Below are positions 1-64,000 of a DNA stretch of 64,000 bases, piece after piece (the stretch's first letter is position 1; the number at the start of each line of letters is the position of its first letter). The notes under the pieces were generated by a model, which saw only the letters and a list, made by a program, of their open reading frames with translations, did not search any database and was not told the DNA's origin. Source of the DNA: Gloeobacter kilaueensis JS1 (GTDB lineage: Bacteria; Cyanobacteriota; Cyanobacteriia; Gloeobacterales; Gloeobacteraceae); assembly GCF_000484535.1 (NCBI RefSeq), contig NC_022600.1:3534001-3598000 (forward strand), in the 5' to 3' direction. The position numbers and the translations under genes are program-made.

Positions 1-1
1 C

Positions 2-709
2 GATAAACACGAGCGCTTTGCCTTCAAAGGGTTCGAGTCGCACCTCGAATTGAGCGCCCTCTCGGGCACCACCTGGATCCGCTACGATTCGAGCAAACCG
101 CGCACCTTCGATGTGCCGTACTACAGCGAACTGCTCCCCAAAAAGACCGTCGCACCGCCTCTCGCCTATATCGTGCCAGTGCATCTGAGCGAGGTGATCG
201 AGCGGATCAAACTCCACCACCTGCGCTACGAGGTGCTCACTGCTCCCCGCCAGTTCACCGTGCAGACCTATCGCCTGAGCGACCCGGTCTGGGAGGCGCA
301 GCCCTTCGAGAACCACATCCGGCTCAAGGACTTCAAACTCGCGCCCATCGAGCGCCAGATAACCTATCCGACCGGGTCGTTACTCGTTCCCCTCGACCAG
401 CCCGCTGCCAACGTCGCCATTCACCTGCTGGAGCCGGAGGGACCGGACTCGCTTTTGCAGTGGGGCTACCTCGACGCCCTCTTTGAGCAGAAGGAGTACG
501 CCGAACCCTACGTGATGGAAAAAAAAGCCCGCGAGATGATCGAAGCCGATCCACAGCTCAAAGCCGAATTTGAGCAGAAGCTCAGCAGTGACCCGGCCTT
601 CGCCGCCAGTCCCGAAGCACGGCTGGACTTTTTTTATCGGCGCACGCCCTACTGGGACGAGCGGCTGGGCATCTATCCGATTGGCCGGATCATCCAGCCA
701 GTTCGCTGA
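2..709 (+). CDS. M14-family zinc carboxypeptidase, C-terminal part (5' end outside window)
   Basis: The frame is open from base 2, so the gene starts upstream and about 235 C-terminal residues are visible. This part matches the tail of secreted bacterial M14 peptidases (family knowledge): an AYIVP block, a PFENH segment, the stretch PTGSLLVPLDQPAANVA, then LLEPEGPDSLLQWG and EQKEYAEPYVMEK, ending with RTPYWDERLGIYPIGRI. The catalytic zinc-binding HxxE motif is not in the visible part, so activity cannot be judged. The stop at 707-709 overlaps the 3' end of the convergent MFS gene by 20 bases. The TTG at 50 is only an internal codon. The family call is fairly secure; the substrate is unknown. 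Confidence 0.8.
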   Translation, partial: DKHERFAFKGFESHLELSALSGTTWIRYDSSKPRTFDVPYYSELLPKKTVAPPLAYIVPVHLSEVIERIKLHHLRYEVLTAPRQFTVQTYRLSDPVWEAQPFENHIRLKDFKLAPIERQITYPTGSLLVPLDQPAANVAIHLLEPEGPDSLLQWGYLDALFEQKEYAEPYVMEKKAREMIEADPQLKAEFEQKLSSDPAFAASPEARLDFFYRRTPYWDERLGIYPIGRIIQPVR

Positions 710-1949
710 GCGAACCGAGGCGGCGCACCTGCGGCCAGAGCCAGGCCACGGCGAGCACGACGACGAGGGTGCCGATGCCGCCGCCCACCACCGAGAGAAT
801 GGGTCCGAACCATTCGGCCACCAGGCCCGACTCGAAGCCGCCAATTTCGTTGGAGGCACTTACAAAGACGAAGTTCACCGCCAGTACCCGGCCCCGCATC
901 GCGTCGGGGGTGAGGAGCTGCAACAGGGTGCTGCGCACGACGACGCTGATGTTGTCGAACACACCGGTCAGCGCCAGCATCGCGAGCGACAGATAAAAAT
1001 TGTGCGACAAACCAAAGACGATCGTCGCCACACCAAAGCCGCTCACCGCCAACAGCAGCGTCAGCCCGGCCCGGCGCATCGGCGGCAGGTAGGCAAGGAC
1101 GATCGCCATCGCGAGGGCCCCCACCGAGGGAGCGGCCCGCAGCCAGCCCAGCCCCACCGGACCGACGTGGAGAATATCTTTGGCATAGACCGGCAGGAGG
1201 GTGGTGGCACCGCCCAAAAGCACCGCAAACAGATCGAGGGTGATCGTGGCGAGGATGATCTGGTTGCTCCAGATAAAGCTCAACCCACCCACCAGCGAGC
1301 GAAAGCTAATCGCCTCTTTGGCGCGGGCGGGCGGTCTGTACTGGGGCCTGAGGGCAGCGGTGAACAGCAAAAAACTGAAGGCGCAGGCGACAGTGAGCAC
1401 GTAGGCGAAGGCGGCGCTCTTTTGCCAGGCGATCACGAGGCCACCGAGAGCCGGGCCAATCACCGAGCCAACCTGAAACCAGCTGCTGCGCCAGGTAACG
1501 GCGTTCGCCAGAGCAGCCGGCGGCACCAGTTGCGGCAGCAGTGCCGAGTTGGCGGGGCCGCTGAAGGCGCGGGCCAGGGCACTGATAAGCAGACAGCCAT
1601 AGATGAGCATGACCGCACCGTGCAGGGCAGAAAGCAGCGAGAGCCCAAGAGCGGCGAGGGCAACCACCGTCTGCGCCACCATGATCACCCGCTGGCGGTC
1701 GTAGCGGTCCGCCACCTGACCGGCGGGCAGCGAGAGCAAGATGGGTGGCAGTGCCTGCACCAGCCCGACCCAACCTAAGAGCAAAGTCGAGTGGGTGCGC
1801 TCGTACAGCTCCCAGCCCACCGCCACCGCCTGCACCTGCTGGCCCAGTACCGCCGCCATGCTGCCGCAGGCGTACAGCCGGTAGTCGCGCGAGCGCAAAG
1901 CGGCGTAAGGGTCATGCAGAGCCTTCAGCTCTTCGTTGTTCTCTCCCAT
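690..1949 (-). CDS. MFS transporter, EntS/MFS_3-like exporter
   Basis: This 419-residue membrane protein has about 12 hydrophobic segments. Its N-terminus, with ALRSRDYRLYACGS followed by VAVGWELYERT, is typical of the MFS_3 (enterobactin exporter-like) branch. The MFS signature between helices 2 and 3 is seen as AGQVADRYDRQRV. The chosen ATG at 1949 has AGGAG 8-12 bases upstream; a longer open frame reaches 2060 but lacks a comparable ribosome binding site. The gene is convergent with the M14 gene. The likely role is proton-driven efflux of a small molecule across the plasma membrane; the substrate cannot be read from sequence. Confidence 0.85.
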   Translation of the reverse strand: MGENNEELKALHDPYAALRSRDYRLYACGSMAAVLGQQVQAVAVGWELYERTHSTLLLGWVGLVQALPPILLSLPAGQVADRYDRQRVIMVAQTVVALAALGLSLLSALHGAVMLIYGCLLISALARAFSGPANSALLPQLVPPAALANAVTWRSSWFQVGSVIGPALGGLVIAWQKSAAFAYVLTVACAFSFLLFTAALRPQYRPPARAKEAISFRSLVGGLSFIWSNQIILATITLDLFAVLLGGATTLLPVYAKDILHVGPVGLGWLRAAPSVGALAMAIVLAYLPPMRRAGLTLLLAVSGFGVATIVFGLSHNFYLSLAMLALTGVFDNISVVVRSTLLQLLTPDAMRGRVLAVNFVFVSASNEIGGFESGLVAEWFGPILSVVGGGIGTLVVVLAVAWLWPQVRRLGSLSELAG

Positions 1950-1994
1950 TCCCGCTCCTGAGCCAACCCCCCTCACCAGTAAAACCCACCGCCT

Positions 1995-2396
1995 ATGTTT
2001 CAGATACCCTGGCTGGATTTCCAACACAAGGCAGTTCAACTGGTACAGACGGTGCCGCAAGCAGTGGAGCGCTACGGCAAACCGAGACGTATTTGCGTAG
2101 ACAACGGTCCAGAGTTTGTGTCGAAGGAGCTAGATTTATGGGCTTATACCAATGGAGTAGAGTTAGACTTTTCCCGGCCTGGTAAGCCGACGGACAATGC
2201 CCACTGCGAGTCGTTCAATAGTCGGCTCAGGCAGGAGTGTTTGAATCAGCACTGGTTCTTGAGTGTGGCAGATAGTCGTCAGAAGCTGGAGGAGTGGCGG
2301 GTGGATTACAATCAGTATCGACCGCACAGTTTGCTGGGTGGGATGACGCCGATAGAGTTTGCCTGTGCCACGAGCCCTGATCCTTTGCTAGTGTAG
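1995..2396 (+). pseudogene. IS3-family transposase orfB, C-terminal remnant
   Basis: About 130 residues match the C-terminal half of the IS3-family OrfB integrase core (rve domain): VDNGPEFVSKELDLWAY carries the second catalytic Asp, and GKPTDNAHCESFNSRLRQ carries the catalytic Glu. The YRPHSLLGGMTP tail is also typical. The first catalytic Asp and the whole N-terminal half are missing, and no OrfA is seen upstream. It is therefore a dead remnant. It sits at the left edge of the IS-rich RHS island, between the MFS gene and the Clp-N gene, and may mark an older rearrangement boundary. Confidence 0.85.
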
Positions 2397-2544
2397 GAGA
2401 CAGCCGGATTTTCCCGTTCCCGCCGGTCCAGTATTTGGGTCATCTCCATCGGCCAGAAGACTCTCAGTTTAAGCGGTTCACTTTCACGGTTGCATGTCAC
2501 AGAGCGTCACCTCAATTATATTCGGTTTTATTAGGTCACTCTAC

Positions 2545-2997
2545 TTATAACTGTTCTTTGCAAAGCTGTTCGCGCAAAGCAGAAGGCGTAATATTAAACT
2601 CCGAAAGTATTACTTCTGATACCCCTCCATAAACTTCGACTGCGCGAATAAAGCCCAAGAATAAATGCCTGTCAGAGACCATTGCAAATCCGTCCTTGTG
2701 AGCTTCTTCTAAAGCGGAATTTAAGGCAAAAATATATGTGGGGGATGGCTCAGTAGTGTTAGCTGCTGCTTTTTTAGTGAAGCTCAATCTTTCTATGCTA
2801 TCCCTTAAAGCTTTCAAACCTAGCTCAAATCTTTTTAAGATACTGAAGCTCACAGTTTCAGGAACAGATGCAAGGCTGAAAAGCAGATGCTCAAGCTCGA
2901 CTGTATTTGAGAGAAAACTTTGTGCAACCCCACTGCTAGCGATGATAATATACAAAGCTTTTTCAGAGTAGTCGTCGAGGCTAAACCTACTTTCCAT
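2545..2997 (-). CDS. Clp-N (double ClpN motif) domain protein, candidate immunity protein of orphan RHS toxin
   Basis: The 150-residue protein is essentially one Clp_N domain, the substrate/adaptor-binding N-domain of ClpA/ClpC. Two similar half-repeats are visible: EHLLFSLAS with ILKRFELGLKALRDSIERL in the first, and DRHLFLGFIRA with ILSEFNITPSALREQL in the second. No AAA+ module follows. The ATG at 2997 has AAGGGTG upstream. It begins 10 bases after the stop of the reconstructed orphan RHS toxin tail (3008-3010), on the same strand, which is the normal place for an immunity gene. Stand-alone Clp_N proteins also occur as adaptors, so immunity is inferred from position only. Its base composition is lower in GC than the surrounding chromosome. 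Confidence 0.7.
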   Translation of the reverse strand: MESRFSLDDYSEKALYIIIASSGVAQSFLSNTVELEHLLFSLASVPETVSFSILKRFELGLKALRDSIERLSFTKKAAANTTEPSPTYIFALNSALEEAHKDGFAMVSDRHLFLGFIRAVEVYGGVSEVILSEFNITPSALREQLCKEQL

Positions 2998-3007
2998 GAA
3001 TCACCCT

Positions 3008-3237
3008 TTACCTGAGGTTGTATGTTTTTGTCAGCTGAAGAGGGTTTACTCCTCTGCGTGATGTACTTCTTATTGCTGCACCTCCAACTCTAGTGAAGTT
3101 CACTCGTAAAGTTTGATAGCCCCGTTGCTTCAGTTGCTCGAAGAAAAGCCTGTAAACCCCTCGCAATTGCCCCACACCTACTTGTGATTTGGTAAACGGG
3201 TTTGGACCACTAACAAGAAAATCATCAAGGACAAGGG
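3008..3237 (-). pseudogene. Orphan RHS toxin, C-terminal tail separated by the IS4 element
   Basis: On the minus strand, one frame stays open from the IS edge to a TAA at 3008-3010. It reads LDDFLVSGPNPFTKSQ, then VGVGQLRGVYRLFFEQ, then TLRVNFTRVGGAAI, ending QLTKTYNLR. When the IS (3238-4630) and one copy of its 9-bp target duplication are removed, this frame joins the orphan RHS fragment at 4631-5435 without a shift. It is therefore the missing end of that toxin. I do not recognise the toxin family; the alternating beta/alpha character and several basic and Asn/Asp residues would suit a small nuclease or nucleotide-modifying domain, but that is only a guess. Confidence 0.75.
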
Positions 3238-4630
3238 CATCCGTGACAAGTTAAGGTCACGGACGGTTTGTCAAGTAGGGTGAGGAGCAACATTGAGGCG
3301 GACTTCTGGTTTTCGGATCGTCTTGAGCACACCCAAATCTTTGTTCTTCGGCGCTGACAAATACTCGACTACATCACTGGCTATCCCACGATTGGCGGCA
3401 TTGCAAAAGTGATACAGCCCCCGATACACCATCTCCTGCGAAATCCGCTCGTACTCGACAGACAACGCCTCTGCCACCGCATCGCTCAAGTCCACCAGCA
3501 CACTGTAAAACAGCCAACTCGCCCAGACTTGTAATTGCACGCCATTGATTGAACCGGTCCACAGGTACGACAACCCCAACAAGCGCTTAACGATGCCAAA
3601 AGCTGTCTCAATATTCCAGCGTCTACTATACAAATCTGCTACGACAAAAGGCGGCAACACGGTTGGGTCGAGCACCGAGGTCAGATAGCTGTACCAGGTA
3701 TTGCCCTGCTTCACTTCTACCAATCGCAGCACAGGCAACTCTCCCTTGCTGGAGGTGAGCAAAATGGTGCGCTCCCGGTGGTAGGCACTTTTAGAAAGGC
3801 TTTCGACCACCACATAAGTCGTGTTTTTCTTCATCCGACTCAGAAACTGGCCACCACCTGCAAGAACACGGGCGAACTCGCCAAAGTCATAAAACCCCCG
3901 GTCCAAAACCAGCAATATGCCCGGACGGACGCGGGAATGTAAGGCTGGCCAGAAAGTGGTGTCATGGGCCAGTGGCTGCTCCTCAAACCATACATCCACC
4001 GGCAGATGAGTACACATGTCCAGCAGCGTGCAAATCTTCCCCCCAAGCACTCCTGCGGGTTGCTCCTGGAGGCTGTCGAGTTTGCGGAACACCGCTTCGA
4101 GCGTCGAGCCGTCTGCTATCCAGAGCGCCTCAAAGTGTTTTTTTGCGATTTGGAGGGCGACGGGTAGGGGACGGGTGCGCTGTTGCTGACGTTGCTGGAG
4201 AGTGGGAAGCAATGCTTGCAGGACAGAAGCGAACAATCCTGCAGCAAATGCCAGCAGACGCTGGGACAAAGCTTGCTGAGAGACATCGACCGCCGTACAC
4301 CAGAGGAGATTGTCTCTTGCGAGCATCCGGGCCAGTTCATGGACTGAGGGTACCTGCCGCCAGATGAGGGTGAGCGTGGCTGCGACCATCAGTGGCAAGG
4401 AGAGAATGCGCTCGCGTAGGCCCAGTTGGCGATAGCTGGCAAGTTGGCTGTAGACCGCAGGCTTGAGAAGCAGGGTGAGGTGCTCTTCAATCTGCTCACT
4501 GGTGGGAGCGCTCATGCGGCGGGAGCGCACGTGGTCAGGGTGACGAGTCTTCTTGTTGGTTGTCATGCCGCCTAAACTAGCAAAGCGGCAGGCTTGACAA
4601 AAACATGATTACCTTAACTTGTCACCCATG
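3238..4630 (-). mobile_element. Complete IS4-family insertion sequence (1393 bp)
   Basis: The ends are CATCCGTGACAAGTTAAGGT at 3238-3257 and its inverted copy at 4611-4630, with 18 of 20 bases matching. A second conserved block, TTTGTCAAG, lies nine bases further in at both ends, so the terminal repeats are bipartite. The element is flanked by a perfect 9-bp direct repeat GGACAAGGG (3229-3237 and 4631-4639), the target duplication. It carries one intact transposase gene. It interrupts the orphan RHS toxin, and the exact duplication implies a fairly recent insertion. Confidence 0.92.
3271..4566 (-). CDS. IS4-family DDE transposase
   Basis: The 431-residue transposase appears intact. The DDE residues lie in IADGSTLEAV (first Asp), VLDRGFYDF (second Asp) and RRWNIETAF (Glu). 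The IS4 YREK signature is exact: Y-2-R-3-E-6-K in YSRRWNIETAFGIVK. The N-terminal region (LLLKPAVYSQLASYRQLGLRERILSLPLMV) is the usual helical DNA-binding part. Alternative downstream starts exist (MSAPTSEQ). It fills most of the 1393-bp element between its inverted repeats. Confidence 0.93.
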   Translation of the reverse strand: MTTNKKTRHPDHVRSRRMSAPTSEQIEEHLTLLLKPAVYSQLASYRQLGLRERILSLPLMVAATLTLIWRQVPSVHELARMLARDNLLWCTAVDVSQQALSQRLLAFAAGLFASVLQALLPTLQQRQQQRTRPLPVALQIAKKHFEALWIADGSTLEAVFRKLDSLQEQPAGVLGGKICTLLDMCTHLPVDVWFEEQPLAHDTTFWPALHSRVRPGILLVLDRGFYDFGEFARVLAGGGQFLSRMKKNTTYVVVESLSKSAYHRERTILLTSSKGELPVLRLVEVKQGNTWYSYLTSVLDPTVLPPFVVADLYSRRWNIETAFGIVKRLLGLSYLWTGSINGVQLQVWASWLFYSVLVDLSDAVAEALSVEYERISQEMVYRGLYHFCNAANRGIASDVVEYLSAPKNKDLGVLKTIRKPEVRLNVAPHPT

Positions 4631-5435
4631 GGACAAGGGTAGTGTCAGAGGATTGACCACTAACTACTCCCCGGATAGTTACAGAATCTCCTTGGGTTGG
4701 AAATGTTTGATTAAACCGGTCTCCAGGTTTTAATGGTTCATTTGTAGACAAATAGACATCAGGACCATAACTTCTCTGCCGAGAAAACTGCGCCAGCAAG
4801 AGGGGTACACCTCGTGTAGGCATCATCGGCCCATTCGGGTCGCTCGGGTTCGGCTGCTTGGGTGTCATATCCGGAGGCGAAGTCGGAGGAAAGGGCCGCC
4901 CGCTGCCACTCCCGTTACCACCACCACCGCCGCCAATTCCAGGTGCGCCGATGGTTACGCCAGTACCAACCAGGAAAGAGACAGGAGCATTGGGATCGAG
5001 AATGGAACGCGGTCCAATGACAATGACCGGTGCTAGGTCGTAAGGTGTACCACCACTTCCATCTCCCCTATCGTCGCCCTCCAATCCAGAGGGATCGCTA
5101 TCGGTATGCGGGTTGTTGCCGACGTAGCGGTAGAGGTTGGTGTCACCGCCTGCAAAACCGAGCGGGTCTTCCATCGTGTAGCGGTGATGACCAGGAATGT
5201 AGTACCGGCCCCGCATGTAGTAGTACCAGCTATTGGAGTCTTGCTCCCGGCCTGCATAGCGCAGATTGTTGCTACTGCTGTTGCTGCTATTGGCAACTAT
5301 CTTGTCGCCAAAGGGACTATAGCCGTAGCCCGTCTTCACCGTTTTGCTATCGCCGTCAATCGCTGCGATGACCGAGTTGTTGAACGGGTCGTGCAACAGA
5401 CACTCGTCCGTACTGCCCGCTCGGCTCGCCTACCA
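4631..5435 (-). pseudogene. Orphan RHS core-end plus toxin fragment (interrupted by IS4)
   Basis: This minus-strand fragment repeats the last part of the large RHS gene almost exactly: LLHDPFNNSVIAAIDG, SPFGD, YAGREQDSNSWYYYMRGRYY, the hallmark MEDPLGFAGGDTNLYRYV, then NPHTDSDPSGLEGD and a Gly/Pro-rich linker ending GVPLLLAQ. After LLLAQ the sequence is unrelated to the main toxin (FSRQRSYGPDVYLSTNEP... VTIRGVVSGQSSDTTLV). It has no signal peptide or YD region, and an in-frame stop lies just upstream at about 5436, so it is an orphan toxin cassette, not a full gene. The first Met in frame is at 5396, immediately before HDPFNN. The IS4 element interrupts it after DTTL, and the rest lies at 3008-3237. 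Confidence 0.82.
4792..5415. repeat. Direct repeat of RHS core end, partner copy at 8169-8792
   Basis: The roughly 620 bases at 4792-5415 correspond base for base, with a constant offset of 3377, to 8169-8792, differing by scattered substitutions only and with no net indel. The shared block runs from the RHS core through the Gly/Pro linker to LLLAQ. It could support recombination that swaps the downstream toxin and immunity genes between the orphan and main positions. Confidence 0.85.
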
Positions 5436-5621
5436 ACAGGCCGTGCGCGGCAACATCCCCGAAAACAGCGACTGCACAGTGATCGTGGCCCGCATCTAGG
5501 GACTGCTACTCGTCGCTGTATTCGACCATCCACAATTCAGCTACCGGCAACTATCGGCAACTGCCAGCCCGGCAAAAGTTCCAGCGTCTTCAGGGTCATC
5601 TCCGATAGGGTTGAAGAAGCA
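5436..5621. other. Junction between orphan RHS cassette and first immunity candidate
   Basis: No complete gene was found. A short plus-strand frame overlapping the cassette end (5413-5499) reads like the last residues of some protein, LAYQQAVRGNIPENSDCTVI, then a stop TAG at 5497-5499. It may be a scar from the recombination that placed the orphan cassette here. The remaining bases show no recognisable feature. Confidence 0.3.
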
Positions 5622-6386
5622 CTATGCTGTAAAGTAATCATTTATATCTATGTCACTTATATTGATTTGATGCCACTCATCTGTTACTGCAACAATAAAA
5701 AGCTGATCTGTAGCTTCAAGGTACGTTTCTAACTTAAATGATATTTCTTCAACACTAAATTTACTTTGCATCAAACATGCGTTAGGCATATAATACCAGT
5801 GTTTTGTAGCCAGCGAATCGATCACAGCATAGAACTCTGAATAAGCCTCTCTTGAAGCTCTATCTCTACTTTTGCTAATTCTGGCAACATCGTAGGTCAT
5901 TAAGTAGGTTTTAAGTTCCTTAAAATTTTGAGGTGATGATGTTTTCAGCTCATATGCCTTACTTGGAGCAAAGAAAGGTTCGTCATATGCAAGAACCTCT
6001 ATCAATTGACAATGCACTGTATTCATTTCCTCCTGACTGTAGCCAAGGCGGATATGTAAATCATTTGAGTCAATAATGTTTAAGCAGATCGTTAGAGAAT
6101 TAACCATAGCTTGTATTTCTTGTTTTGAAAATCGCAATAGAAGTTGACTTGTAAAATCAAAAGTATCTTTATCAATATAAGGTCTAAGTTGTGCATGTAC
6201 TAGCTCTAATAAGGCTTGTGCTCGCACACGTTCTAAACCGATCTGCGTTGAGAAATCTTGAAAACAATACTTGTCGAGAAGCTCCAGTCCAAAACAAACT
6301 TCGTTTAAAGCTGCCTGTAAGATGGCTCCTTCATCCAGAGTCAAACTTAAAGTAAGTAAGGCGTGTTCAGATTGGAGTACTTGCAT
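5622..6386 (-). CDS. Candidate immunity protein for main RHS toxin; C-terminal half Cas2/SinR-like
   Basis: This 254-residue protein starts at the ATG at 6386, preceded by AGGAG with seven-base spacing; an in-frame ATG at 6401 lies upstream but has no such site. It begins 27 bases after the stop of the RHS toxin tail (6414). The N-terminal half (about residues 10-130) is helical and unrecognised. The C-terminal half (about 155-250), with TYLMTYDVARISKSRDRASR, AVIDSLATKHWYYM, KFSVEEISFKLETYLE and LFIVAVTDEWHQI, follows the pattern of small Cas2/SinR-like ferredoxin-fold proteins. The immunity role is inferred from gene order. GC content is clearly lower than in the flanking chromosome, as is common for toxin-immunity cargo. 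Confidence 0.6.
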   Translation of the reverse strand: MQVLQSEHALLTLSLTLDEGAILQAALNEVCFGLELLDKYCFQDFSTQIGLERVRAQALLELVHAQLRPYIDKDTFDFTSQLLLRFSKQEIQAMVNSLTICLNIIDSNDLHIRLGYSQEEMNTVHCQLIEVLAYDEPFFAPSKAYELKTSSPQNFKELKTYLMTYDVARISKSRDRASREAYSEFYAVIDSLATKHWYYMPNACLMQSKFSVEEISFKLETYLEATDQLFIVAVTDEWHQINISDIDINDYFTA

Positions 6387-6413
6387 CGGTTTACTCCTCA
6401 TAATTCGCTTAAG

Positions 6414-6656
6414 TTACCTTAGGCGTCTTAGGTATTCATTAACACTTATACCTCCAGGAGGGTCAACAAAGAATATGGTGCCGCCATCTGGAGAACCTGG
6501 ATCTCTTATTAAGAGTACATTTGTCTTTGGATTATAAAAGGCAGTCCTTCCTCTTAATAATCTTATCGGATTAAGGCTGACGTTTTGCAGCATGGAGTCA
6601 ATGAGTACTGCTAGGTCCGCCTCGTCAAATATTCCAAGCGGTCTTAGCTTATCTAT
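6414..6656 (-). pseudogene. Main RHS toxin, C-terminal tail separated by the IS701-type element
   Basis: The minus-strand frame reads IDKLRPLGIFDEADLAVL, then GRTAFYNPKTNVLLIRDPG, then DGGTIFFVDPPGG and NEYLRRLR before a TAA at 6414-6416. A longer open frame up to 6833 exists only because it runs into the insertion sequence. Removing the element and one CTAT copy joins RHAASN directly to IDKLRP in frame. The pattern FYNPKTNVLLIRDP followed by DGGTIFF resembles the C-terminal ends of several bacterial toxin domains thought to be RNases; this is an impression, not a firm family call. Confidence 0.78.
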
Positions 6657-8031
6657 CCCTGATCTGTCAAACTGGGTACAATGATCGCTGCAAGCCTCTT
6701 GCTGGAGGGATTTGCGGTCATGACCACTCCAAGGAAACCTAATAGCACTGTCCCTTTCGTAGATCAATACTGTTCCACTTACCAACACCTGTTTGCAGAC
6801 GTCCGAACTTTTGAATGCTTCAAAAGCTTGCAACTCGGGTTAGTTTCCGAGGTCAAACGCAAAACTCTGCCCGCGATAGCCAGAGCAGTGGGCGCAGACG
6901 CTCAGGCTTTTCATCACTTTTTGGTCCACTCTCCCTGGTCGGTTGAATGCTTTAGAGAACAACGAATTGCACTGACCAAGCAAGCACTGAACGGACGCTC
7001 TATCACCGTTTGCATTGACGAAACTGGCGACAAGAAAAAGGGAAAGAAGACCGACTATGTCTCCCGACAATACATCGGCAATGTCGGCAAAATAGATAAC
7101 GGCATTGTTTCCGTTCATGCCTTCGGTTTGCTGGGGAATATCACCTTTCCATTGCTATTCAGGGTTTTCAAACCCGAGTGCCGTCTTGCTAAAAACGAAC
7201 AGCACAAGAGTAAACCCAAAATCGCTGCTGATTTGATTGATGAGTTATGTGAGCAGGGGTTCAATATTGGTCTGGTAGTAGCGGACAGCCACTATGGAGA
7301 AAGTAGCGATTTTATCAACACTTTGTGGAAACACCGACTGCACTATGTCGTTGCTATCCGCTCCAATCACGGGGTGTGGATGCTCAAGGGTTGGGTTGTT
7401 CGTCGCAATCGCTGGAAAAGCTTCGAGCGTCAATTCAGTAATGGCAAGACAGAAACACGCTACATCCGCGAGATTATTTTTGGCAAACGCAAGGCAACGC
7501 GATACTACGAGATCACGACGGATATCGAGAAACAGCCCGAGGAAAGTACCTGGTATATCATGACCAATCTGCCTGGAAAAATTGAAAAGACGGTAGGCAA
7601 TTTGTTTGGAGATAGAACCTGGGTCGAGTACGGTTTTCGTCAGGTGAAAGCGGAACTAGGCTGGACGGACTACAAGTTGACAGCTTACCGAGGCATCGAG
7701 AAGTGGTGGGAGATGGTGTGCAGTGCCTACTTAATGGTGAGTATGCAAACAACGACGATGGGAGAAGAATCAGAGGAAGAGGTTCCTGACAAAGCAAGCG
7801 AGAGTCAGCGTTATCCTGCAATGTACACCACCCATAAGTGGTGGGATGAAAAACAAGGATGGAAGGCGATTTTGAACAACATGCGACTGATGATTCAGCC
7901 ATTCGTTTGCTTGAGTTTATTATTGCCGTGGCTAGAGGTGACCCAGTTGAATGACCTTGGAAAAGTACTCCAGAATCTAATAGACAAAGTCAATGGTTTT
8001 GCAGTCTTCCTCCGACTTTGACAGATTAGGG
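6657..8031 (+). mobile_element. Complete IS701-type insertion sequence (1375 bp)
   Basis: The left end CCCTGATCTGTCAAACTGGG (6657-6676) matches the reverse complement of 8012-8031 at 17 of 20 positions. The element is flanked by a perfect 4-bp direct repeat CTAT (6653-6656 and 8032-8035); four-base duplications are typical of IS701. It contains one intact transposase gene in the opposite direction to the RHS gene it interrupts. Paper excision restores the RHS reading frame exactly. Confidence 0.92.
6720..8021 (+). CDS. IS701-family DDE transposase
   Basis: The 433-residue protein uses the ATG at 6720, preceded by GGAGGG; a longer frame from 6681 lacks a good site. Catalytic residues fit the DDE fold: CIDETGDKKKG (first Asp), VVADSHYGES (second Asp) and DRTWVEYGFRQVK (Glu). 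QYIGNVGKIDNGIVSVHAFG is typical of IS701 transposases. The stop lies inside the right inverted repeat. The gene appears intact and potentially active. Confidence 0.93.
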   Translation: MTTPRKPNSTVPFVDQYCSTYQHLFADVRTFECFKSLQLGLVSEVKRKTLPAIARAVGADAQAFHHFLVHSPWSVECFREQRIALTKQALNGRSITVCIDETGDKKKGKKTDYVSRQYIGNVGKIDNGIVSVHAFGLLGNITFPLLFRVFKPECRLAKNEQHKSKPKIAADLIDELCEQGFNIGLVVADSHYGESSDFINTLWKHRLHYVVAIRSNHGVWMLKGWVVRRNRWKSFERQFSNGKTETRYIREIIFGKRKATRYYEITTDIEKQPEESTWYIMTNLPGKIEKTVGNLFGDRTWVEYGFRQVKAELGWTDYKLTAYRGIEKWWEMVCSAYLMVSMQTTTMGEESEEEVPDKASESQRYPAMYTTHKWWDEKQGWKAILNNMRLMIQPFVCLSLLLPWLEVTQLNDLGKVLQNLIDKVNGFAVFLRL

Positions 8032-10756
8032 CTATGTTGCTCGCAGCATGTCTAGCTATACTCCTAGCAAGTGGAGTAAAAGAACGTATTCTGACTTTGC
8101 CAGAGGACGGATCACGATCTTTGACTATTGCCTCGTTGCAGTATCCATAATTGCATCCCAAAGCCTGTGCCAGCAAGAGGGGCACGCCTTGAGTAGGCAT
8201 CATCGGCCCATTCGGGTCGCTCGGGTTCGGCTGCTTGGGTGTCATATCCGGAGGCGAAGTCGGAGGAAAGGGCCGCCCGCCGCCACCCCCGTTACCACCA
8301 CCACCGCCGCCAATTCCAGGTGCACCGATCGTTACGCCAGTACCAACCAGGAATGAGGCAGGAGCATTGGGATCGAGAATGGAACGCGGTCCAATGACAA
8401 TGACCGGTGCTAGGTCGTAAGGTGTACCACCACTTCCATCTCCCCTATCGTCGCCCTCCAATCCAGAGGGATCGCTATCGGTATGCGGGTTGTTGCCGAC
8501 GTAGCGGTAGAGGTTGGTGTCACCGCCTGCAAAACCGAGCGGGTCTTCCATCGTGTAGCGATGATGACCAGGAATGTAGTACCGGCCCCGCATGTAGTAG
8601 TACCAGCTATTGGAGTCTTGCTCCCGGCCTGCATAGCGCAGATTGTTGCTGCTGCTGTTGCTGGTGCTTGCTGTGAAAGTATCGCCAAAAGGACTGTAGC
8701 CGTAGCCCGTCTTCACACTCTTGCTGCTGCCGTCGATTGCCGCGATGACCGAGTTGTTGTACGGGTCGTGCAACAGATACTCGTCCGTCGTCCCCGCTCG
8801 GGTAGCCCACACCTCGTCTAGTCCCAACCCGACCAGGTAGCGCTTGGTCACACCGTTGGTTGTCTCCTCGATCACCTGGTTGCCACTGTAGACAAACGTC
8901 GTCTTCGTGCCGTTGACCGTCTTGCTGATGCGCCGACCAAGCGCGTCGTACACAAAGCTCATGTTGACGTTGCCCGGCACATCATTGAGGGTGATGAGTT
9001 GGTCTCGCTGGTTATAGGTGAAGGTGGCCGTGCCGGAAGAACCACTTTGTACCGTCAGCCGACCATTCTTGTCGTAAGTCTCGCTGTAGCCACCAAAGCT
9101 CGTCATCCGGTTGGTGCCTGGCTCGTAGACCAGATTGTAAGTCGAACCGGCGCGGTTGATGTAGGTGGCGTTGCCGTCTTTGTCGTAGTCGGTGTGGTAC
9201 GTCCCGGCAGTAGGAGTAGTCGTGTTGGTCAGTTGGTCGTCGTTTGTGTAGCTGTGGCTCTGGCTTGTCGCAATCGAGGGCACACTCGGACCACTCTCGC
9301 TTCGGGTGGCAAGCCGTCCCCGACTCGCCTCATAGGTGAAGTTCAAGGCCCGCAACGTCGTGCTGCCGGCTGTGTAAGTCGCACTCTTGAGATAGCCGTA
9401 AGGGCAACCCGTCACCCCACTGCCGCAATAGCTGAAGCTGCCGCTGATGCCCGGATAGTTCAGTGCCGTCAGCTCCCCTGCCTGGTTGTACTTCAGCGAG
9501 ACGGAGATATCACCCTTACTCGCATCCTTCAAGATGGCACTGGCTAAGCTGCCGTCGTCCGGGTAGTACGTGTAGCTCAGTAAAGCCGTCTGCACAACAC
9601 CGTCGGTCACTACGGGCACATTGGCACTGTCGGCACCATCACCGGCTGCGGCTTCCACCTCGCTTGCTGCTGGCTGCTCGGAGAGTTTCTGGCTGCGGTC
9701 ACTGGGCGCTTTCTCAGGCACACAGGTGGTGCAAAGCTTTTGCACTGAAACTGTAGCCGTGGAAGTCACACAACCAGATGTACACACCTGGATGTTAAAC
9801 ACACCTGTGACATTCGGAGCCGGGGCCGTCAAACTGCTGCTCGATTGGACCGTGTAACCTGCTGAGTAGCTGGTGCTGCCCTTGACAAACTTGACAGAAC
9901 TCACACCGCTAAAACCCGTGCCTGTCACTGTCACCGTGTCGTAACCATCGACTGAACTGGGAGAAATGCCTGTGATGGTCAAACTCGGCGGCGGCGGCGA
10001 TTTGACGGTGAAGGTGCCGGAGGAGGTGCCCGTGCCATAAGGCGTGGTCACAGAAATCGGACCACTCGCTATCTGGCTGTTGAGTTGGGCAACAATCGTC
10101 GTATTGCTGGAAACACTGAAAGAACTGACATTGCTGCTGCCGATTTTGACCGCTGTTGCGCCGTTAAAGTTATTGCCGCTAATCGTGATCGACACCGGCG
10201 GCACACCGCTGGTGGGCGAAAAAGAACTGACTACCGGTGGGTCGGGCACAAGCGACTGACGCGAAATCGTCGTCAGCCGGCCTGCATTGTCGTAGTCGTA
10301 ATGGAGCGTATCACTGCCGGTGGTGACACTCTTCGGACCAGCAATGTTGCTGTTGTCGTCGTAATAGTCGATGCTAACGTTCTTGGCCGCATCACCGGTA
10401 TCAATTGCCGATGTCAGCCGGTCCAACTCGTCGTAGCTGTAGGTAACAGAGGTGTTGTCCTGGGTGTAAGTCACCTTCGATAGGCGACTTTTGGCGTCGT
10501 AGTCGTAGTAGGTGTCCTTGCCGTTCGGGTCTACTTTGTGAGCAAGCCGACCGTAGTAGTCGTAGTAGTAGGACTCGGTGTAGCTGTTTTGTGAGCGGGT
10601 GGCCACCTGGTCCATCGCGTTGTAGGTGTACTTGGTAATCACCCCGTTGGCAGCAACGATGGCCGTAACGTTGCTGTCGTCGTCGTAGGTAATATACTCG
10701 TTCCAGGCTGAGGCAGGCCGCTCGATGCGATACACGCGATTGAGCTGGTCGTAATA
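8032..10756 (-). pseudogene. RHS/YD-repeat toxin gene, central segment between two insertion sequences
   Basis: This segment encodes about 905 residues of the reconstructed 1512-residue RHS protein. It starts with YD repeats (YYDQLNRVYRIERP, KYTYNAMDQVATRSQ, YYYDYYGRLAHKVD), continues with two IPT/TIG immunoglobulin-like domains (VSSFSPTSGVPPVSITISG and ITGISPSSVDGYDTVTVTG), more YD repeats, and the RHS core hallmark RYTMEDPLGFAGGDTNLYRY, then DPSGLEGDDRGDG. A Gly/Pro linker ends in GVPLLLAQ, after which the toxin part begins (ALGCNYGYCNEAIVKDRD). Both ends are cut by insertion sequences: the residues beyond 10756 and before 8032 in the open frame come from IS DNA. The gene cannot make a full protein unless both elements excise precisely. 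Confidence 0.9.
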
Positions 10757-11873
10757 AGTAGACGGAGTCAATTAAACAGATAACGTTCACACTGCAACCC
10801 CTTGCCCAGATATCGCTCATCTATGGCCTCAATCACTGCTTCCGCAAGTTCATACTCCATCTCGAAGCTACGACACTTCATATGGTGAGCTTTTACCTGG
10901 TGCCATTCCTCCTCTATGCGATTCATCTCTGGGCAACATACTGGCAGAAAGAACACGTACAACCCTTGCCTCTCCCATACTGGCCATCGCTCTTTCACCC
11001 GCCAATGTTTATGCACTGAATAATTATCTTGCACTATCACTGTTATTTGACCAGTCTCTGCCAGTCTTTCGGCGGCTCTTTTCGCTTCCCAATCCATTAA
11101 CTCGATATACACATCGTTTTTTATGCTTCCCAAACTCACACCATAGTTGAAGGCTTCTCCCGGAGCATATATCCCAAGCACACTGATGCGTTTGCCTCGA
11201 CGATTTGGCTGCTCGATCCGTTTTTGCTTACCGACTTCTGCCCAGGTATAGCCAATCACACTTGGTAGGCTAAAACCCGACTCGTCAAGATATTTGATAT
11301 GCACCAAACCTTCTTGCTCAGCCAGTTTTAGAGTTTCCAGGTCGTTCGATTTGCTCTGCTTATGCTCTGGGTTTTGGCGTTTGACAATGCTGTGCCTTAT
11401 TCTTTGCCAACTGAATCTTTTTTTTTGAGAACCTGCCTGAGATAGTCTGGATGCACTTGCACCCCCCGCTGCTGAAGCAGAGTAGCCAAGTGTCTCGCAT
11501 TGTAGGCTTTTGGGTGTTGCTGCATCTGTTGTCTGAGAAACTCAAAGTCTTCCGCTGCGAGTTTCGGTCTGGCACCACGACCCTTAGCCTCGAACAATCC
11601 CTGCAGGCCGTGGTCCCACCAACGGCGGAAGGTAGTGCGCACTGTAGATGGGGCACAACCGAGGTAGGCAGCAATTTGAGGTGCAGTCATGCCATGCATA
11701 CTCAGCCGTACGGTTTGAGCACGTTGGCGTACACGCTGAGGAACGGTGAGGTCGTCGCTGAGTTTTTGGAGGTCGTCTTCTTCCTGGGGTGTCAGGTAGA
11801 TGCGATGATAGGGCATGGTTAGTTGGCAGAGGCAGCACTTGTATCATATGCTGTATTTCAACCTCCGCCTACT
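10757..11873 (-). mobile_element. IS630-family insertion sequence (1117 bp)
   Basis: The ends are AGTAGACGGAG (10757-10767) and the inverse of AGTAGGCGGAG (11863-11873), flanked on both sides by the dinucleotide TA (10755-10756 and 11874-11875). Insertion at TA with TA duplication is the defining habit of IS630/Tc1-mariner elements. It carries a two-frame transposase on the minus strand. Removing the element and one TA joins the RHS frame as TNY-YYDQLN without a shift. Confidence 0.9.
10768..11816 (-). CDS. IS630-family transposase, two frames joined by a probable -1 frameshift
   Basis: The first frame (11397-11816) encodes the N-terminal HTH part, with RVRQRAQTVRLSMHGMTAPQ and AAYLGCAPSTVRTTFRRWW. 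The second (ending 10768) encodes the DDE catalytic part: IKYLDESGFSLPS (Asp), IVQDNYSVHKHW (Asp) and MNRIEEEWHQVK (Glu). The first frame runs through nine A residues (11418-11426, minus strand) and then soon stops. A -1 slip there reads on as KRFSWQRIRHSIVKRQNPE, joining the two halves into one protein of about 350 residues, the usual IS630 length. The slip site is seen directly; its use in vivo is inferred from related elements. Confidence 0.88.
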
Positions 11874-13450
11874 TAGTAGTTGGTGATGTCGGTTGTGTCG
11901 CTGCCGCTACTGTTGGTGCGGTAAGTTTGTTTGACCCTTGAGAGCACATCGTAGTCGAGTTTGCGATGGATGCCATCCGGTCCAACGACTTCGTTGAGGT
12001 CTTGACTACCTAAAGCGGAAGTGGGTTTGTAGCTATAGCTGGTAGAACGACCGACGCCATCGGTACTGTTCAGTAACTGAGCATAGGAGTTGTAGTTCGT
12101 GAAATTCTGATAGGAAGGCAAAGCATCACTGATCTGGCTGAGCAAACCAGTGACCGTCGAGCTAATGTTGTAACTGTGAGCAAAGGTTGTTGTGTTGTGA
12201 TTGGGGTCACTGACGCTCTTGAGCTGACCATAGGGACCACTGAAATCAAAACTGGTGGTAATCGCCGGGTTAGAATCGGTAATTTTGCTGAGGTGATAGT
12301 CGATACTATAAGGCTGGTTGTACTCGAAGCTGGTGGAGTAGCCACGAGCATTGGTCAGGCTCATCAATAGGCCGGTATTCTGGTCGAAGTTATAGCTAGT
12401 GGAAGTGTTAAAGTACTCTTCGCTTTCGGAGGTGAGATAGCCTTTGGCGTCGTAATAGTAGTGGTAGATGTTGTAGGCGTCGGTGACCTTCGTGTTTTGA
12501 CTATCACCTGTGCCGTAGTAGTCGTAGAGTGAAACGATATCGTCGGTGGCTGTACTGGTGCTGGTACCTGGTAAAGTCTGCTTGCTGACTTTGTTGTTCG
12601 TCCAGGTGTTGGTGAGCTGCACGATACCACGGGGCGTGGTGATCGTGCTGAGCTGATTGCTGGTGCTGTTCCAGCCATAGATGGTGCGGCCATTGGCGGT
12701 ACGGGTGGTGATCTTGTTGCTGGAATCGAGAGTATTGACGGGCTGATTGTGAACAGCGTTGTCGAAGTACTGGAGGCGGCCAGAAGAGTCGTAGGTGTAC
12801 TTGACAAGGTAAGGTCCAGAGAGGGTAGCGCCGTTTCTATAGAGGCTGGCCTGGGTAATCTGAGCCGGATAGGACGTATTGCCGTAGGAAAGATTGATGC
12901 CCTGACCAAAGGAGTTTTCGACTTTGGTGAGGTTGTTGCCGGTATAAGTCAGATTGATAGAGACACCGAAGCGGTCGGTGATTTGGGTGAGTTGCTGGGC
13001 ACCGCTGGTGCTGGTGTGGTTGAAGATGAGTGAGGTGCCATTTTCCAGCTGCAGGGTAATCTTTGTGCCGCTGAGGGTGACGGTGCCGCGCAGACTGTCG
13101 TCGGCTTCGGCGTTGCTGTAGGTACTGCCGCTGTAGAGGTTGAAGTTGGTTTCTTCGCCGGTGGGCAAGAAGATGCGGACATGGCCACTGGTAAGTTGGG
13201 CGGTGAGGCTCCAGAGGCCCAGGTGGGTATTTTTGCCGAAAGGACCGTTCGGAACCTTGGTGTTGTCGGTAGTCGAAGGTGACTGGTAGTGCCGCAAAAG
13301 CCGAATAGGAGCGCGTGAGCCAAGGGCAAGGTCTACCTGGTCGTAGCTGAATTGGCCTGTTTGAAAACTGAGGGAAGTGCCAGCGTAGGCTGGAAAGGAT
13401 TGCAAGGCAAAAACGAGCACGACGAACAGGCACAAAAGCCGCCTGAGCAT
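11874..13450 (-). pseudogene. RHS/YD-repeat toxin gene, N-terminal segment with signal peptide
   Basis: This segment encodes residues 1 to about 525 of the RHS protein. An N-terminal signal peptide (MLRRLLCLFVVLVFALQSF then PAYAG) indicates Sec export. It is followed by an RHS N-terminal (DUF6531-like) region (LSFQTGQFSYDQVDLALGS, IRLLRHYQSPS) and then YD-type repeats (YLVKYTYDSSGRLQYFDN, LDYDVLSRVKQTYR). The open frame ends at TAA inside the IS630 boundary, just after DITNY. The ATG at 13450 is followed directly by the signal peptide, which supports it, although no strong Shine-Dalgarno is visible. Protein identity is secure; the gene is broken. Confidence 0.9.
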
Positions 13451-13840
13451 AAGTGCAACCTCGAATGGAAGTGGTTAAGAAAAGGTTAGAAGGAGGAGGA
13501 CAAGTGGGCTTGCCATCCATGAGAAAAGGTACACGAGAGAAGCTGCACCTGTCTATAGGACAAGGCCATCAACTTCTGTAGCATTATGTTTCAATCTGTA
13601 TACTGAAGCGCTGAGCACTAACTTTGTATAGCAATACTTACAAGTCATGACCTAGCTCGAAGCTCCCACCTTAAGATTTTTCGATGAAAGTACGGCGTTT
13701 CAGCTCGCGAAAAATCAATGTTTCACCCATGCTTGGCAAGATAAGGTGACGGTACTCATGTAAATGGAGACGAGCGGCAGGCAGCGACCCTGTTGCCATT
13801 GCCGGTGGAATGGAGCTGGCCACTCTGGGCAAACACTCGA
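13451..13840. other. Intergenic region upstream of the RHS gene
   Basis: No gene was found in this stretch of about 390 bases between the RHS start and the molbindin stop. It is more AT-rich than the flanking chromosome and presumably carries the RHS promoter on the minus strand, but no convincing -35/-10 pair could be chosen. It probably marks the right border of the island. Confidence 0.4.
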
Positions 13841-14059
13841 TCAGGGCATGTCTTTAATCACCATCACTTCGGTCGCCTTGATGAGCATCGTCACCGGATC
13901 GCCCACTTTGAGCTGCAGGTTTTCCGCCGAGCGGCGGGTGATCACCGCATCGACCACCTGATCGCCCACCTGGACACTCACCTCCGCCAGAATGTCTCCT
14001 AACTGCAACTCGATAATCCGTCCGGGCAACTGGTTGCGCCCGCTGATTTTGGGAGCCAT
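13841..14059 (-). CDS. Molbindin-like TOBE (Mop) domain protein
   Basis: This 72-residue protein is a single Mop/TOBE domain, the molybdate- or tungstate-binding fold of small molbindins and ModE C-terminal domains. Diagnostic segments are SGRNQLPGRIIELQLGDI, then AEVSVQVGDQVVDAVITRRS and VGDPVTMLIKATEVMVI. Molbindins oligomerise to store oxyanions in the cytoplasm. The ATG at 14059 is followed by a family-typical N-terminus. No modABC genes are adjacent, so its role is likely storage or homeostasis, not part of a local transporter operon. Confidence 0.9.
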   Translation of the reverse strand: MAPKISGRNQLPGRIIELQLGDILAEVSVQVGDQVVDAVITRRSAENLQLKVGDPVTMLIKATEVMVIKDMP

Positions 14060-14127
14060 CGCCTCTCCTGCTTCTCGGTCTGGATGCAGTTATCGTAGAG
14101 GTTGCAGACGAGCAGGAGTGATCTCAG

Positions 14128-14817
14128 GTGGCAGACGATACGACGCGCAGCGGAACGGGCGGTTACTCTTCGCTTGCGATTCGCGACTATATCGAGAGCC
14201 TCTATAGCCCACCGGCTAACGATCTGACCGATGCGGTCGGCGAGTTGGAGCGCACGGATATGCCGCGCATCCAGATTTCACCGACGGACGGTTCGATCCT
14301 GCGCCTGCTCCTGCAGATGATTCGGGCAAAGCGCGTCGTCGAGTTCGGCACCCTCTCGGGCTACTCGGGCCTCTGGATGCTCAGAGCGCTGGGAGTTGAC
14401 GGGCATCTGTGGACCTGCGAGTACAGTTCCAGACACGCTGAGGTGGCGCGGGGCGTCTTCGAGCGGGCGGGTTACGGCTCGCAGGTGACGATTTTAGAAG
14501 GGGACGGGAGGGAGAGCCTGAAGAAGCTGGAGGCGCACGCTCCCTTCGACGCGGTCTTTATCGACGCCGACAAGAGCGGCTATCCACTCTACGCCCGCTG
14601 GGCCTTCGATCACCTGCGGCCTGGAGGATTGATCGTCGCCGACAACACCTACCTTTTTGGCTATCTGGCGGGCCGTGCGCCCGACCGCAACCTCGATCAG
14701 CGCTCGATCGAGGCGATGCAGGAGTTTCACGTCTTTCTCACCTCCCACTGTGTGGCCGCCTGCCTGCCCACCCCGGACGGCCTGAGCGTCGGGATTAAGC
14801 CTGGGAACGGTTTTTAA
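14128..14817 (+). CDS. Class I SAM-dependent O-methyltransferase (CCoAOMT-like)
   Basis: This 229-residue protein matches the caffeoyl-CoA O-methyltransferase-like family (Methyltransf_3/24). Motif I is RVVEFGTLSGYSGLWML, the acidic residue binding the SAM ribose is in WTCEYSSRHAEVAR, the metal- and substrate-binding motif is DAVFIDADKSGYPLYARWA, and GGLIVADNTYLFG follows. The GTG start at 14128 has AGGAG nine bases upstream. The likely reaction is divalent-metal-dependent methyl transfer to a catechol-type or other hydroxyl substrate in the cytosol; the substrate is unknown. The gene converges with the hypothetical gene ending at 14814, with a four-base overlap. Confidence 0.88.
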   Translation: MADDTTRSGTGGYSSLAIRDYIESLYSPPANDLTDAVGELERTDMPRIQISPTDGSILRLLLQMIRAKRVVEFGTLSGYSGLWMLRALGVDGHLWTCEYSSRHAEVARGVFERAGYGSQVTILEGDGRESLKKLEAHAPFDAVFIDADKSGYPLYARWAFDHLRPGGLIVADNTYLFGYLAGRAPDRNLDQRSIEAMQEFHVFLTSHCVAACLPTPDGLSVGIKPGNGF

Positions 14818-15353
14818 GGCTCCACCGGCGGTAGACGCAACTCGGAACCAAAATCTCCAAGAAAGCGATTGACCAGCGCGATATCGGTGGAACCCAGTTG
14901 CTCGTAGATCACCGAGCGCAGCAGCAGGGCCGCTTTTTCTTCGAGGGGACTGGTGGCGCTTTTGAATTCTCGATCTGCCTGGATAAGCCCTTCGGCAAAT
15001 TCCCGGCAGCGCATCTGCTGGCGGGTAAGGGGCGAGAGTCCCTGGGCTGCGAGCAACTCCAGCAGCTTTTGCTGGTGCCAGAGATACACTGGCGCACCAT
15101 CGGCAAGGGGCGAGAGGCAGCACAGCTGCTGCTCGTGGGCGAGCGCGCTCGGCTGGCCAGGCGGCGCTTTGAGGCCCAGATTCTGCAGCACTGTGCCCAT
15201 AGCGGGCACCGGCAGGCCAAAGAGTTCTGCCAGTCTGGCCTGGCTGATCCAGGTTTCTTGCGGGGGGGATGTCGATTCGTCCACGGCTTGCTCTTGAAAA
15301 TAGTTGTCAGCGAAGCGTCCGGCAGCAGCGATCGCAGTGGCCGCAGGGCGCAC
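14814..15353 (-). CDS. Hypothetical protein downstream of recQ
   Basis: This is an unrecognised protein of up to 179 residues. Visible features are a possible helix-turn-helix-like segment (ETWISQARLAELFGLPVPAM with TVLQNLGLKAPP), a Gln/Leu-rich helical region (LWHQQKLLELLAAQGLSPL) and a C-terminal LGDFGSELRLPPVEP. The longest start (GTG 15353) overlaps the recQ 3' end by 47 bases; a later GTG at 15284 (VDESTSPP) would lie after the recQ stop and may be the true one. Same strand and tight spacing suggest co-transcription with recQ. No function is proposed. Confidence 0.6.
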   Translation of the reverse strand: MRPAATAIAAAGRFADNYFQEQAVDESTSPPQETWISQARLAELFGLPVPAMGTVLQNLGLKAPPGQPSALAHEQQLCCLSPLADGAPVYLWHQQKLLELLAAQGLSPLTRQQMRCREFAEGLIQADREFKSATSPLEEKAALLLRSVIYEQLGSTDIALVNRFLGDFGSELRLPPVEP

Positions 15354-16680
15354 TGTGCGCCTGACCGAACGCCGAGAGCAGAAATTGCCAGCGGCAGTGC
15401 CGGGTCAAAAGATAGCTGCGCAACAGATGAGTAGGTGCGGGTTGAGAAAAAATTGCGGCGCTTTGAGTGATCCGGTAAACAAAAGGCGTCTCCCAGACAA
15501 GTTGGCCACACTCGTGCAGCAGGGCGAGGCTGAGGGCCAGATCGGCTCGAAACGCGCCCCGTGCAGGCAGTTGGGCGAGAGCCTGTCGGGCCTGTTGCCA
15601 GTGGCGCTGCTGTTGTTCGTGAAAATGCCGGTGGAGGTTGTGATCGCTCGGCTCGATGAGCCCGCTCGGCTCGCTTGCCAGTAGCAAAGCCGTAGCCGGT
15701 TCACCGTCGCGGCCCGCCCGGCCAATTTCTTGCAGGTACTCTTCGAGGCTGGGCGGGGTGTTGGCGTGGATCACCCAGCGCACGTGGGGAGCGTCTACCC
15801 CCATACCGAAGGCGTTGGTGGCAAGCAGAAATTGCTGGCGGCCAGCCAGCCAGTCGCGCTCGATCGCCCGGCGGGTTGGGCCCGCTAATCCAGCGTGGTA
15901 GTGGGTGCAGCGGTAGCCCAGGCTCGCCAGTTGCCGGGCCAGCCGCTCCGCCCCGGCGCGGGTGCGCAGATAAATCAAGCCACTGCTATCTGGGGGACAG
16001 GTTGCGAGAAACGCCCGCATTGCCCCCAGCCGCTGCGGGTTCGACCACATCCAGCGCACTTGTAAAAACAAGTTGGCGCGGTAAGGCGGCTGGACCAGGC
16101 GCACCGGATCGATGAGCCCCAGCAGGCGCTCTAATTTTGCCGCTGCCGCCGCAGTGGCGGTGGCCGTCAAAGCGCACAGCGGCGGTGCGCCGAGGGCCAG
16201 GCGGGCGGCTCCCAGGCGGTGGTAGCTGGGCCTGAAACTGCTGCCCCAGCTCACCAGGCAGTGGGCCTCATCCAGAACGATGCGGCTGATGTCGGTGGTG
16301 AGCAGCCGGGGCCAGACCGCCGGGCTGAGCAGGGTTTCAGGAGAAAGATACAACAGTGACCAGCGCCCATCGCCGATCCCTTTGAGCACTTCGCTGCGCC
16401 GCTCAGCCGAAAGTTCACCGTGCAGGCAGGCGGCGGCGATGCGCATCGCCCGCAGGCGGCTCACCTGATCTTCCATGAGCGCCACCAGCGGCGTGACAAC
16501 CAGCGTCGTTCCGGAGCAAAGCAAGGCCGGGATCTGGAAGGTCACGCTTTTGCCGCCGCCGGTGGGCAAAATCGCAAGCACATCCCGACCGCCTGCGATC
16601 GCCTCGACGATCGGCAGTTGCTGGGGGCGGAAGCCGGGATAGCCCCAGAGTTTGTGCAGGATCTGCGCCGCTTCTTGCAT
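15307..16680 (-). CDS. recQ: RecQ-type ATP-dependent DNA helicase
   Basis: This 457-residue SF2 helicase carries motif 0/I as GFRPQQLPIVEAIAGG and LPTGGGKSVTFQIPALL, motif II as VLDEAHCLVSWG (DEAH), motif III as ALTATAT, and motif VI as EIGRAGRDGEP. The RecQ zinc-binding region is present near the C-terminus as CRWQFLLS followed by CGHCDRC, with four cysteines. There is no HRDC domain, so it is a short RecQ, common in cyanobacteria. RecQ unwinds 3'-tailed and structured DNA during repair and recombination. The ATG at 16680 is preferred; an in-frame GTG lies two codons upstream. Confidence 0.92.
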   Translation of the reverse strand: MQEAAQILHKLWGYPGFRPQQLPIVEAIAGGRDVLAILPTGGGKSVTFQIPALLCSGTTLVVTPLVALMEDQVSRLRAMRIAAACLHGELSAERRSEVLKGIGDGRWSLLYLSPETLLSPAVWPRLLTTDISRIVLDEAHCLVSWGSSFRPSYHRLGAARLALGAPPLCALTATATAAAAAKLERLLGLIDPVRLVQPPYRANLFLQVRWMWSNPQRLGAMRAFLATCPPDSSGLIYLRTRAGAERLARQLASLGYRCTHYHAGLAGPTRRAIERDWLAGRQQFLLATNAFGMGVDAPHVRWVIHANTPPSLEEYLQEIGRAGRDGEPATALLLASEPSGLIEPSDHNLHRHFHEQQQRHWQQARQALAQLPARGAFRADLALSLALLHECGQLVWETPFVYRITQSAAIFSQPAPTHLLRSYLLTRHCRWQFLLSAFGQAHSAPCGHCDRCCRTLR

Positions 16681-16837
16681 CGCCACTGCTTGAGAACAAG
16701 TAGAGCATCGCCGGAGCGGAGGAAGCGGGCAATCCGGAGGGCTCGATCGCCCGATAAATCGCTGCCGGACACTCAGGCGACAATCGCCGGGGTTCTAGAA
16801 TAAAGGGCAAACCGGCTCGATCTCCAGCTTGATCTCC

Positions 16838-17800
16838 ATGCCCACCTCCGCCGCCATCCACTTCGAGCGCCAGCTGGTATTTGCCCTGGACCTGCCATTT
16901 GCCCAGCAGATCCGCCTGATCAACCACCGCTTCGAGCCGCGCTGGCACACCGGAGCCCAGGAAGTGACGATCTTAAGTGGACTGCACGGCGACGAGCTGG
17001 ACGGCGGTTATATCTGTCATCTGCTCTCGCGCTTTTTGCAGCGCCTGCCCGCCGGCTGGCGGTTGCTCGGTGCGATCAACGTCCTGCCCAACGCCAATCC
17101 GCTGGCGGGCAGCCTTGCGGAACGCTTTGTACCGGCGATGGGCAGCGATCTCAACCGCAGCTTTCCAGGCCAGGCGGGGGGCAACGAGTGCGAGCGGCTG
17201 GCAGCAGCCATCTTCTCGATCGCCGCCCGCTCCAGCGCCTGCATCGATATCCACAGCTCCAACGGTTTTCTTGAAGAACTGCCCCAGGTGCGCGTCGTCC
17301 AGGAGCCGCGCCTTATAGAGTGGGCCAATTGCCTCGGGCTCGATCTCGTCTGGAGCCATTCGAGCCACAACTGGATTGCAGGCACGATTGCCCAGGCGCT
17401 CTTCGAGCAGAATGTACCGGCCCTTGTAATCGAGCTGGGTACCGGCAGTCGGATCCACCGCACCTACAGCGAGCGGGTTTTTCGCGGCATCCTGCAGTGG
17501 CTGCTCAAACTCGGCATCTTGAGCGGACCCCAGACGGCGGCGGTGCCCCACCGGCCCCTGCAGGCAGGAGAGTTCAACATCGTCTACGTCAACGCCGAAG
17601 GAGGCGGCCTGTTTGTGCCCCGCGCCGCCCTCAGCCTCGGGGACCGCCTGCGGCGCGGCAGCCGGATTGGCCAGGTGATCGATCCGATAAACGGCCAGGA
17701 GGCGGAGATAATCGCCCCCCTCGACGGTCAGCTCTTTACGCTGCGCGTGCATCCGGTGGTCTATGCCGGTTCCCTGGTCGCCCGGCTGGTACACACCTAG
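16838..17800 (+). CDS. Succinylglutamate desuccinylase/aspartoacylase-family protein (M14-like), active-site intact
   Basis: The 320-residue protein has the family zinc motif HxxE in ILSGLHGDELDGGY and the third ligand in CIDIHSSNGFLEELP; SDLNRSFPG carries the conserved substrate-binding Asn-Arg. The family hydrolyses N-acyl or amide bonds of small substrates in the cytoplasm. The C-terminal part (about 225-320) forms a barrel-like domain with GGLFVPRAALSLGDRLR and GQVIDPINGQEAEI. The ATG at 16838 is preferred over a TTG at 16829. It lies four bases before a paralog on the same strand, indicating an operon. Confidence 0.85.
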   Translation: MPTSAAIHFERQLVFALDLPFAQQIRLINHRFEPRWHTGAQEVTILSGLHGDELDGGYICHLLSRFLQRLPAGWRLLGAINVLPNANPLAGSLAERFVPAMGSDLNRSFPGQAGGNECERLAAAIFSIAARSSACIDIHSSNGFLEELPQVRVVQEPRLIEWANCLGLDLVWSHSSHNWIAGTIAQALFEQNVPALVIELGTGSRIHRTYSERVFRGILQWLLKLGILSGPQTAAVPHRPLQAGEFNIVYVNAEGGGLFVPRAALSLGDRLRRGSRIGQVIDPINGQEAEIIAPLDGQLFTLRVHPVVYAGSLVARLVHT

Positions 17801-17804
17801 CGCC

Positions 17805-18773
17805 ATGCAAAAGTCGCTCGGACCGCTGCTGGTTCCTTTCGCCGCCCCTTTACCGCTGATCCTCAACGAATTTGGCCGGGGCCGACCGGTCTTGAGCGTG
17901 GTGGGCGGCCTGCACGGCCACGCCTACAACAGCGTCTACACCTGTCATCTGCTCATGCGCTGGTTAAAAAAGCAGGAGCAACGGCAGAGCGACTACCAGT
18001 TGCGCGGTCGGGTGCGGGTGCTCCCGGCGGTGAATGCGCCGGGACTGCTCACCGCCAGTCGCTACTGGCCCTTCGACAACACCGACCTCGACCGGGTTTT
18101 TCCGGGTTACAGCCAGGGGGAGACGACCCAGCGGCTGGTGAGCTGGGTCTTCGAGCAGGTGCGCCACTCCGACTGCTGCGTGGATCTGCGCGGCCCCGAA
18201 AACGGGATGGCCGAATGGCCGCAGGTGCAGGTGCATTTTAGCCAGCCGCGCGCCCTTGAACTGGCAAAGGCGATGGGGTTGCCCGTGATCCGGGTGCGCC
18301 GCCCACCAGCGGGCCGCCTCACAGCCGGGTACGATCTTTTTTCGGCCAGCCAGGGCAGCCTTGCCCACAACCTGTTCCAGGCGGGCATCGACGCCCTGCT
18401 GCTGCAGGCTGGGGCGGGCCAGGTGATCGAGCCGCTGTTCTGCCACCAGCTACTGGCAGCCTTGATCCGGCTGATGCTGCAGATGGGGATCGTCACCGGC
18501 CCACCGCCAGAGCCGCCTGGAGTCGCGGTGCCTGAGACGATTACTGCAGACGACATCGAGGCGATCCACGCTCAGAGGGCCGGTCTATTTGTAGCGGGCG
18601 CTGCTCCCGGCCAGATCGTCGAACCTGGCACGCCCTTAGGTCAGATCGTCGATCCGCTCAGCGCCGACATTCTCGAAGAGCCGGCAGCTGCCAAGATGGG
18701 CCTCATCCTGTCACTGCGCCTGCAGCCTATCGTCCTGCAGGGAAGCCTGATTGCCTGTACAACCAGAATCTAG
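17805..18773 (+). CDS. Succinylglutamate desuccinylase/aspartoacylase-family paralog lacking zinc ligands
   Basis: This 322-residue protein is collinear with the preceding gene product (SVVGGLHGHAYNSVYTCHLL against ILSGLHGDELDGGYICHLL, and NTDLDRVFPG against GSDLNRSFPG). Its metal site is degenerate: HGDE has become HGHA, losing the Glu ligand, and the DIH motif has become CVDLRGPENG, losing the His ligand. Hydrolytic activity as in the family is therefore unlikely. It may form a heteromeric partner or binding subunit of its neighbour. The ATG at 17805 follows the upstream stop by four bases; the 3' end overlaps the convergent KirBac gene by four bases. Confidence 0.82.
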   Translation: MQKSLGPLLVPFAAPLPLILNEFGRGRPVLSVVGGLHGHAYNSVYTCHLLMRWLKKQEQRQSDYQLRGRVRVLPAVNAPGLLTASRYWPFDNTDLDRVFPGYSQGETTQRLVSWVFEQVRHSDCCVDLRGPENGMAEWPQVQVHFSQPRALELAKAMGLPVIRVRRPPAGRLTAGYDLFSASQGSLAHNLFQAGIDALLLQAGAGQVIEPLFCHQLLAALIRLMLQMGIVTGPPPEPPGVAVPETITADDIEAIHAQRAGLFVAGAAPGQIVEPGTPLGQIVDPLSADILEEPAAAKMGLILSLRLQPIVLQGSLIACTTRI

Positions 18774-19705
18774 CGCGGCGGGGCCGTCTCGGGCTGGGCG
18801 ACGAGGGCTTCGACATCGTGGAAGCGCGAATAATCGAGGATGCGCCTGCCCTCCGGCGTGCGGGTGATGATATCCGTCAGCCGATGCTCAAAGAGGATCT
18901 CAGAGGCAATAAAGGAGTGCCGGGCGTGAATATTTTGAGAAACCGTATCGTCCAGACCGGTGAGGGTGACGATCAGTTCTGTCTGGCTTTCTGCCAGCGA
19001 CTCGCTCGTCTGGCCAAATAGCGGGCTCTCTTCGTCGATGACGTGCATGATCGTCCAGGTGAGAGCAAAGATCGATGTCTGGCCGCGCACGAGCTTCATG
19101 TCATAAAAGCGGCGCATAAATTCACCGTTTGGCAGCGTCTCGTCCCGTGCCAGGGTCAGGCGCACCTGGGCCTCGAAGATCTGGTTGCGGCGACGATTGG
19201 CGGTGCGAAAGAATAGCGTCGGTCGTCCCTGGCTCTGGTTGATCACCGCTACGTCGCTAAAGAGCACCCGCGCCGTCGGCTTTGAGAATTTGGCAAACAT
19301 CAAACCGGTGGCCAGGGCAAAGCCGCTCCAGCCCACCAGGCCCTCGATCGAGGCGATGATATGGCCGTAGGTCGTCTTCGGTGACATCACGCCGTAGCCG
19401 ATCGTGGCGAGGGTCTGGACGCTGAAGAAAAAAGCGTCCTCAAAGGAACCGTGGCGGGCATTGAGAATGGCATCGCCGCCCAACAGGTACAGCCCGGCAA
19501 AAAAGACGTTGGCGAACAGGTAGAGCCCGATCACCAGCAGCAACAACCCGGTCCAGGAAATCGTCAGCAAAAAGTGGTAGACATCTCCCCACGAGCGCTC
19601 AAGACCGATGCGCTCGATCGCAAGCGACGATGAGCCGTTGCGCCCGATAAGCCGCATCTGTCGGCCTGGTGGAAGTCTATCTGAGCGCCGAGAAAGTAGT
19701 CGCAT
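18770..19705 (-). CDS. Inward-rectifier potassium channel (KirBac type)
   Basis: The 311-residue protein has the bacterial inward-rectifier layout: an N-terminal slide helix region (ERSWGDVYHFLLTISW), TM1 (about residues 50-78), a pore helix and selectivity filter (SVQTLATIGYGVMSP) and TM2 (HIIASIEGLVGWSGFALATG). A beta-rich cytoplasmic domain of about 170 residues follows (LFFRTANRRRNQIFEAQVRL, FALTWTIMHVIDEESPL). The TIGYG filter predicts K+ selectivity in the plasma membrane. The length fits the KirBac family. Gating ligands cannot be read from sequence. Confidence 0.93.
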   Translation of the reverse strand: MRLLSRRSDRLPPGRQMRLIGRNGSSSLAIERIGLERSWGDVYHFLLTISWTGLLLLVIGLYLFANVFFAGLYLLGGDAILNARHGSFEDAFFFSVQTLATIGYGVMSPKTTYGHIIASIEGLVGWSGFALATGLMFAKFSKPTARVLFSDVAVINQSQGRPTLFFRTANRRRNQIFEAQVRLTLARDETLPNGEFMRRFYDMKLVRGQTSIFALTWTIMHVIDEESPLFGQTSESLAESQTELIVTLTGLDDTVSQNIHARHSFIASEILFEHRLTDIITRTPEGRRILDYSRFHDVEALVAQPETAPPR

Positions 19706-19812
19706 AGAATGTCCCAGATTCCTTCGATTGTATCGCTGTGCCTGCCGCTACCTGCTCTCTGACGGGCAAAACGCTTCTACGATGAGCGAGGGGAACAGGG
19801 CAGACACAGGAT

Positions 19813-20826
19813 ATGGCGCTCGCGGACACTCTGGGCAATCTGGCCCTGCTGGCATTTATAACGGCGGATGTGGGGGCGATCTACCAGGCGCTCGCCTCGG
19901 TCCTCGACCGGCGCAACTGGCCGCCGCCTGGGCGGCTCATCGACATGGGCGGTCACCGCCTGCACATCCAGGTGGCGGGCCAGGGCGGGCCGACGGTGGT
20001 CTTTGAGGCGGGAGGCGGTAGCTGGTCTATCGAATGGTTCCGCGTCCTGCCGGAGGTGGCAAAATTTACCTGCGCCGTCGCCTACGACCGGTCCGGTTAT
20101 GGCTGGAGCGACATCAGCCTCAAAAACGCGAGCAGCCGGTCGGTGGCCGAAGAACTGCACGCCCTGCTTGAGGCTGCCGGGATCGAAGGACCGTACATCC
20201 TGGTCGGGCGATCGACAGGTGCCCTGCACGTCCGCATGTTCGCCCACCTCTACCCGCAGGAGGTAGCGGGCATGGTCCTGCTCGACGCCGCCCACGAGGA
20301 AGAAAAAACGCGCATCCTGCCTGCCCTGCGCGAGGTGGGCGAGCGGGAGTTGCAGTTGCTGGGCGTGCTGCGGCTGCTTGCGCCGCTGGGGCTCATTCGC
20401 TTTTTGGGCTGGTGGGGAGCCCTGGCGCGGCTGCGGATTCTCGAAAAATTGCCCTCCGAAAAGCAGCAGCAGGTTCTGGCGGGTATCTATCGCTCGCTCT
20501 ACTGCAACACCCTCTACGGCGAGTACCAGCAATTTGACGAGAGTGCCGGGCAGGTCCGCGCTACCGGCTCCCTGGGCGATCTGCCCCTGGCGGTCGTCAC
20601 CGCCGGAGACCACCTCGATGCGGCAAACTACCCAAAGGACTTTCCGATCGCCCAGGCCCAACAGATCTGGGAGCAGTTGCAGTCTGAGCTGGCTACACTT
20701 TCTGCCAACAGTCGGCATGAGGTGCTAGAAGGCTGCAGCACCTACCTGCCCATGGACTGTCCGGCGGCGGTGGTCGATGCGATTCGTTGGGTTTACGACA
20801 GAACCTGCGGCCAACCGGGGCGATAA
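19813..20826 (+). CDS. Alpha/beta hydrolase-fold protein with unusual catalytic His region
   Basis: This 337-residue protein has an N-terminal hydrophobic segment and an alpha/beta hydrolase core: PTVVFEAGGGSWSIEW (oxyanion region), VAYDRSGYGWSD, and the nucleophile elbow LVGRSTGALHVRMFA (GxSxG). VVTAGDHLDAAN lies near the expected acid. Where relatives have a Gly-His pair carrying the catalytic His, this protein reads EGCSTYLPMDCP, so the His appears replaced by Thr. It could be inactive, or a His elsewhere (for example SRHEV) may serve. The ATG at 19813 is the start. The gene lies 49 bases upstream of the CtpA-type protease gene. Confidence 0.8.
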   Translation: MALADTLGNLALLAFITADVGAIYQALASVLDRRNWPPPGRLIDMGGHRLHIQVAGQGGPTVVFEAGGGSWSIEWFRVLPEVAKFTCAVAYDRSGYGWSDISLKNASSRSVAEELHALLEAAGIEGPYILVGRSTGALHVRMFAHLYPQEVAGMVLLDAAHEEEKTRILPALREVGERELQLLGVLRLLAPLGLIRFLGWWGALARLRILEKLPSEKQQQVLAGIYRSLYCNTLYGEYQQFDESAGQVRATGSLGDLPLAVVTAGDHLDAANYPKDFPIAQAQQIWEQLQSELATLSANSRHEVLEGCSTYLPMDCPAAVVDAIRWVYDRTCGQPGR

Positions 20827-20875
20827 TGAGCACAAATCGCACGCTTACGGTGCGCTTGAAGTGAGGAAATTGACG

Positions 20876-22195
20876 ATGAGCAGGCAGCAGCGCTGGCTGT
20901 GGCTTTTTTTGGTGTGGCTCGCGCTATTGAGCACCCCGGTGCTTGCCCAGAGTCAGGCGACCACGACACTCCGCAAACTGTCCTTGCAGGATACCCCCAA
21001 GGCGCTGGTGGACGAGGTGTGGCAGACGGTCGATCGCGAGTTCGCCGATCACAGCTTTAACAATCTCGACTGGCAGCAGGTGCGCCGGGATCTGCTGGCA
21101 CGGGAGTACACCAGCCGCGAGGATGCCTATCAGGTTCTGCGCACGACGCTCAAAAAACTGGGCGATCCCTACACGCGCTTTCTCACTCCCCGCGAGTACC
21201 AGAACCTGCTGGAGCAGACCAACGGCGAGTGGATCGGCATCGGCATGACCCTGGGCACCAACGAGGACACCGGCGCGCCTGTGATCGTGCGGGTCTTTCC
21301 GGACAGCCCGGCCTCCGGAGCCGGACTGCAGCTTAAAGATCAACTGCTCGCCGTCGATGGCCAGTCCGTGGCGGGCCTCAGCCTCGATGCCGTCACCCAG
21401 CGCATCCGGGGCGACAAAGATACGACCGTCACCCTCGCCCTGTTGCGCGGCGGCAGCCAGAAATTGACCGTCACCCTCAAGCGCAGCCCGATCGAATTGC
21501 CGGTGGTGAGCGCCCAGCTCAAGCAGGAGGGCCTCTACAAGATTGGCTACCTGCGCCTCGAAGAATTTAGCGGCAAAGCCCCCGCCGAGATGCGCACCGC
21601 CATCGAACGCCTCAAGGGCGAAGGTGCCCAGGGCTGGATTCTCGATCTGCGGGGCAACCCCGGTGGCCGGGTAGACGCGGCGGCTGAGATCACGAGCCTC
21701 CTGATGCAGCAGGGCACGATCGTCATGGCCACCAACCGCAACGGCGAGCGCGAGACGCTGCAGGCCGATCGCCGGGCGATCACCGGTCTGCCCCTGGTGG
21801 TGCTGGTCGATCGCGGCTCCGCCTCAGCGAGCGAGATCGTCGCCGGTGCCCTGCAGGACAACCGCCGCGCCAGACTGGTCGGCACGATCACCTTCGGCAA
21901 AGGGGTGATCCAGCAGATGAACACGCTCTCCGACGGCTCGGGCCTGAACGTCACGATCGCCCGCTACCAGACGCCCGCCGGTCGCGAGATCCACAAAAAA
22001 GGACTGGTGCCGGATGTGCTGGTGCCGATGGCCGAAGGACTGCGCCAGCAACTGGTGGCGACCGACGCTTTTGCCGGCGACGCAGATACCCAGTATCGCC
22101 GGGCCGTGAGTGAACTGACAGGCCAACTGCAGCCCAGTGCGCCGGGCGCATCCACCCTCGAAGCCGGTAAGAGCGAAGCCAATCCGATCCACTAG
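20876..22195 (+). CDS. Carboxyl-terminal processing protease (S41, CtpA-like)
   Basis: This 439-residue protein has a signal peptide (LWLFLVWLALLSTPVLAQ), an N-terminal helical region, a PDZ domain (about residues 110-195; IGIGMTLGTNEDTG, SPASGAGLQLKDQLLAVDGQ) and an S41 catalytic domain with WILDLRGNPGG. The catalytic dyad is visible as Ser in DRGSASASEIVAGAL and Lys in TFGKGVIQQM. In cyanobacteria such periplasmic or lumenal proteases process C-termini, including that of the D1 protein for CtpA; which paralog this is cannot be decided here. The ATG at 20876 is chosen because the signal peptide starts there; the longer frame reads into the upstream gene. Confidence 0.92.
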   Translation: MSRQQRWLWLFLVWLALLSTPVLAQSQATTTLRKLSLQDTPKALVDEVWQTVDREFADHSFNNLDWQQVRRDLLAREYTSREDAYQVLRTTLKKLGDPYTRFLTPREYQNLLEQTNGEWIGIGMTLGTNEDTGAPVIVRVFPDSPASGAGLQLKDQLLAVDGQSVAGLSLDAVTQRIRGDKDTTVTLALLRGGSQKLTVTLKRSPIELPVVSAQLKQEGLYKIGYLRLEEFSGKAPAEMRTAIERLKGEGAQGWILDLRGNPGGRVDAAAEITSLLMQQGTIVMATNRNGERETLQADRRAITGLPLVVLVDRGSASASEIVAGALQDNRRARLVGTITFGKGVIQQMNTLSDGSGLNVTIARYQTPAGREIHKKGLVPDVLVPMAEGLRQQLVATDAFAGDADTQYRRAVSELTGQLQPSAPGASTLEAGKSEANPIH

Positions 22196-22246
22196 ACGGC
22201 CCTGGTAGGCTGGGCAATGTTTGTCCTGTCCGGCAGGAGAAAATCG

Positions 22247-23593
22247 TTGAAGTCCATCTTCTGGACATTGCTGCTCGTTGGATCGCTGGGGCTCGCTCCG
22301 GCTGCTCTTCTTGCCGACACGACGATCGACGATCCAAAGCTCGACCGGCTGGTGGCGGAGGCGCGCCGCGAATTTCTCACCACCCAGTCCTTCGACCGGC
22401 TCGATGTCGTCGTGCTGTTGCCCAGAGGCGACGGCACCTGGCAGCGGGGCTCCTATGGCCGGGAAACCCTCGCCTATCCGGCCAGTTGCGTCAAGCTCGC
22501 CTACATGGTGGCAGCCGTCCACTGGTGCAGCGCCCAGGGCAAGCCGGTGGATTGCCTCGATTCCCACCTCCGACCGATGGTGGTCGATTCGAGCAACGAG
22601 GAGACGGGCGAAGTCGTCGATGCGATCACCGGTGCTCCCAACCGCCCGGCCACCAGCAGCAATACTCCTGGCTACCGCGAGTGGTACAGCCGCCGCCTCT
22701 ATACCGAGAACTTTTTAAAAGCCCAAAACCTGTTGGGCAACCAGACCATCCTGCACAAGACCTACCCATCCAACTCTGGCGAAATGCCCGGCGGAGCGGA
22801 GAAAGTGGCGATCGATGAGCGCGGTCGCAACGCCATGCGCCCGGACTTGAGCGCCGAGCTGATGCGCCGGATTGTCAGAGGCGAATTGGAACCCCAGGCG
22901 ACTGCCTACATGCGCGCCCTGCTCGCCACGCCCACCTTCGACGAACAGAGCGGCATCGGCTTTGGCCTGCCCCCCGGTAGCCGCTACGAGAACAAGATCG
23001 GTGCCGCCTACGACACCCTCGAAGACATCGCCTATATTGTGCTCCCCAATGGCCGTGAACTGATTCTGGCCATTTTTACCAACGGCCTCGATCAAAGGCA
23101 GCCCGAGCCCTACGACATCGCCCCGCTGGGCGTCTTTGCTGAGAAGCTGATCGAAAAACTGGGACTCGATGAAGGCGACCCACCGAAGCGCAAGATCGAT
23201 GACACTGATTCTGCCGTCACCGTCACGGGCCGCTGGCAGAAGCGCACCGACACGAAAGACAAATTTGGCGAAGATTACCTGCGCTCGGTAGGGGGCTTCG
23301 GCAGCCAGCAGGTGATCTGGAACCTGAACGTGCCGGAGAGCGGGCGCTACGAGGTGGCGGTCTGGTATCCGGCCTTGCAGGAGAATACGAGCGAAGCGGC
23401 CTACACCGTCGTCCACGGCGACGGCATCGCCGAGGTCAAACTCAACCAGCAGGTCTGGGGCGGGCGCTGGGTCAAACTCGGCGACTTTGCATTTAAGGCG
23501 GGCCAGGGCAGCGTCATCCTGAGCGACAAGACCGCCGATCCGAACCGGCAGGTGGTGGCGGACGCCCTCAAGATCACCCGCTGGCCGCGCTAG
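22247..23593 (+). CDS. Secreted serine hydrolase of class A beta-lactamase/PBP type with golvesin-like C-terminal domain
   Basis: The TTG at 22247 has AGGAG seven bases upstream and gives a clean signal peptide (KSIFWTLLLVGSLGLAPAAL); an ATG at 22217 adds ten residues but lacks a good site. The core carries serine-penicillin-recognising motifs: SxxK in YPASCVKLAYM, an SxN-like element in VDSSNEETG, and a K-x-G element in YENKIGAAYD. Residues from about 325 onward (VTVTGRWQKRTDTKDKFG, GRYEVAVWYP) look like a golvesin-type beta-sandwich. It probably acts on peptidoglycan or a related amide or ester in the periplasm. The stop overlaps the convergent multicopper oxidase gene by four bases. Confidence 0.78.
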   Translation: MKSIFWTLLLVGSLGLAPAALLADTTIDDPKLDRLVAEARREFLTTQSFDRLDVVVLLPRGDGTWQRGSYGRETLAYPASCVKLAYMVAAVHWCSAQGKPVDCLDSHLRPMVVDSSNEETGEVVDAITGAPNRPATSSNTPGYREWYSRRLYTENFLKAQNLLGNQTILHKTYPSNSGEMPGGAEKVAIDERGRNAMRPDLSAELMRRIVRGELEPQATAYMRALLATPTFDEQSGIGFGLPPGSRYENKIGAAYDTLEDIAYIVLPNGRELILAIFTNGLDQRQPEPYDIAPLGVFAEKLIEKLGLDEGDPPKRKIDDTDSAVTVTGRWQKRTDTKDKFGEDYLRSVGGFGSQQVIWNLNVPESGRYEVAVWYPALQENTSEAAYTVVHGDGIAEVKLNQQVWGGRWVKLGDFAFKAGQGSVILSDKTADPNRQVVADALKITRWPR

Positions 23594-24543
23594 AGGACGT
23601 GAAACATGCCCATCATCCCGTTCTGCAGGTGCTGATCGACGTGGCAGTGGTACATCCACATGCCGGGATTGTCGGCGCGGATGGCGACGGACCAGGAGGA
23701 GGCGGGACCGATCGGGTGGGTGTCCTCGCTGCGACCGTCCTCGATCCAGCGGTAGCCGTGGATGTGGAAGGTATGAAACTCGGTGCCCAGGGCGAGGACG
23801 TTGAAGCGCACCAGTTCGCCCCGCTTCGCCACCAGGGTCGGGGTGTTCCCGGCGTAGGCGAGGCCATTGATGAGATCAAAGTCGCGGCCCAGGCCACTGG
23901 TGGGCGCTTCCAGGCCCGTAAGAAAGACAAAAAACTCGCGGTCGGGCCGCCTGGTCTTCGGATCGTAGACGCGGATCGCCCCGTACATGCCGAGGGCGGC
24001 GTTGCGCTCCGGCTGCACCGAATGATCGTGGTAGGCCCAGGCTCCCACCGAATCCGCCGCCGCTTTCCAGGTATAGGTAAAAGTTTCGCCGAAGGGCACA
24101 GCCGTTCCGGGCTTGTCGGGGTGCGAGCGCATGTAGGAGCCGTCCATCGCGTCGCTGTACTGCAGGCCGTGGGGGTGCAGGGAGTGGGGCTGGCGGTAGT
24201 AGTTGTCGAGGTTCTTAAAGTGAACGATGACCGTATCGCCCACGGTCGCTTCGATCGTCGGGCCCGCCAGACCGAGGGCCGGGTCGGCGGGTAGAGCGAC
24301 GCCAAAGCCGGGCGAATAGGCCCTCAGGTGCAGGGCGTTAAAAGTTGCCTGCTCAGGGGCGATGCGCTGGCCGGACTGTTCGTCGGGATGGGAGGCGACG
24401 TTCCAGCGCTCGGATTCGACGGCGATCCAGTACTCGCGCACCTGTGCCCTGTCGGGGACGGTCTTCGCAGCGGCGACCATCCAGCCTGTACCGAGAAAAG
24501 CGCCCAGGCAGACTACAAAAATGAACCGGCGGGGGGAAAACAT
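23590..24543 (-). CDS. Secreted two-domain multicopper oxidase
   Basis: This 317-residue protein has a signal peptide (FIFVVCLGAFLGTGWMV) and all four copper-binding motifs: HPHGLQY, WAYHDHS, HTFHIHGYRW and MYHCHVDQHLQNGMMGMF. The last holds the Cys linking the type 1 and trinuclear sites and a likely axial Met. The length matches small two-domain laccases, which work as trimers. It should oxidise phenolics or metal ions with O2 in the periplasm. It is transcribed divergently from the SOD-like gene with 117 bases between them, suggesting shared control and a copper or oxidative-stress role. Confidence 0.92.
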   Translation of the reverse strand: MFSPRRFIFVVCLGAFLGTGWMVAAAKTVPDRAQVREYWIAVESERWNVASHPDEQSGQRIAPEQATFNALHLRAYSPGFGVALPADPALGLAGPTIEATVGDTVIVHFKNLDNYYRQPHSLHPHGLQYSDAMDGSYMRSHPDKPGTAVPFGETFTYTWKAAADSVGAWAYHDHSVQPERNAALGMYGAIRVYDPKTRRPDREFFVFLTGLEAPTSGLGRDFDLINGLAYAGNTPTLVAKRGELVRFNVLALGTEFHTFHIHGYRWIEDGRSEDTHPIGPASSWSVAIRADNPGMWMYHCHVDQHLQNGMMGMFHVL

Positions 24544-24660
24544 AGCAGTTCCTTCGGGAGGAGGCGGTAGGAGAAGAAGTTTGACGGGCTGTCTTTTGCC
24601 ACTCCATCCTTCTCCCTCTTAATTTTGAAGAAGAGAGGCTCCCGATACAGTAAGAAAATC

Positions 24661-25161
24661 ATGAAGAAAATCTTTCTCAGTCCTGCCCTGATCGCTTTGC
24701 TTCTAGCGGCACCCGTACTGGCAGGCAATCCACCCCAGGCAACGGCCCAGATCAAAGACGCAAAGGGTGAACCGGTCGGTACCGCCAGCTTCGTCCAGCA
24801 ACCGAAGGGCGTGCTCGTCACCGTCGAGGTCAAGGGGCTGGAGCCGGGCAAGCATCCGATGCACATCCACGCCGTCGGCAAGTGCGACGCGCCCGACTTT
24901 CGTTCCGCCGGTCCCCACCTGGGCGATCACAAGATGGCAGGCATGAAGGGCAGCATGGCGATGGAGACGATGGCAGGCGATCTGCCGGAACTCCTCGTCG
25001 GCGCGGACGGCACCGGCAAAGCCGAGGTGCTCAACCCTGAGATCAGCCTTGGATCTAAATCCCTCTTGCAAAAGCAGGGGACAGCTCTGCTCATCCACGA
25101 CGCCACCAAACCGAGCAAACGTATCGCCTGCGGCGTGATTTCCACAAACCCGAACCCATAA
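24661..25161 (+). CDS. Cu/Zn superoxide dismutase-family secreted protein with Met-rich loop
   Basis: The 166-residue protein starts at the ATG at 24661, giving a signal peptide (KKIFLSPALIALLLAAPVLA). Cu/Zn SOD landmarks are present: GKHPMHIHAVGKC with two copper His, SAGPHLGDH with the bridging-type His, AGDLPELL with the zinc Asp, LLIHDAT with the last copper His, and paired Cys (GKC and ACGVI) for the disulfide. The zinc His before AGD is replaced by Met, and the zinc loop is short and Met-rich (HKMAGMKGSMAMETM). Dismutase activity is plausible but altered zinc binding or a copper-chaperone role is possible. It is followed after seven bases by a second secreted protein gene. Confidence 0.85.
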   Translation: MKKIFLSPALIALLLAAPVLAGNPPQATAQIKDAKGEPVGTASFVQQPKGVLVTVEVKGLEPGKHPMHIHAVGKCDAPDFRSAGPHLGDHKMAGMKGSMAMETMAGDLPELLVGADGTGKAEVLNPEISLGSKSLLQKQGTALLIHDATKPSKRIACGVISTNPNP

Positions 25162-25168
25162 AAACACC

Positions 25169-25603
25169 ATGAACAAAGCTTTCCGGCCACTCCTGACACT
25201 GCTACTGGTCTTTGCAGCAATTACCGGTGCGCAGGCCCACGACCTCAAGGCCAACCGCACCGTCGGCGCGCTGATGCACATTCAGCCCGACGACAACCCC
25301 CAGGCGGGCTCCGCCACCGTCACCTGGTTCGGCCTGGTCAAGCGCGGCGGTGAACCGGTCCCCCTCAAGGACTGCGACTGCAACCTCGCCATCTACAGCG
25401 GCAGCAAAGCCGCCGGGGCTGCCCTTTTAACGCCGGGGCTGCGCGAGGGCAAAGTCGAAGGCGAAGTCGGCAACAAGGACCGTCTGCTGGCCGATGTCAC
25501 CTTCCCAAAAGCCGGACCCTATACCCTGGTCCTCTCCGGCAAACCAAAAGGCACCGCCAGCTTCAAACCCTTCAAATTCCAGTGGCTCGTGCGGGCCACC
25601 TGA
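25169..25603 (+). CDS. Secreted cyanobacterial protein with N-terminal His after cleavage
   Basis: This 144-residue protein has a signal peptide (FRPLLTLLLVFAAITGAQA) whose predicted cleavage leaves His-Asp as the mature N-terminus. The mature part is a beta-sandwich-like domain: VGALMHIQPDDNPQAG, TVTWFGLVKRGGEPVPLKDC and KAGPYTLVLSGKPKG, with one Cys-x-Cys (DCDCN). Similar proteins are familiar from cyanobacteria but have no function known to me. The His-first layout and MxH motif recall periplasmic copper-binding proteins. The seven-base gap after the SOD-like gene indicates co-transcription and supports a copper or redox role by inference. Confidence 0.7.
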   Translation: MNKAFRPLLTLLLVFAAITGAQAHDLKANRTVGALMHIQPDDNPQAGSATVTWFGLVKRGGEPVPLKDCDCNLAIYSGSKAAGAALLTPGLREGKVEGEVGNKDRLLADVTFPKAGPYTLVLSGKPKGTASFKPFKFQWLVRAT

Positions 25604-25695
25604 GCACTGCCCAGCGCTTGCCCTGTGCCTGCGGACTGCGATTACTGGTGTGCGGGGTTCGCAACCTCATCTTTCGCCTCCAGCACCCGAAGTCT

Positions 25696-25968
25696 GAGGT
25701 TCCGAAGCTGAAACTTGGGGTTCCAAACCCGGAACTTGAGGTTCTGAACCTGAAACTTGGGGTTCCGAACCCGAAGGATGAGGTCTGGAACCTGAAACTT
25801 GAGGTTCGGAACCTGAAAGATGGGGTTCCGAAGCTGAAACTTGAGGTTCCGAACCCGGAACTTGAGGTCTGGAACCTGAAAGATGAGGTTCCGAACTTGG
25901 AAGATGGGGTTCGGAACCCGGAACTTGAGGTTCAGAGCCTGAAACTTGAGGTCTGGAACCTGAAAATT
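25696..25968 (-). repeat. Tandem 21-bp repeat array, 13 units, 3' of a Uma2 gene
   Basis: Thirteen contiguous units of exactly 21 bases fill 25696-25968. Each contains a version of the near-palindrome GGTTCNGAACC, followed on the plus strand by variants of TGAAACTT or GGAAGAT. Units differ by substitutions only, never in length. The array starts 12 bases after the stop of the Uma2 gene (25981) when read in that gene's direction. It has no spacers, so it is not CRISPR. It stays open in several frames because 21 is a multiple of three, but it lies outside any convincing gene. The second array at 58851-59207 has the same unit and the same orientation to its Uma2 gene. Confidence 0.95.
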
Positions 25969-25980
25969 GATGCGGGCAGC

Positions 25981-26703
25981 TCAGGCCAGTTGGTCTGGAT
26001 CGATGCCCTGTGCTCTTAGAAGGGCGGCGAGTTGTTCTGCCCGCTGCCGCTGCTGCTCTAGTTGGACCGTCAGTTGCTCGGTCCGTTGCCGCTCTTTTTC
26101 TTCTGGTGTCGGATGGCGCTTGCCCGATTGGTCGTACCAGTACAGCCACTCCCGACGCCAACCCTGATACTCCCCTTCATCCAAACCAATACCCAGACCC
26201 AGACCCTCTAGCCAAAAAGGCGCAGCGCCTGCTAGCCGTTCGTACTGGCCATCGATCAGTTCGTATACCTCCAGCACCTGACGCTTGCGACGACCCTGCG
26301 GGTTGTAAATCACGTAGTAGCGAATTCCCAGATGCTCGTACTCGCGCAGCTTCTCTTCGTACTCATCCCGGTAGGTCTTAGAAACCAGTTCCAGCACCAG
26401 TACTGGCATCACCCGTTCTTCCCACAACACATAGCTGAGCCTACCGTTCGGATCGCTCAGGCGCGGTACATTCAAAGCCAAAAAAGCATCGGGCACGATC
26501 GCCTTGTAGGGTTCGTGCGGATAGACATACATGCCCATATCTATCCCCAAAAACCAGTCATTGCGCTGGTCCCATAACGAGGCCAGGATCGTCTTGAGCA
26601 GGCCAGGAAGCGTGTCCTGTAGTTCGTTATCCACAGGGGTATCGTCGGAGTCGGGCAACTCGCGGGAAGAGGGCAGACGCAGCGAAGGATCGAACTGGAG
26701 CAT
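25981..26703 (-). CDS. Uma2-family (DUF820) endonuclease-like protein with C-terminal coiled coil
   Basis: The 240-residue protein belongs to the cyanobacterial Uma2 family, which has a PD-(D/E)xK nuclease-like fold. Visible elements are IVPDAFLALNVP (acidic residue), MPVLVLELVSKTYRDEYEEK (E-x-V/S-K-like core) and EKLREYEHLGIRYYVIYNP. The C-terminal 50 residues are a Glu/Gln/Arg-rich coiled coil ending AALLRAQGIDPDQLA, a typical tail in this family. Cellular function is not established; many copies per genome are usual. The ATG at 26703 is used. A 21-bp repeat array follows immediately, and a trypco2-like fragment lies just upstream on the same strand. Confidence 0.88.
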   Translation of the reverse strand: MLQFDPSLRLPSSRELPDSDDTPVDNELQDTLPGLLKTILASLWDQRNDWFLGIDMGMYVYPHEPYKAIVPDAFLALNVPRLSDPNGRLSYVLWEERVMPVLVLELVSKTYRDEYEEKLREYEHLGIRYYVIYNPQGRRKRQVLEVYELIDGQYERLAGAAPFWLEGLGLGIGLDEGEYQGWRREWLYWYDQSGKRHPTPEEKERQRTEQLTVQLEQQRQRAEQLAALLRAQGIDPDQLA

Positions 26704-26752
26704 AAACCGCTGCCTGAAAGGCCGGAACAGATGTCTACAGTATAGAAGTGGT

Positions 26753-26887
26753 TTAGGTTGTCAGTTCTGAGAATGCCAGGCTGTCGGGAATGCCAACTCT
26801 CCGCCGACCATCTAGATCTCTCGCCTCAATGCGGATGATGGTGCCGTTTGCCAAAATAGCGGGCACGACAACAGTCTCAGTTGTCAT
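26753..26887 (-). CDS. Small trypco2/CU044_2847-like fragment (44 residues)
   Basis: An ATG at 26887 opens a 44-residue frame ending at TAA (26753-26755). It reads TVVVPAILANGTIIRIEARD, then LDGRRRVGIPDSLAFSELTT. The pattern of a short beta strand, IRIEAR and then a SLAFSEL segment resembles the N-terminus of trypco2 (CU044_2847-family) proteins, which in cyanobacteria occur beside signalling and conflict genes. Normal members are longer, so this may be a truncated gene. No strong ribosome binding site is visible. It lies 49 bases upstream of the Uma2 gene on the same strand. Confidence 0.45.
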   Translation of the reverse strand: MTTETVVVPAILANGTIIRIEARDLDGRRRVGIPDSLAFSELTT

Positions 26888-27255
26888 TTAACACACAAAT
26901 TCGTCGAAATTGGAAGCCTAAAGCTGCCGTTCACCCACGAGAGAATCAGCCTTCCAGCTTCTGGCAGTTTATCTACCACCGGCACTTTGGAAGCCTATCT
27001 CTGCGCAAAGTTGAAACTGGAGCCATAAAGCTGCCGACCGTCAGCTACACCAGCGCCCACCTTCGCTCCCTTTTAGGGAATGTGGTCTAATCAGGGTGGC
27101 TTTGCTGGCTGCTCTGGCTACCCAGGCCACTGCAGCCGCTGAGCTACATCACCCTTCACCTTGTGCTGCACTGGTGCTCACAGCCTCTGTAGTTGTGGGC
27201 GCTACCGCCGCCAGCACGAATCTACCCTTGCCACTTCTACTCACAGGAGCAAAGC
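26888..27255. other. Non-coding or degenerate stretch before the FG-GAP gene
   Basis: No gene is convincing in these roughly 370 bases. Short frames on the plus strand show no family features. An AGGAG just before 27256 is the ribosome binding site of the next gene. Confidence 0.4.
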
Positions 27256-28113
27256 ATGTCTTTCTTACCCAGCCCACCGAGCTACTGGGATGTCCCTGCC
27301 AAGTCGCGCTACCGCTCTGGACGACGGCAGAGGTGGTTGAGTGTATCTATCGGTGTGGGTTGGCTTTTGAGCACAATGCTGCTGCCACTGGATACAGAGG
27401 CGTTACGCGCTGAGGCACAGGTAGTCACGCCAACCAGAGGTGCGGGCTTCGTCATCATCGGCAGCCTGATGTTCGATGAATCCGGCAACTCTGTCAGTGA
27501 TGCGGGCGATGTCAATGGCGACGGACTCGCCGATGTGATCGTCGGAGCTTTTACAGCCGCCCCGAATGGTCAATCCTCTGCTGGTCGGAGCTACGTGGTC
27601 TTCGGCAAGCACAGTCACCTACCAGTAGCGCTATCGGTCATAGAAAGTGGTAGCAGCCCAGACGGTTTTGTCATCAACGGCAGCAATGAAGGCGATGCCT
27701 CCGGTTTGTCTGTCAGTGGTGCGGGCGATGTCAACGGTGATGGACTCGCCGATGTGATCGTCGGAGCTTTTACAGCCGCCCCAAATGCGAAAGTCAACGC
27801 TGGTCGTAGCTATGTGGTCTTCGGCAAGCGCAAGCGCCAGCCTGTGGAACTATCGGCAATAGAGAGTGGTAGCAGCCCAGACGGCTTTGTTATCAACGGC
27901 AGCAATGGACAAGATCTATCCGGCCAATCTGTCAGTGGTGCAGGCGATATCAACGGTGATGGACTCGCCGATGTGATAGTCGGGGCTCCCGGTGCCTATG
28001 GCAATGGTCTTCAAGGTGCTGCTGGTCGTAGTTATGTGGTCTTCGGCAAGCGCAGCATCCAGCCAGTGGAGCTTGCAAACCTGGAGACGGCCAGGCCATC
28101 GCCGTCTCCCTAG
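27256..28113 (+). CDS. Secreted FG-GAP repeat (integrin-alpha-like) protein, probably truncated
   Basis: This 285-residue protein starts at the ATG at 27256, preceded by AGGAG. After a hydrophobic export segment (LSVSIGVGWLLSTMLLP) it has three FG-GAP repeats of about 65 residues, each with a calcium-loop motif of type DVNGDGLADVIVGA and a block ending AGRSYVVFGK. The third uses DINGDGLADVIVGAPGAYG. Full FG-GAP propellers usually have about seven blades; here the frame ends abruptly after the third (LANLETARPSPSP), just before a Uma2 remnant, so the gene is probably 3'-truncated. Likely role: secreted Ca2+-binding or adhesion protein. Confidence 0.75.
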   Translation: MSFLPSPPSYWDVPAKSRYRSGRRQRWLSVSIGVGWLLSTMLLPLDTEALRAEAQVVTPTRGAGFVIIGSLMFDESGNSVSDAGDVNGDGLADVIVGAFTAAPNGQSSAGRSYVVFGKHSHLPVALSVIESGSSPDGFVINGSNEGDASGLSVSGAGDVNGDGLADVIVGAFTAAPNAKVNAGRSYVVFGKRKRQPVELSAIESGSSPDGFVINGSNGQDLSGQSVSGAGDINGDGLADVIVGAPGAYGNGLQGAAGRSYVVFGKRSIQPVELANLETARPSPSP

Positions 28114-28230
28114 GCTGCAGCAGCTATTCGAGCACCGGTTGCAGCTGGTCCGGCAGCAAAGAAGTCAGAACGGTTCAGCTCAGGACAGTTTACGCTCAGC
28201 TATTGCTATTTATGCATCCACTACCGGGGC

Positions 28231-28401
28231 AGCATGTCGGTCTCGCCCCATCGCTGGGTACACTATCCTGATGTCAACGAAGTGCAACGAGCCGAGCAAC
28301 AGGCTCAAGCAGAAAGGCAGACCCACAGGGCAGCGGAACAGCGCGCTCAGCCTTTGGCACACCTGAGAGAGTTAGGGATCGACCCCGACAGTCTGCGGTA
28401 G
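28231..28401 (+). pseudogene. Uma2-family C-terminal remnant
   Basis: The plus-strand frame ending at TAG 28399-28401 reads RWVHYPDVNEVQRAEQQAQA followed by a charged coiled coil and the ending LAHLRELGIDPDSLR. This closely matches the tail of the Uma2 protein at 25981-26703 (ending RAQGIDPDQLA). No nuclease-like core precedes it, so it is a remnant. It directly follows the truncated FG-GAP gene, suggesting a deletion or recombination that fused the two regions. Confidence 0.6.
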
Positions 28402-28410
28402 TCCAGGCGG

Positions 28411-28599
28411 CTAGGGTGTGTTTTTGAGCAGCCACATCGCGGCGGGAGTGTCTCCTTCTTCCCAGGCCAATTTCTCGATGGCCGTGACGATCAAAGAAGC
28501 GACGCGCTCGGTGCTCATTCGGGTGCGCAGCCGGGCCACCGCGCGCTCGGCTTGATCGAGGTTGCGAGTACGGATTGCCTGAATAAGTGCGTCTGTCAT
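28411..28599 (-). CDS. Small helical hypothetical protein (62 residues)
   Basis: This short gene has an excellent ribosome binding site (AGGAG seven bases before the ATG at 28599). The product, with LIQAIRTRNLDQAERAVARL, MSTERVASLIVTAIEKLAWE and MWLLKNTP, is predicted to be all-helical, possibly an ankyrin- or HEAT-like pair of helices. No family was recognised. It may form a short unit by itself; the nearest upstream gene on the strand is followed by a terminator. Confidence 0.6.
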   Translation of the reverse strand: MTDALIQAIRTRNLDQAERAVARLRTRMSTERVASLIVTAIEKLAWEEGDTPAAMWLLKNTP

Positions 28600-28772
28600 C
28601 CTGTAGCTCCTGGGCAGGATTGGCGGCGATGGTTTTTATCTTCGACGCAAACTTTGACCGCTTCAGCAATTTTTGAACTGGATGAAACGGATATTGAGAA
28701 CAAGCGACGAAATGTAGCATCTCGATCGCATCGGCGGGGGAAAAACCCTGATTAAAATTGCGGTTTGTAAAG

Positions 28773-28813
28773 AATACAAAAACTCGCCCACCTGCGCCGG
28801 GCAGGTGAGCGAG
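28773..28813 (-). terminator. Rho-independent terminator of the DUF2808 gene
   Basis: On the minus strand a 12-bp stem with one mismatch (CTCGCTCACCTG paired with CAGGTGGGCGAG, loop of seven) is followed by TTTTTGTATTC. It lies 25 bases after the DUF2808 stop codon. Confidence 0.8.
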
Positions 28814-28837
28814 CGAGAAGGATATAAGAGCTGGATA

Positions 28838-29365
28838 CTAGCCGCTGCTGCCTGCGCCGCCGACGAAGAACTCGAGTCGGCCAAAGCCCAGAAAATAGCT
28901 GAATGGGTTGGTTCCGGCAGGCAGAGCGCGCACCTCAAACAGGTAGGTGCCGCCGCCTTTGGGGTTGCGGATGGGCTCGAACTGCACCGTGACCGTCGAG
29001 CCCGGAGCGACCGGTTGCTGGAAGGTAATCAGCAGGCTGCCGTCGCTCTGGGCAGTTGTCTGGGTGGCAAGCCTGGCTCCGGTGGCATCGACTACTGACA
29101 CCTCACCGGGGTAGGGCGTGTAGATGCCGGCAGGAATGCCAACCGAGAGCGCTCCCAGCGGTTCGCCGCTGTCGGATGGAACACTCACCGTAAAAGAGTA
29201 GCGGGCAATCCTGTAGGAAGCGCTGACATTGGTCGTCGTGGCTCCGACGAGTCGCGGTACGACCAGAAAATAGGTCTGACCACCGGCGACGATGGCGTAT
29301 AGCGGACTGGCGCTCAGTGCAATCAGCGCAAGCGTGCTGAGGCCGAGTGCAACGGACTTTTTCAT
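28838..29365 (-). CDS. DUF2808 secreted protein
   Basis: This 175-residue protein has a signal peptide (MKKSVALGLSTLALIALSAS) and the DUF2808 pattern common in cyanobacteria: ASYRIARYSFTVSVPSDSGE, LGALSVGIPAGIYTPYPGEV, LLITFQQPVAPGSTVTVQF and NPKGGGTYLFEVRALPAGTN. DUF2808 proteins are periplasmic or extracellular beta-rich proteins of unknown function. The GGAG before the ATG at 29365 supports the start. It is followed by a clear terminator, so it is probably monocistronic. Confidence 0.9.
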   Translation of the reverse strand: MKKSVALGLSTLALIALSASPLYAIVAGGQTYFLVVPRLVGATTTNVSASYRIARYSFTVSVPSDSGEPLGALSVGIPAGIYTPYPGEVSVVDATGARLATQTTAQSDGSLLITFQQPVAPGSTVTVQFEPIRNPKGGGTYLFEVRALPAGTNPFSYFLGFGRLEFFVGGAGSSG

Positions 29366-29485
29366 GCGGATAACTCCAACAATGAAGCGTGGCCCTGATT
29401 GTGTGTTTGGATACCAGAGGAACCAATAGTCATAACATTACCATGACCCGTGGTGGATTATCACGGTTCATGAATGCGATGCGCC

Positions 29486-31102
<1,617 letters not shown>

Positions 31103-31380
31103 TGTCAGTTTCTGGGTAATGAAGACAACGGCATTCTAGCCAAATTCCGCTGGTTGCAGGCTTTTAGATGGGCGAAGTGCGGGAGGTAGGTTTCTGGGGA
31201 GTGGTCGCTATCTGATTGCTTTTTTGGGTATTGCTAAAACCGTCCCCACCCCTCCACACCCCCCCTGCCCCCCGCCTCTCCTCCTCCTGCCCCCGAATGG
31301 GGGCGTGCCCGCCAGGCCAGAGGAGAAGAGATACGGTATTGAGAGTCAAGCAGCCTCCTCCTTTCTTCTCTTCCTCCGCC

Positions 31381-32409
31381 CTACTGCAAGCAAACCAACC
31401 TGCCGTGCTCTGCATCGAAAGGCGTGTCTGTTTTCACAACCGCCCAGGCAATGTGTAAGAGTTTGCGAGCCGCAGCGCAAAGCGCTACCTTTGCCGGTTT
31501 ACCGGCTGCTCGTAGCCGCTGGTAAAAGCTTTTAATCTGCTGATTGCAGCGGATCGCACTCAAGCTCGCCATATACAGCGCCGTGCGTAAGCGGGCATTG
31601 CCTGCATGGCCGATGCGCTCTGGTCTATGAAGGCTGGTGCCGCTACGGTGGGAGCGGGGAGCGAGACCCGCGTAGGCCACCGCCGCTTCCACCGTTGCAC
31701 AGCAGCCGAAGTTGAGGGTACTCACCAACACCCACCCAGCGGTGACAGACCCAATGCCTTTGATAGTGCGCAGCTTGGTTGCAGCTTGATGCCAAAGCGA
31801 GTCTTGGGCGAGCAGCGCTTCTAGCTGAGCTTCCATCTGCGCAATCTGCTCATCGAAGGTGTGGCTCAACTGCTCCAGACTCGCTTGTACCGCCGCCACC
31901 ACCAACGGAAATTGCCGCAGAGCGTGCAACTGGTTGTGCAGTTGTTGGCGTTGCTGCAGCAAGGCATCGCGATGCTGCAGGCGCTGTTGGAGTTGGTAAT
32001 AAATCTCAGGCGGCGGCTGCCAAAGACCAGGTTGCAGGGCGGCAGCGAGTTGGGCAAGCGTCTGGGCATCAAGCGCATCGCTTTTGGAACGCTTGAGCAG
32101 TGCCCTGGCAAAGTAATGAGACTGAGCGGGGTTGACCACACTGACGGCAAAACCTTTGAGCGCCAGAAATGTGGCCAGTCGCATCCAGTAGGAGCCTGTG
32201 GCTTCGATGACCACTAACACCTCAGCGGCGGTGGGACAGACGGCGAGTAAGCGTTCGGCCAATTGGCAGTGTCCTTCGGGGGTTTGGGGCAGTGTGATGG
32301 CAGCGGTAGGCTTTGCGTGGGTGAGCAGCCAGGCGGCAGTGACAGTGAGTGCCGCCACATCAATACCGACAAATAGCTGATAGTCGTTTTGTGAACCGTC
32401 TCGCTGCAT
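31381..32409 (-). CDS. IS110-family transposase
   Basis: This 342-residue DEDD transposase has the RuvC-like N-terminal domain (LFVGIDVAALTVTAAW, LVVIEATGSYWMRLA, KRSKSDALDAQTLAQL) and the C-terminal transposase_20 domain (TIKGIGSVTAGWVLVST, VAYAGLAPRSHRSGTS). The ATG at 32409 has GGAG upstream; the longer frame to 32496 is not needed. IS110 elements lack terminal inverted repeats and usually make no target duplication, so the element ends cannot be set; they lie somewhere within about 31200-32486. It sits between leuA and the altered 3' end of the S9 peptidase gene. Confidence 0.92.
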   Translation of the reverse strand: MQRDGSQNDYQLFVGIDVAALTVTAAWLLTHAKPTAAITLPQTPEGHCQLAERLLAVCPTAAEVLVVIEATGSYWMRLATFLALKGFAVSVVNPAQSHYFARALLKRSKSDALDAQTLAQLAAALQPGLWQPPPEIYYQLQQRLQHRDALLQQRQQLHNQLHALRQFPLVVAAVQASLEQLSHTFDEQIAQMEAQLEALLAQDSLWHQAATKLRTIKGIGSVTAGWVLVSTLNFGCCATVEAAVAYAGLAPRSHRSGTSLHRPERIGHAGNARLRTALYMASLSAIRCNQQIKSFYQRLRAAGKPAKVALCAAARKLLHIAWAVVKTDTPFDAEHGRLVCLQ

Positions 32410-32486
32410 GAGTGTCTCCAGTTGAAGCTTCAGAGGAGGTAGGCAAGTTCCGCAGGACGGCAAAAGTCTAGCCTCGTGATACGTGG

Positions 32487-34813
<2,327 letters not shown>

Positions 34814-34817
<4 letters not shown>

Positions 34818-35581
34818 GGACGCAGCGAAATTTCCTCTTCTACCTCAAGCTTTTTTTTGGAGAAGCCCCAGCCGAAGATTGTGGCGACGACGCCCAGGAC
34901 AAGCCACTCCGGTGTCTCAAAACTGTGATCGACAAGCTCGAAGACGACTTCGGTGAGCATCTTGAGGCCGACGAAACCCACTGCCAGAAAGGCGGCTGCC
35001 TCCAGGCGCACGTAGACATCGATGAGTTTGATGAAGATCTCGGCGATGTAGCGCATCGTGACGATCCCGAGGATGCCGCCCACGATCACCACCCAGGCTT
35101 TGTTGCTGAAGGCGACCGCCGCTGTGATCGAATCGACGGAGAAGGCAATGTCGGTGAGTTCGACCAGCACGATCACCCGCCAGAAGGGCGAGAGCCGTCC
35201 CAGGGTGCCGCGCACCAGTGGGTGGCTCATCAGCACCTTCTCGTCTTCACAGCCCTCTTCATTGTCCTGGCCCTTCAAAAAATGGCTGAGAGCGAGGTAG
35301 ATGAGGTAGAGCGCTCCGGCCAGCTTTAAGGCCCAGTTGTGGATGAGCCAGGCAGCAAACAGGACGGCGAAAAAACGCAGGACAAATGCACCAATGATCC
35401 CGTAGCGCAGCGAGCGGCGGCGCTGTTCTTTGGTGGGCAGTGAGCGGGTAAGGGCAGCGAGGACGGCGGCATTGTCAGCACTCAGGGCACCTTCGACGAA
35501 GACCAGGGCAAGGATGATCGCAAAATCCCAGGGCTCGACCCCCATGTGCATGCCCAGGCTTCGATAAAGGTTTTCCCACAT
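34814..35581 (-). CDS. TerC-family integral membrane protein (YkoY-like)
   Basis: This 255-residue protein has about seven hydrophobic segments and the TerC signatures LVFVEGALSADNAAVLAAL (N-terminal acidic metal-site helix) and VELTDIAFSVDSITAAVAFS (second acidic helix). TerC proteins such as MeeY/MeeF and cyanobacterial relatives are linked to metal-ion, mainly Mn2+, export. The ATG at 35581 has GAGGG upstream. The stop overlaps the S9 peptidase start, suggesting a two-gene operon, although a functional link is not obvious. Confidence 0.92.
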
Positions 35582-35705
35582 CAGCGCTTCCCTCGGCCTC
35601 CCACCGGAGATATCTCGAAATAAAATGGTCTACATCAATTATCCGCAGGAACGCCTTCCTGAGACATCGACCGTAGGCCCAATAATCTGAGCATAGCCTC
35701 ATCAG

Positions 35706-36125
35706 ATGATCTATCACCAGCAAGTTCTAAAAGTGCCGACGGGCCGCCAGTCCCTCTATGCGATCACCGGGGCGGTGGCAGCCATCGTTGCCGAGGCGGG
35801 AATAGAGACTGGTCTTTGTACATTGTTCTTGCGGCATACCTCTGCCAGCCTGCTCATTCAAGAAAACGCCGATCCCGACGTGCTGGCCGACCTTGAGACG
35901 TTTTTTTCGCGCCTGGTACCGGAGGACCGCCGCGCCTACCGCCACGGTGCGGAGGGACTCGACGACATGCCCGCCCACATTCGGACTGCCCTCACCCACA
36001 CCAGCGAGAACATCCCAATCGCCGCCGGTCAGCTGGTACTGGGCACCTGGCAGGGTATTTACCTCTGGGAGCACCGCCGTCAGGGGCACCAGCGGGAGGT
36101 GGTGGTCCATGTCGCGGGCACTTAG
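35706..36125 (+). CDS. YjbQ family protein (UPF0047)
   Basis: The 139-residue protein is a compact YjbQ domain. Conserved features are CTLFLRHTSASLLIQENADP, EDRRAYRHGAEGLDDMPAHI, the active-site region LTHTSENIPIAAGQL and LGTWQGIYLWEHR with His residues at the end. Some members show weak thiamine phosphate synthase activity and the family is annotated that way, but the true role is unsettled. It lies 26 bases upstream of recD2 on the same strand and is probably co-transcribed. Confidence 0.92.
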   Translation: MIYHQQVLKVPTGRQSLYAITGAVAAIVAEAGIETGLCTLFLRHTSASLLIQENADPDVLADLETFFSRLVPEDRRAYRHGAEGLDDMPAHIRTALTHTSENIPIAAGQLVLGTWQGIYLWEHRRQGHQREVVVHVAGT

Positions 36126-36151
36126 CGGACGCATGTCCTCAAGCAGGTAAG

Positions 36152-38386
36152 ATGGAGGACATGGGCCTGGCGATGCAGCGGACGATCGATGGACTGGCCG
36201 AACCGGAGCGCCACGAGACGCTCGCGGGCGTTGTCGAGCGCGTCACCTTTCACAACGCCCAGAACGGCTATACGATTGCGCGGGTGGCTGTCCGGGGCCA
36301 CAGTGATCTGGTGACGGTGGCAGGTAACTTTGCCCAGTTGCAGCCGGGCCAGACGATGCAGTTCTGGGGTTTCTGGAAAGATCATCCCCAGTACGGGCCG
36401 CAGTTTCAGGCTCACCGCCACGAGGAGACCCGGCCCGCCACTCTGGCCGGGCTCGAAAAGTATCTTGGCTCCGGGCTGATTCGTGGTGTGGGACCGGTGA
36501 CAGCTCGCCGCATCGTCGCCCACTTTGGCCTGCAGACGCTCGACATCATCGAGACCGCCTGCGGGCGACTCATCGAGGTGCCGGGCGTCGGTGCCCATCG
36601 CGTGCGCCTCATTCAGGCGGCCTGGGAAGAACAAAAGGCGATCAAAGACGTAATGCTCTTTTTGCAGTCGCACCAGGTCAATACCCAGCACGCCGTCAAG
36701 ATCTACAAGACCTACGGCGACGAGGCGATCGAAAGGGTGCAGAGCAATCCCTACCAGCTTGCCCAGGACATCTGGGGCATCGGTTTTCGCACCGCCGATC
36801 AGATTGCCCAGAACCTGGGGATTGCCGCCGACAGCGACGAGCGGCTGCGGGCGGGGTTGCTCTTTGCGCTGATTACGGCCACCGAAGAAGGCCACTGCTA
36901 TCTGCCTTTGGCCGAGATGTTGCAGCAGGCGATTGCCCTGTTGCGGCTGGAGGAGCAGGAAGACGCTCTCACGCCGCGCTTAGTCGAGATTGCCCGCTCC
37001 CTGGTGCGCGAGGGGGCAATCAAGGCGGAGCGGCTCGAAGACGGCACAGGTGAGGCGCAGATCGCCTGTTTTCAGCCCTCGCTTTACCAGTGCGAAGTGG
37101 GACTGGTGCGGCGGTTGCAAAACTGGCCGATGCCCTCCGGGATCGATCTGCCCCGCGTCGAATCGTGGATCGAGCGCTACATGCAGCACCACGATCTGCG
37201 CCTCTCCGACGAGCAGCGCCGGGCGATCGTGCTTGCTGCCCAGCAGCCGGTGACGGTACTGACCGGCGGCCCCGGCACCGGCAAGACCCTCTCGACGCGG
37301 GCGATCACGGCTCTATGGCGGGCGATGGGCAAGCGGGTGCTATTGGCCTCACCGACGGGCCGGGCTGCCCAGCGGCTGGCGGAGGTGACGGGACACGAGG
37401 CAAAGACGATCCACCGCCTGCTCGAATTCGATCCGGCGACGATGGGCTTTAAGCGCAACGCCGACAATCCGCTGCCCGCCGACGCTTTTGTAATCGACGA
37501 AGCGTCGATGATCGACGTGGTGCTCGCCCACAACCTGTTCAAGGCCATTCCCGAACAGGCCCAGGTGTTGCTGGTGGGCGATCAAGACCAGCTCCCCAGC
37601 GTCGGTCCCGGCAACGTGCTGGGCGATCTGGTGCGCTCACCGCAGATTCCTACTGCCCGCCTCACCCAGGTCTTTCGCCAGGCGGCGGCGAGCCGAATTA
37701 TCACCAACGCCCACCGAATCAACAGCGGCCAGATGCCCGACCTTGAGGGCGCAGGAACCGATTGTCTGTTTATCGAGGCCACAGAACCGGCTCAAGTCGT
37801 CGAGTGTATCCGCGAATTCGTCACCTGCGAGCTGCCCCGCCTGGGCTTTCAGCCGCTCACCGATGCCCAGGTGCTCTGTCCGATGAACCGGGGCACCGTC
37901 GGAGCCAATCACCTCAACACTGTCCTGCAGCAGGCGCTCAATCCGCCCCTGCCCACCACCCAGCAGTTCGATCGAGGCAGGCGACTGTTTCGCGTCGGTG
38001 ACCGGGTGATCCAGTTGCGCAACAACTACGACCTCGGCGTCTTCAACGGCGACCTGGGTACGATCGCCGGGATCGACTTTGAAAATCAAAAACTGCAGGT
38101 GCAATTTTTTGAGCGCACCGTTCCCTACGACTTCGCCGACATAAACGAACTGTCCCTTGCCTACGCGATCAGTATTCATCGCTCCCAGGGCAGCGAGTAC
38201 CCGGTGGGCATTCTGCCGATGCACACCCAGCACTTCCCGATGCTCTCGCGCAACTTGCTTTACACCGGTCTGACCCGAGCGCGCAAACTGGCGGTTCTGG
38301 TCGGCACCCGCAAAGCGATTGCGATCGCCGTGCGCGAGGTCAAGGCGATGCAGCGCTATACCCGTCTGGCAGAACGGCTGGGCTAG
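36152..38386 (+). CDS. recD2: RecD2-type ATP-dependent DNA helicase
   Basis: This 744-residue SF1B helicase has the RecD2 extended N-terminus (AGVVERVTFHNAQNGYTIAR, helix-hairpin-helix repeats around LIRGVGPVTARRIVAHFG and IEVPGVGAHRVRLI). Helicase motifs follow: Walker A VLTGGPGTGKTLSTRA (about residue 371), DEASMIDV, LVGDQDQLPSVGPG, and near the end YAISIHRSQGSEYP and LLYTGLTRARKLAVLVG. RecD2 is a 5'-3' helicase acting outside RecBCD in replication-fork and DNA repair. The ATG at 36152 follows a weak AGG; MGLAMQ is an alternative start. Confidence 0.94.
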   Translation: MEDMGLAMQRTIDGLAEPERHETLAGVVERVTFHNAQNGYTIARVAVRGHSDLVTVAGNFAQLQPGQTMQFWGFWKDHPQYGPQFQAHRHEETRPATLAGLEKYLGSGLIRGVGPVTARRIVAHFGLQTLDIIETACGRLIEVPGVGAHRVRLIQAAWEEQKAIKDVMLFLQSHQVNTQHAVKIYKTYGDEAIERVQSNPYQLAQDIWGIGFRTADQIAQNLGIAADSDERLRAGLLFALITATEEGHCYLPLAEMLQQAIALLRLEEQEDALTPRLVEIARSLVREGAIKAERLEDGTGEAQIACFQPSLYQCEVGLVRRLQNWPMPSGIDLPRVESWIERYMQHHDLRLSDEQRRAIVLAAQQPVTVLTGGPGTGKTLSTRAITALWRAMGKRVLLASPTGRAAQRLAEVTGHEAKTIHRLLEFDPATMGFKRNADNPLPADAFVIDEASMIDVVLAHNLFKAIPEQAQVLLVGDQDQLPSVGPGNVLGDLVRSPQIPTARLTQVFRQAAASRIITNAHRINSGQMPDLEGAGTDCLFIEATEPAQVVECIREFVTCELPRLGFQPLTDAQVLCPMNRGTVGANHLNTVLQQALNPPLPTTQQFDRGRRLFRVGDRVIQLRNNYDLGVFNGDLGTIAGIDFENQKLQVQFFERTVPYDFADINELSLAYAISIHRSQGSEYPVGILPMHTQHFPMLSRNLLYTGLTRARKLAVLVGTRKAIAIAVREVKAMQRYTRLAERLG

Positions 38387-38456
38387 AGTCCGCCGCCCGG
38401 ATTGCTTTTGTAGTGACGCAGCTACGGCGTAAAGTTCGAGTTTGCTGACAATGGGC

Positions 38457-38486
38457 TTGTCTGCAACTCTCTTGAAACTCTATAAT
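38457..38486 (+). promoter_or_regulatory. Sigma-70-type promoter for the subtilase/sedolisin-like gene
   Basis: TTGTCT (38457-38462) and a perfect TATAAT (38481-38486) are separated by 18 bases, 37 bases upstream of the ATG at 38524. No other gene lies between, so this is the likely promoter. Confidence 0.55.
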
Positions 38487-38523
38487 CCGGCGGTCCGTAG
38501 CACGACTCACTGGATTCGCAGCG

Positions 38524-41301
38524 ATGAACAAAAGTATTCTGCCTGCTCGCCTCCACACCCCGGCTTGCATTCTCTCTCTGCTGGCGCTTAGCCTCAGCCT
38601 CTCTCCCGCCGTTCTGGCCCGTCCCGATGTGCCTGCCAACCTCGGCAACGGCCTGGCTTCGCTGGTGCGTCAGGCGAATGCCAACGGCGGCACGCTCAAC
38701 CGCAGCGCCCTGCGCCCCGGCATCGACAACTCCCGCATCGCCGTCTTCGACAGTCAGAACCGCGTGCTCGTCCAGATCTTGCTGAGCGGCAGAAAGCCCC
38801 TCCAGGACGTTCAGCGCACCCTCCAGACGCGCAAGGAGTTTCAAGCGCTGCGCATCGGCGCTGTGAGCGACCGCTACCGCAAGGGCGTGATCGAAGCTTA
38901 CGTGCCCCTTGAGAAGGTGGCGCAACTGGCCCGGCTGCCGGAGGTGGCTGCCGTTCATCTTTCGCCAAAACCGTTCACCAATGTCGGTCTTACCACCAGC
39001 CAGGGCGTGGTGCAGCACAGAGTCGATCAACTGCCCGCCGGCAGCGACGGCACCGGCATCACCGTCGCCGCCCTCTCCGACAGCTACGACACCGCCACCC
39101 AGACGCTCTCTGGCCAGCCTTTGACGATTCATGCCGCCGAGGACATCGCCTCGGGGGACCTGCCCGGTCCCGGCAACCCCCTGGGCAACACCCAGCCGGT
39201 GGTGGTGATTCAAGACGGCACCGGTTTCGACGAAGGGCGGGCAATGCTGCAGATCATCCACGATCTGGCTCCCAAGGCAAAGCTCTGCAACGCCACTGCC
39301 GACGGAGGCCAGACCAACTTTGCCAACAACATCCGGGCACTGGCAGACCCGAACGGCCCCTGCAAGGCGAACGTGATCGTCGATGACATCTATTACCTCG
39401 ATGAGCCGATGTTCGCCGACGGCATCGTCTCTCAAGCAGTCGATGAAGTGGCCGCCCAGGGTGTGAGCTACTTTTCCTCGGCGGGCAACTATCCGTCGTA
39501 CACTGCCTACGCTTCCCAGGTCCGGATTGTGCCGGGCGATGCGTCGTCGCTGACAGGCACTAACATTAAGCTCACCGGCGTCGATCCTGCCCTTTACGCT
39601 GGCGGCTTCCACAACTTCAAAGCCAGCGGACTCGATATCGCTCAGACCATCTCGATTAGCAGCAGCGGCGGCACCCTCGTCTTCCAGTGGGACGACCCCT
39701 ACGACACCGTCCCTCCCCAACTGGGCGCAACCCTTCTTGATACCTCCGGCACCATCACTGCCGCTCAGCCGGTTGCCAGTTTTCCCCTGACTGCTACGGC
39801 AGGGCAAGGCGTCTCGATCACTGCCGACGGCGTGCCCACCGGCAGTGTGGACCTGGTGCTGACGATCATCGACCCGAGCGGCAACACGGTTACCTCCATC
39901 GACACCGGCACCAGCCCCGAGACGTTCACAGGCATCTTGCCCGTCAGCGGCACCTACACCATCCAGGTCTCAGGCTTCCAGGGTGCGACAGGTCCCTTTA
40001 CGCTGGTGGCGAACGAGGCGATTGGTCTCAAGCCCGTCACCTCCGACTTCAACTTGCTCTTCTTCGATTCTCAGGGCAACTTTGTCGGAGCACAGGCGGA
40101 CAACAACATCGTCAACCTGCGGCCCATCGAGATCGCGAGTATCAGCGGATTGACGTCGCTGCAGTTGGTGATTGCGCGGGCGAACACGCCAGCTGCCACC
40201 CCCACTCCGGCGAGCAAGTTGCGCTACGTGTGGTTTACTTCCGGTGCGCCTCAGGAGTACTACTCCTATCACTACCCGACCGTTTACGGCCACAACACGG
40301 CCAAAGGGGCAAGTAGCACGGCAGCCTACGGAGTGTTCACCCCCTACATCCCGGAGAGCTTTACCTCACCAGGACCGTCAATCATCTACTTCGACCCGAG
40401 CGGCAACCGCCTGCCCAGGCCGGAGATTCGCCAGAAGCCCGACATCGCCGCAGCGGACAACGTGAACACGACGTTCTTCGGCTTCGACGACACCCGCGAC
40501 CCGGACACCTTCCCCAACTTCAGCGGTACGAGTGCCGCTGCCCCCCACGCCGCTGCCATCGCTGCGCTGTTGTTGCAAAAGAATGGTGGTCCCACCTCCC
40601 TCACTCCTACCCAGGTGCGTTCCATCCTCAAAAAGAGTCCCTTCTTGCACGACCTGGACCCGTACTTTGCTTCCGGCAAGTTGACGGTGGATGGTACCCG
40701 CGTCTTCATCAACGTCGCCGCCGACGCCAATTCCACTTCCCAGTTCGATACCCGCGTCTTCCGCGTCGCCGTCGGTGGCACGGGCAGCGTGAGTTCTATC
40801 CTCTTTGACGGCACCAATGGCAACCCGACTGAAATAGTACCCGGCATCGCCTTCGATCAGCGCAGCGGTAATCCCGCCCCCGGTTTCCCATTCACGGTCG
40901 GCATCACCCAGGGTCTGTCTGCTTCCGACATTGCCGGTGTGCTGGGTCCGACGGCTCCGCCCCCGGCGGTGGCCGGCCAGTCCAACACGCTGACGGTGAG
41001 CATCACTCCCGGTGTCTTTACCAAGGGCAAGCTCTTTACTTTTGGTATCGACCGCGACGAGCAGCAGACGGCCTTTGTGCCGCCTTCGACCGCCGGGGGC
41101 AACTCGGCGGACCTGTTCGGTTCGGGGGTGTTGATTCCCCAGGGGACGATTGCCACCGGAGGAGTGAGCTTTACGGTGACGACCGGCAGCGGTCAGACGG
41201 GAACGGGTACCTTTGTCAACAATATCGGTTCAGGCTATACGAGTCTGGACGGCTACGGCTTCATCAACGCCGAGAACGCCCTCAACCAGCTCAAACCCTG
41301 A
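38524..41301 (+). CDS. Large secreted subtilase/sedolisin-like peptidase
   Basis: This 925-residue protein has a signal peptide (CILSLLALSLSLSPAVLA), a propeptide-like region and a split catalytic domain. The Asp is in VAALSDSYDTA (about residue 186) and the Ser in FSGTSAAAPHAAAIAALL (about 667), with SYFSSAGN as the oxyanion region. Where S8 subtilases have the catalytic His (HGTxVA), this protein has GFDEGRAMLQIIHDLAP, placing Glu there as in sedolisin (S53) triads. An inserted beta-sandwich (about 370-500) and a C-terminal beta-rich region (about 740-925) suggest surface or extracellular action. A consensus promoter precedes it. Confidence 0.82.
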   Translation: MNKSILPARLHTPACILSLLALSLSLSPAVLARPDVPANLGNGLASLVRQANANGGTLNRSALRPGIDNSRIAVFDSQNRVLVQILLSGRKPLQDVQRTLQTRKEFQALRIGAVSDRYRKGVIEAYVPLEKVAQLARLPEVAAVHLSPKPFTNVGLTTSQGVVQHRVDQLPAGSDGTGITVAALSDSYDTATQTLSGQPLTIHAAEDIASGDLPGPGNPLGNTQPVVVIQDGTGFDEGRAMLQIIHDLAPKAKLCNATADGGQTNFANNIRALADPNGPCKANVIVDDIYYLDEPMFADGIVSQAVDEVAAQGVSYFSSAGNYPSYTAYASQVRIVPGDASSLTGTNIKLTGVDPALYAGGFHNFKASGLDIAQTISISSSGGTLVFQWDDPYDTVPPQLGATLLDTSGTITAAQPVASFPLTATAGQGVSITADGVPTGSVDLVLTIIDPSGNTVTSIDTGTSPETFTGILPVSGTYTIQVSGFQGATGPFTLVANEAIGLKPVTSDFNLLFFDSQGNFVGAQADNNIVNLRPIEIASISGLTSLQLVIARANTPAATPTPASKLRYVWFTSGAPQEYYSYHYPTVYGHNTAKGASSTAAYGVFTPYIPESFTSPGPSIIYFDPSGNRLPRPEIRQKPDIAAADNVNTTFFGFDDTRDPDTFPNFSGTSAAAPHAAAIAALLLQKNGGPTSLTPTQVRSILKKSPFLHDLDPYFASGKLTVDGTRVFINVAADANSTSQFDTRVFRVAVGGTGSVSSILFDGTNGNPTEIVPGIAFDQRSGNPAPGFPFTVGITQGLSASDIAGVLGPTAPPPAVAGQSNTLTVSITPGVFTKGKLFTFGIDRDEQQTAFVPPSTAGGNSADLFGSGVLIPQGTIATGGVSFTVTTGSGQTGTGTFVNNIGSGYTSLDGYGFINAENALNQLKP

Positions 41302-41498
41302 GGCAGGGCCAGAGTACGCACCTGCTCCACTGCGGACAACACCGACCCGCCCCCACTGGCCGCCAGCCAGCCAGTGGGAAGCGCGGTTGCAGATGCAGTT
41401 CTCTTTCTGGGGAGAGAAGGCCAGGTATATCACGGGGTGGATGAACCCTGACCACCCTTATCGGTAGGCTGGAAGCACCTAAGACGGAATTGGGTGTT

Positions 41499-41711
41499 AT
41501 GGGAAGTTTACCGATCATTTTGCTGATTATTGGTTTTGTGGCTGCCATTACCTTTGGGTCGGTCGCCTGGTACAACTCCAAGCGCCCCCCCGGCTGGGAG
41601 CGGGCCAAAAAGCCCGAGGTCGTGCCGGATCTGACGCCCGAACAAAAGCGCTGGCCAAATACCCCCAACGAATCAGATGCCGGCAGCCCCGAGAATGTGA
41701 TTCGCGAGTAA
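41499..41711 (+). CDS. Small single-span membrane protein, Psb35-like
   Basis: The 70-residue protein has one N-terminal transmembrane helix (LPIILLIIGFVAAITFGSVA) followed by WYNSKRPPGWERAKKPEVVP and an acidic tail. The FVAAxTxGSxAWYNSKRP pattern recalls the conserved cyanobacterial protein called Psb35 (Ssl2148-type), reported as a photosystem II-associated subunit; this is recalled from memory and not checked. The ATG at 41499 is preferred over a TTG at 41490. A strong terminator follows. Confidence 0.6.
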   Translation: MGSLPIILLIIGFVAAITFGSVAWYNSKRPPGWERAKKPEVVPDLTPEQKRWPNTPNESDAGSPENVIRE

Positions 41712-41753
41712 TCGAGCCTTTCTTCCTCAACTGGTCTTCCACTTGATCGACTG

Positions 41754-41787
41754 GCGGTTCCTGGTATCAGGAGCCGCTTTTTTATTT
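41754..41787 (+). terminator. Rho-independent terminator, probably bidirectional
   Basis: GCGGTTCCTG and CAGGAGCCGC (41754-41777) form a 10-bp stem with one G-U pair and a four-base loop, followed by TTTTTTATTT. It ends the Psb35-like transcript. The run of T also forms part of the stop region of the convergent PP2C gene (stop 41782-41784). Confidence 0.85.
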
Positions 41788-43182
41788 GTCGCTTTGGCCC
41801 TGGTAATGCAGCAGGACGAAAGTGATGTTGTCGTGTCCCATCTTCTGGAGTGCCAGCTTGATCAGGTTCTCTGCGGCGGTCTGCAGGTTCTGTTTTTCGA
41901 GTAGAGGCAGCAGGAGTGTCTGCCAGTGGCGCTCGATGAAGTCGTAATCGGACAGCCCATCGCTGCAGAGCAAAATCAGGCAATCCTCCGGCAGCAAAAA
42001 AGTCTGCACCATCGGTTGCAGATGAATCGGGGGAATGACGCCGAGAGCCTGGGTCAACTGGCCGCAGCCTTTTGTCTGCTGCAGCGTCTGGCGAGTGACG
42101 CGGGCAGAGCTTACCTCGCGGTTGAGCAGATCGTCATCGACGCTGATCTGCTGGCAGTGGTGGCGGTCGATGAGATAGATGCGGCTGTCGCCAATGTTGA
42201 GCAGGTGCAGGAGCGGCCCACTCATCAGGCAGGCAACGGCGGTCGTGCCCATCTGCCGGTGTTCGCGGCGGCCCTGGCGCTGGTTGATTGCCCAGATGCG
42301 CTGGTGGGCTCGAAAGGCAATCTGCTTCAATTCCTGCCGGACCTCGGTCGCTTCGAGGTTCTGGCATTGATAGCTCAAGCAGAGCAGATCCTGCTTCAAA
42401 GCAGAGAGGGCAAGGGAGCTGGCGACCCTGCCGCCCTCATGACCCCCCATGCCGTCGCAGACGACGGCGTAGCGGCCCTGGGGCTCATGGTCGAAGCAAT
42501 CCTCGTTGTAGATGCGTTCGCCAGGATGGGTGAGGCCAAAGACCGCCTGCACCTTCGCCGAGGGAGCGCAAACAGCGGCCAGTTGTTCGAGGGCGGCGAG
42601 CAGATCGGCGGCAGCCTCGATCTGGCCTGCGCTCACCGCCTCGAAGATGGTTTGAAGCTGGGGAGCAAGGGGCTCAAGCTGCCGCCAGCACTTCACCAGA
42701 TCTGTCAGTTTCAGCTCAGGGGAATCGGGCTTGAGATAAAAAAATCGCACCTGCCAGCCCAGCACCCCGATGTTGTCGAGCGACAACAAAGAAGCTGCCA
42801 CCTGCTGCCGATAACACGGCTCCCAGAGCCGTACCAGTTGCATCAGCCAGCCGAGCTGTTGCAGGAGATCCGCTGCAGCCCACGCCTGCTGCAGAGTGGG
42901 CCAGGGCGTACCGTCACTGGTGAGAGGAACGTTGTCAAGAAGAATACAGGGGGTGGCCTGCCGGGCGGAGGGAAGTTGGGCGAGCACCTCCGGCACTGCC
43001 CAACGGCAGGCGTTCAACCGCTGGTATGGTTCGCACTCAGCAATGAGATGAGCGAGGGTCGGTGCCGGTGGTTGCTCCGGCTGCAGATCTTGAACGACCC
43101 AGGGCGAGGTGCTGAGAATCTGATAGCGAGCGCTGGCGGGCGCAGTGAGAGACCGGCAATCGCCAGTCGCAAGATAGTACAT
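41782..43182 (-). CDS. PP2C-family Ser/Thr protein phosphatase
   Basis: The 466-residue protein has an N-terminal region of about 210 residues, unrecognised and rich in Leu and Gln, and a C-terminal PP2C (PPM) domain. PP2C metal motifs are visible: NEDCFDHEPQGRYAVVCDGM, GGHEGGRVAS, MGTTAVACLMSG, LNIGDSRIYLI, LLCSDGLSDYD and KMGHDNITFVLL. The N-terminal part resembles that of cyanobacterial PP2C proteins that pair with kinases. It lies 111 bases downstream of the Ser/Thr kinase gene on the same strand and is likely its antagonist. Confidence 0.93.
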   Translation of the reverse strand: MYYLATGDCRSLTAPASARYQILSTSPWVVQDLQPEQPPAPTLAHLIAECEPYQRLNACRWAVPEVLAQLPSARQATPCILLDNVPLTSDGTPWPTLQQAWAAADLLQQLGWLMQLVRLWEPCYRQQVAASLLSLDNIGVLGWQVRFFYLKPDSPELKLTDLVKCWRQLEPLAPQLQTIFEAVSAGQIEAAADLLAALEQLAAVCAPSAKVQAVFGLTHPGERIYNEDCFDHEPQGRYAVVCDGMGGHEGGRVASSLALSALKQDLLCLSYQCQNLEATEVRQELKQIAFRAHQRIWAINQRQGRREHRQMGTTAVACLMSGPLLHLLNIGDSRIYLIDRHHCQQISVDDDLLNREVSSARVTRQTLQQTKGCGQLTQALGVIPPIHLQPMVQTFLLPEDCLILLCSDGLSDYDFIERHWQTLLLPLLEKQNLQTAAENLIKLALQKMGHDNITFVLLHYQGQSDK

Positions 43183-43293
43183 CGTTTCTATGGACCTTCG
43201 TTGAGAAGAAAACCGGACGGCAGCAGGGCAGGGCCGTCTGATCGCGTCTATAGATAAAAGCGAAATTGCTCCCCCAAGTAGCTCACCAGATCG

Positions 43294-46011
43294 TTAACGG
43301 GCTGTGCCCAGCTGGACCAGAGCTGCGTCGCAGGCGGCAATCTGGGCACTCAGATCGTTGATCTCACTGGCCTCGTAGTCGTAGTAGCCATAGGTGCTGG
43401 GGATAGGGAGTGTGTTCAGCATCTGCCGGCTACGCTCGAACCAGGAGCGGGCCTGCTGCCAGGCAGCGATCCGCTCTAAAGTAGCCGTCTTCTGGTTGCT
43501 GCCCAGGCGAGTGTAAGCGCGGGCGAGCTTTGCCCAGACATGGCTGAGGTCGCGATCGACCTGGAGGTTGGCCGGATCTTGAAAGGAAAGGCTGAGATAG
43601 AGTTCCTGGGCCCGGCGGAAGCTGGCGAGAGCAGAAGTCATCTCACCAGTCTGAGCAGATAGCGTACCGGAGCGAACATGGCTGCTGGCCAGGTCGTAGC
43701 GGTTCCAGGCATTGACAGGATCTTGCACCGTCAGCGCCTCGAACTGGGCAAGCGCCTGACGGTAGTTTTGTTGAGCGAGAGCGAGGTTGTGGTTCGCCGC
43801 CAGCCGATCGCCCAGGTTGAGATAGGCAGCCGCCAGATCGTGGCGGCCACCGGCGTTGAGGGGGTCCGCCTTTGCCAGAGCCTGGACAGTCGCCAGAGCC
43901 CTGCGGGCCGACTGGAGAGCCTGAGGCGCTTTGCCGGTGGCCTGCAGCATCTCGGCTACGCGGCTGCGGGCGTCTTCGAGGTCGCGCCGAAAGGCGGTGT
44001 TGGCAGGTGCTTGAGCGGCAATGCGCTCGAAGATGGCCAGCTCCTGGCGGTACTGCTGCAGGGCTCGAACGGTGTCGCCGCTCGCTTTGAGCATGTCGCC
44101 CAGTTTTTCGTGGCCAATCCCCAGCTTGTGCCTGGCCTCAAGGTCGCTCGGGTCCGCTGCTGCCAGCGCCTCGCGGATGGCCAGCGCCCGGCGATAACTC
44201 ACCAAAGCCCCGACCTGATCGCCCAGGTTGTTGTGAAAGTTGGGATTACCCAGGGTATCGCCGATGCGCTGGTGGGCGATGGCAAGCTTCTGGCGGGCCG
44301 GTACATCTATCGGCTTCGCCGCCTGGACCAGTGCTTTTGCGGTGCGGTAGCGGGCGAGGGCTCCCGCCGTATCGCCGCTCACCGCCAGCAGATCGCCCAT
44401 GGCGATGTCGCTCGTCACCAGGTCGAGGCGGAGTTTTGGATTGTTCGGATCTTTGCTCGTCAGCGCCTCACGCATCGCGAGCGCCCGCTTCTGGCTGCGC
44501 TCTGCTCCAGCCACATTGCCGAGATTGGCGTAGTAGCGGTTCCACTGGATAGTGCCGATGCGGTTGTAGGCGGTGGCCAGCTCCTGCTGCAGGGCCGGGT
44601 TGTCCCCCGATTCTTGATCGAGGCTGTCGAGATAGTCGAGCGCCTTTTTGACCAGCAATTGCCGGGCTGGAGTGGAGCCGGGCAGTGTCTCGATTGCATC
44701 GTGAATCTCGAACATGAACGAGTTGGCCAGCTGGCGCACGTCGTTGAAGCGGCGCTCGGCGCGCTGGGCCTGCCAGCTCGTCGCTGCGATCCCCCCCACC
44801 AGCAGGGCGACGATCAAAGCGCCCACGGCGACCCCCGCCCGGTTGCGCTGAATAAATTTGGCGCTGCGGTAGGTGAGGGTGTCGCGGCGGGCCAGCACGG
44901 GCCGTCCGACGAGATGGCGGTCGATATCTTCGCTGAACTGCTCGACTGAGGCGTAGCGCCGCCGGGGCTCCTTGCGCATCGCCATCAATGCGATCGTGTC
45001 GAGGTCGCCCACCAGAGCGCGGCGCAACCGCTCAAGCTGACCGGCGCGATTTTTGCTGAGCGGTTTGGTGGCAGTCGCGGCGGCGGATTCTTCGCGCCGA
45101 AAGATGGCGAGGCTGGGCCGCTCGGGCTCCTCCTCGCAGATCGTGCGCACGAGTTCCTGGGGCAGGGTGTTTTTGAGGCGGTAGGGCCAGTGACCGGTCA
45201 ACAGCTCGTAGAGGACGACGCCCAGGGAGTACACGTCGCTGGCGGTAGTGATCGCCTCGGCGCGCAACTGCTCGGGGCTGGAGTAACCGGGGGTCATCAT
45301 CCCCATCGCTGTCACCGTCGGATCGATGGGCTGGGCGAATAGCTCCGGGTTGAGGAGCTTGGCGATGCCAAAGTCGAGCAATTTGGGCACACCTTCGCCC
45401 GTGACCAGGATGTTGGCGGGCTTGAGGTCGCGGTGAACGACAAGATTCTGGTGGGCGTAGTGGACCGCCGAGCAGACGGTGCGAAAAAGCTGCAGCCGCT
45501 CGCGGATGCTCAGGTTATTTTGATCGCAGTAGACATCGATCGGCACGCCCTCGATGTACTCCATCACAAAGTAGGGCAACCCCGACTCGGTTGTGCCGCC
45601 GTCGATCAACCTGGCGATGTTCGGATGGTCGAGACGCGCCAGGATCTGGCGCTCGCTTAAAAAGCGCCGGACAATCGCCTCGCTTTCCATGCCGCTTTTG
45701 ATGAGCTTGATTGCCACCTGCTGCTCGTACTGCTCGTCGGCGCGCACCGCCAGATAGACGGCGCTCATACCGCCCTGGCCCAGTTCACCCACGACCTGAT
45801 AGGCACCGATGCGGCGGCCAACCATCGAAAAAGCGGGGGTTTCAAGCCACTCCCCCGCCTGCAGATGCCAGCTTAAAAGCGATTCGACCTCCTGGCGCAC
45901 CGCCGGATCCGGGCTGCAGGCTGCCGCCAAGAAGCGCTCGCGCTCCTCGGTGGGCTGCTCCAGAACCTGGGCGAACAGGTCGTTGACCTGCTGCCACACT
46001 TCAGGAGTCAT
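43294..46011 (-). CDS. Ser/Thr protein kinase with transmembrane helix and TPR domain
   Basis: The 905-residue protein starts with a helical segment (MTPEVWQQVNDLFAQVLEQP) found in kinases paired with ECF-type sigma factors. The kinase domain (about 65-345) has YQVVGELGQGGMSAVYLAV, QVAIKLIKSG, HRDLKPANILV and LLDFGIAKLL, so it should be active. One transmembrane helix (AGVAVGALIVALLVGGIAAT) precedes a C-terminal sensor of about 480 residues made of TPR-like repeats (for example ALVSYRRALAIREALAAADP). The ATG at 46011 overlaps the 3' end of the sigma factor gene by 11 bases, so expression is coupled; a GTG 12 bases upstream is an alternative. Confidence 0.93.
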   Translation of the reverse strand: MTPEVWQQVNDLFAQVLEQPTEERERFLAAACSPDPAVRQEVESLLSWHLQAGEWLETPAFSMVGRRIGAYQVVGELGQGGMSAVYLAVRADEQYEQQVAIKLIKSGMESEAIVRRFLSERQILARLDHPNIARLIDGGTTESGLPYFVMEYIEGVPIDVYCDQNNLSIRERLQLFRTVCSAVHYAHQNLVVHRDLKPANILVTGEGVPKLLDFGIAKLLNPELFAQPIDPTVTAMGMMTPGYSSPEQLRAEAITTASDVYSLGVVLYELLTGHWPYRLKNTLPQELVRTICEEEPERPSLAIFRREESAAATATKPLSKNRAGQLERLRRALVGDLDTIALMAMRKEPRRRYASVEQFSEDIDRHLVGRPVLARRDTLTYRSAKFIQRNRAGVAVGALIVALLVGGIAATSWQAQRAERRFNDVRQLANSFMFEIHDAIETLPGSTPARQLLVKKALDYLDSLDQESGDNPALQQELATAYNRIGTIQWNRYYANLGNVAGAERSQKRALAMREALTSKDPNNPKLRLDLVTSDIAMGDLLAVSGDTAGALARYRTAKALVQAAKPIDVPARQKLAIAHQRIGDTLGNPNFHNNLGDQVGALVSYRRALAIREALAAADPSDLEARHKLGIGHEKLGDMLKASGDTVRALQQYRQELAIFERIAAQAPANTAFRRDLEDARSRVAEMLQATGKAPQALQSARRALATVQALAKADPLNAGGRHDLAAAYLNLGDRLAANHNLALAQQNYRQALAQFEALTVQDPVNAWNRYDLASSHVRSGTLSAQTGEMTSALASFRRAQELYLSLSFQDPANLQVDRDLSHVWAKLARAYTRLGSNQKTATLERIAAWQQARSWFERSRQMLNTLPIPSTYGYYDYEASEINDLSAQIAACDAALVQLGTAR

Positions 46012-46579
46012 TGCTCGCTTCACTCATCCAGCGGTACAACCAGGCGCGGGCCACGCTCCAGTGCCGCTTGACCGTCGCAGGCGAGATCGCAAGCGCCTCC
46101 GCCGTCTGCTCGATCGTCAGACCGCCAAAATAGCGCAACTCGACAATCTGGCTCTGCTGGGGGTCGATCGTCTCCAGCACAGCCAGCGCTTCATCGAGGG
46201 CCACCAGTTCCTCGTCGCGCTCGGGCGAGGACAGCTCTGCCACCTTCTCAAGCGACACCTTGACAGCGCCGCCGCCCCGCTTGGCAGCGTTGCGCCTGCG
46301 GGCGTGCTCGATCAAGATCCGCCGCATCGAGCGGGCGGCGATCGCCAGAAAGTGTGACCGGCTGCTCCAGGGCACCTCACTCTGGCTCAAAAGGCGCAGG
46401 TAGGCTTCGTTGACCAGAGCCGTCGCCTGCAGCGTGTGGCCGCCGCGCTCGCTGCGCAGGCTGCGTTCTGCCAGGCTATGCAGTTCGCGGTAGATGAGTG
46501 GGGTCAGTTGGGCAAGGGCCTGCTCATCACCGTTTCGCCAGTCGAGGAGCAACTGGGTGACATTTGCCGGAGAGTGCAT
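46001..46579 (-). CDS. ECF-type sigma factor (Sig-70_X6/TIGR02999-like), kinase-linked
   Basis: The 192-residue protein has sigma region 2 (LIYRELHSLAERSLRSERGG, LQATALVNEAYLRLL) and region 4 (LRYFGGLTIEQTAEALAISP, ATVKRHWSVARAWLYR). The RGGHTLQATALVNEAYLRL pattern is typical of the ECF group encoded beside Ser/Thr kinases. It should direct RNA polymerase to a small regulon in response to kinase signalling instead of a classical anti-sigma factor. The ATG at 46579 is used. It heads a sigma, kinase, phosphatase run. Confidence 0.93.
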   Translation of the reverse strand: MHSPANVTQLLLDWRNGDEQALAQLTPLIYRELHSLAERSLRSERGGHTLQATALVNEAYLRLLSQSEVPWSSRSHFLAIAARSMRRILIEHARRRNAAKRGGGAVKVSLEKVAELSSPERDEELVALDEALAVLETIDPQQSQIVELRYFGGLTIEQTAEALAISPATVKRHWSVARAWLYRWMSEASNDS

Positions 46580-46878
46580 GCTGAGCCTCTTGAAATCACC
46601 AAAAAAACTTCACTGCGTGCAGGGTTTATCCAGGGGCAGAACATTTTTATAGGCCGCATTCGCAGGTTTATGCAGGGGCGGACCGACGAAGGAGAAAGGA
46701 TGCAGGCAGGTGCTGGGCGGCTGCGATGAGATACTGCTGCTCGAAGCTTTTTGCCGCCAGAGTGAAATGCTTACTTGATAGAAGCAGATCCTGGATCTCT
46801 ATCTGAAATCTTAGCGGTTGGGTGAGCCTTTTTCGCCCAGCTTTACGCTTCTTATGCGCTCGTTGACAGCACCACCGG
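46580..46878. other. Intergenic region upstream of the sigma factor gene
   Basis: No gene was found. A TATAAA on the minus strand near 46650 could be a -10 element for the sigma factor operon, but no convincing -35 was found. Confidence 0.35.
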
Positions 46879-47235
46879 CTAAGGTACCCGGATATTCGCC
46901 TCGCCGGGCAGGGTGAGAGGAGGAATGGCCGTCGTGGAATTAAAGAGCGCCTCGGCGGTGCAGAGACGGTCGAGCACTTCCTGGGCATCGATCAGGCGCT
47001 TGAGGACGACCTGACCGAAGCCTTTGGCGCTGCCGTCGCTGGGAAAGGGTTTGACCTCGACCATCACGACCGCTTCTTCGACCCTGTAGAGCCAGAAGGC
47101 TTCACCGTTCTCGACGATGCCCATCTCGATGCGCTCGATGCCCGGCTTGCGGCGCTGCACCTGTTCGTTCCAGATTCCCGAGGTGTCCCACACCCGTGCA
47201 ATCTTCCAGCCCTCGGTCAAAAAGAAGTATTTCAT
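46879..47235 (-). CDS. Conserved cyanobacterial hypothetical protein (118 residues)
   Basis: The ATG at 47235 gives the typical N-terminus MKYFFLTEGWKIARVWDTSG. The rest, IWNEQVQRRKPGIERIEMGI and LYRVEEAVVMVEVKPFPSDG, looks like a compact alpha/beta domain of a kind I associate with cyanobacteria without known function. There are no transmembrane helices or catalytic motifs. It lies 70 bases after the MFS gene on the same strand. Confidence 0.7.
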   Translation of the reverse strand: MKYFFLTEGWKIARVWDTSGIWNEQVQRRKPGIERIEMGIVENGEAFWLYRVEEAVVMVEVKPFPSDGSAKGFGQVVLKRLIDAQEVLDRLCTAEALFNSTTAIPPLTLPGEANIRVP

Positions 47236-47304
47236 TACCCGGCTCTGACTCGCTCTCTCCCATGCCAACTTTACCGCCTGAGCTGCTGAGATTCGCGCTT
47301 TTTA

Positions 47305-48615
47305 TCAATCAGCCAGCGCCTGCCCCCGCGTCTCGATCACCAGCGGAATGAAAAGCAACCCGGCGATCGGCACGAAGCCAACCCAGAAGAGGGTTCCAAG
47401 CGCACTCTGCAGGCTGTTGGTCCCCTGACCGGCCACATAGCCCACCAGAAACGGTCCACCGGCGGCGACGATCCGCCCGATGTTGTAGCAAAAACCGGCT
47501 CCGGTGGCCCGCAGGCGGGTGGGAAACAACTCCGGCAGATAGTAAGTAAAGCTGCCGAAGATGCCAAAGACCGTGAGGCCAATCGGAAAATACAGATAAA
47601 GCCGCACCGTCGGCGGCAGTTCGAGGCCGAAGGTCAACAGCAAAGCAGCAGCGGAGAGGATGAAGTAGAGCGAGAACATGCTCCTGCGCCCCAGGTACTT
47701 GGCTGCCGGGATCGTAAAGAGCGTGCCCAGAAGCCCACCGACGTTAAAACTGTTGGAAGCGGTCGCCTTCCAGCTTTCGATGAGCGCCTGGGTTTCCGGT
47801 TTGGCCAGATTCTGGGCTGCCGCCTCAGCACCGGCCAGGCCGGAGGCGACGAGCGGGATAAACGCAGAGGAACTCCACCAGGTAATCAGGGCGGTAACTG
47901 CCATGAGAAATCCACTCAAGGTAAAAGGCAGGTAGCGCGGTTCAAAAAGTTCGGCAATTGCCGGTGGTTTTTGCCGGGCACTGACGTTCTGCCAGCGCTC
48001 AGGCTCTTTGACGAACACCCGCACAAAAAGCGCCGCCGCCGCCGGGATCAATCCGCACAAAAAGACGTAGCGCCAGCTGGTTTCAGGGCTGGACTTCAAA
48101 AAAACGCCCGCCACCTGCAGATTTAAGAACGTGGCCAATAGCAGCCCGGCTGGGGCAGCGGTGTAGAGCAGGGCACCGGCCTCGACGCGCTTGTCGTCGG
48201 GGACCACCTCCGCCACCATCGTCGCTCCCGCTGCCCATTCGCCGCCGATCCCAAAGCTCGCCACCGCCCGGCAGAGCGCCAGAACCCAGATATTGGGCGC
48301 AGCGGCACAACTGGCGGTACCGAGCGCGTAGAGGATGATCGTCAGAAGCAGTGTTCTGGTGCGGCCAATCTGATCGGCGAGTTTGCCAAAGAGGATGCCG
48401 CCCACAGCCCAGCCCACCAGCAGCACCGAGGTGAGAATGCCCGTCCAAAGAAGCGTCGCCTCCTTGGCAGCCGGGGTGCCGATGGTGAGCCCCAGGAGCG
48501 TCGGCACGCAGTTGGGCGCGACAAAGTTAAACAACAGACCGTCGAAGATATCGAAGCCCCAGCCGAGCCAGGCGGCGAGCAGAACGGTCCACTGGTAGCG
48601 GTTGAGCGAGAGCAT
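47305..48615 (-). CDS. MFS transporter of the sugar/organic-acid (SHS-like) group
   Basis: This 436-residue protein has 12 predicted transmembrane helices. The N-terminal WTVLLAAWLGWGFDIFDGLL is typical of the sialate/lactate/aromatic acid MFS branch. The MFS loop motif is GKLADQIGRTRTLLL and the mid-protein motif VAEVVPDDKRVEAGAL; the C-half motif is LPELFPTRLRATGAGFCYN. It probably imports an organic acid or sugar with protons across the plasma membrane; the substrate is undetermined. The ATG at 48615 is a good start. Confidence 0.9.
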   Translation of the reverse strand: MLSLNRYQWTVLLAAWLGWGFDIFDGLLFNFVAPNCVPTLLGLTIGTPAAKEATLLWTGILTSVLLVGWAVGGILFGKLADQIGRTRTLLLTIILYALGTASCAAAPNIWVLALCRAVASFGIGGEWAAGATMVAEVVPDDKRVEAGALLYTAAPAGLLLATFLNLQVAGVFLKSSPETSWRYVFLCGLIPAAAALFVRVFVKEPERWQNVSARQKPPAIAELFEPRYLPFTLSGFLMAVTALITWWSSSAFIPLVASGLAGAEAAAQNLAKPETQALIESWKATASNSFNVGGLLGTLFTIPAAKYLGRRSMFSLYFILSAAALLLTFGLELPPTVRLYLYFPIGLTVFGIFGSFTYYLPELFPTRLRATGAGFCYNIGRIVAAGGPFLVGYVAGQGTNSLQSALGTLFWVGFVPIAGLLFIPLVIETRGQALAD

Positions 48616-48694
48616 GGGCGTACCGAAGCTTTTGGATGAGCAGTATAAAGTACCTCGATACTGATGGCGAGGGCGCAGGGCGAAACGGCGCGCT

Positions 48695-50077
48695 TCAGAC
48701 AGCGCTGTCGCGTGTTGCTGACAGGGTTGTGGCCGGATTGATAGCGGCGATGACGCGGTTGCGTCCCTGGTGCTTTGCCTCGTAGAGCGCTCTGTCGGCG
48801 GCGAGCAGAACCGACTGCGCCAGGGTCTGGGGCTGTTCGAGCGCGGCCACGCCCACCGAGACCGTCACCGGAGCGATGGGCCAGCCGCCGTATTCCAGCT
48901 CCAGGCGTTCGATCTGAGAGCGGATCTGATCGGCGCGCTGCACTGCTGTAGGTAGATCCGTTCCCGGCAGCAAGAGCACGAACTCTTCACCCCCGAAACG
49001 GCAGACAATATCACCGCTGCGGGTGGCGCGCTGCAGGCAGCGGCCCACCTGGCGCAGCACCGCATCTCCGGCGTCGTGGCCGTAGGTGTCGTTGCAGCGC
49101 TTGAAGTGGTCCACATCCAAAATCAGCACAGCAAGGGGTTCGCCGCTTTTTTGAGCACACTCTGCCAGGCTCCCGAGCGCTTCGTCGAAGTAGCGGCGGT
49201 TGTGCAGGCCCGTGAGCGGATCGCGCACCGACTGCAGGCGCAGCGCCTCGCGCAACTGCAGGTTCGCCAGCGCCAAAGCCAGGTGATCGGCGACGATCGC
49301 CGCCAACCGTTGCTTGGCAGCGTAAAGGCTGCCGGGCTGCTGCTCCTGCAGGCTCAACATGCCCTTTGGCTCACCCAGCACGAGCAGGGGGAGCGTGATG
49401 CGCTTTGTGTACCTCGTCGTCCCCCCCTCGTCCCCTCCCCAGGAGAGCACCGGCTCAGGGGCGCTGTGGGGATCACCGCTCAGCAGGAGAACTCCAGTCA
49501 CCCCCTCGAACATCACCGGCAGCGTCGCAGAGACAGCGGCCCGAAAAGCGGACCCCCCGTTCGAGCAGACCTGCAGCATCTGGCACAGTTCGCTCAACGC
49601 CGTCAGCTCCCGAGCGCGCTCGCTGAGCTGGTTGACCTGCAGGCGCAACTGTTCGACCTCGCTGCGCAGTTTCATCTCGGCACAGTGGCGGGCGGTGCTC
49701 TCCTCCAGGTAGTAGCGAAAGCGCCTTGCACCGATGGGGCAGATCGTCACCGTCAGCCAGCGCTCCTCCTGGGCAAAAGGATGGAGCATCTCAAAGCGCA
49801 CCGGGCAACCGTGGACCTCGCTGCGCCGGCACTGGGAGAGCCAGCGGCTGATCACCGCCCTCGGCAACCCGATATCGCTTGCAAGTTGTCCCTGTAAATT
49901 TATTTCCGTCAGTCCAAGTAAGCGGAGGGCGGCGCTGCTGGTTCGCCTGAGACGAAAATTTTGATCGAGTCTTTCGATCACTCCCGTCGCTGCCGCAGGC
50001 TCCGTCAGCGCTGATCTGTTTTTCGATAACAGGCGCACCAGGGTACGCTCGAACTTCTCTGGACGCATAACCCCCAT
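48695..50077 (-). CDS. Diguanylate cyclase with PAS-like and GAF-like sensor domains
   Basis: The 460-residue protein starts at the ATG at 50077, which has GGAG eight bases upstream; the longer frame to 50338 is spurious and overlaps the divergent gene. The N-terminal region (about 30-130) is PAS-like, a coiled coil (RSEVEQLRLQVNQLSERARE) links to a GAF-like domain (about 165-290), and the C-terminus is GGDEF (about 300-450). The active site is FGGEEF, the inhibitory I-site RSGD lies five residues before it, and DPLTGLHNRRYFDEAL is the classic GGDEF entry motif. It should make c-di-GMP with product inhibition. Confidence 0.94.
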   Translation of the reverse strand: MGVMRPEKFERTLVRLLSKNRSALTEPAAATGVIERLDQNFRLRRTSSAALRLLGLTEINLQGQLASDIGLPRAVISRWLSQCRRSEVHGCPVRFEMLHPFAQEERWLTVTICPIGARRFRYYLEESTARHCAEMKLRSEVEQLRLQVNQLSERARELTALSELCQMLQVCSNGGSAFRAAVSATLPVMFEGVTGVLLLSGDPHSAPEPVLSWGGDEGGTTRYTKRITLPLLVLGEPKGMLSLQEQQPGSLYAAKQRLAAIVADHLALALANLQLREALRLQSVRDPLTGLHNRRYFDEALGSLAECAQKSGEPLAVLILDVDHFKRCNDTYGHDAGDAVLRQVGRCLQRATRSGDIVCRFGGEEFVLLLPGTDLPTAVQRADQIRSQIERLELEYGGWPIAPVTVSVGVAALEQPQTLAQSVLLAADRALYEAKHQGRNRVIAAINPATTLSATRDSAV

Positions 50078-50237
50078 TGCACAGGCTCCAGTGACTGTAA
50101 TAGTGACTAGACATGTACCAGCAATGTATCCCGGTGCTGGCCGGGGCGATACTATCCAGAGAAGCTGTCCAACTGGATATCCACTGTAGCTGCCACCGGG
50201 ACTGCTAGAGTGAACGGCGGCTGCACACGAGGTAAAG

Positions 50238-50960
50238 GTGAAGCAGATCTGGCTTTTGTTGGCTTTTCTTGCTGGTCTGCCTGTTATGGCGAACGCTGGT
50301 CCGATTCCTGAGACGACAAGCCAGATGATCCTGGTCACGAGCGGCGATTGGCCTGCGATTGCCGGTCGGCTGCAGCGCTACAGCCGCGTCAGCGGCAGCT
50401 GGCAGCCGGTCGGAGAAGCCTGGCCGGTGGTGCTCGGGCGCAGCGGGCTGGGCTGGGGAGCCGGCCTTGCTCCGCCCGGCGAGGGTCCGCGCAAGCGCGA
50501 GGGCGATGGCCGCTCCCCGGCGGGCGTCTATCGGCTGGGCAAAGCCTACGGCTACAGCGACCTGCCGCCCACAGGCACAGCGCTGGCTTACCGGTCTCTG
50601 GGTGAGGCCGATCGCTGCGTCGATGATCCGAAGGCTGCCGAGTACAACCGCGTCGTCACGATTGGCCCGGACCTGCCCGCCCGCTGGTCCTCCGCCGAGG
50701 TGATGCGCCGGACGGACGAACTGTACCGCTGGGTGATCGTCGTGGGTCACAACAGCGACCCGCCCCAGCCCGGCGGCGGCAGTTGCATCTTTTTGCACGT
50801 CTGGGCCGGGGCCACCTCGCCCACCGCCGGCTGCACGGCGATGCCCCGCGAGCGCATCGAGGCGTTGCTGGGCTGGCTGCGCCCTGAGGCAGAGCCCGTG
50901 CTCGTCCAGCTTCCTGTGGCCAGCTACCAGGCGCTGCGCAAGCCCTGGGGGCTGCCCTGA
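50238..50960 (+). CDS. Secreted L,D-transpeptidase (YkuD)-like protein
   Basis: The 240-residue protein has a signal peptide (QIWLLLAFLAGLPVMANA) and a YkuD-like catalytic domain. The active-site pattern is visible as VVGHNS and CIFLHVWAGATSPTAGCTAM, giving the His, Ser-x-x-Gly-Cys arrangement with nucleophilic Cys. DGRSPAGVYRLGKAYGY is the usual substrate-loop motif. Such enzymes crosslink peptidoglycan or attach proteins in the periplasm. It is divergent from the diguanylate cyclase gene. Confidence 0.88.
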   Translation: MKQIWLLLAFLAGLPVMANAGPIPETTSQMILVTSGDWPAIAGRLQRYSRVSGSWQPVGEAWPVVLGRSGLGWGAGLAPPGEGPRKREGDGRSPAGVYRLGKAYGYSDLPPTGTALAYRSLGEADRCVDDPKAAEYNRVVTIGPDLPARWSSAEVMRRTDELYRWVIVVGHNSDPPQPGGGSCIFLHVWAGATSPTAGCTAMPRERIEALLGWLRPEAEPVLVQLPVASYQALRKPWGLP

Positions 50961-50980
50961 CGGATACCCGGCTAGACTCG

Positions 50981-51517
50981 ATGGAGCAATGGAACGAGGC
51001 GATGCCGACAGAAGCGATCAGTTTTGCCCAGGCGATCGAGCGGACGACGGCCCTGCTCGACGAACAGGCTGCCGGTCAACGGGATGCAGAAAAGTTGTAC
51101 CGGGCGGTGGCGGATCTGGTGGCGACAGCCAACGGGGCGCGGGGCTTTTTTGTGACGTTTCTTTCTGGCGAGTGGCCAATCGCCGATGCCCTGCCCGATG
51201 GACTGGTTGAAGCCCTGCGCACCGCACCGGCGGTGGTCGCCCCGCTGATGACCAAAAATCTCGCGATGTCCACGGCGATGATCTGGGCGCACCGGCAGAA
51301 CGGCGACGCCGAAGCCGCTTCCGGCTCCGAGCAGGTGGCCCGGCGCAGCGCCGCCCTCATCGCCAGGCTCCAGCTGCCGCAGATCGAGCGCGAGATAGCT
51401 GAATTAAAAAGAGCGCTGACGGACGGACAGGGCGATTATGCGGCCTTTCTCGACCGCTGGGGGTACACGGAGGCGCAACGCGCCGCAATTAAAGAAGCGA
51501 TCGAACCGTTTGGTTAG
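50981..51517 (+). CDS. Conserved hypothetical protein
   Basis: The 178-residue protein is predicted to be mostly helical and cytoplasmic: AIERTTALLDEQAAGQRDAE, LYRAVADLVATANGARGFFV and QIEREIAELKRALTDGQGDY. No family was recognised. The start may be the ATG at 50981 or the one at 51002 (MPTEAISFA). It follows the L,D-transpeptidase gene by 20 bases on the same strand and is probably co-transcribed. Confidence 0.65.
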   Translation: MEQWNEAMPTEAISFAQAIERTTALLDEQAAGQRDAEKLYRAVADLVATANGARGFFVTFLSGEWPIADALPDGLVEALRTAPAVVAPLMTKNLAMSTAMIWAHRQNGDAEAASGSEQVARRSAALIARLQLPQIEREIAELKRALTDGQGDYAAFLDRWGYTEAQRAAIKEAIEPFG

Positions 51518-51640
51518 CTTGGGCAAGCTGCATCGCTCTCGTTCTTCAGGGCTATAAATACTGAGCGGCCCGGTCAATCCGTTAGATTATGGGGACAGGG
51601 CTCCGCGTTTGTACTCATCGTGGTCAGGAAAACCTAAGCG

Positions 51641-52471
51641 ATGTTCAATAATCTTTTCCCTTCCCAACGCTCGCGCCCGGCTGAAACGACCGCTGAGGCG
51701 CTCCAACAGCTCGCCGTCGTCCTGCAGCCGGTGTTGCGCGCACGCGAGCAGGTCTTAAGCGATCCCGCTTTGCCGCCTAGTGCAAAGGAGCAGAGGCTCA
51801 GGCAACTTGCCCGCGAGGCGCGCAGCGGAGGACTTCAAGACTTCAACGCGCTGTTGGAGCGGGTCTGTCGCAGTTACTGCCGCCGCTACGAGACCCCCGC
51901 CCGCTTTGAAGTCGATGATTTTGTGACCGAAGTGATCTCCCTTACCTACTCGCAGCTCGCCCTCTTTGATCCCCAGGTGGCCCGCTTTTCGACCTGGTTC
52001 AGCTCCTGCATCCTCCCCAGGGTCTACAGCGACATGCAGCGGCGGATCAACCCTTCCTGGGGCCGCCCGCAGCCAAAGACGACCCAGGGCAACCTGGCCC
52101 GCCAGGAAGTGCTCAACATCGTGCGCAATCTCTCGCTCGATCAGCCCACCGAGGCAAACCGGCCCCTGGGCGAGGTGGTAGCCGACCGGGCCGCTCCGGT
52201 CGAAACCCAACTGCTCGAAGCCCAGTGCCAGGAGTATTTTTTAGAGGCGGTGGGACGGCTGGCCGAAGGGGAGCAGTGGCTTTTGCGGCGGGTGTACGTT
52301 CTGCAGGAACCCCAAAAAGACATCGCCGCCTCGTTGGGGATCACACCGGCAGCGATCTCGATTCGGTTCAAAAAAATCTATCGCCGCCTGGCCGAATTGT
52401 TGGGCGAATCCTTCGACTCGGAGTGCGGTGAGACCCAGTTTTGTGAAGCGCTGCGCAGGAGCGAGCCATGA
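51641..52471 (+). CDS. Alternative sigma-70-family factor
   Basis: The 276-residue protein has a degenerate sigma region 2 (FEVDDFVTEVISLTYSQLAL, FSTWFSSCILPRVYSDM) and a clear region 4 HTH (LRRVYVLQEPQKDIAASLGI, ISIRFKKIYRRLAEL). The spacing between regions is longer than in compact ECF factors, so it is probably a group 3/4 cyanobacterial sigma. Its stop codon overlaps the start of the next gene as ATGA, the usual layout for a sigma factor and its regulator. Confidence 0.85.
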   Translation: MFNNLFPSQRSRPAETTAEALQQLAVVLQPVLRAREQVLSDPALPPSAKEQRLRQLAREARSGGLQDFNALLERVCRSYCRRYETPARFEVDDFVTEVISLTYSQLALFDPQVARFSTWFSSCILPRVYSDMQRRINPSWGRPQPKTTQGNLARQEVLNIVRNLSLDQPTEANRPLGEVVADRAAPVETQLLEAQCQEYFLEAVGRLAEGEQWLLRRVYVLQEPQKDIAASLGITPAAISIRFKKIYRRLAELLGESFDSECGETQFCEALRRSEP

Positions 52472-53358
52472 GCGATCCCGACCGCCTCGAACGCGCCCTG
52501 CCGGATCTGCTTCGCCGCTCCGGCTGGAACGCCCCGCAAGCGGGCGACCCGCCCTCGCTGCCGCCGGAGGAGCTGGCCCGCTGGGAGGGGCTGCTGGCTG
52601 AGCCGCCTGCTCCCATCCGCAACGAAAACAATCTGCGCCGCTTTCCGATTGGTCCCATCGGTGCGACGGGACTGGTCGCCGCTGCTCTGGTGCTGGCGGT
52701 GGGCCTGAACGCTTATCTGCAGCACGGCAGTCTCACAGGCTTGATCCCCGCGCCTACCAACCAGACGCTCTCCAACCCGGCCCGCCCGCAGGCAGCCAGA
52801 CCCGCTGCCCCCAAACCGCCGGCGGTGGCCCAGGCTCCAAAGAGCGAGCCGCGTCCCCCCAGCCGCGCTCCTGCTACAAAAACAGTCCCTGCTCCTGCTC
52901 CACCGGTCCCCTCCCAGGCGGGCCGCAGCGAGGAAGCTGCGCCACTGCGCGAGGATCGCGAGCGCTCCACGGCCCCCAGATCTGACACAAGCGCCGGAAC
53001 AGCGGCAGAAAGTGCCGCCCCTGCCGGTGGTGCGGCCCCCGGCGTACCGGCGATGGCCACCCGTTCCGCCCTGCCGGTTGTGCGACTGATAAACACGACC
53101 GGCCTCGATGCGGGAGCGGTAGCCTCGCTCAATCAGGTACTCGACAACACGCCCCTCCCCGCTGAAAGCCAGGGTGCTGTCGCCTTTGAAGCGGATATCG
53201 AGCGGGGCAGAGTCCGTCAACTGCGGCTGGTCGAAGAAAATACCACCCTCAAAGCAGATGCAGCGATCGACGCGCTGCGCCGTAGCCTGGTGAGCTGGAC
53301 CGTACCCGGCGAGCCCACTGCCCACGCTCAGATCACGCTGGAAGTCGAACAGCCCTAG
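52468..53358 (+). CDS. Membrane-anchored putative anti-sigma factor with TonB-C-like end
   Basis: The 296-residue protein has a cytoplasmic N-terminal part of about 60 residues, one transmembrane helix (IGATGLVAAALVLAVGLNAY), a long Pro/Ala/Arg-rich linker (about 90-190) and a C-terminal domain of about 90 residues (VVRLINTTGLDAGAVASLNQ, FEADIERGRVRQLRLVEENT, RRSLVSWTVPGEPT) resembling TonB-C/AgmX-type folds. Translational coupling to the sigma factor suggests it binds that factor at the membrane and senses the periplasm. The role is inferred from context; no zinc-binding ZAS motif is visible. Confidence 0.7.
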   Translation: MSDPDRLERALPDLLRRSGWNAPQAGDPPSLPPEELARWEGLLAEPPAPIRNENNLRRFPIGPIGATGLVAAALVLAVGLNAYLQHGSLTGLIPAPTNQTLSNPARPQAARPAAPKPPAVAQAPKSEPRPPSRAPATKTVPAPAPPVPSQAGRSEEAAPLREDRERSTAPRSDTSAGTAAESAAPAGGAAPGVPAMATRSALPVVRLINTTGLDAGAVASLNQVLDNTPLPAESQGAVAFEADIERGRVRQLRLVEENTTLKADAAIDALRRSLVSWTVPGEPTAHAQITLEVEQP

Positions 53359-53621
53359 GCGGTGGCCTGCCGCCAGGCGGCCCAGGTTTCTTTCGAGCCA
53401 AAGCGGCGCGACAGACCAGAGAGCACCGCGTCACCGAAGCCGCTGTGCTCGCCGTCCTCGGCGATGTCGAGGCGGCAGTGCTCGCAGGCAGCGAGCAGGG
53501 CGACAGTCTCGTGCAGATCGCCGCTGCTGGTGGCCTGGCAAAAAGGACAGGTGACGATCACATCCTCGGTCTGGTAGCGCTCGGGCTCTTCTTCCATACT
53601 CTGCGTCAAATTTTCGCTCAT
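53355..53621 (-). CDS. Small zinc-ribbon-like hypothetical protein (88 residues)
   Basis: Two Cys pairs, VTCPFCQAT and AACEHCRLD, spaced 23 residues apart, suggest a zinc ribbon. The rest is acidic at the N-terminus and helical at the C-terminus (VLSGLSRRFGSKETWAAW). No family was recognised. It is convergent with the anti-sigma-like gene with a four-base overlap, and follows the hypothetical gene at 53652 on the same strand. Confidence 0.6.
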   Translation of the reverse strand: MSENLTQSMEEEPERYQTEDVIVTCPFCQATSSGDLHETVALLAACEHCRLDIAEDGEHSGFGDAVLSGLSRRFGSKETWAAWRQATA

Positions 53622-53651
53622 CCCGCGATCGTACCAGCGTCCAGCAAGAGA

Positions 53652-54134
53652 TTACTTACCGGGCAGGACCACCTGAAAAACTTCTTCGGCAGGCAGACGG
53701 GCGACCGTCGCCTCCCAGCCGATGGCGAGCAAAAAAGTTTCTGCCGAGGCTGTCTCGACGACATCGACGCCCCAGTTGCCCGGCTGCAGAGAATAGGGCG
53801 AAGCGCTCCTGGCTGGGGTGGTCTTGAGGCCGCCGAGGGCGAGGATGTCCGGAGGCGCTACGCCTTCTGGCAACTGTTGCTGCCGCCTGTCTGCCAGCGC
53901 CTGGGCGCACAGCTCGCCCACGCGGGCAGGCGGGTGGGTATCGGCGGCAAAAAGCACCTCGACCAGCCAGTGGGGACTGTCTTCGAGATAGCGGCAGCGG
54001 ATGCCCGGTTGGGAGGCAAGTCCGTCGATAAATACACTGGCAAACTGCGCCGAACTGAGAACGGGTATACCTCCCGGTTCGAGATCGAAGTTGTGAGAGA
54101 GCAACATCCGGCCCTGCAAATCTTCGCCCACCAC
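53652..54134 (-). CDS. Conserved hypothetical protein (160 residues)
   Basis: The product is a soluble alpha/beta protein without obvious catalytic motifs: PGGIPVLSSAQFASVFIDGL, HWLVEVLFAADTHPPARVGE and GNWGVDVVETASAETFLLAI. It looks like a cyanobacterial conserved hypothetical, but I cannot name a family. It lies between the ogt gene and the zinc-ribbon gene on the same strand with about 30-base gaps, so the four genes from 55271 to 53355 may form one transcript. Confidence 0.6.
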   Translation of the reverse strand: MVGEDLQGRMLLSHNFDLEPGGIPVLSSAQFASVFIDGLASQPGIRCRYLEDSPHWLVEVLFAADTHPPARVGELCAQALADRRQQQLPEGVAPPDILALGGLKTTPARSASPYSLQPGNWGVDVVETASAETFLLAIGWEATVARLPAEEVFQVVLPGK

Positions 54135-54163
54135 CGCTCGTCCTGAAAAATTCCAGGCCGACG

Positions 54164-54697
54164 CTAACAGGGCAGCAATGGACCTGTCAACTCAAGCTGG
54201 CCGTTCTGCCGGTGAACTCCCTCGTGCTCCAGAAGGGCGCGCTTGAGGGGCAGGCCACCGGCGTAGCCGGTGAGCGTACCGTCTGCGCCGATCACCCGAT
54301 GGCAGGGGACGACGAGGGCGATCGGGTTGGTGGCATTGGCCCGCCCGACCGCCCGCGCCCCACCCGGCTGACCGATGCGGGCCGCCAGTTCGCCGTAGCT
54401 CATCGTCGTTCCGAAAGGAATTTTTGTGAGTTCTGCCCAGACCGCCTTCTGAAATGGGCTGCCCATCGGGGCAAGAGGCAGATCGAAGTGGCGGCGCTGG
54501 TTCTCAAAGTATTCGCCTACCTGGCGGACCACCGGGATAATCGCCTCGTCGTTCCAGCGAATCGCCATGCCCCGCAGGCTGGGAAATTCGGCGCTGCCCT
54601 GGGCTGCAAAGAAAAACTGCACCAGCGCGCCTCGATCATCGACCACAGCTACGGCTGGGGCGAGGGGCGTCTCAAAGATTCCGGCCTGATAGGACAT
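54164..54697 (-). CDS. ogt: Methylated-DNA--protein-cysteine methyltransferase (Ogt/AdaB-like)
   Basis: The 177-residue protein repairs O6-methylguanine by suicide transfer of the methyl group to Cys. The active site is LVVPCHRVIGADG; FQKAVWAELTKIPFGTTMSY is the preceding HTH/wing region, and GYAGGLPLKRALLEHEG follows. The ATG at 54697 has AGGAG seven bases upstream, and lies 26 bases inside the end of the AdaA-like gene, so the two are translationally coupled. Together they form a split Ada response. Confidence 0.94.
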   Translation of the reverse strand: MSYQAGIFETPLAPAVAVVDDRGALVQFFFAAQGSAEFPSLRGMAIRWNDEAIIPVVRQVGEYFENQRRHFDLPLAPMGSPFQKAVWAELTKIPFGTTMSYGELAARIGQPGGARAVGRANATNPIALVVPCHRVIGADGTLTGYAGGLPLKRALLEHEGVHRQNGQLELTGPLLPC

Positions 54698-55271
54698 CGC
54701 TCGTCTCCTGTAGAGGCAGTGGGCTGGAACGGTAGGCACCAGGGGTGCAGCCTGTCAGGGCAACGAAGTGCCGGTGAAAGGCCGATTCACTCTCGAAGCC
54801 GACGGCAAAGGCAATATCGACGATCCGCTCGCCGGTGGCGATGAGCAGTTCGCAGGCTTTCTGGATCCGGGCTTGCTTTAAGAAGGCCGCCGGTGTGAGC
54901 TTTGCGTGCTGCCGAAACAGCTCGCCCAGTTTGGTAGTACTGATCTGAGCGGCAGCGGCGAGGGCGCTCACGTTGCGAAAGGCCGCCGGGTTGGAGCGCA
55001 CCCGACCCGCAAGGCTCTCGAAGCAGCGGCGGTCGGGATCGTCGCCCCGATAAAAAAGTTCGGGCCGACAGCGCTTGCAGGGGCGCAGGCCGGCGGCTCT
55101 TGCCTGTTCGATATCCGAATAGAAGCGGACATTTTCGCGCTTTGGCTTGCGCGCCGAACAGGAGGGCAGGCAGAAGATCCCCGTCGTCAGCACGCCGACC
55201 ACAAACTGGCCGTCGTAGCGGCGGTCGCGGGCCAGGCAGCAGTCGTAGAGAAAAGTCTCATCAGTAGACAT
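54672..55271 (-). CDS. AdaA-like transcriptional regulator (Ada zinc domain plus AraC HTH)
   Basis: The 199-residue protein has the Ada N-terminal methyl-phosphotriester-accepting zinc domain (about 5-85): FVVGVLTTGIFCLPSCSARK and LRPCKRCRPEL supply four Cys. An AraC-type HTH domain (about 90-185) follows: VSALAAAAQISTTKLGELFR and ERIVDIAFAVGFESESAFHR. There is no C-terminal methyltransferase; that activity is in the overlapping ogt gene. By analogy with AdaA/AdaB of Bacillus it should sense DNA alkylation and activate this operon. Confidence 0.92.
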   Translation of the reverse strand: MSTDETFLYDCCLARDRRYDGQFVVGVLTTGIFCLPSCSARKPKRENVRFYSDIEQARAAGLRPCKRCRPELFYRGDDPDRRCFESLAGRVRSNPAAFRNVSALAAAAQISTTKLGELFRQHAKLTPAAFLKQARIQKACELLIATGERIVDIAFAVGFESESAFHRHFVALTGCTPGAYRSSPLPLQETSDVLSGRNL

Positions 55272-55428
55272 ATCTGCAGTCTAGAACGGCAGCCACCGGC
55301 GGCACCTCCTGTTCTGACCGCCGGAATTTTTGGTTTGCCCAAAATTATAAGAACTGTGTCATCTCCTTGAAATGTATTTTCGGCAATCCAAAATATGGTG
55401 TTTGCGTCTCGATATTCGAGGAGGCCGC

Positions 55429-56460
55429 GTGCAGACGATCGCTCAGAAAATCGCCAGAAGGGCCGGACGCGGGCTTTCACTTCTTGTAGCGCTCTATCTG
55501 CTGGTCATACCGGCAACCTATGCCTGGGGCTACGACCGGACCAACTTCCCGATCCGCGTCTACATCGCGCCGGTGGCCCGCTATCCGTCCTTTCCCAACA
55601 GCGCCGGTGAAGCTGTACCCCAGCAGACCGCAGGCGCACTGCAGCAGGGTTTTCTTGACTGGGTGAATATCTTGCTCTCTACCCCGAGCCGCAACGCTGC
55701 CGAAAACAGCCTCGTCGTCCTCCGGCCCCAGGCCGAGGAACGCCAGGCAAAAGCTCTGCTCGCTGCCGGGCTTTTCAGTTTCAGCCCAGGCCCCGACAAG
55801 GCCGATCTCTACGTCGAGGTGCTCCGGCGCACGCCGATCAGCGACTCAGAAGAACAGAGCGACGGTGTGACGGGCCGCTACGCCACCGGTGGTCCCTGGC
55901 GCTTCGGTAAAATCCAGATTATTGTCAACCAGTCGCAGGGCGGTGCCGTCGATGAATTTGCCCTGCGCACCGCCCTCATGCACGAGATCGGCCACGCCCT
56001 CGGCCTCGCGCACCGGGCCGGGGAGCACTGCAATCTGATGTCTGCCCACAGGTTCACCTGCACGGCTCCCTTCCCCACCGAATGCCGCGAGGGAGCAAGC
56101 GACGGGCGCTGCATCGAAATCGCGACAGCCGACCTGCGCTATCTGCAGCGCTCGATGCTCGCCGAGCCTGGCCAGGGTCCAAATAGTGCCGTCGCCGAGA
56201 TCAGCAGCTACAAGGCGAGCGTGATCGAGCGCATCCGCAGGGGCCTTATTAGCCTGAACGACCTCAAGCCGACCGGGGCGGTCCTGCTGCACCTCGACGC
56301 CGAGGGCCGGGTCGAGACGCTGCAGGTGCAACAGTCCTTCGGCAACCCGCAATTGGACGGCCAGGTGGTCGAAGGCATCCGCAAACTGGCTCCCTTCGGC
56401 CACTTCCCAGCCTCCTGGAAAGATCCCGGCATCCAGTTCAGCTTCAGCCTTGGACCGTAA
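55429..56460 (+). CDS. Secreted zinc metallopeptidase (M10-like) with TonB-C-like domain
   Basis: The GTG at 55429 has a strong AGGAGG upstream and gives an N-terminal signal peptide or anchor (SLLVALYLLVIPATYAWGYD); the ATG at 55372 adds residues without a good site. The catalytic motif ALMHEIGHALGLAHRAGEHC (HExxHxxGxxH) is complete and NLMS gives the Met-turn, so a metzincin is likely. Residues after about 260 (AVLLHLDAEGRVETLQVQQS, LAPFGHFPASWKD) resemble a TonB-C-type fold. It probably acts in the periplasm or is secreted. The 3' end overlaps the convergent NB-ARC gene by 17 bases. Confidence 0.85.
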   Translation: MQTIAQKIARRAGRGLSLLVALYLLVIPATYAWGYDRTNFPIRVYIAPVARYPSFPNSAGEAVPQQTAGALQQGFLDWVNILLSTPSRNAAENSLVVLRPQAEERQAKALLAAGLFSFSPGPDKADLYVEVLRRTPISDSEEQSDGVTGRYATGGPWRFGKIQIIVNQSQGGAVDEFALRTALMHEIGHALGLAHRAGEHCNLMSAHRFTCTAPFPTECREGASDGRCIEIATADLRYLQRSMLAEPGQGPNSAVAEISSYKASVIERIRRGLISLNDLKPTGAVLLHLDAEGRVETLQVQQSFGNPQLDGQVVEGIRKLAPFGHFPASWKDPGIQFSFSLGP

Positions 56461-57757
56461 AGAGGGTTCCTGGTATGGCCGCCCGCCGGAGGCGGCTCGG
56501 GTGGAACAGGCGAATCCCCGTCCGTCGGCGCTGGCTTTTATCGGCAGCGGTCGCCGGACGCAGAGCCGTCGCACGGGCTCGCACCCCGGCAGCCACCGCC
56601 GGACAGAGCCAGATGCCGGCCTCGCCGGATTCGACGAGGGCGCAGCGCTTGAGGGTCTGCAGTGCCTCGATGAGCTGCTGGGCACTGAAGCGGCGCTCCC
56701 ACAGACCACAAAGGTGCTCGATCGTCGCCGGTAGACGGCGCACACTCAGCTGGGTAAGAATCTGGCGCTCGACGGGTGAAAGGCGCGGCAATTCTTCATC
56801 CAGCAACCGATTCACCTCGGGAATCGCAAGTCCCTCGCGCTGCAGCAGGGCGACAAAGGCGGCGACATCTCCCCCAAACAGATCTTCGATGAGGGCCGCC
56901 GCCGACAGCAAAAACCGGGGATTGCCGCCAAAGTAAGTATTCAGGGCCTGCCAGTCCGCCGCCGACCCCCGGTAGCAGCCCCGCCGCCCGACAAAAACCG
57001 CCGCTGATTCTGCCGTCAGGGCACCCAACTGCAGAAGACGCACCGGCAGCGTCTGACCGGCCAGGGCGCGCAGATCCGGGGGCACAGTCCGGCCCACCAG
57101 TAGCAGGCAACTGCCGTGGGCTTCCTCGCTCAACCTCTGCACCAGCGGAGCGTAGAGATCCCCGGCCTCAAAATCATCGAGCACGATCAAGCACCGTCGG
57201 CGGTCCAGCTCAGCACCGCTCAGTTCGGCTTCTAACTGTTCTAGCGACCCTGCACAACAGGAGCGATAGAGCACCGTCTGAAAGTGGCCCTGCAGGAGCT
57301 GGGCAAACTGCAGAACAAGAGCCGTCTTGCCAATACCCGCCATACCCGTGAGCAGCACCAGACGGCAGCCCTCCGTCACGATCCACTGCTCCAGCGCATT
57401 CAGCTCCGCGCTGCGGCCATCGAAGAAAGCCGGTGCCTGCCTGCCGCCCATATCCCAGCGGCGGCCCGCCGTGGGGATCGGACGCTCCATCGCCTTGACC
57501 TGGCGGTAGTCCGTGGCCTCGATCGTCAGATGGCAACTTACAAATAGCTGGCGCAGACTCGCCAGATCCACCGGCTGTTCGCGCTTTTGAATGCGGCCCA
57601 GGGTCGTGACGTTCAGACCGCTCAGCTCGCTCAGCGCTTCGAGCGTCAGCCGCCTACCGTGCTGAAACTCGTGATTTTGTCTGAACTGCTGCCACTTGTG
57701 CAACCCAGTCGGGGTGAGCAGAACACCTCTTGTACGCGATTGGCCGAGGGCGTGCAT
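56444..57757 (-). CDS. NB-ARC (STAND) ATPase with N-terminal HTH, no visible sensor repeats
   Basis: The 437-residue protein starts at the ATG at 57757, with AAGGAG five bases upstream; the longer frame to 57862 is unlikely. The N-terminal region (about 25-75) is HTH-like: RLTLEALSELSGLNVTTLGR. The NTPase core has Walker A LLTGMAGIGKTALVLQF, Walker B CLIVLDDFEAGD and a helical region with ALTAESAAVFVGRRGCYRG. A winged-helix-like part follows (LSPVERQILTQLSVRRLPAT). Typical cyanobacterial relatives carry WD40 or TPR repeats after this; here none is seen. Such proteins act as signalling or defence switches; the role here is unknown. Confidence 0.82.
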   Translation of the reverse strand: MHALGQSRTRGVLLTPTGLHKWQQFRQNHEFQHGRRLTLEALSELSGLNVTTLGRIQKREQPVDLASLRQLFVSCHLTIEATDYRQVKAMERPIPTAGRRWDMGGRQAPAFFDGRSAELNALEQWIVTEGCRLVLLTGMAGIGKTALVLQFAQLLQGHFQTVLYRSCCAGSLEQLEAELSGAELDRRRCLIVLDDFEAGDLYAPLVQRLSEEAHGSCLLLVGRTVPPDLRALAGQTLPVRLLQLGALTAESAAVFVGRRGCYRGSAADWQALNTYFGGNPRFLLSAAALIEDLFGGDVAAFVALLQREGLAIPEVNRLLDEELPRLSPVERQILTQLSVRRLPATIEHLCGLWERRFSAQQLIEALQTLKRCALVESGEAGIWLCPAVAAGVRARATALRPATAADKSQRRRTGIRLFHPSRLRRAAIPGTLFTVQG

Positions 57758-58166
57758 GGCGTCTCCTTCCACTGGCTTCGATGAGCTGGCATCGGTGCTA
57801 GCATCTTCTCCTTGTCGCCTGCGAATGTTCCTGAACGTATGCCCGGTCTTGTCGCTATGCAAGAGGCCAGTTTGTTTCTATGCACTTTGGCAAATACCGG
57901 ACGCTGCGGTGCTGATTTTCCTAGACTTCGAGGGATTCACAGTGGCTGTGTTCGGCCTGAGTGCTCCTTCCCACAGCACGTAGCTTGGTCGTCTTTGAGG
58001 ACACCTGATGTATTTGTCTGGCAGTAGTACCGCACGATTTCAAAAATCAGCTTCTCCACTCTACCCCCTGCCTGGGGTTGCGGCATGAGAAGCTATCCTG
58101 AAATTGCCTCTGGAGCCCGGAGTTCTGTAGAACCTCCAGCTTGCCCAGTACAGACGGTGATTCCCC
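57758..58166. other. Divergent intergenic region between NB-ARC and Uma2 genes
   Basis: No gene was found in these roughly 410 bases. It must hold the promoters of both divergent genes. A short hairpin-like CCCCTGCCTGGGG lies at about 58062-58077. Nothing else is recognisable. Confidence 0.4.
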
Positions 58167-58745
58167 ATGACGGCTGTGGCCCTAAACGTGCGTCCTCTTG
58201 AACTCACCCATGAACTGTTCACTGCCCTGTGTCGCTCCAATCCGGACCTGCGGTTGGAGCGCAGCCCACGGGGAGAATTGATCGTCATGGCTCCAGCCGG
58301 AAGCAATAGCGGCAGACGCAACGCCCGCCTGAACCATCGCCTCCTCGACTGGGCTGACAGGGACAGAACGGGTGTCGTCTTCGATTCCTCGACGGGTTTC
58401 ACCCTGCCCAACGGGGCGATTCGCTCCCCCGATGCTGCCTGGATCCGCCGGGAACGATGGCAGGCACTGAGCCTTGAACAGCAGGAAGGATTTGCACCGC
58501 TCAGCCCAGACTTTGTAATCGAGCTGCGTTCAGCCAGCGACGACCTCAACACCCTGCAGCTGAAGATGGAAGAATACCTGGCCAATGGGGTGCAACTGGG
58601 CTGGCTCATTGACCCACAGGCACGGCGAGTCGAAATCTACCGACCTGGACACCCGGTGCAGCGCCTGGAAAACCCGGCCCTGCTCAGTGCCGAACTTCTG
58701 CCGGGCTGGCAGCTGGATGTACAGGAAATCTTTGACCTTCAGTGA
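58167..58745 (+). CDS. Uma2-family (DUF820) endonuclease-like protein
   Basis: The 192-residue protein is a standard Uma2 member: LELTHELFTALCRSNPDLRL, RSPRGELIVMAPAGSNSGRR, NGAIRSPDAAWIRRERW (catalytic-type Asp), PDFVIELRSASDDLNTLQLK (Glu and downstream Lys) and WLIDPQARRVEIYRPG. The PD-(D/E)xK residues look intact. It lacks the coiled-coil tail of the copy at 25981-26703. It is followed 105 bases later by a 21-bp repeat array. Cellular function is unknown for the family. Confidence 0.9.
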   Translation: MTAVALNVRPLELTHELFTALCRSNPDLRLERSPRGELIVMAPAGSNSGRRNARLNHRLLDWADRDRTGVVFDSSTGFTLPNGAIRSPDAAWIRRERWQALSLEQQEGFAPLSPDFVIELRSASDDLNTLQLKMEEYLANGVQLGWLIDPQARRVEIYRPGHPVQRLENPALLSAELLPGWQLDVQEIFDLQ

Positions 58746-58850
58746 GGCTGAGCTGTCCACACTGGGGCACGTTGTTGTGATTTGGTAGAGGCACCGATGC
58801 TTTCCGGTACTCAAGCCCGGAGCCTGACTGTTCAAGACTCCGGGCTCGGC

Positions 58851-59207
58851 TTTGGGGTTTTGAACCTCACCTTTCAGGTTCTGGACGCGAAACTTCAGGT
58901 TCCGAACCTCAAGTTCCGGGTTCCGAACCCCATCTTTCTGGTTCTGAACCTCGAACTTCGGGTTGCGAACCTCAAGTTTTGGGTTTTGAGCCTCGACTTT
59001 CCGGTTCGCAACCTCGAACTTCGGGTTCAAAGTCTCAAGTTCGGGGTTCTGGACCTCAAGCTTCGGGTTCCAAACCCCATCTTTCCAGATCTGGACCTCA
59101 AGCTTCGGGTTCGGAACCTCATCTTTCAGGTTCTGGACTCGGAGGTTGTGTCTTGCAACCCCAGAGTTGCGGTTCAGAACCTCAAACCTCGGATTTCAGA
59201 CTCGAAG
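58851..59207 (+). repeat. Tandem 21-bp repeat array, 17 units, 3' of a Uma2 gene
   Basis: Seventeen contiguous units of exactly 21 bases cover 58851-59207; the last three are degenerate. Each contains a version of the near-palindrome GGTTCNGAACC, with CTTCG or TTTCA before it and TCAAG or CCATC after it. The unit and its direction relative to the upstream Uma2 gene match the array at 25696-25968. All units keep the 21-base length, so several frames stay open, giving heptapeptides such as VPNLKFR, but no start signal supports a gene. Confidence 0.95.
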
Positions 59208-59356
59208 GCAGTACGGCTACGCAACAATCTACTCAGCGGGCAGGCGCACACCAGCCGTGCTTGGAGCGGAGCCAACCCCGGCCAGTCAGTGGGTTTGCTC
59301 AGCCACTTCGATAGTGCTTCAGGCCACGAAGACTCATAACAAGTTCGTTGAAACCA

Positions 59357-59388
59357 TAAGAATCTGACAAATCGTTGTAAGAATCTGA
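59357..59388 (+). promoter_or_regulatory. Direct repeat TAAGAATCTGA x2, candidate operator of the FAD oxidase gene
   Basis: TAAGAATCTGA occurs at 59357-59367 and again at 59378-59388, 21 bases apart start to start, about two helical turns. The pair lies 58-89 bases upstream of the oxidase ATG. Spacing suits a dimeric or AraC-type regulator; the AraC gene at 61755 is a candidate, by inference only. Confidence 0.4.
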
Positions 59389-59445
59389 AACCGGTTATGC
59401 ATCGCGATTCACTACACTCCGGATATAGCACTCTGAAGAGAAAGC

Positions 59446-60819
59446 ATGACAACTACGTACAGTCGGAACCGGGGATTGTTGGGCGATCTTGCAGCACGGC
59501 TCACAGCGGGTCAGACTGTCATCCCGGAGGACGCTACTTATGAACAGGTGCGCCAACTCTGGAATGGCAGGGTGAAGACCCGGCCCGCCGCCATCGTTCG
59601 TTGTTTGAGCGTGCAAGATGTCATTGATACGGTTCGCTGGACACGCACCCACGGCTTGCCGATCTCCGTTCGTGGGGCAGGACACGATTTTGCAGGACGC
59701 GCTTTATCTGAAAATGGCATCGCAATCGATTTGTCCCAGATGCGGGCCGTCAACATCGACCCAGGCGGGCGCACAGCCCATGTTCAAGCTGGAGCGACGG
59801 CGGGTGACCTGATTGAGGCGGCAGAGAGATACGGGTTGGCGACAACCACAGGATCCATATCGAGTGTCGGTATGGCTGGATTTACCCTGGGGGGAGGCTA
59901 TAGTCCTCTGCTCGGTGCTTATGGATTGGGTGCCGATAACTTGCTGTCGGCACAAGTGGTGACAGCCGATGGGCAACTCCTGACAGCCAGTGTTAGGGAG
60001 CACGCAGACTTGCTTTGGGGACTGCGCGGCGGTGGCGGCAACTTTGGCGTCGTCGTTTCTCTGGAGTATCGCCTGCATCCGCTCACGACAGTGCTATCTG
60101 GTCCGCTGCTGTATCCTCTAGACCAAGCCAGAGCAGTGCTACACCGTTTCAACGAGTTTATTGCCACCGCACCCGATGAACTGACGGTCATAACTGGGTT
60201 TATCCAAACGCCAGAGGGTTCGACGGTTCTTGTTCTCTCACCTACCTACTGCGGCCCGCTCGAAGACGGTGAGCAGGCAATCGCACCCCTGCGTACCTTT
60301 GGCACCCTTCTGGTCGATCAGGTGCAACCCGTCACCTATAACGCTGTGATCCACGCACAGGATGCGATTGCACCGCAAGGTCGCCATTACTACCTTCAAA
60401 CCCAATCGCTCAAGGGTTTTCAGACTGAGGCGATCGAGGTGCTGATCGAACAGGGACTGCCGTTGCCCTCCCCATTTTCGAAGATCTTAATTCATAACTT
60501 TCACGGAGCCGCAAGTCGCGTGGGTGCGACTGAGACTGCTTTTGCCTTGCGTCAAGACCATTCGATGGTCGAGCTGATCGCAGCCTGGGAACCGCAGTCT
60601 CCAAGCGAAGAGCAGCAGCATATTCAATGGGCAAAGAACGTCTCCCAGGCACTGGCACCTTATGCTCTTAAAGGGGGATACATCAATGCCCTGGATGAGC
60701 AGGAACAGGAGCGCGTTCCACTTGCCTTCGGGTCCAACTATGAGCGCTTGGTTGAGCTGAAACGAACCTACGATCCGAACGATGTCTTTCGTTCGACGAT
60801 TGGACATATCACACTGTAA
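59446..60819 (+). CDS. FAD-linked oxidase, berberine-bridge-enzyme/hexose-oxidase-like
   Basis: The 457-residue protein has a PCMH-type FAD-binding domain: AIVRCLSVQDVIDTVRW, ISVRGAGHDFAGRALSENGI (His for covalent 8-alpha FAD linkage), TTTGSISSVGMAGFTLGGGY and GGGGNFGVVVSLEYRLHP. The C-terminal BBE motif is NYERLVELKRTYDPNDVF. The 6-S-cysteinyl FAD site of bicovalent enzymes does not seem present, so a single covalent or non-covalent FAD is likely. It would oxidise an alcohol, amine or sugar; the substrate is unknown. A methyltransferase pseudogene and an AraC gene follow, suggesting a small metabolite locus. Confidence 0.9.
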   Translation: MTTTYSRNRGLLGDLAARLTAGQTVIPEDATYEQVRQLWNGRVKTRPAAIVRCLSVQDVIDTVRWTRTHGLPISVRGAGHDFAGRALSENGIAIDLSQMRAVNIDPGGRTAHVQAGATAGDLIEAAERYGLATTTGSISSVGMAGFTLGGGYSPLLGAYGLGADNLLSAQVVTADGQLLTASVREHADLLWGLRGGGGNFGVVVSLEYRLHPLTTVLSGPLLYPLDQARAVLHRFNEFIATAPDELTVITGFIQTPEGSTVLVLSPTYCGPLEDGEQAIAPLRTFGTLLVDQVQPVTYNAVIHAQDAIAPQGRHYYLQTQSLKGFQTEAIEVLIEQGLPLPSPFSKILIHNFHGAASRVGATETAFALRQDHSMVELIAAWEPQSPSEEQQHIQWAKNVSQALAPYALKGGYINALDEQEQERVPLAFGSNYERLVELKRTYDPNDVFRSTIGHITL

Positions 60820-60901
60820 TCACTGTCAATAAGTTTGCGCCCCTGAAATATCCCTCGGGGGCGCATCCTTAGAGGCAATTTCGTGTTTGGGAGTTGATCA
60901 G

Positions 60902-61329
60902 ATGGAAGCATTAGAAGTGACCCCTCAAGAAACAATGCTGAATCTAATCGGCGGTTTTTGGATTGCTCGGTCGATCTATCTTGCAGCAAAGTTAGGGATT
61001 GCCGATGCGTTTGACGCGCAGCCGAAGCCGATCGCTCAACCGCGCAAATATTTTCGCAGTCGATGACCAATGTAGGAAAGGAGAGCGCACAGGCGGTGGC
61101 CGCCAGCTATGACTTCTCTCAATTCAACACAATCGTCGATGTCGGTGGAGCACAGGGCAGCTTGATTTCTGCAATTGTGCAGTCGTACCCCCATCTCAAA
61201 GGGATCCTGTTTGATCTGCCCGAAGTCATCGTCAATGTCAGTGTAGACAGCGCTATTCAACCCGTTGCTGGAAATTTCTTCGAGTCTGTGCCGGCGGGGA
61301 GTGATATCATCGAAGCAGTAAAACGCTAA
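60902..61329 (+). pseudogene. SAM-dependent O-methyltransferase (acetylserotonin/caffeate type), deleted remnant
   Basis: The first piece starts at the ATG at 60902 (MLNLIGGFWIARSIYLAAKL, GIADAF, the dimerisation domain start) and stops at 61063-61065. A second piece, in another frame from about 61040, reads FSQSMTNVGKESAQAVAASY and IVDVGGAQGSLISAIVQSYP (SAM motif I), continuing to a stop at 61327-61329. Compared with family members, roughly 60-70 residues between the two pieces and the whole C-terminal third are missing. The gene is dead. It may once have worked with the FAD oxidase upstream. Confidence 0.8.
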
Positions 61330-61634
61330 AGTATCCAGACTGATTCACAAAGCTTTTAGAAGCGCCCAGGGGGGTTTCGCGGAGTGTGTTGAACATCGCG
61401 CTGAACTTCTGACCGATGTAACACTGTTAATTTGTTCACGGTAAGAACTATTTTTCCTATGCTGGTAGAACTGCGGCCCCAGGGGCATCTGCGGTCCCAA
61501 CCTCGCACTTGCGATCACCTGCAAGCTCATCGAACTGCCCACCGGCTTGATCGACGTCACAAGCCATACCGGTCGGGGCAACTGCTTACCGTCCGCTTGC
61601 GGCAACAAAACCTGGCACCGGACCCTTGACTTTT
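61330..61634. other. Degenerate stretch after the methyltransferase pseudogene
   Basis: No intact gene was recognised. One short plus-strand frame reads AQGGFAECVEHRAELLTDVT before a stop and may be the tail of a lost gene, but no family could be named. Confidence 0.35.
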
Positions 61635-61651
61635 ATATCCATTTTGGATAT
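61635..61651. promoter_or_regulatory. Perfect palindrome upstream of the AraC gene
   Basis: ATATCCA-TTT-TGGATAT is a perfect 7-bp inverted repeat, about 100 bases upstream of the AraC ATG, followed at once by a second palindrome GGATATTATCC. The AT-rich setting is unlike the surrounding sequence. It is a candidate operator, possibly autoregulatory. Confidence 0.4.
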
Positions 61652-61754
61652 TATCCATGTTAGATATATCCGATATCCTAATAACCCAGAGCCAGGCTGA
61701 ACAGCCTCGAAGCGCTTGTTCCTTGAGCAGTGAACCAAGGTTGAGGTAAATCCT

Positions 61755-62645
61755 ATGACAACAAACCTGGTCAACCCGATTGACCTAGCCAAATTGTTAA
61801 ACAAATCTCCTGTACTCTCCAGTGAGCAGATGGGTTGGAATGGGATTTTGCTTCAGAAGTACCAACATCCTTCGTCTGCGAAAGAGTTTGATACTCCCGC
61901 CCTGTCCTACCACTGGCTCCTGTTACCGCTGGGGCATCCCTATCGTCTGACCCAGATGCGGGGGGGTCGTCTGCACGAATCGATCGTTCAAAGCGGTGAC
62001 AGCATTGTTGTTCCCGCTGAACAACCGAGCTACTGGTACTGCTGGAGAAGCGATACCTTCAGGCCCATGCTGCACATCTACCTCGAACCGGAGTTGATTG
62101 GGCAAGCTGCTGAAACACTGGAGCTAGATAATAGCGATCAGATCAGCCTCGTCCATTGTTTCTCCAAACGTGATCTGCGCCTTCAGCAAATTGCAATGCT
62201 GCTCTTAGATGAGTTACAGTCAGGCGGCGTGATGGGCCGGTTGTACGTCGAATCGCTGTCCCAGGTGTTAATCGTTCATCTGCTGCGGCACTACTCCAAC
62301 TTGACGCAAACCATCACAGATAAGCACAGAAGCTTAACGCCTACACAACTGCAGCAGGTGATTGACTACATTCACGCTCACCTTAACCAGGATCTGTCCC
62401 TTCCTGAACTTGCCAGAATTATCAATATCAGCCCGACTTACTTTGCAAGTTTGTTCAAAGGTGCGATGGGAACCTCGCCACACCAGTACGTGATTCAACA
62501 GCGCGTGGAACAGGCGAAGTGGATGCTGACGAAGACGGATCTGGCCATCCCAGACGTTGCCTTACAGGTGGGCTTCTCCAGTCAAAGTCACATGACGCAA
62601 CAATTTAAGCGACTCACCGGAATGACACCAAAGCAGCTTCGCTAG
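61755..62645 (+). CDS. AraC-family transcriptional regulator
   Basis: The 296-residue protein has an N-terminal cupin-like sensor region (about 45-130; HWLLLPLGHPYRLTQMRGGR, SGDSIVVPAEQPSYWYC) and a C-terminal double HTH AraC domain (about 195-296): QVIDYIHAHLNQDLSLPELA, RIINISPTYFASLFKGAMGT and IPDVALQVGFSSQSHMTQQF. GAGG precedes the ATG at 61755. It probably controls neighbouring genes such as the FAD oxidase; the ligand is unknown. Palindromes upstream may be its own operator. Confidence 0.93.
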   Translation: MTTNLVNPIDLAKLLNKSPVLSSEQMGWNGILLQKYQHPSSAKEFDTPALSYHWLLLPLGHPYRLTQMRGGRLHESIVQSGDSIVVPAEQPSYWYCWRSDTFRPMLHIYLEPELIGQAAETLELDNSDQISLVHCFSKRDLRLQQIAMLLLDELQSGGVMGRLYVESLSQVLIVHLLRHYSNLTQTITDKHRSLTPTQLQQVIDYIHAHLNQDLSLPELARIINISPTYFASLFKGAMGTSPHQYVIQQRVEQAKWMLTKTDLAIPDVALQVGFSSQSHMTQQFKRLTGMTPKQLR

Positions 62646-62771
62646 CACTATAAGAATTTTGTACAGCGTCACAAGCATCAAAAAAGTCAAGTTGTGGAGC
62701 GTAGTCGAAGGCTGCCCTGCTTCGTCGCTGCTGCTAAAATTTCGGCAGTAGACAGCTCTTGAGCGAGTCTC

Positions 62772-64000
62772 ATGGAACAACTGCAGCAAGAGTTAGAACG
62801 GCTACGCCAGGAAAACAAGGAGCTGCAGCGCTATCGGGCGCTTTTTGAGCAGTCGCCCCTCAGTATGCAGCTTCACGCGCCGGATGGCCGATTTGTGGTG
62901 GCCAATGCGGCCCACTTCCACCAGTGGAACATCACGGCGGAGCAGATGCAGCACTTCGATCCGCTGAGCGATCCGGAGCTGGAGCGACTGGGTATTCTGG
63001 GAGCGGTTCAGCGTGCCTTCGCCGGTGAGACGGTGCTCATTCCCGGTAACTGGTACGATTCGAGCCACATTACCCCCAACGGAACGCGGCGCTACGTAGA
63101 TGCGGTCTGCTTTCCATTGCGCGACGGTGCGGGCCAGATTAGCGAGGTCGTCATTATTCACCAGGACATGACCTTTTTGGAGCGCGCCGAGTTGCAACTG
63201 TTGCAGGAGCGCGAAAAGGCAGCCCAGGAGCGGGCAGCACAGCTGGCGCGGGCCAACGGCGCGCTGCGCGAATCGCTGGCCCTCCTCAGCCACCAGGCGA
63301 ATCTGGACCGGTTTTTGGGCTACGTGCTGGGGGCGGTCGCCGAGCAGGCAGGAGCCTGTGCAGTCCACCTCTACGTCTTCGACCCACTCGCCAACACCCT
63401 CAGCCAGCGACTGTGCGTGCGCAACGGCGAGGTGTTCCAGCCCAACCATCCCGACGACCCGGCCCTGTTTCGGCGGCCCTTTGCAGCGGATATCACCCCC
63501 GCCTGGGAGCAAATGGTGCGCGCCAAAAATTCGATCATCCACCACACGATCGACCAGCCGCACCCGATGACCTGGCCCCAGACCCTCGAATGGCACAAAA
63601 AGATGGGCCACCGCGCCCGGATCGCCGTGCCGCTTTTTGCCGGGGAGCAGGCAGTCGGCCTTCTGGGGATCGCGATGGAGCACGAGGAGCTGTTTGCCCC
63701 CGAGCAGACCGAATTTATCGCGGCCCTGGCCAACCAGGCGGCGCTGGCGGTGCAACTCGACCGGCTCGCCACCGAAGCGCGCCAGAGCGCTGTGCTCGAA
63801 GAGCGCAACCGGCTGGCCCGCGAAATCCACGACACCCTCGCCCAATCGCTCACCGGCATCGTGCTGCACCTGGAGACGGCTGCTGAACTCCTGAGCGAGC
63901 ATCCGAAGGCGGTCGCCCACATTCTCCAGGCGCGGGAGCTGGCCCGCAGCGGTCTGGCAGAAGCGCGCTGCTCGCTCTGGGCGTTGCGGCCACGGGCCTT
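62772..64000 (+). CDS. NarL-type sensor histidine kinase with PAS and GAF domains (3' end outside window)
   Basis: The ATG at 62772 opens a frame that runs to the window end without a stop (over 400 residues). A coiled coil (EQLQQELERLRQENKELQRY) leads into a PAS domain (about 20-130; LFEQSPLSMQLHAPDGRFVV), a second coiled coil, and a GAF domain (about 175-335; FLGYVLGAVAEQAGACAVHL, ARIAVPLFAGEQAVGLLGIA). The HisKA_3 phosphoacceptor is EERNRLAREIHDTLAQSLTG. The ATPase domain would follow outside the window. There is no transmembrane helix, so it is a cytoplasmic sensor, usually paired with a LuxR-type response regulator. Confidence 0.92.
   Translation, partial: MEQLQQELERLRQENKELQRYRALFEQSPLSMQLHAPDGRFVVANAAHFHQWNITAEQMQHFDPLSDPELERLGILGAVQRAFAGETVLIPGNWYDSSHITPNGTRRYVDAVCFPLRDGAGQISEVVIIHQDMTFLERAELQLLQEREKAAQERAAQLARANGALRESLALLSHQANLDRFLGYVLGAVAEQAGACAVHLYVFDPLANTLSQRLCVRNGEVFQPNHPDDPALFRRPFAADITPAWEQMVRAKNSIIHHTIDQPHPMTWPQTLEWHKKMGHRARIAVPLFAGEQAVGLLGIAMEHEELFAPEQTEFIAALANQAALAVQLDRLATEARQSAVLEERNRLAREIHDTLAQSLTGIVLHLETAAELLSEHPKAVAHILQARELARSGLAEARCSLWALRPRA

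Follow-up and report, generated by a model that had tools for sequence, protein, structure and literature searches.

In bacteria from at least four phyla, a gene for a small helical protein lies beside a tandem array of phased palindromic units that keep a fixed 21-bp period and change fast in sequence and copy number, a combination that looks like an unnamed protein-DNA system. The arrays are non-coding, they are also dispersed as gene-less copies, and they turn over in place. On balance, we favour a reading in which gene and array would form a two-part module, the array being its DNA component, with dimers of the protein, here called A2, binding the dyads on one face of the DNA. Two of the gene-less arrays lie in the window, a stretch of 64,000 nucleotides from the chromosome of Gloeobacter kilaueensis JS1 (NC_022600.1, positions 3,534,001 to 3,598,000); positions without a prefix are those of the window, and the prefix G000 marks the whole genome.

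Palindrome arrays of Gloeobacter kilaueensis JS1

Array A (25693..25968, minus strand, read in the orientation of the upstream Uma2 gene) comprises 13 regular 21-bp units with the core GGTTCNGAACC, and two decayed units extend its tail to about 25656. The core recurs at exactly 21 bp twelve times running, and Tandem Repeats Finder placed the array at 25695-25970 with a period of 21, 13.1 copies and 0% indels. The short palindromic units every 21 bases described in the first-pass annotation are therefore real, forming 13 contiguous units with no indel. Array boundaries were set with Tandem Repeats Finder together with a simple script for segmentation.

The genome (4,724,791 bases) holds three arrays of the GGTTC type. 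Array B (58851..59186, plus strand, in the region 58850-59200) is gene-less and consists of 14 regular 21-bp units with a decayed tail, and array C (G000:3422526-3422788), on the same chromosome outside the window, adjoins the A2 partner gene. All three share the unit and the period, and each is oriented in the same way with respect to the gene upstream of it. Their unit is built of a conserved dyad core of 11 bp, in which the central base is free, plus 10 bp of spacer, and its symmetry is broken by a C at -2 and a C at 12, so that the orientation of an array stays readable. The dimer pattern matched 34 times per strand genome-wide and the same pattern read backwards not once, which argues that the array is not a chance product. 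Arrays A and C have an exact 50-bp stretch in common and are 85% identical over 209 ungapped bp, and B can be aligned with C from just past the upstream stop codon through the head and the array; the three arrays are thus homologous. A hairpin, GCCCGGAG...CTCCGGGC, lies between the upstream Uma2 gene and array B (58815..58845, plus strand). Its second copy, the only other in the genome, stands in the gap that separates array C from the partner gene, at the same position of the head; neither is followed by a T run.

The partner gene (G000:3422902-3423375, minus strand) encodes 158 amino acids and is present in a single copy, beside array C. It is 137 kb from array A, and 137-170 kb from the gene-less pair A and B. 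Array A has the dyad units at 21 bp, and an adjacent A2 gene is absent at A and B alike. Judged by their sequences, arrays A and B are gene-less copies of the module's DNA half, whose partner gene stands beside array C.

The neighbours of array A are a Uma2-family gene (25981..26703, minus strand; Pfam PF05685, 4.5e-16), with its stop codon about 12 bp from the array, and a convergent gene for a protein of 144 amino acids without a confident family (25169..25603, plus strand). No cas-like genes were found among the identified neighbours. A second Uma2 gene (58167..58745, plus strand; G000:3592212-3592724, E 1.5e-45) lies directly upstream of the head of array B. Uma2 had been suggested in the first-pass annotation as the binding partner, a proposal that was not borne out: of 112 array or partner-gene loci elsewhere, four have a Uma2-like gene nearby, and another protein family is the constant partner. 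Array B was the sole array of the palindrome type among 30 Uma2 loci examined in G. kilaueensis, and on the strength of these 30 and 112 loci Uma2 was rejected as a general partner. In other Gloeobacter, the site downstream of the 144-residue gene has neither a Uma2 gene nor an array. For arrays A and B, adjacency to Uma2 is probably incidental.

Both gene-less arrays stand directly behind a Uma2 stop codon, and 66 Uma2 genes make up about 1.5% of the genes of G. kilaueensis (4,508 in total; PMC3806779). For two intergenic sites drawn at random, the probability that both would adjoin Uma2 is about 0.001, a rough, post hoc estimate for a pattern that is not repeated elsewhere. Some Uma2 genes (loci L026, L038 and L047) have 21-bp tandem repeats of their own, e.g. 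GCTCCGCCCGCGCCCGTTCCT, that resemble coding heptad repeats; these look like C-terminal coiled-coil coding sequence, unrelated to the palindrome arrays. Other coding repeats of this genome are 219-bp tandem repeats in an open frame of the window (27480-27987; GDVNGDGLADVIVGA), belonging to an FG-GAP-like repeat protein, and 126-bp repeats in a gene for a CHAT-like and tetratricopeptide-repeat protein of 1214 amino acids (L049:10514-14158) that adjoins the array protein gene.

Association of the arrays with the A2 protein family

Among 257 billion bases, 33 stretches contained the exact dimer GGTTCNGAACC-N10-GGTTCNGAACC, against a chance expectation estimated at about 0.2 for a palindromic pattern with 20 fixed bases. 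Many of the matches were long 21-bp arrays with other spacers, in Flavobacterium, Kaistella, Hymenobacter, Ralstonia, Acidobacteriota and Chitinophagaceae. An all-against-all comparison of array neighbours yielded the A2 family, an uncharacterised helical protein of about 160 amino acids that adjoins arrays in all of these groups and, at array C, in Gloeobacter. The module of gene and array is distributed patchily over the phyla concerned. Of 14 other array genomes, 13 yielded the A2 protein, as did G. kilaueensis; five Gloeobacterales relatives have neither the protein nor GGTTC arrays.

In array-carrying genomes, with periods from 17 to 26 compared, 21 scored best locally at 30 of 30 A2 loci, a set biased by the choice of genomes for their arrays; at about a dozen of these loci the array is not of the GGTTC type. 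A less biased test was based on cyanobacteria picked by the A2 protein alone, which was present in 15 of 292 genomes. A 21-bp array lay within 600 bp at 23 of the 30 cyanobacterial loci (22 of 29 when G. kilaueensis's own is left aside). Unrelated control flanks had one at 2 of 37, namely array B and what appears to be a coding heptad repeat inside a Uma2 gene, and the background in array-rich genomes was 8 of 106 control windows. Among Flavobacteriaceae, the protein was found in 4 of 149 genomes, with a clear downstream array at three of five new loci. A minority of A2 homologues lack a clear array, and all these surveys are samples of genomes. No third conserved neighbour gene was found; contexts were shared locally.

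A viral origin of the arrays was rejected: IMG/VR did not contain the array dimer, and A2 relatives were not found in viral contigs or phages. Likewise, blastn of the array against plasmids and phages gave no match, and the one plasmid homologue of A2 has no array. One Ralstonia array has three C4 antisense RNAs and an isrK RNA for neighbours (L057:6879-7922), a combination known from phage immunity regions, and a Flavobacterium locus with a gene-linked array carries two Flavo-1 RNAs (L080:377-456 and 680-759). The open-licence literature in PubMed Central gave no account of such arrays or of the gene-array pair, and an earlier description elsewhere is possible; the genome paper mentions CRISPR as the only repeats (PMC3806779).

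Searches of Pfam (with 29 members), NCBIfam, PHROGs and PADLOC gave no match over cut-off for the A2 family, the PDB contained no noteworthy match, and family searches recognised no DNA-binding domain in the protein. AlphaFold models of two distant members (pLDDT 82.3 and 82.0) are all-helical and mutually consistent, with five helices, one of about 50 residues, and a disordered tail. The best fold matches of the first model (Foldseek E 2.4, VIA Z 4.8) are in the range of unrelated helical bundles, which does not by itself imply a new fold. The G. kilaueensis protein has a calculated pI of 6.4 and is not strongly basic.

Period, symmetry and turnover

In the gene-linked family, 474 of 483 steps between units measured 21 bp, eight 22 bp and one 20 bp; steps of 19 or 23 bp never occurred. 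This steadiness, seen at the level of sequence, fits helical phasing. Arrays contain about 5 to 25 units, of types that include GGTTCNGAACC, GTCTCNGAGAC, CCTCNGAGG, ACGTCNNNGACGT and CTCATTAATGAG; the sequence turns over fast, and period and dyad are kept.

A period of 21 bp could also be a coding heptad repeat, with seven residues per unit such as LEVRNLK or SGSEPQV. Arrays A, B and C can each be read without a stop in three frames, and the frame in array A gives a weak Pfam beta-roll match (2.4e-6) that is below the curated cut-off. Against this, 22-bp steps break the frames, none of the frames is open in 6 of 23 arrays, the homologous heads of B and C enter their arrays in different frames, and arrays often lie beyond a terminator. 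The arrays are not coding, and we rejected the heptad repeat, on its frames and the 22-bp steps, as highly improbable. The suggestion in the first-pass annotation of protein sites rather than coding has accordingly held up, since the 21-bp spacing, sometimes 22, suits phasing and breaks the reading frame, and several relatives lack an open frame.

Mutations had also been thought to preserve the pairing type between half-sites. In the core of the G. kilaueensis arrays they do not: the five core pairs of 40 units from arrays A to C included no compensatory double change, and 241 Watson-Crick pairs were observed where 240.3 were expected (z 0.18, p 0.46). The pair just outside the core (-1 with 11, the GGGTTC/GAACCC type) leans towards pairing, with 22 against 17.6 expected (p about 0.08), and in array A alone with 11 against 7.5 (p 0.046). 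The strongest dependence between columns was that of the adjacent spacer positions 14 and 15, which are not paired. Across the 45 gene-linked arrays of the wider family, on the other hand, compensatory changes exceeded chance with a z of 7.0, which is an upper guide because units that are related do not count as independent; with the partner shifted by 1 to 3 columns, z ranged from -5.3 to +2.6. The lack of an excess, named in the first-pass annotation as the outcome that would refute its claim, thus holds within G. kilaueensis and does not extend to the family. In 31 of 49 arrays, palindromicity was above that of column-shuffled versions at p<0.05.

Since the array sequence turns over fast, the main rival to protein binding is a satellite kept symmetric by mutation alone, in which slippage and unequal exchange expand the units, template-switch correction maintains their symmetry, and the protein is unrelated or merely makes or tolerates the array. 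Fast turnover beside a conserved protein would be in line with such a satellite. So would the shifts in unit number: one orthologous site has about 12 units in one species and three decayed ones in a relative, which indicates that arrays grow or shrink in place, and higher-order periods of 42, 63 and 84 bp reveal duplication of unit groups. Yet the same 21-bp period is found with unrelated unit sequences in several phyla, with one protein family alongside, and mutation alone leaves that company unexplained; and the step gained a base eight times, lost one once and never changed by more, unlike free indel drift. We regard the satellite as unlikely.

Divergence of protein and array was correlated (Mantel r 0.41, 0 of 2000 permutations). 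The proteins of loci L127 and L133 are 84% identical and their arrays almost unrelated (7-mer sharing 0.09), which is odd for strict sequence recognition by the protein.

The array lies downstream of the A2 gene at 41 of 49 loci, and upstream in Ralstonia and a few cyanobacteria. A simple scan found an intrinsic terminator between gene and array at 12 of the 41 downstream loci (ten of the 12 in Bacteroidota) and none after the array at any of them. In many loci, the arrays are outside the transcript of the gene, and a terminator so often placed before the array argues that the latter works as DNA and not as part of that mRNA. These positions bear on the idea of an RNA-level element, in which hairpins of a transcribed array would be targets of the protein or would regulate the gene upstream, with a loose parallel in the repeat RNA of type III toxin-antitoxin systems. 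The mostly downstream position would suit it, as would loci at which the array begins about 20 bp or less past the stop codon, a strong predicted RNA fold (z -9.5) and a slight excess of G.T over A.C mismatches (161 vs 125). However, such a fold score is expected from any palindrome array, and the minimum-energy fold joins units that are far apart and does not give each unit its own hairpin; the near balance of G.T and A.C gives little sign of selection on a sense RNA. Nor do the 12 terminators and the upstream arrays agree with it, the rigid period has no RNA reason, and the array has no Rfam match. An RNA element is, in our judgement, improbable, and the string of hairpins in the transcript that had been proposed earlier is not supported, given the terminators, the weak G.T excess and the predicted fold.

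Near-identical blocks of gene and array occur twice per genome in different surroundings (L173/L175, L162/L167 and L120/L126), and gene-less arrays reach dozens of copies in three related genomes (one cyanobacterial genus, one array type), where they are intergenic and without a fixed orientation to genes. Gene and array might therefore be a transposable or recombining cassette with the gene-less arrays as its non-autonomous forms, as REP sequences are for RAYT transposases. The repeated blocks, the homology of B and C from the stop codon onward and the surplus of gene-less arrays over genes would all fit mobile-element ends. By contrast, the A2 protein matches no transposase or recombinase family, neither target duplications nor terminal repeats were seen by eye at block ends, and at the one site compared the relative holds a short decayed array and not an empty site. 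We consider the cassette quite improbable.

Proposed function and known systems

In the protein-binding module that we favour, A2 dimers would bind each dyad, and with units two helical turns apart all dimers would sit on one face, touching one another and building a cooperative patch on the DNA. The gene-less arrays A and B would give the protein of G000:3422902-3423375 additional sites at which to dock. Such a patch may serve nucleoid organisation, gene insulation or selfish maintenance, and we lean towards a chromosomal or selfish DNA-organising role. More speculatively, and with considerable doubt, the module could represent a new class of chromosomal element in which a helical protein reads 21-bp dyad geometry over fixed sequence and polymerises on phased arrays, and the arrays spread and diverge like satellites under a bacterial counterpart of centromere drive. 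If the protein binds the arrays, the pair would serve as a simple model, both for the phased assembly of nucleoprotein and for bacterial satellite-like DNA, and natural protein-array pairs would be ready for the study of how specificity evolves.

CRISPR loci resemble the arrays in their tandem palindromic repeats and partly variable spacers. Array A differs in its 21-bp period, its 11-bp core, 10-bp spacers that recur between units and arrays, and the lack of cas genes, and its position coincides with none of the CRISPR regions for which the genome paper's text states coordinates (PMC3806779).

The REP/BIME elements with their RAYT proteins are similar in that intergenic palindromes are dispersed and one or few genes encode the presumed handling protein. 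The A2 module, in contrast, has tandem series of 5-25 units at 21 bp and a helical protein that is not a Y1 transposase: 29 members are without a Pfam match over cut-off, and the all-helical models are unlike the HUH fold.

Type III toxin-antitoxin systems such as ToxIN also have a short gene by a tandem-repeat array with a terminator between the two. ToxI repeats lie upstream of the toxin gene and are about 36 nt long, whereas the A2 arrays are DNA-phased, are downstream at 41 of 49 loci and often come after the gene's terminator; the A2 protein had no match over cut-off in Pfam, NCBIfam or PADLOC to the ToxN/AbiQ, CptN and TenpN families.

ParB-parS, ParR-parC and iteron-type clusters consist of phased, repeated and often dyad-symmetric sites close to the gene that encodes a small partner protein, and additional sites occur elsewhere on the chromosome. 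The A2 module is like them in its repeated, phased dyad sites beside a partner gene and in having more sites elsewhere. It differs in that A2 has no ParB, ParR, Rep or helix-turn-helix family match over cut-off in Pfam or NCBIfam, and in that its arrays are fixed in period and differ in sequence between close paralogues.
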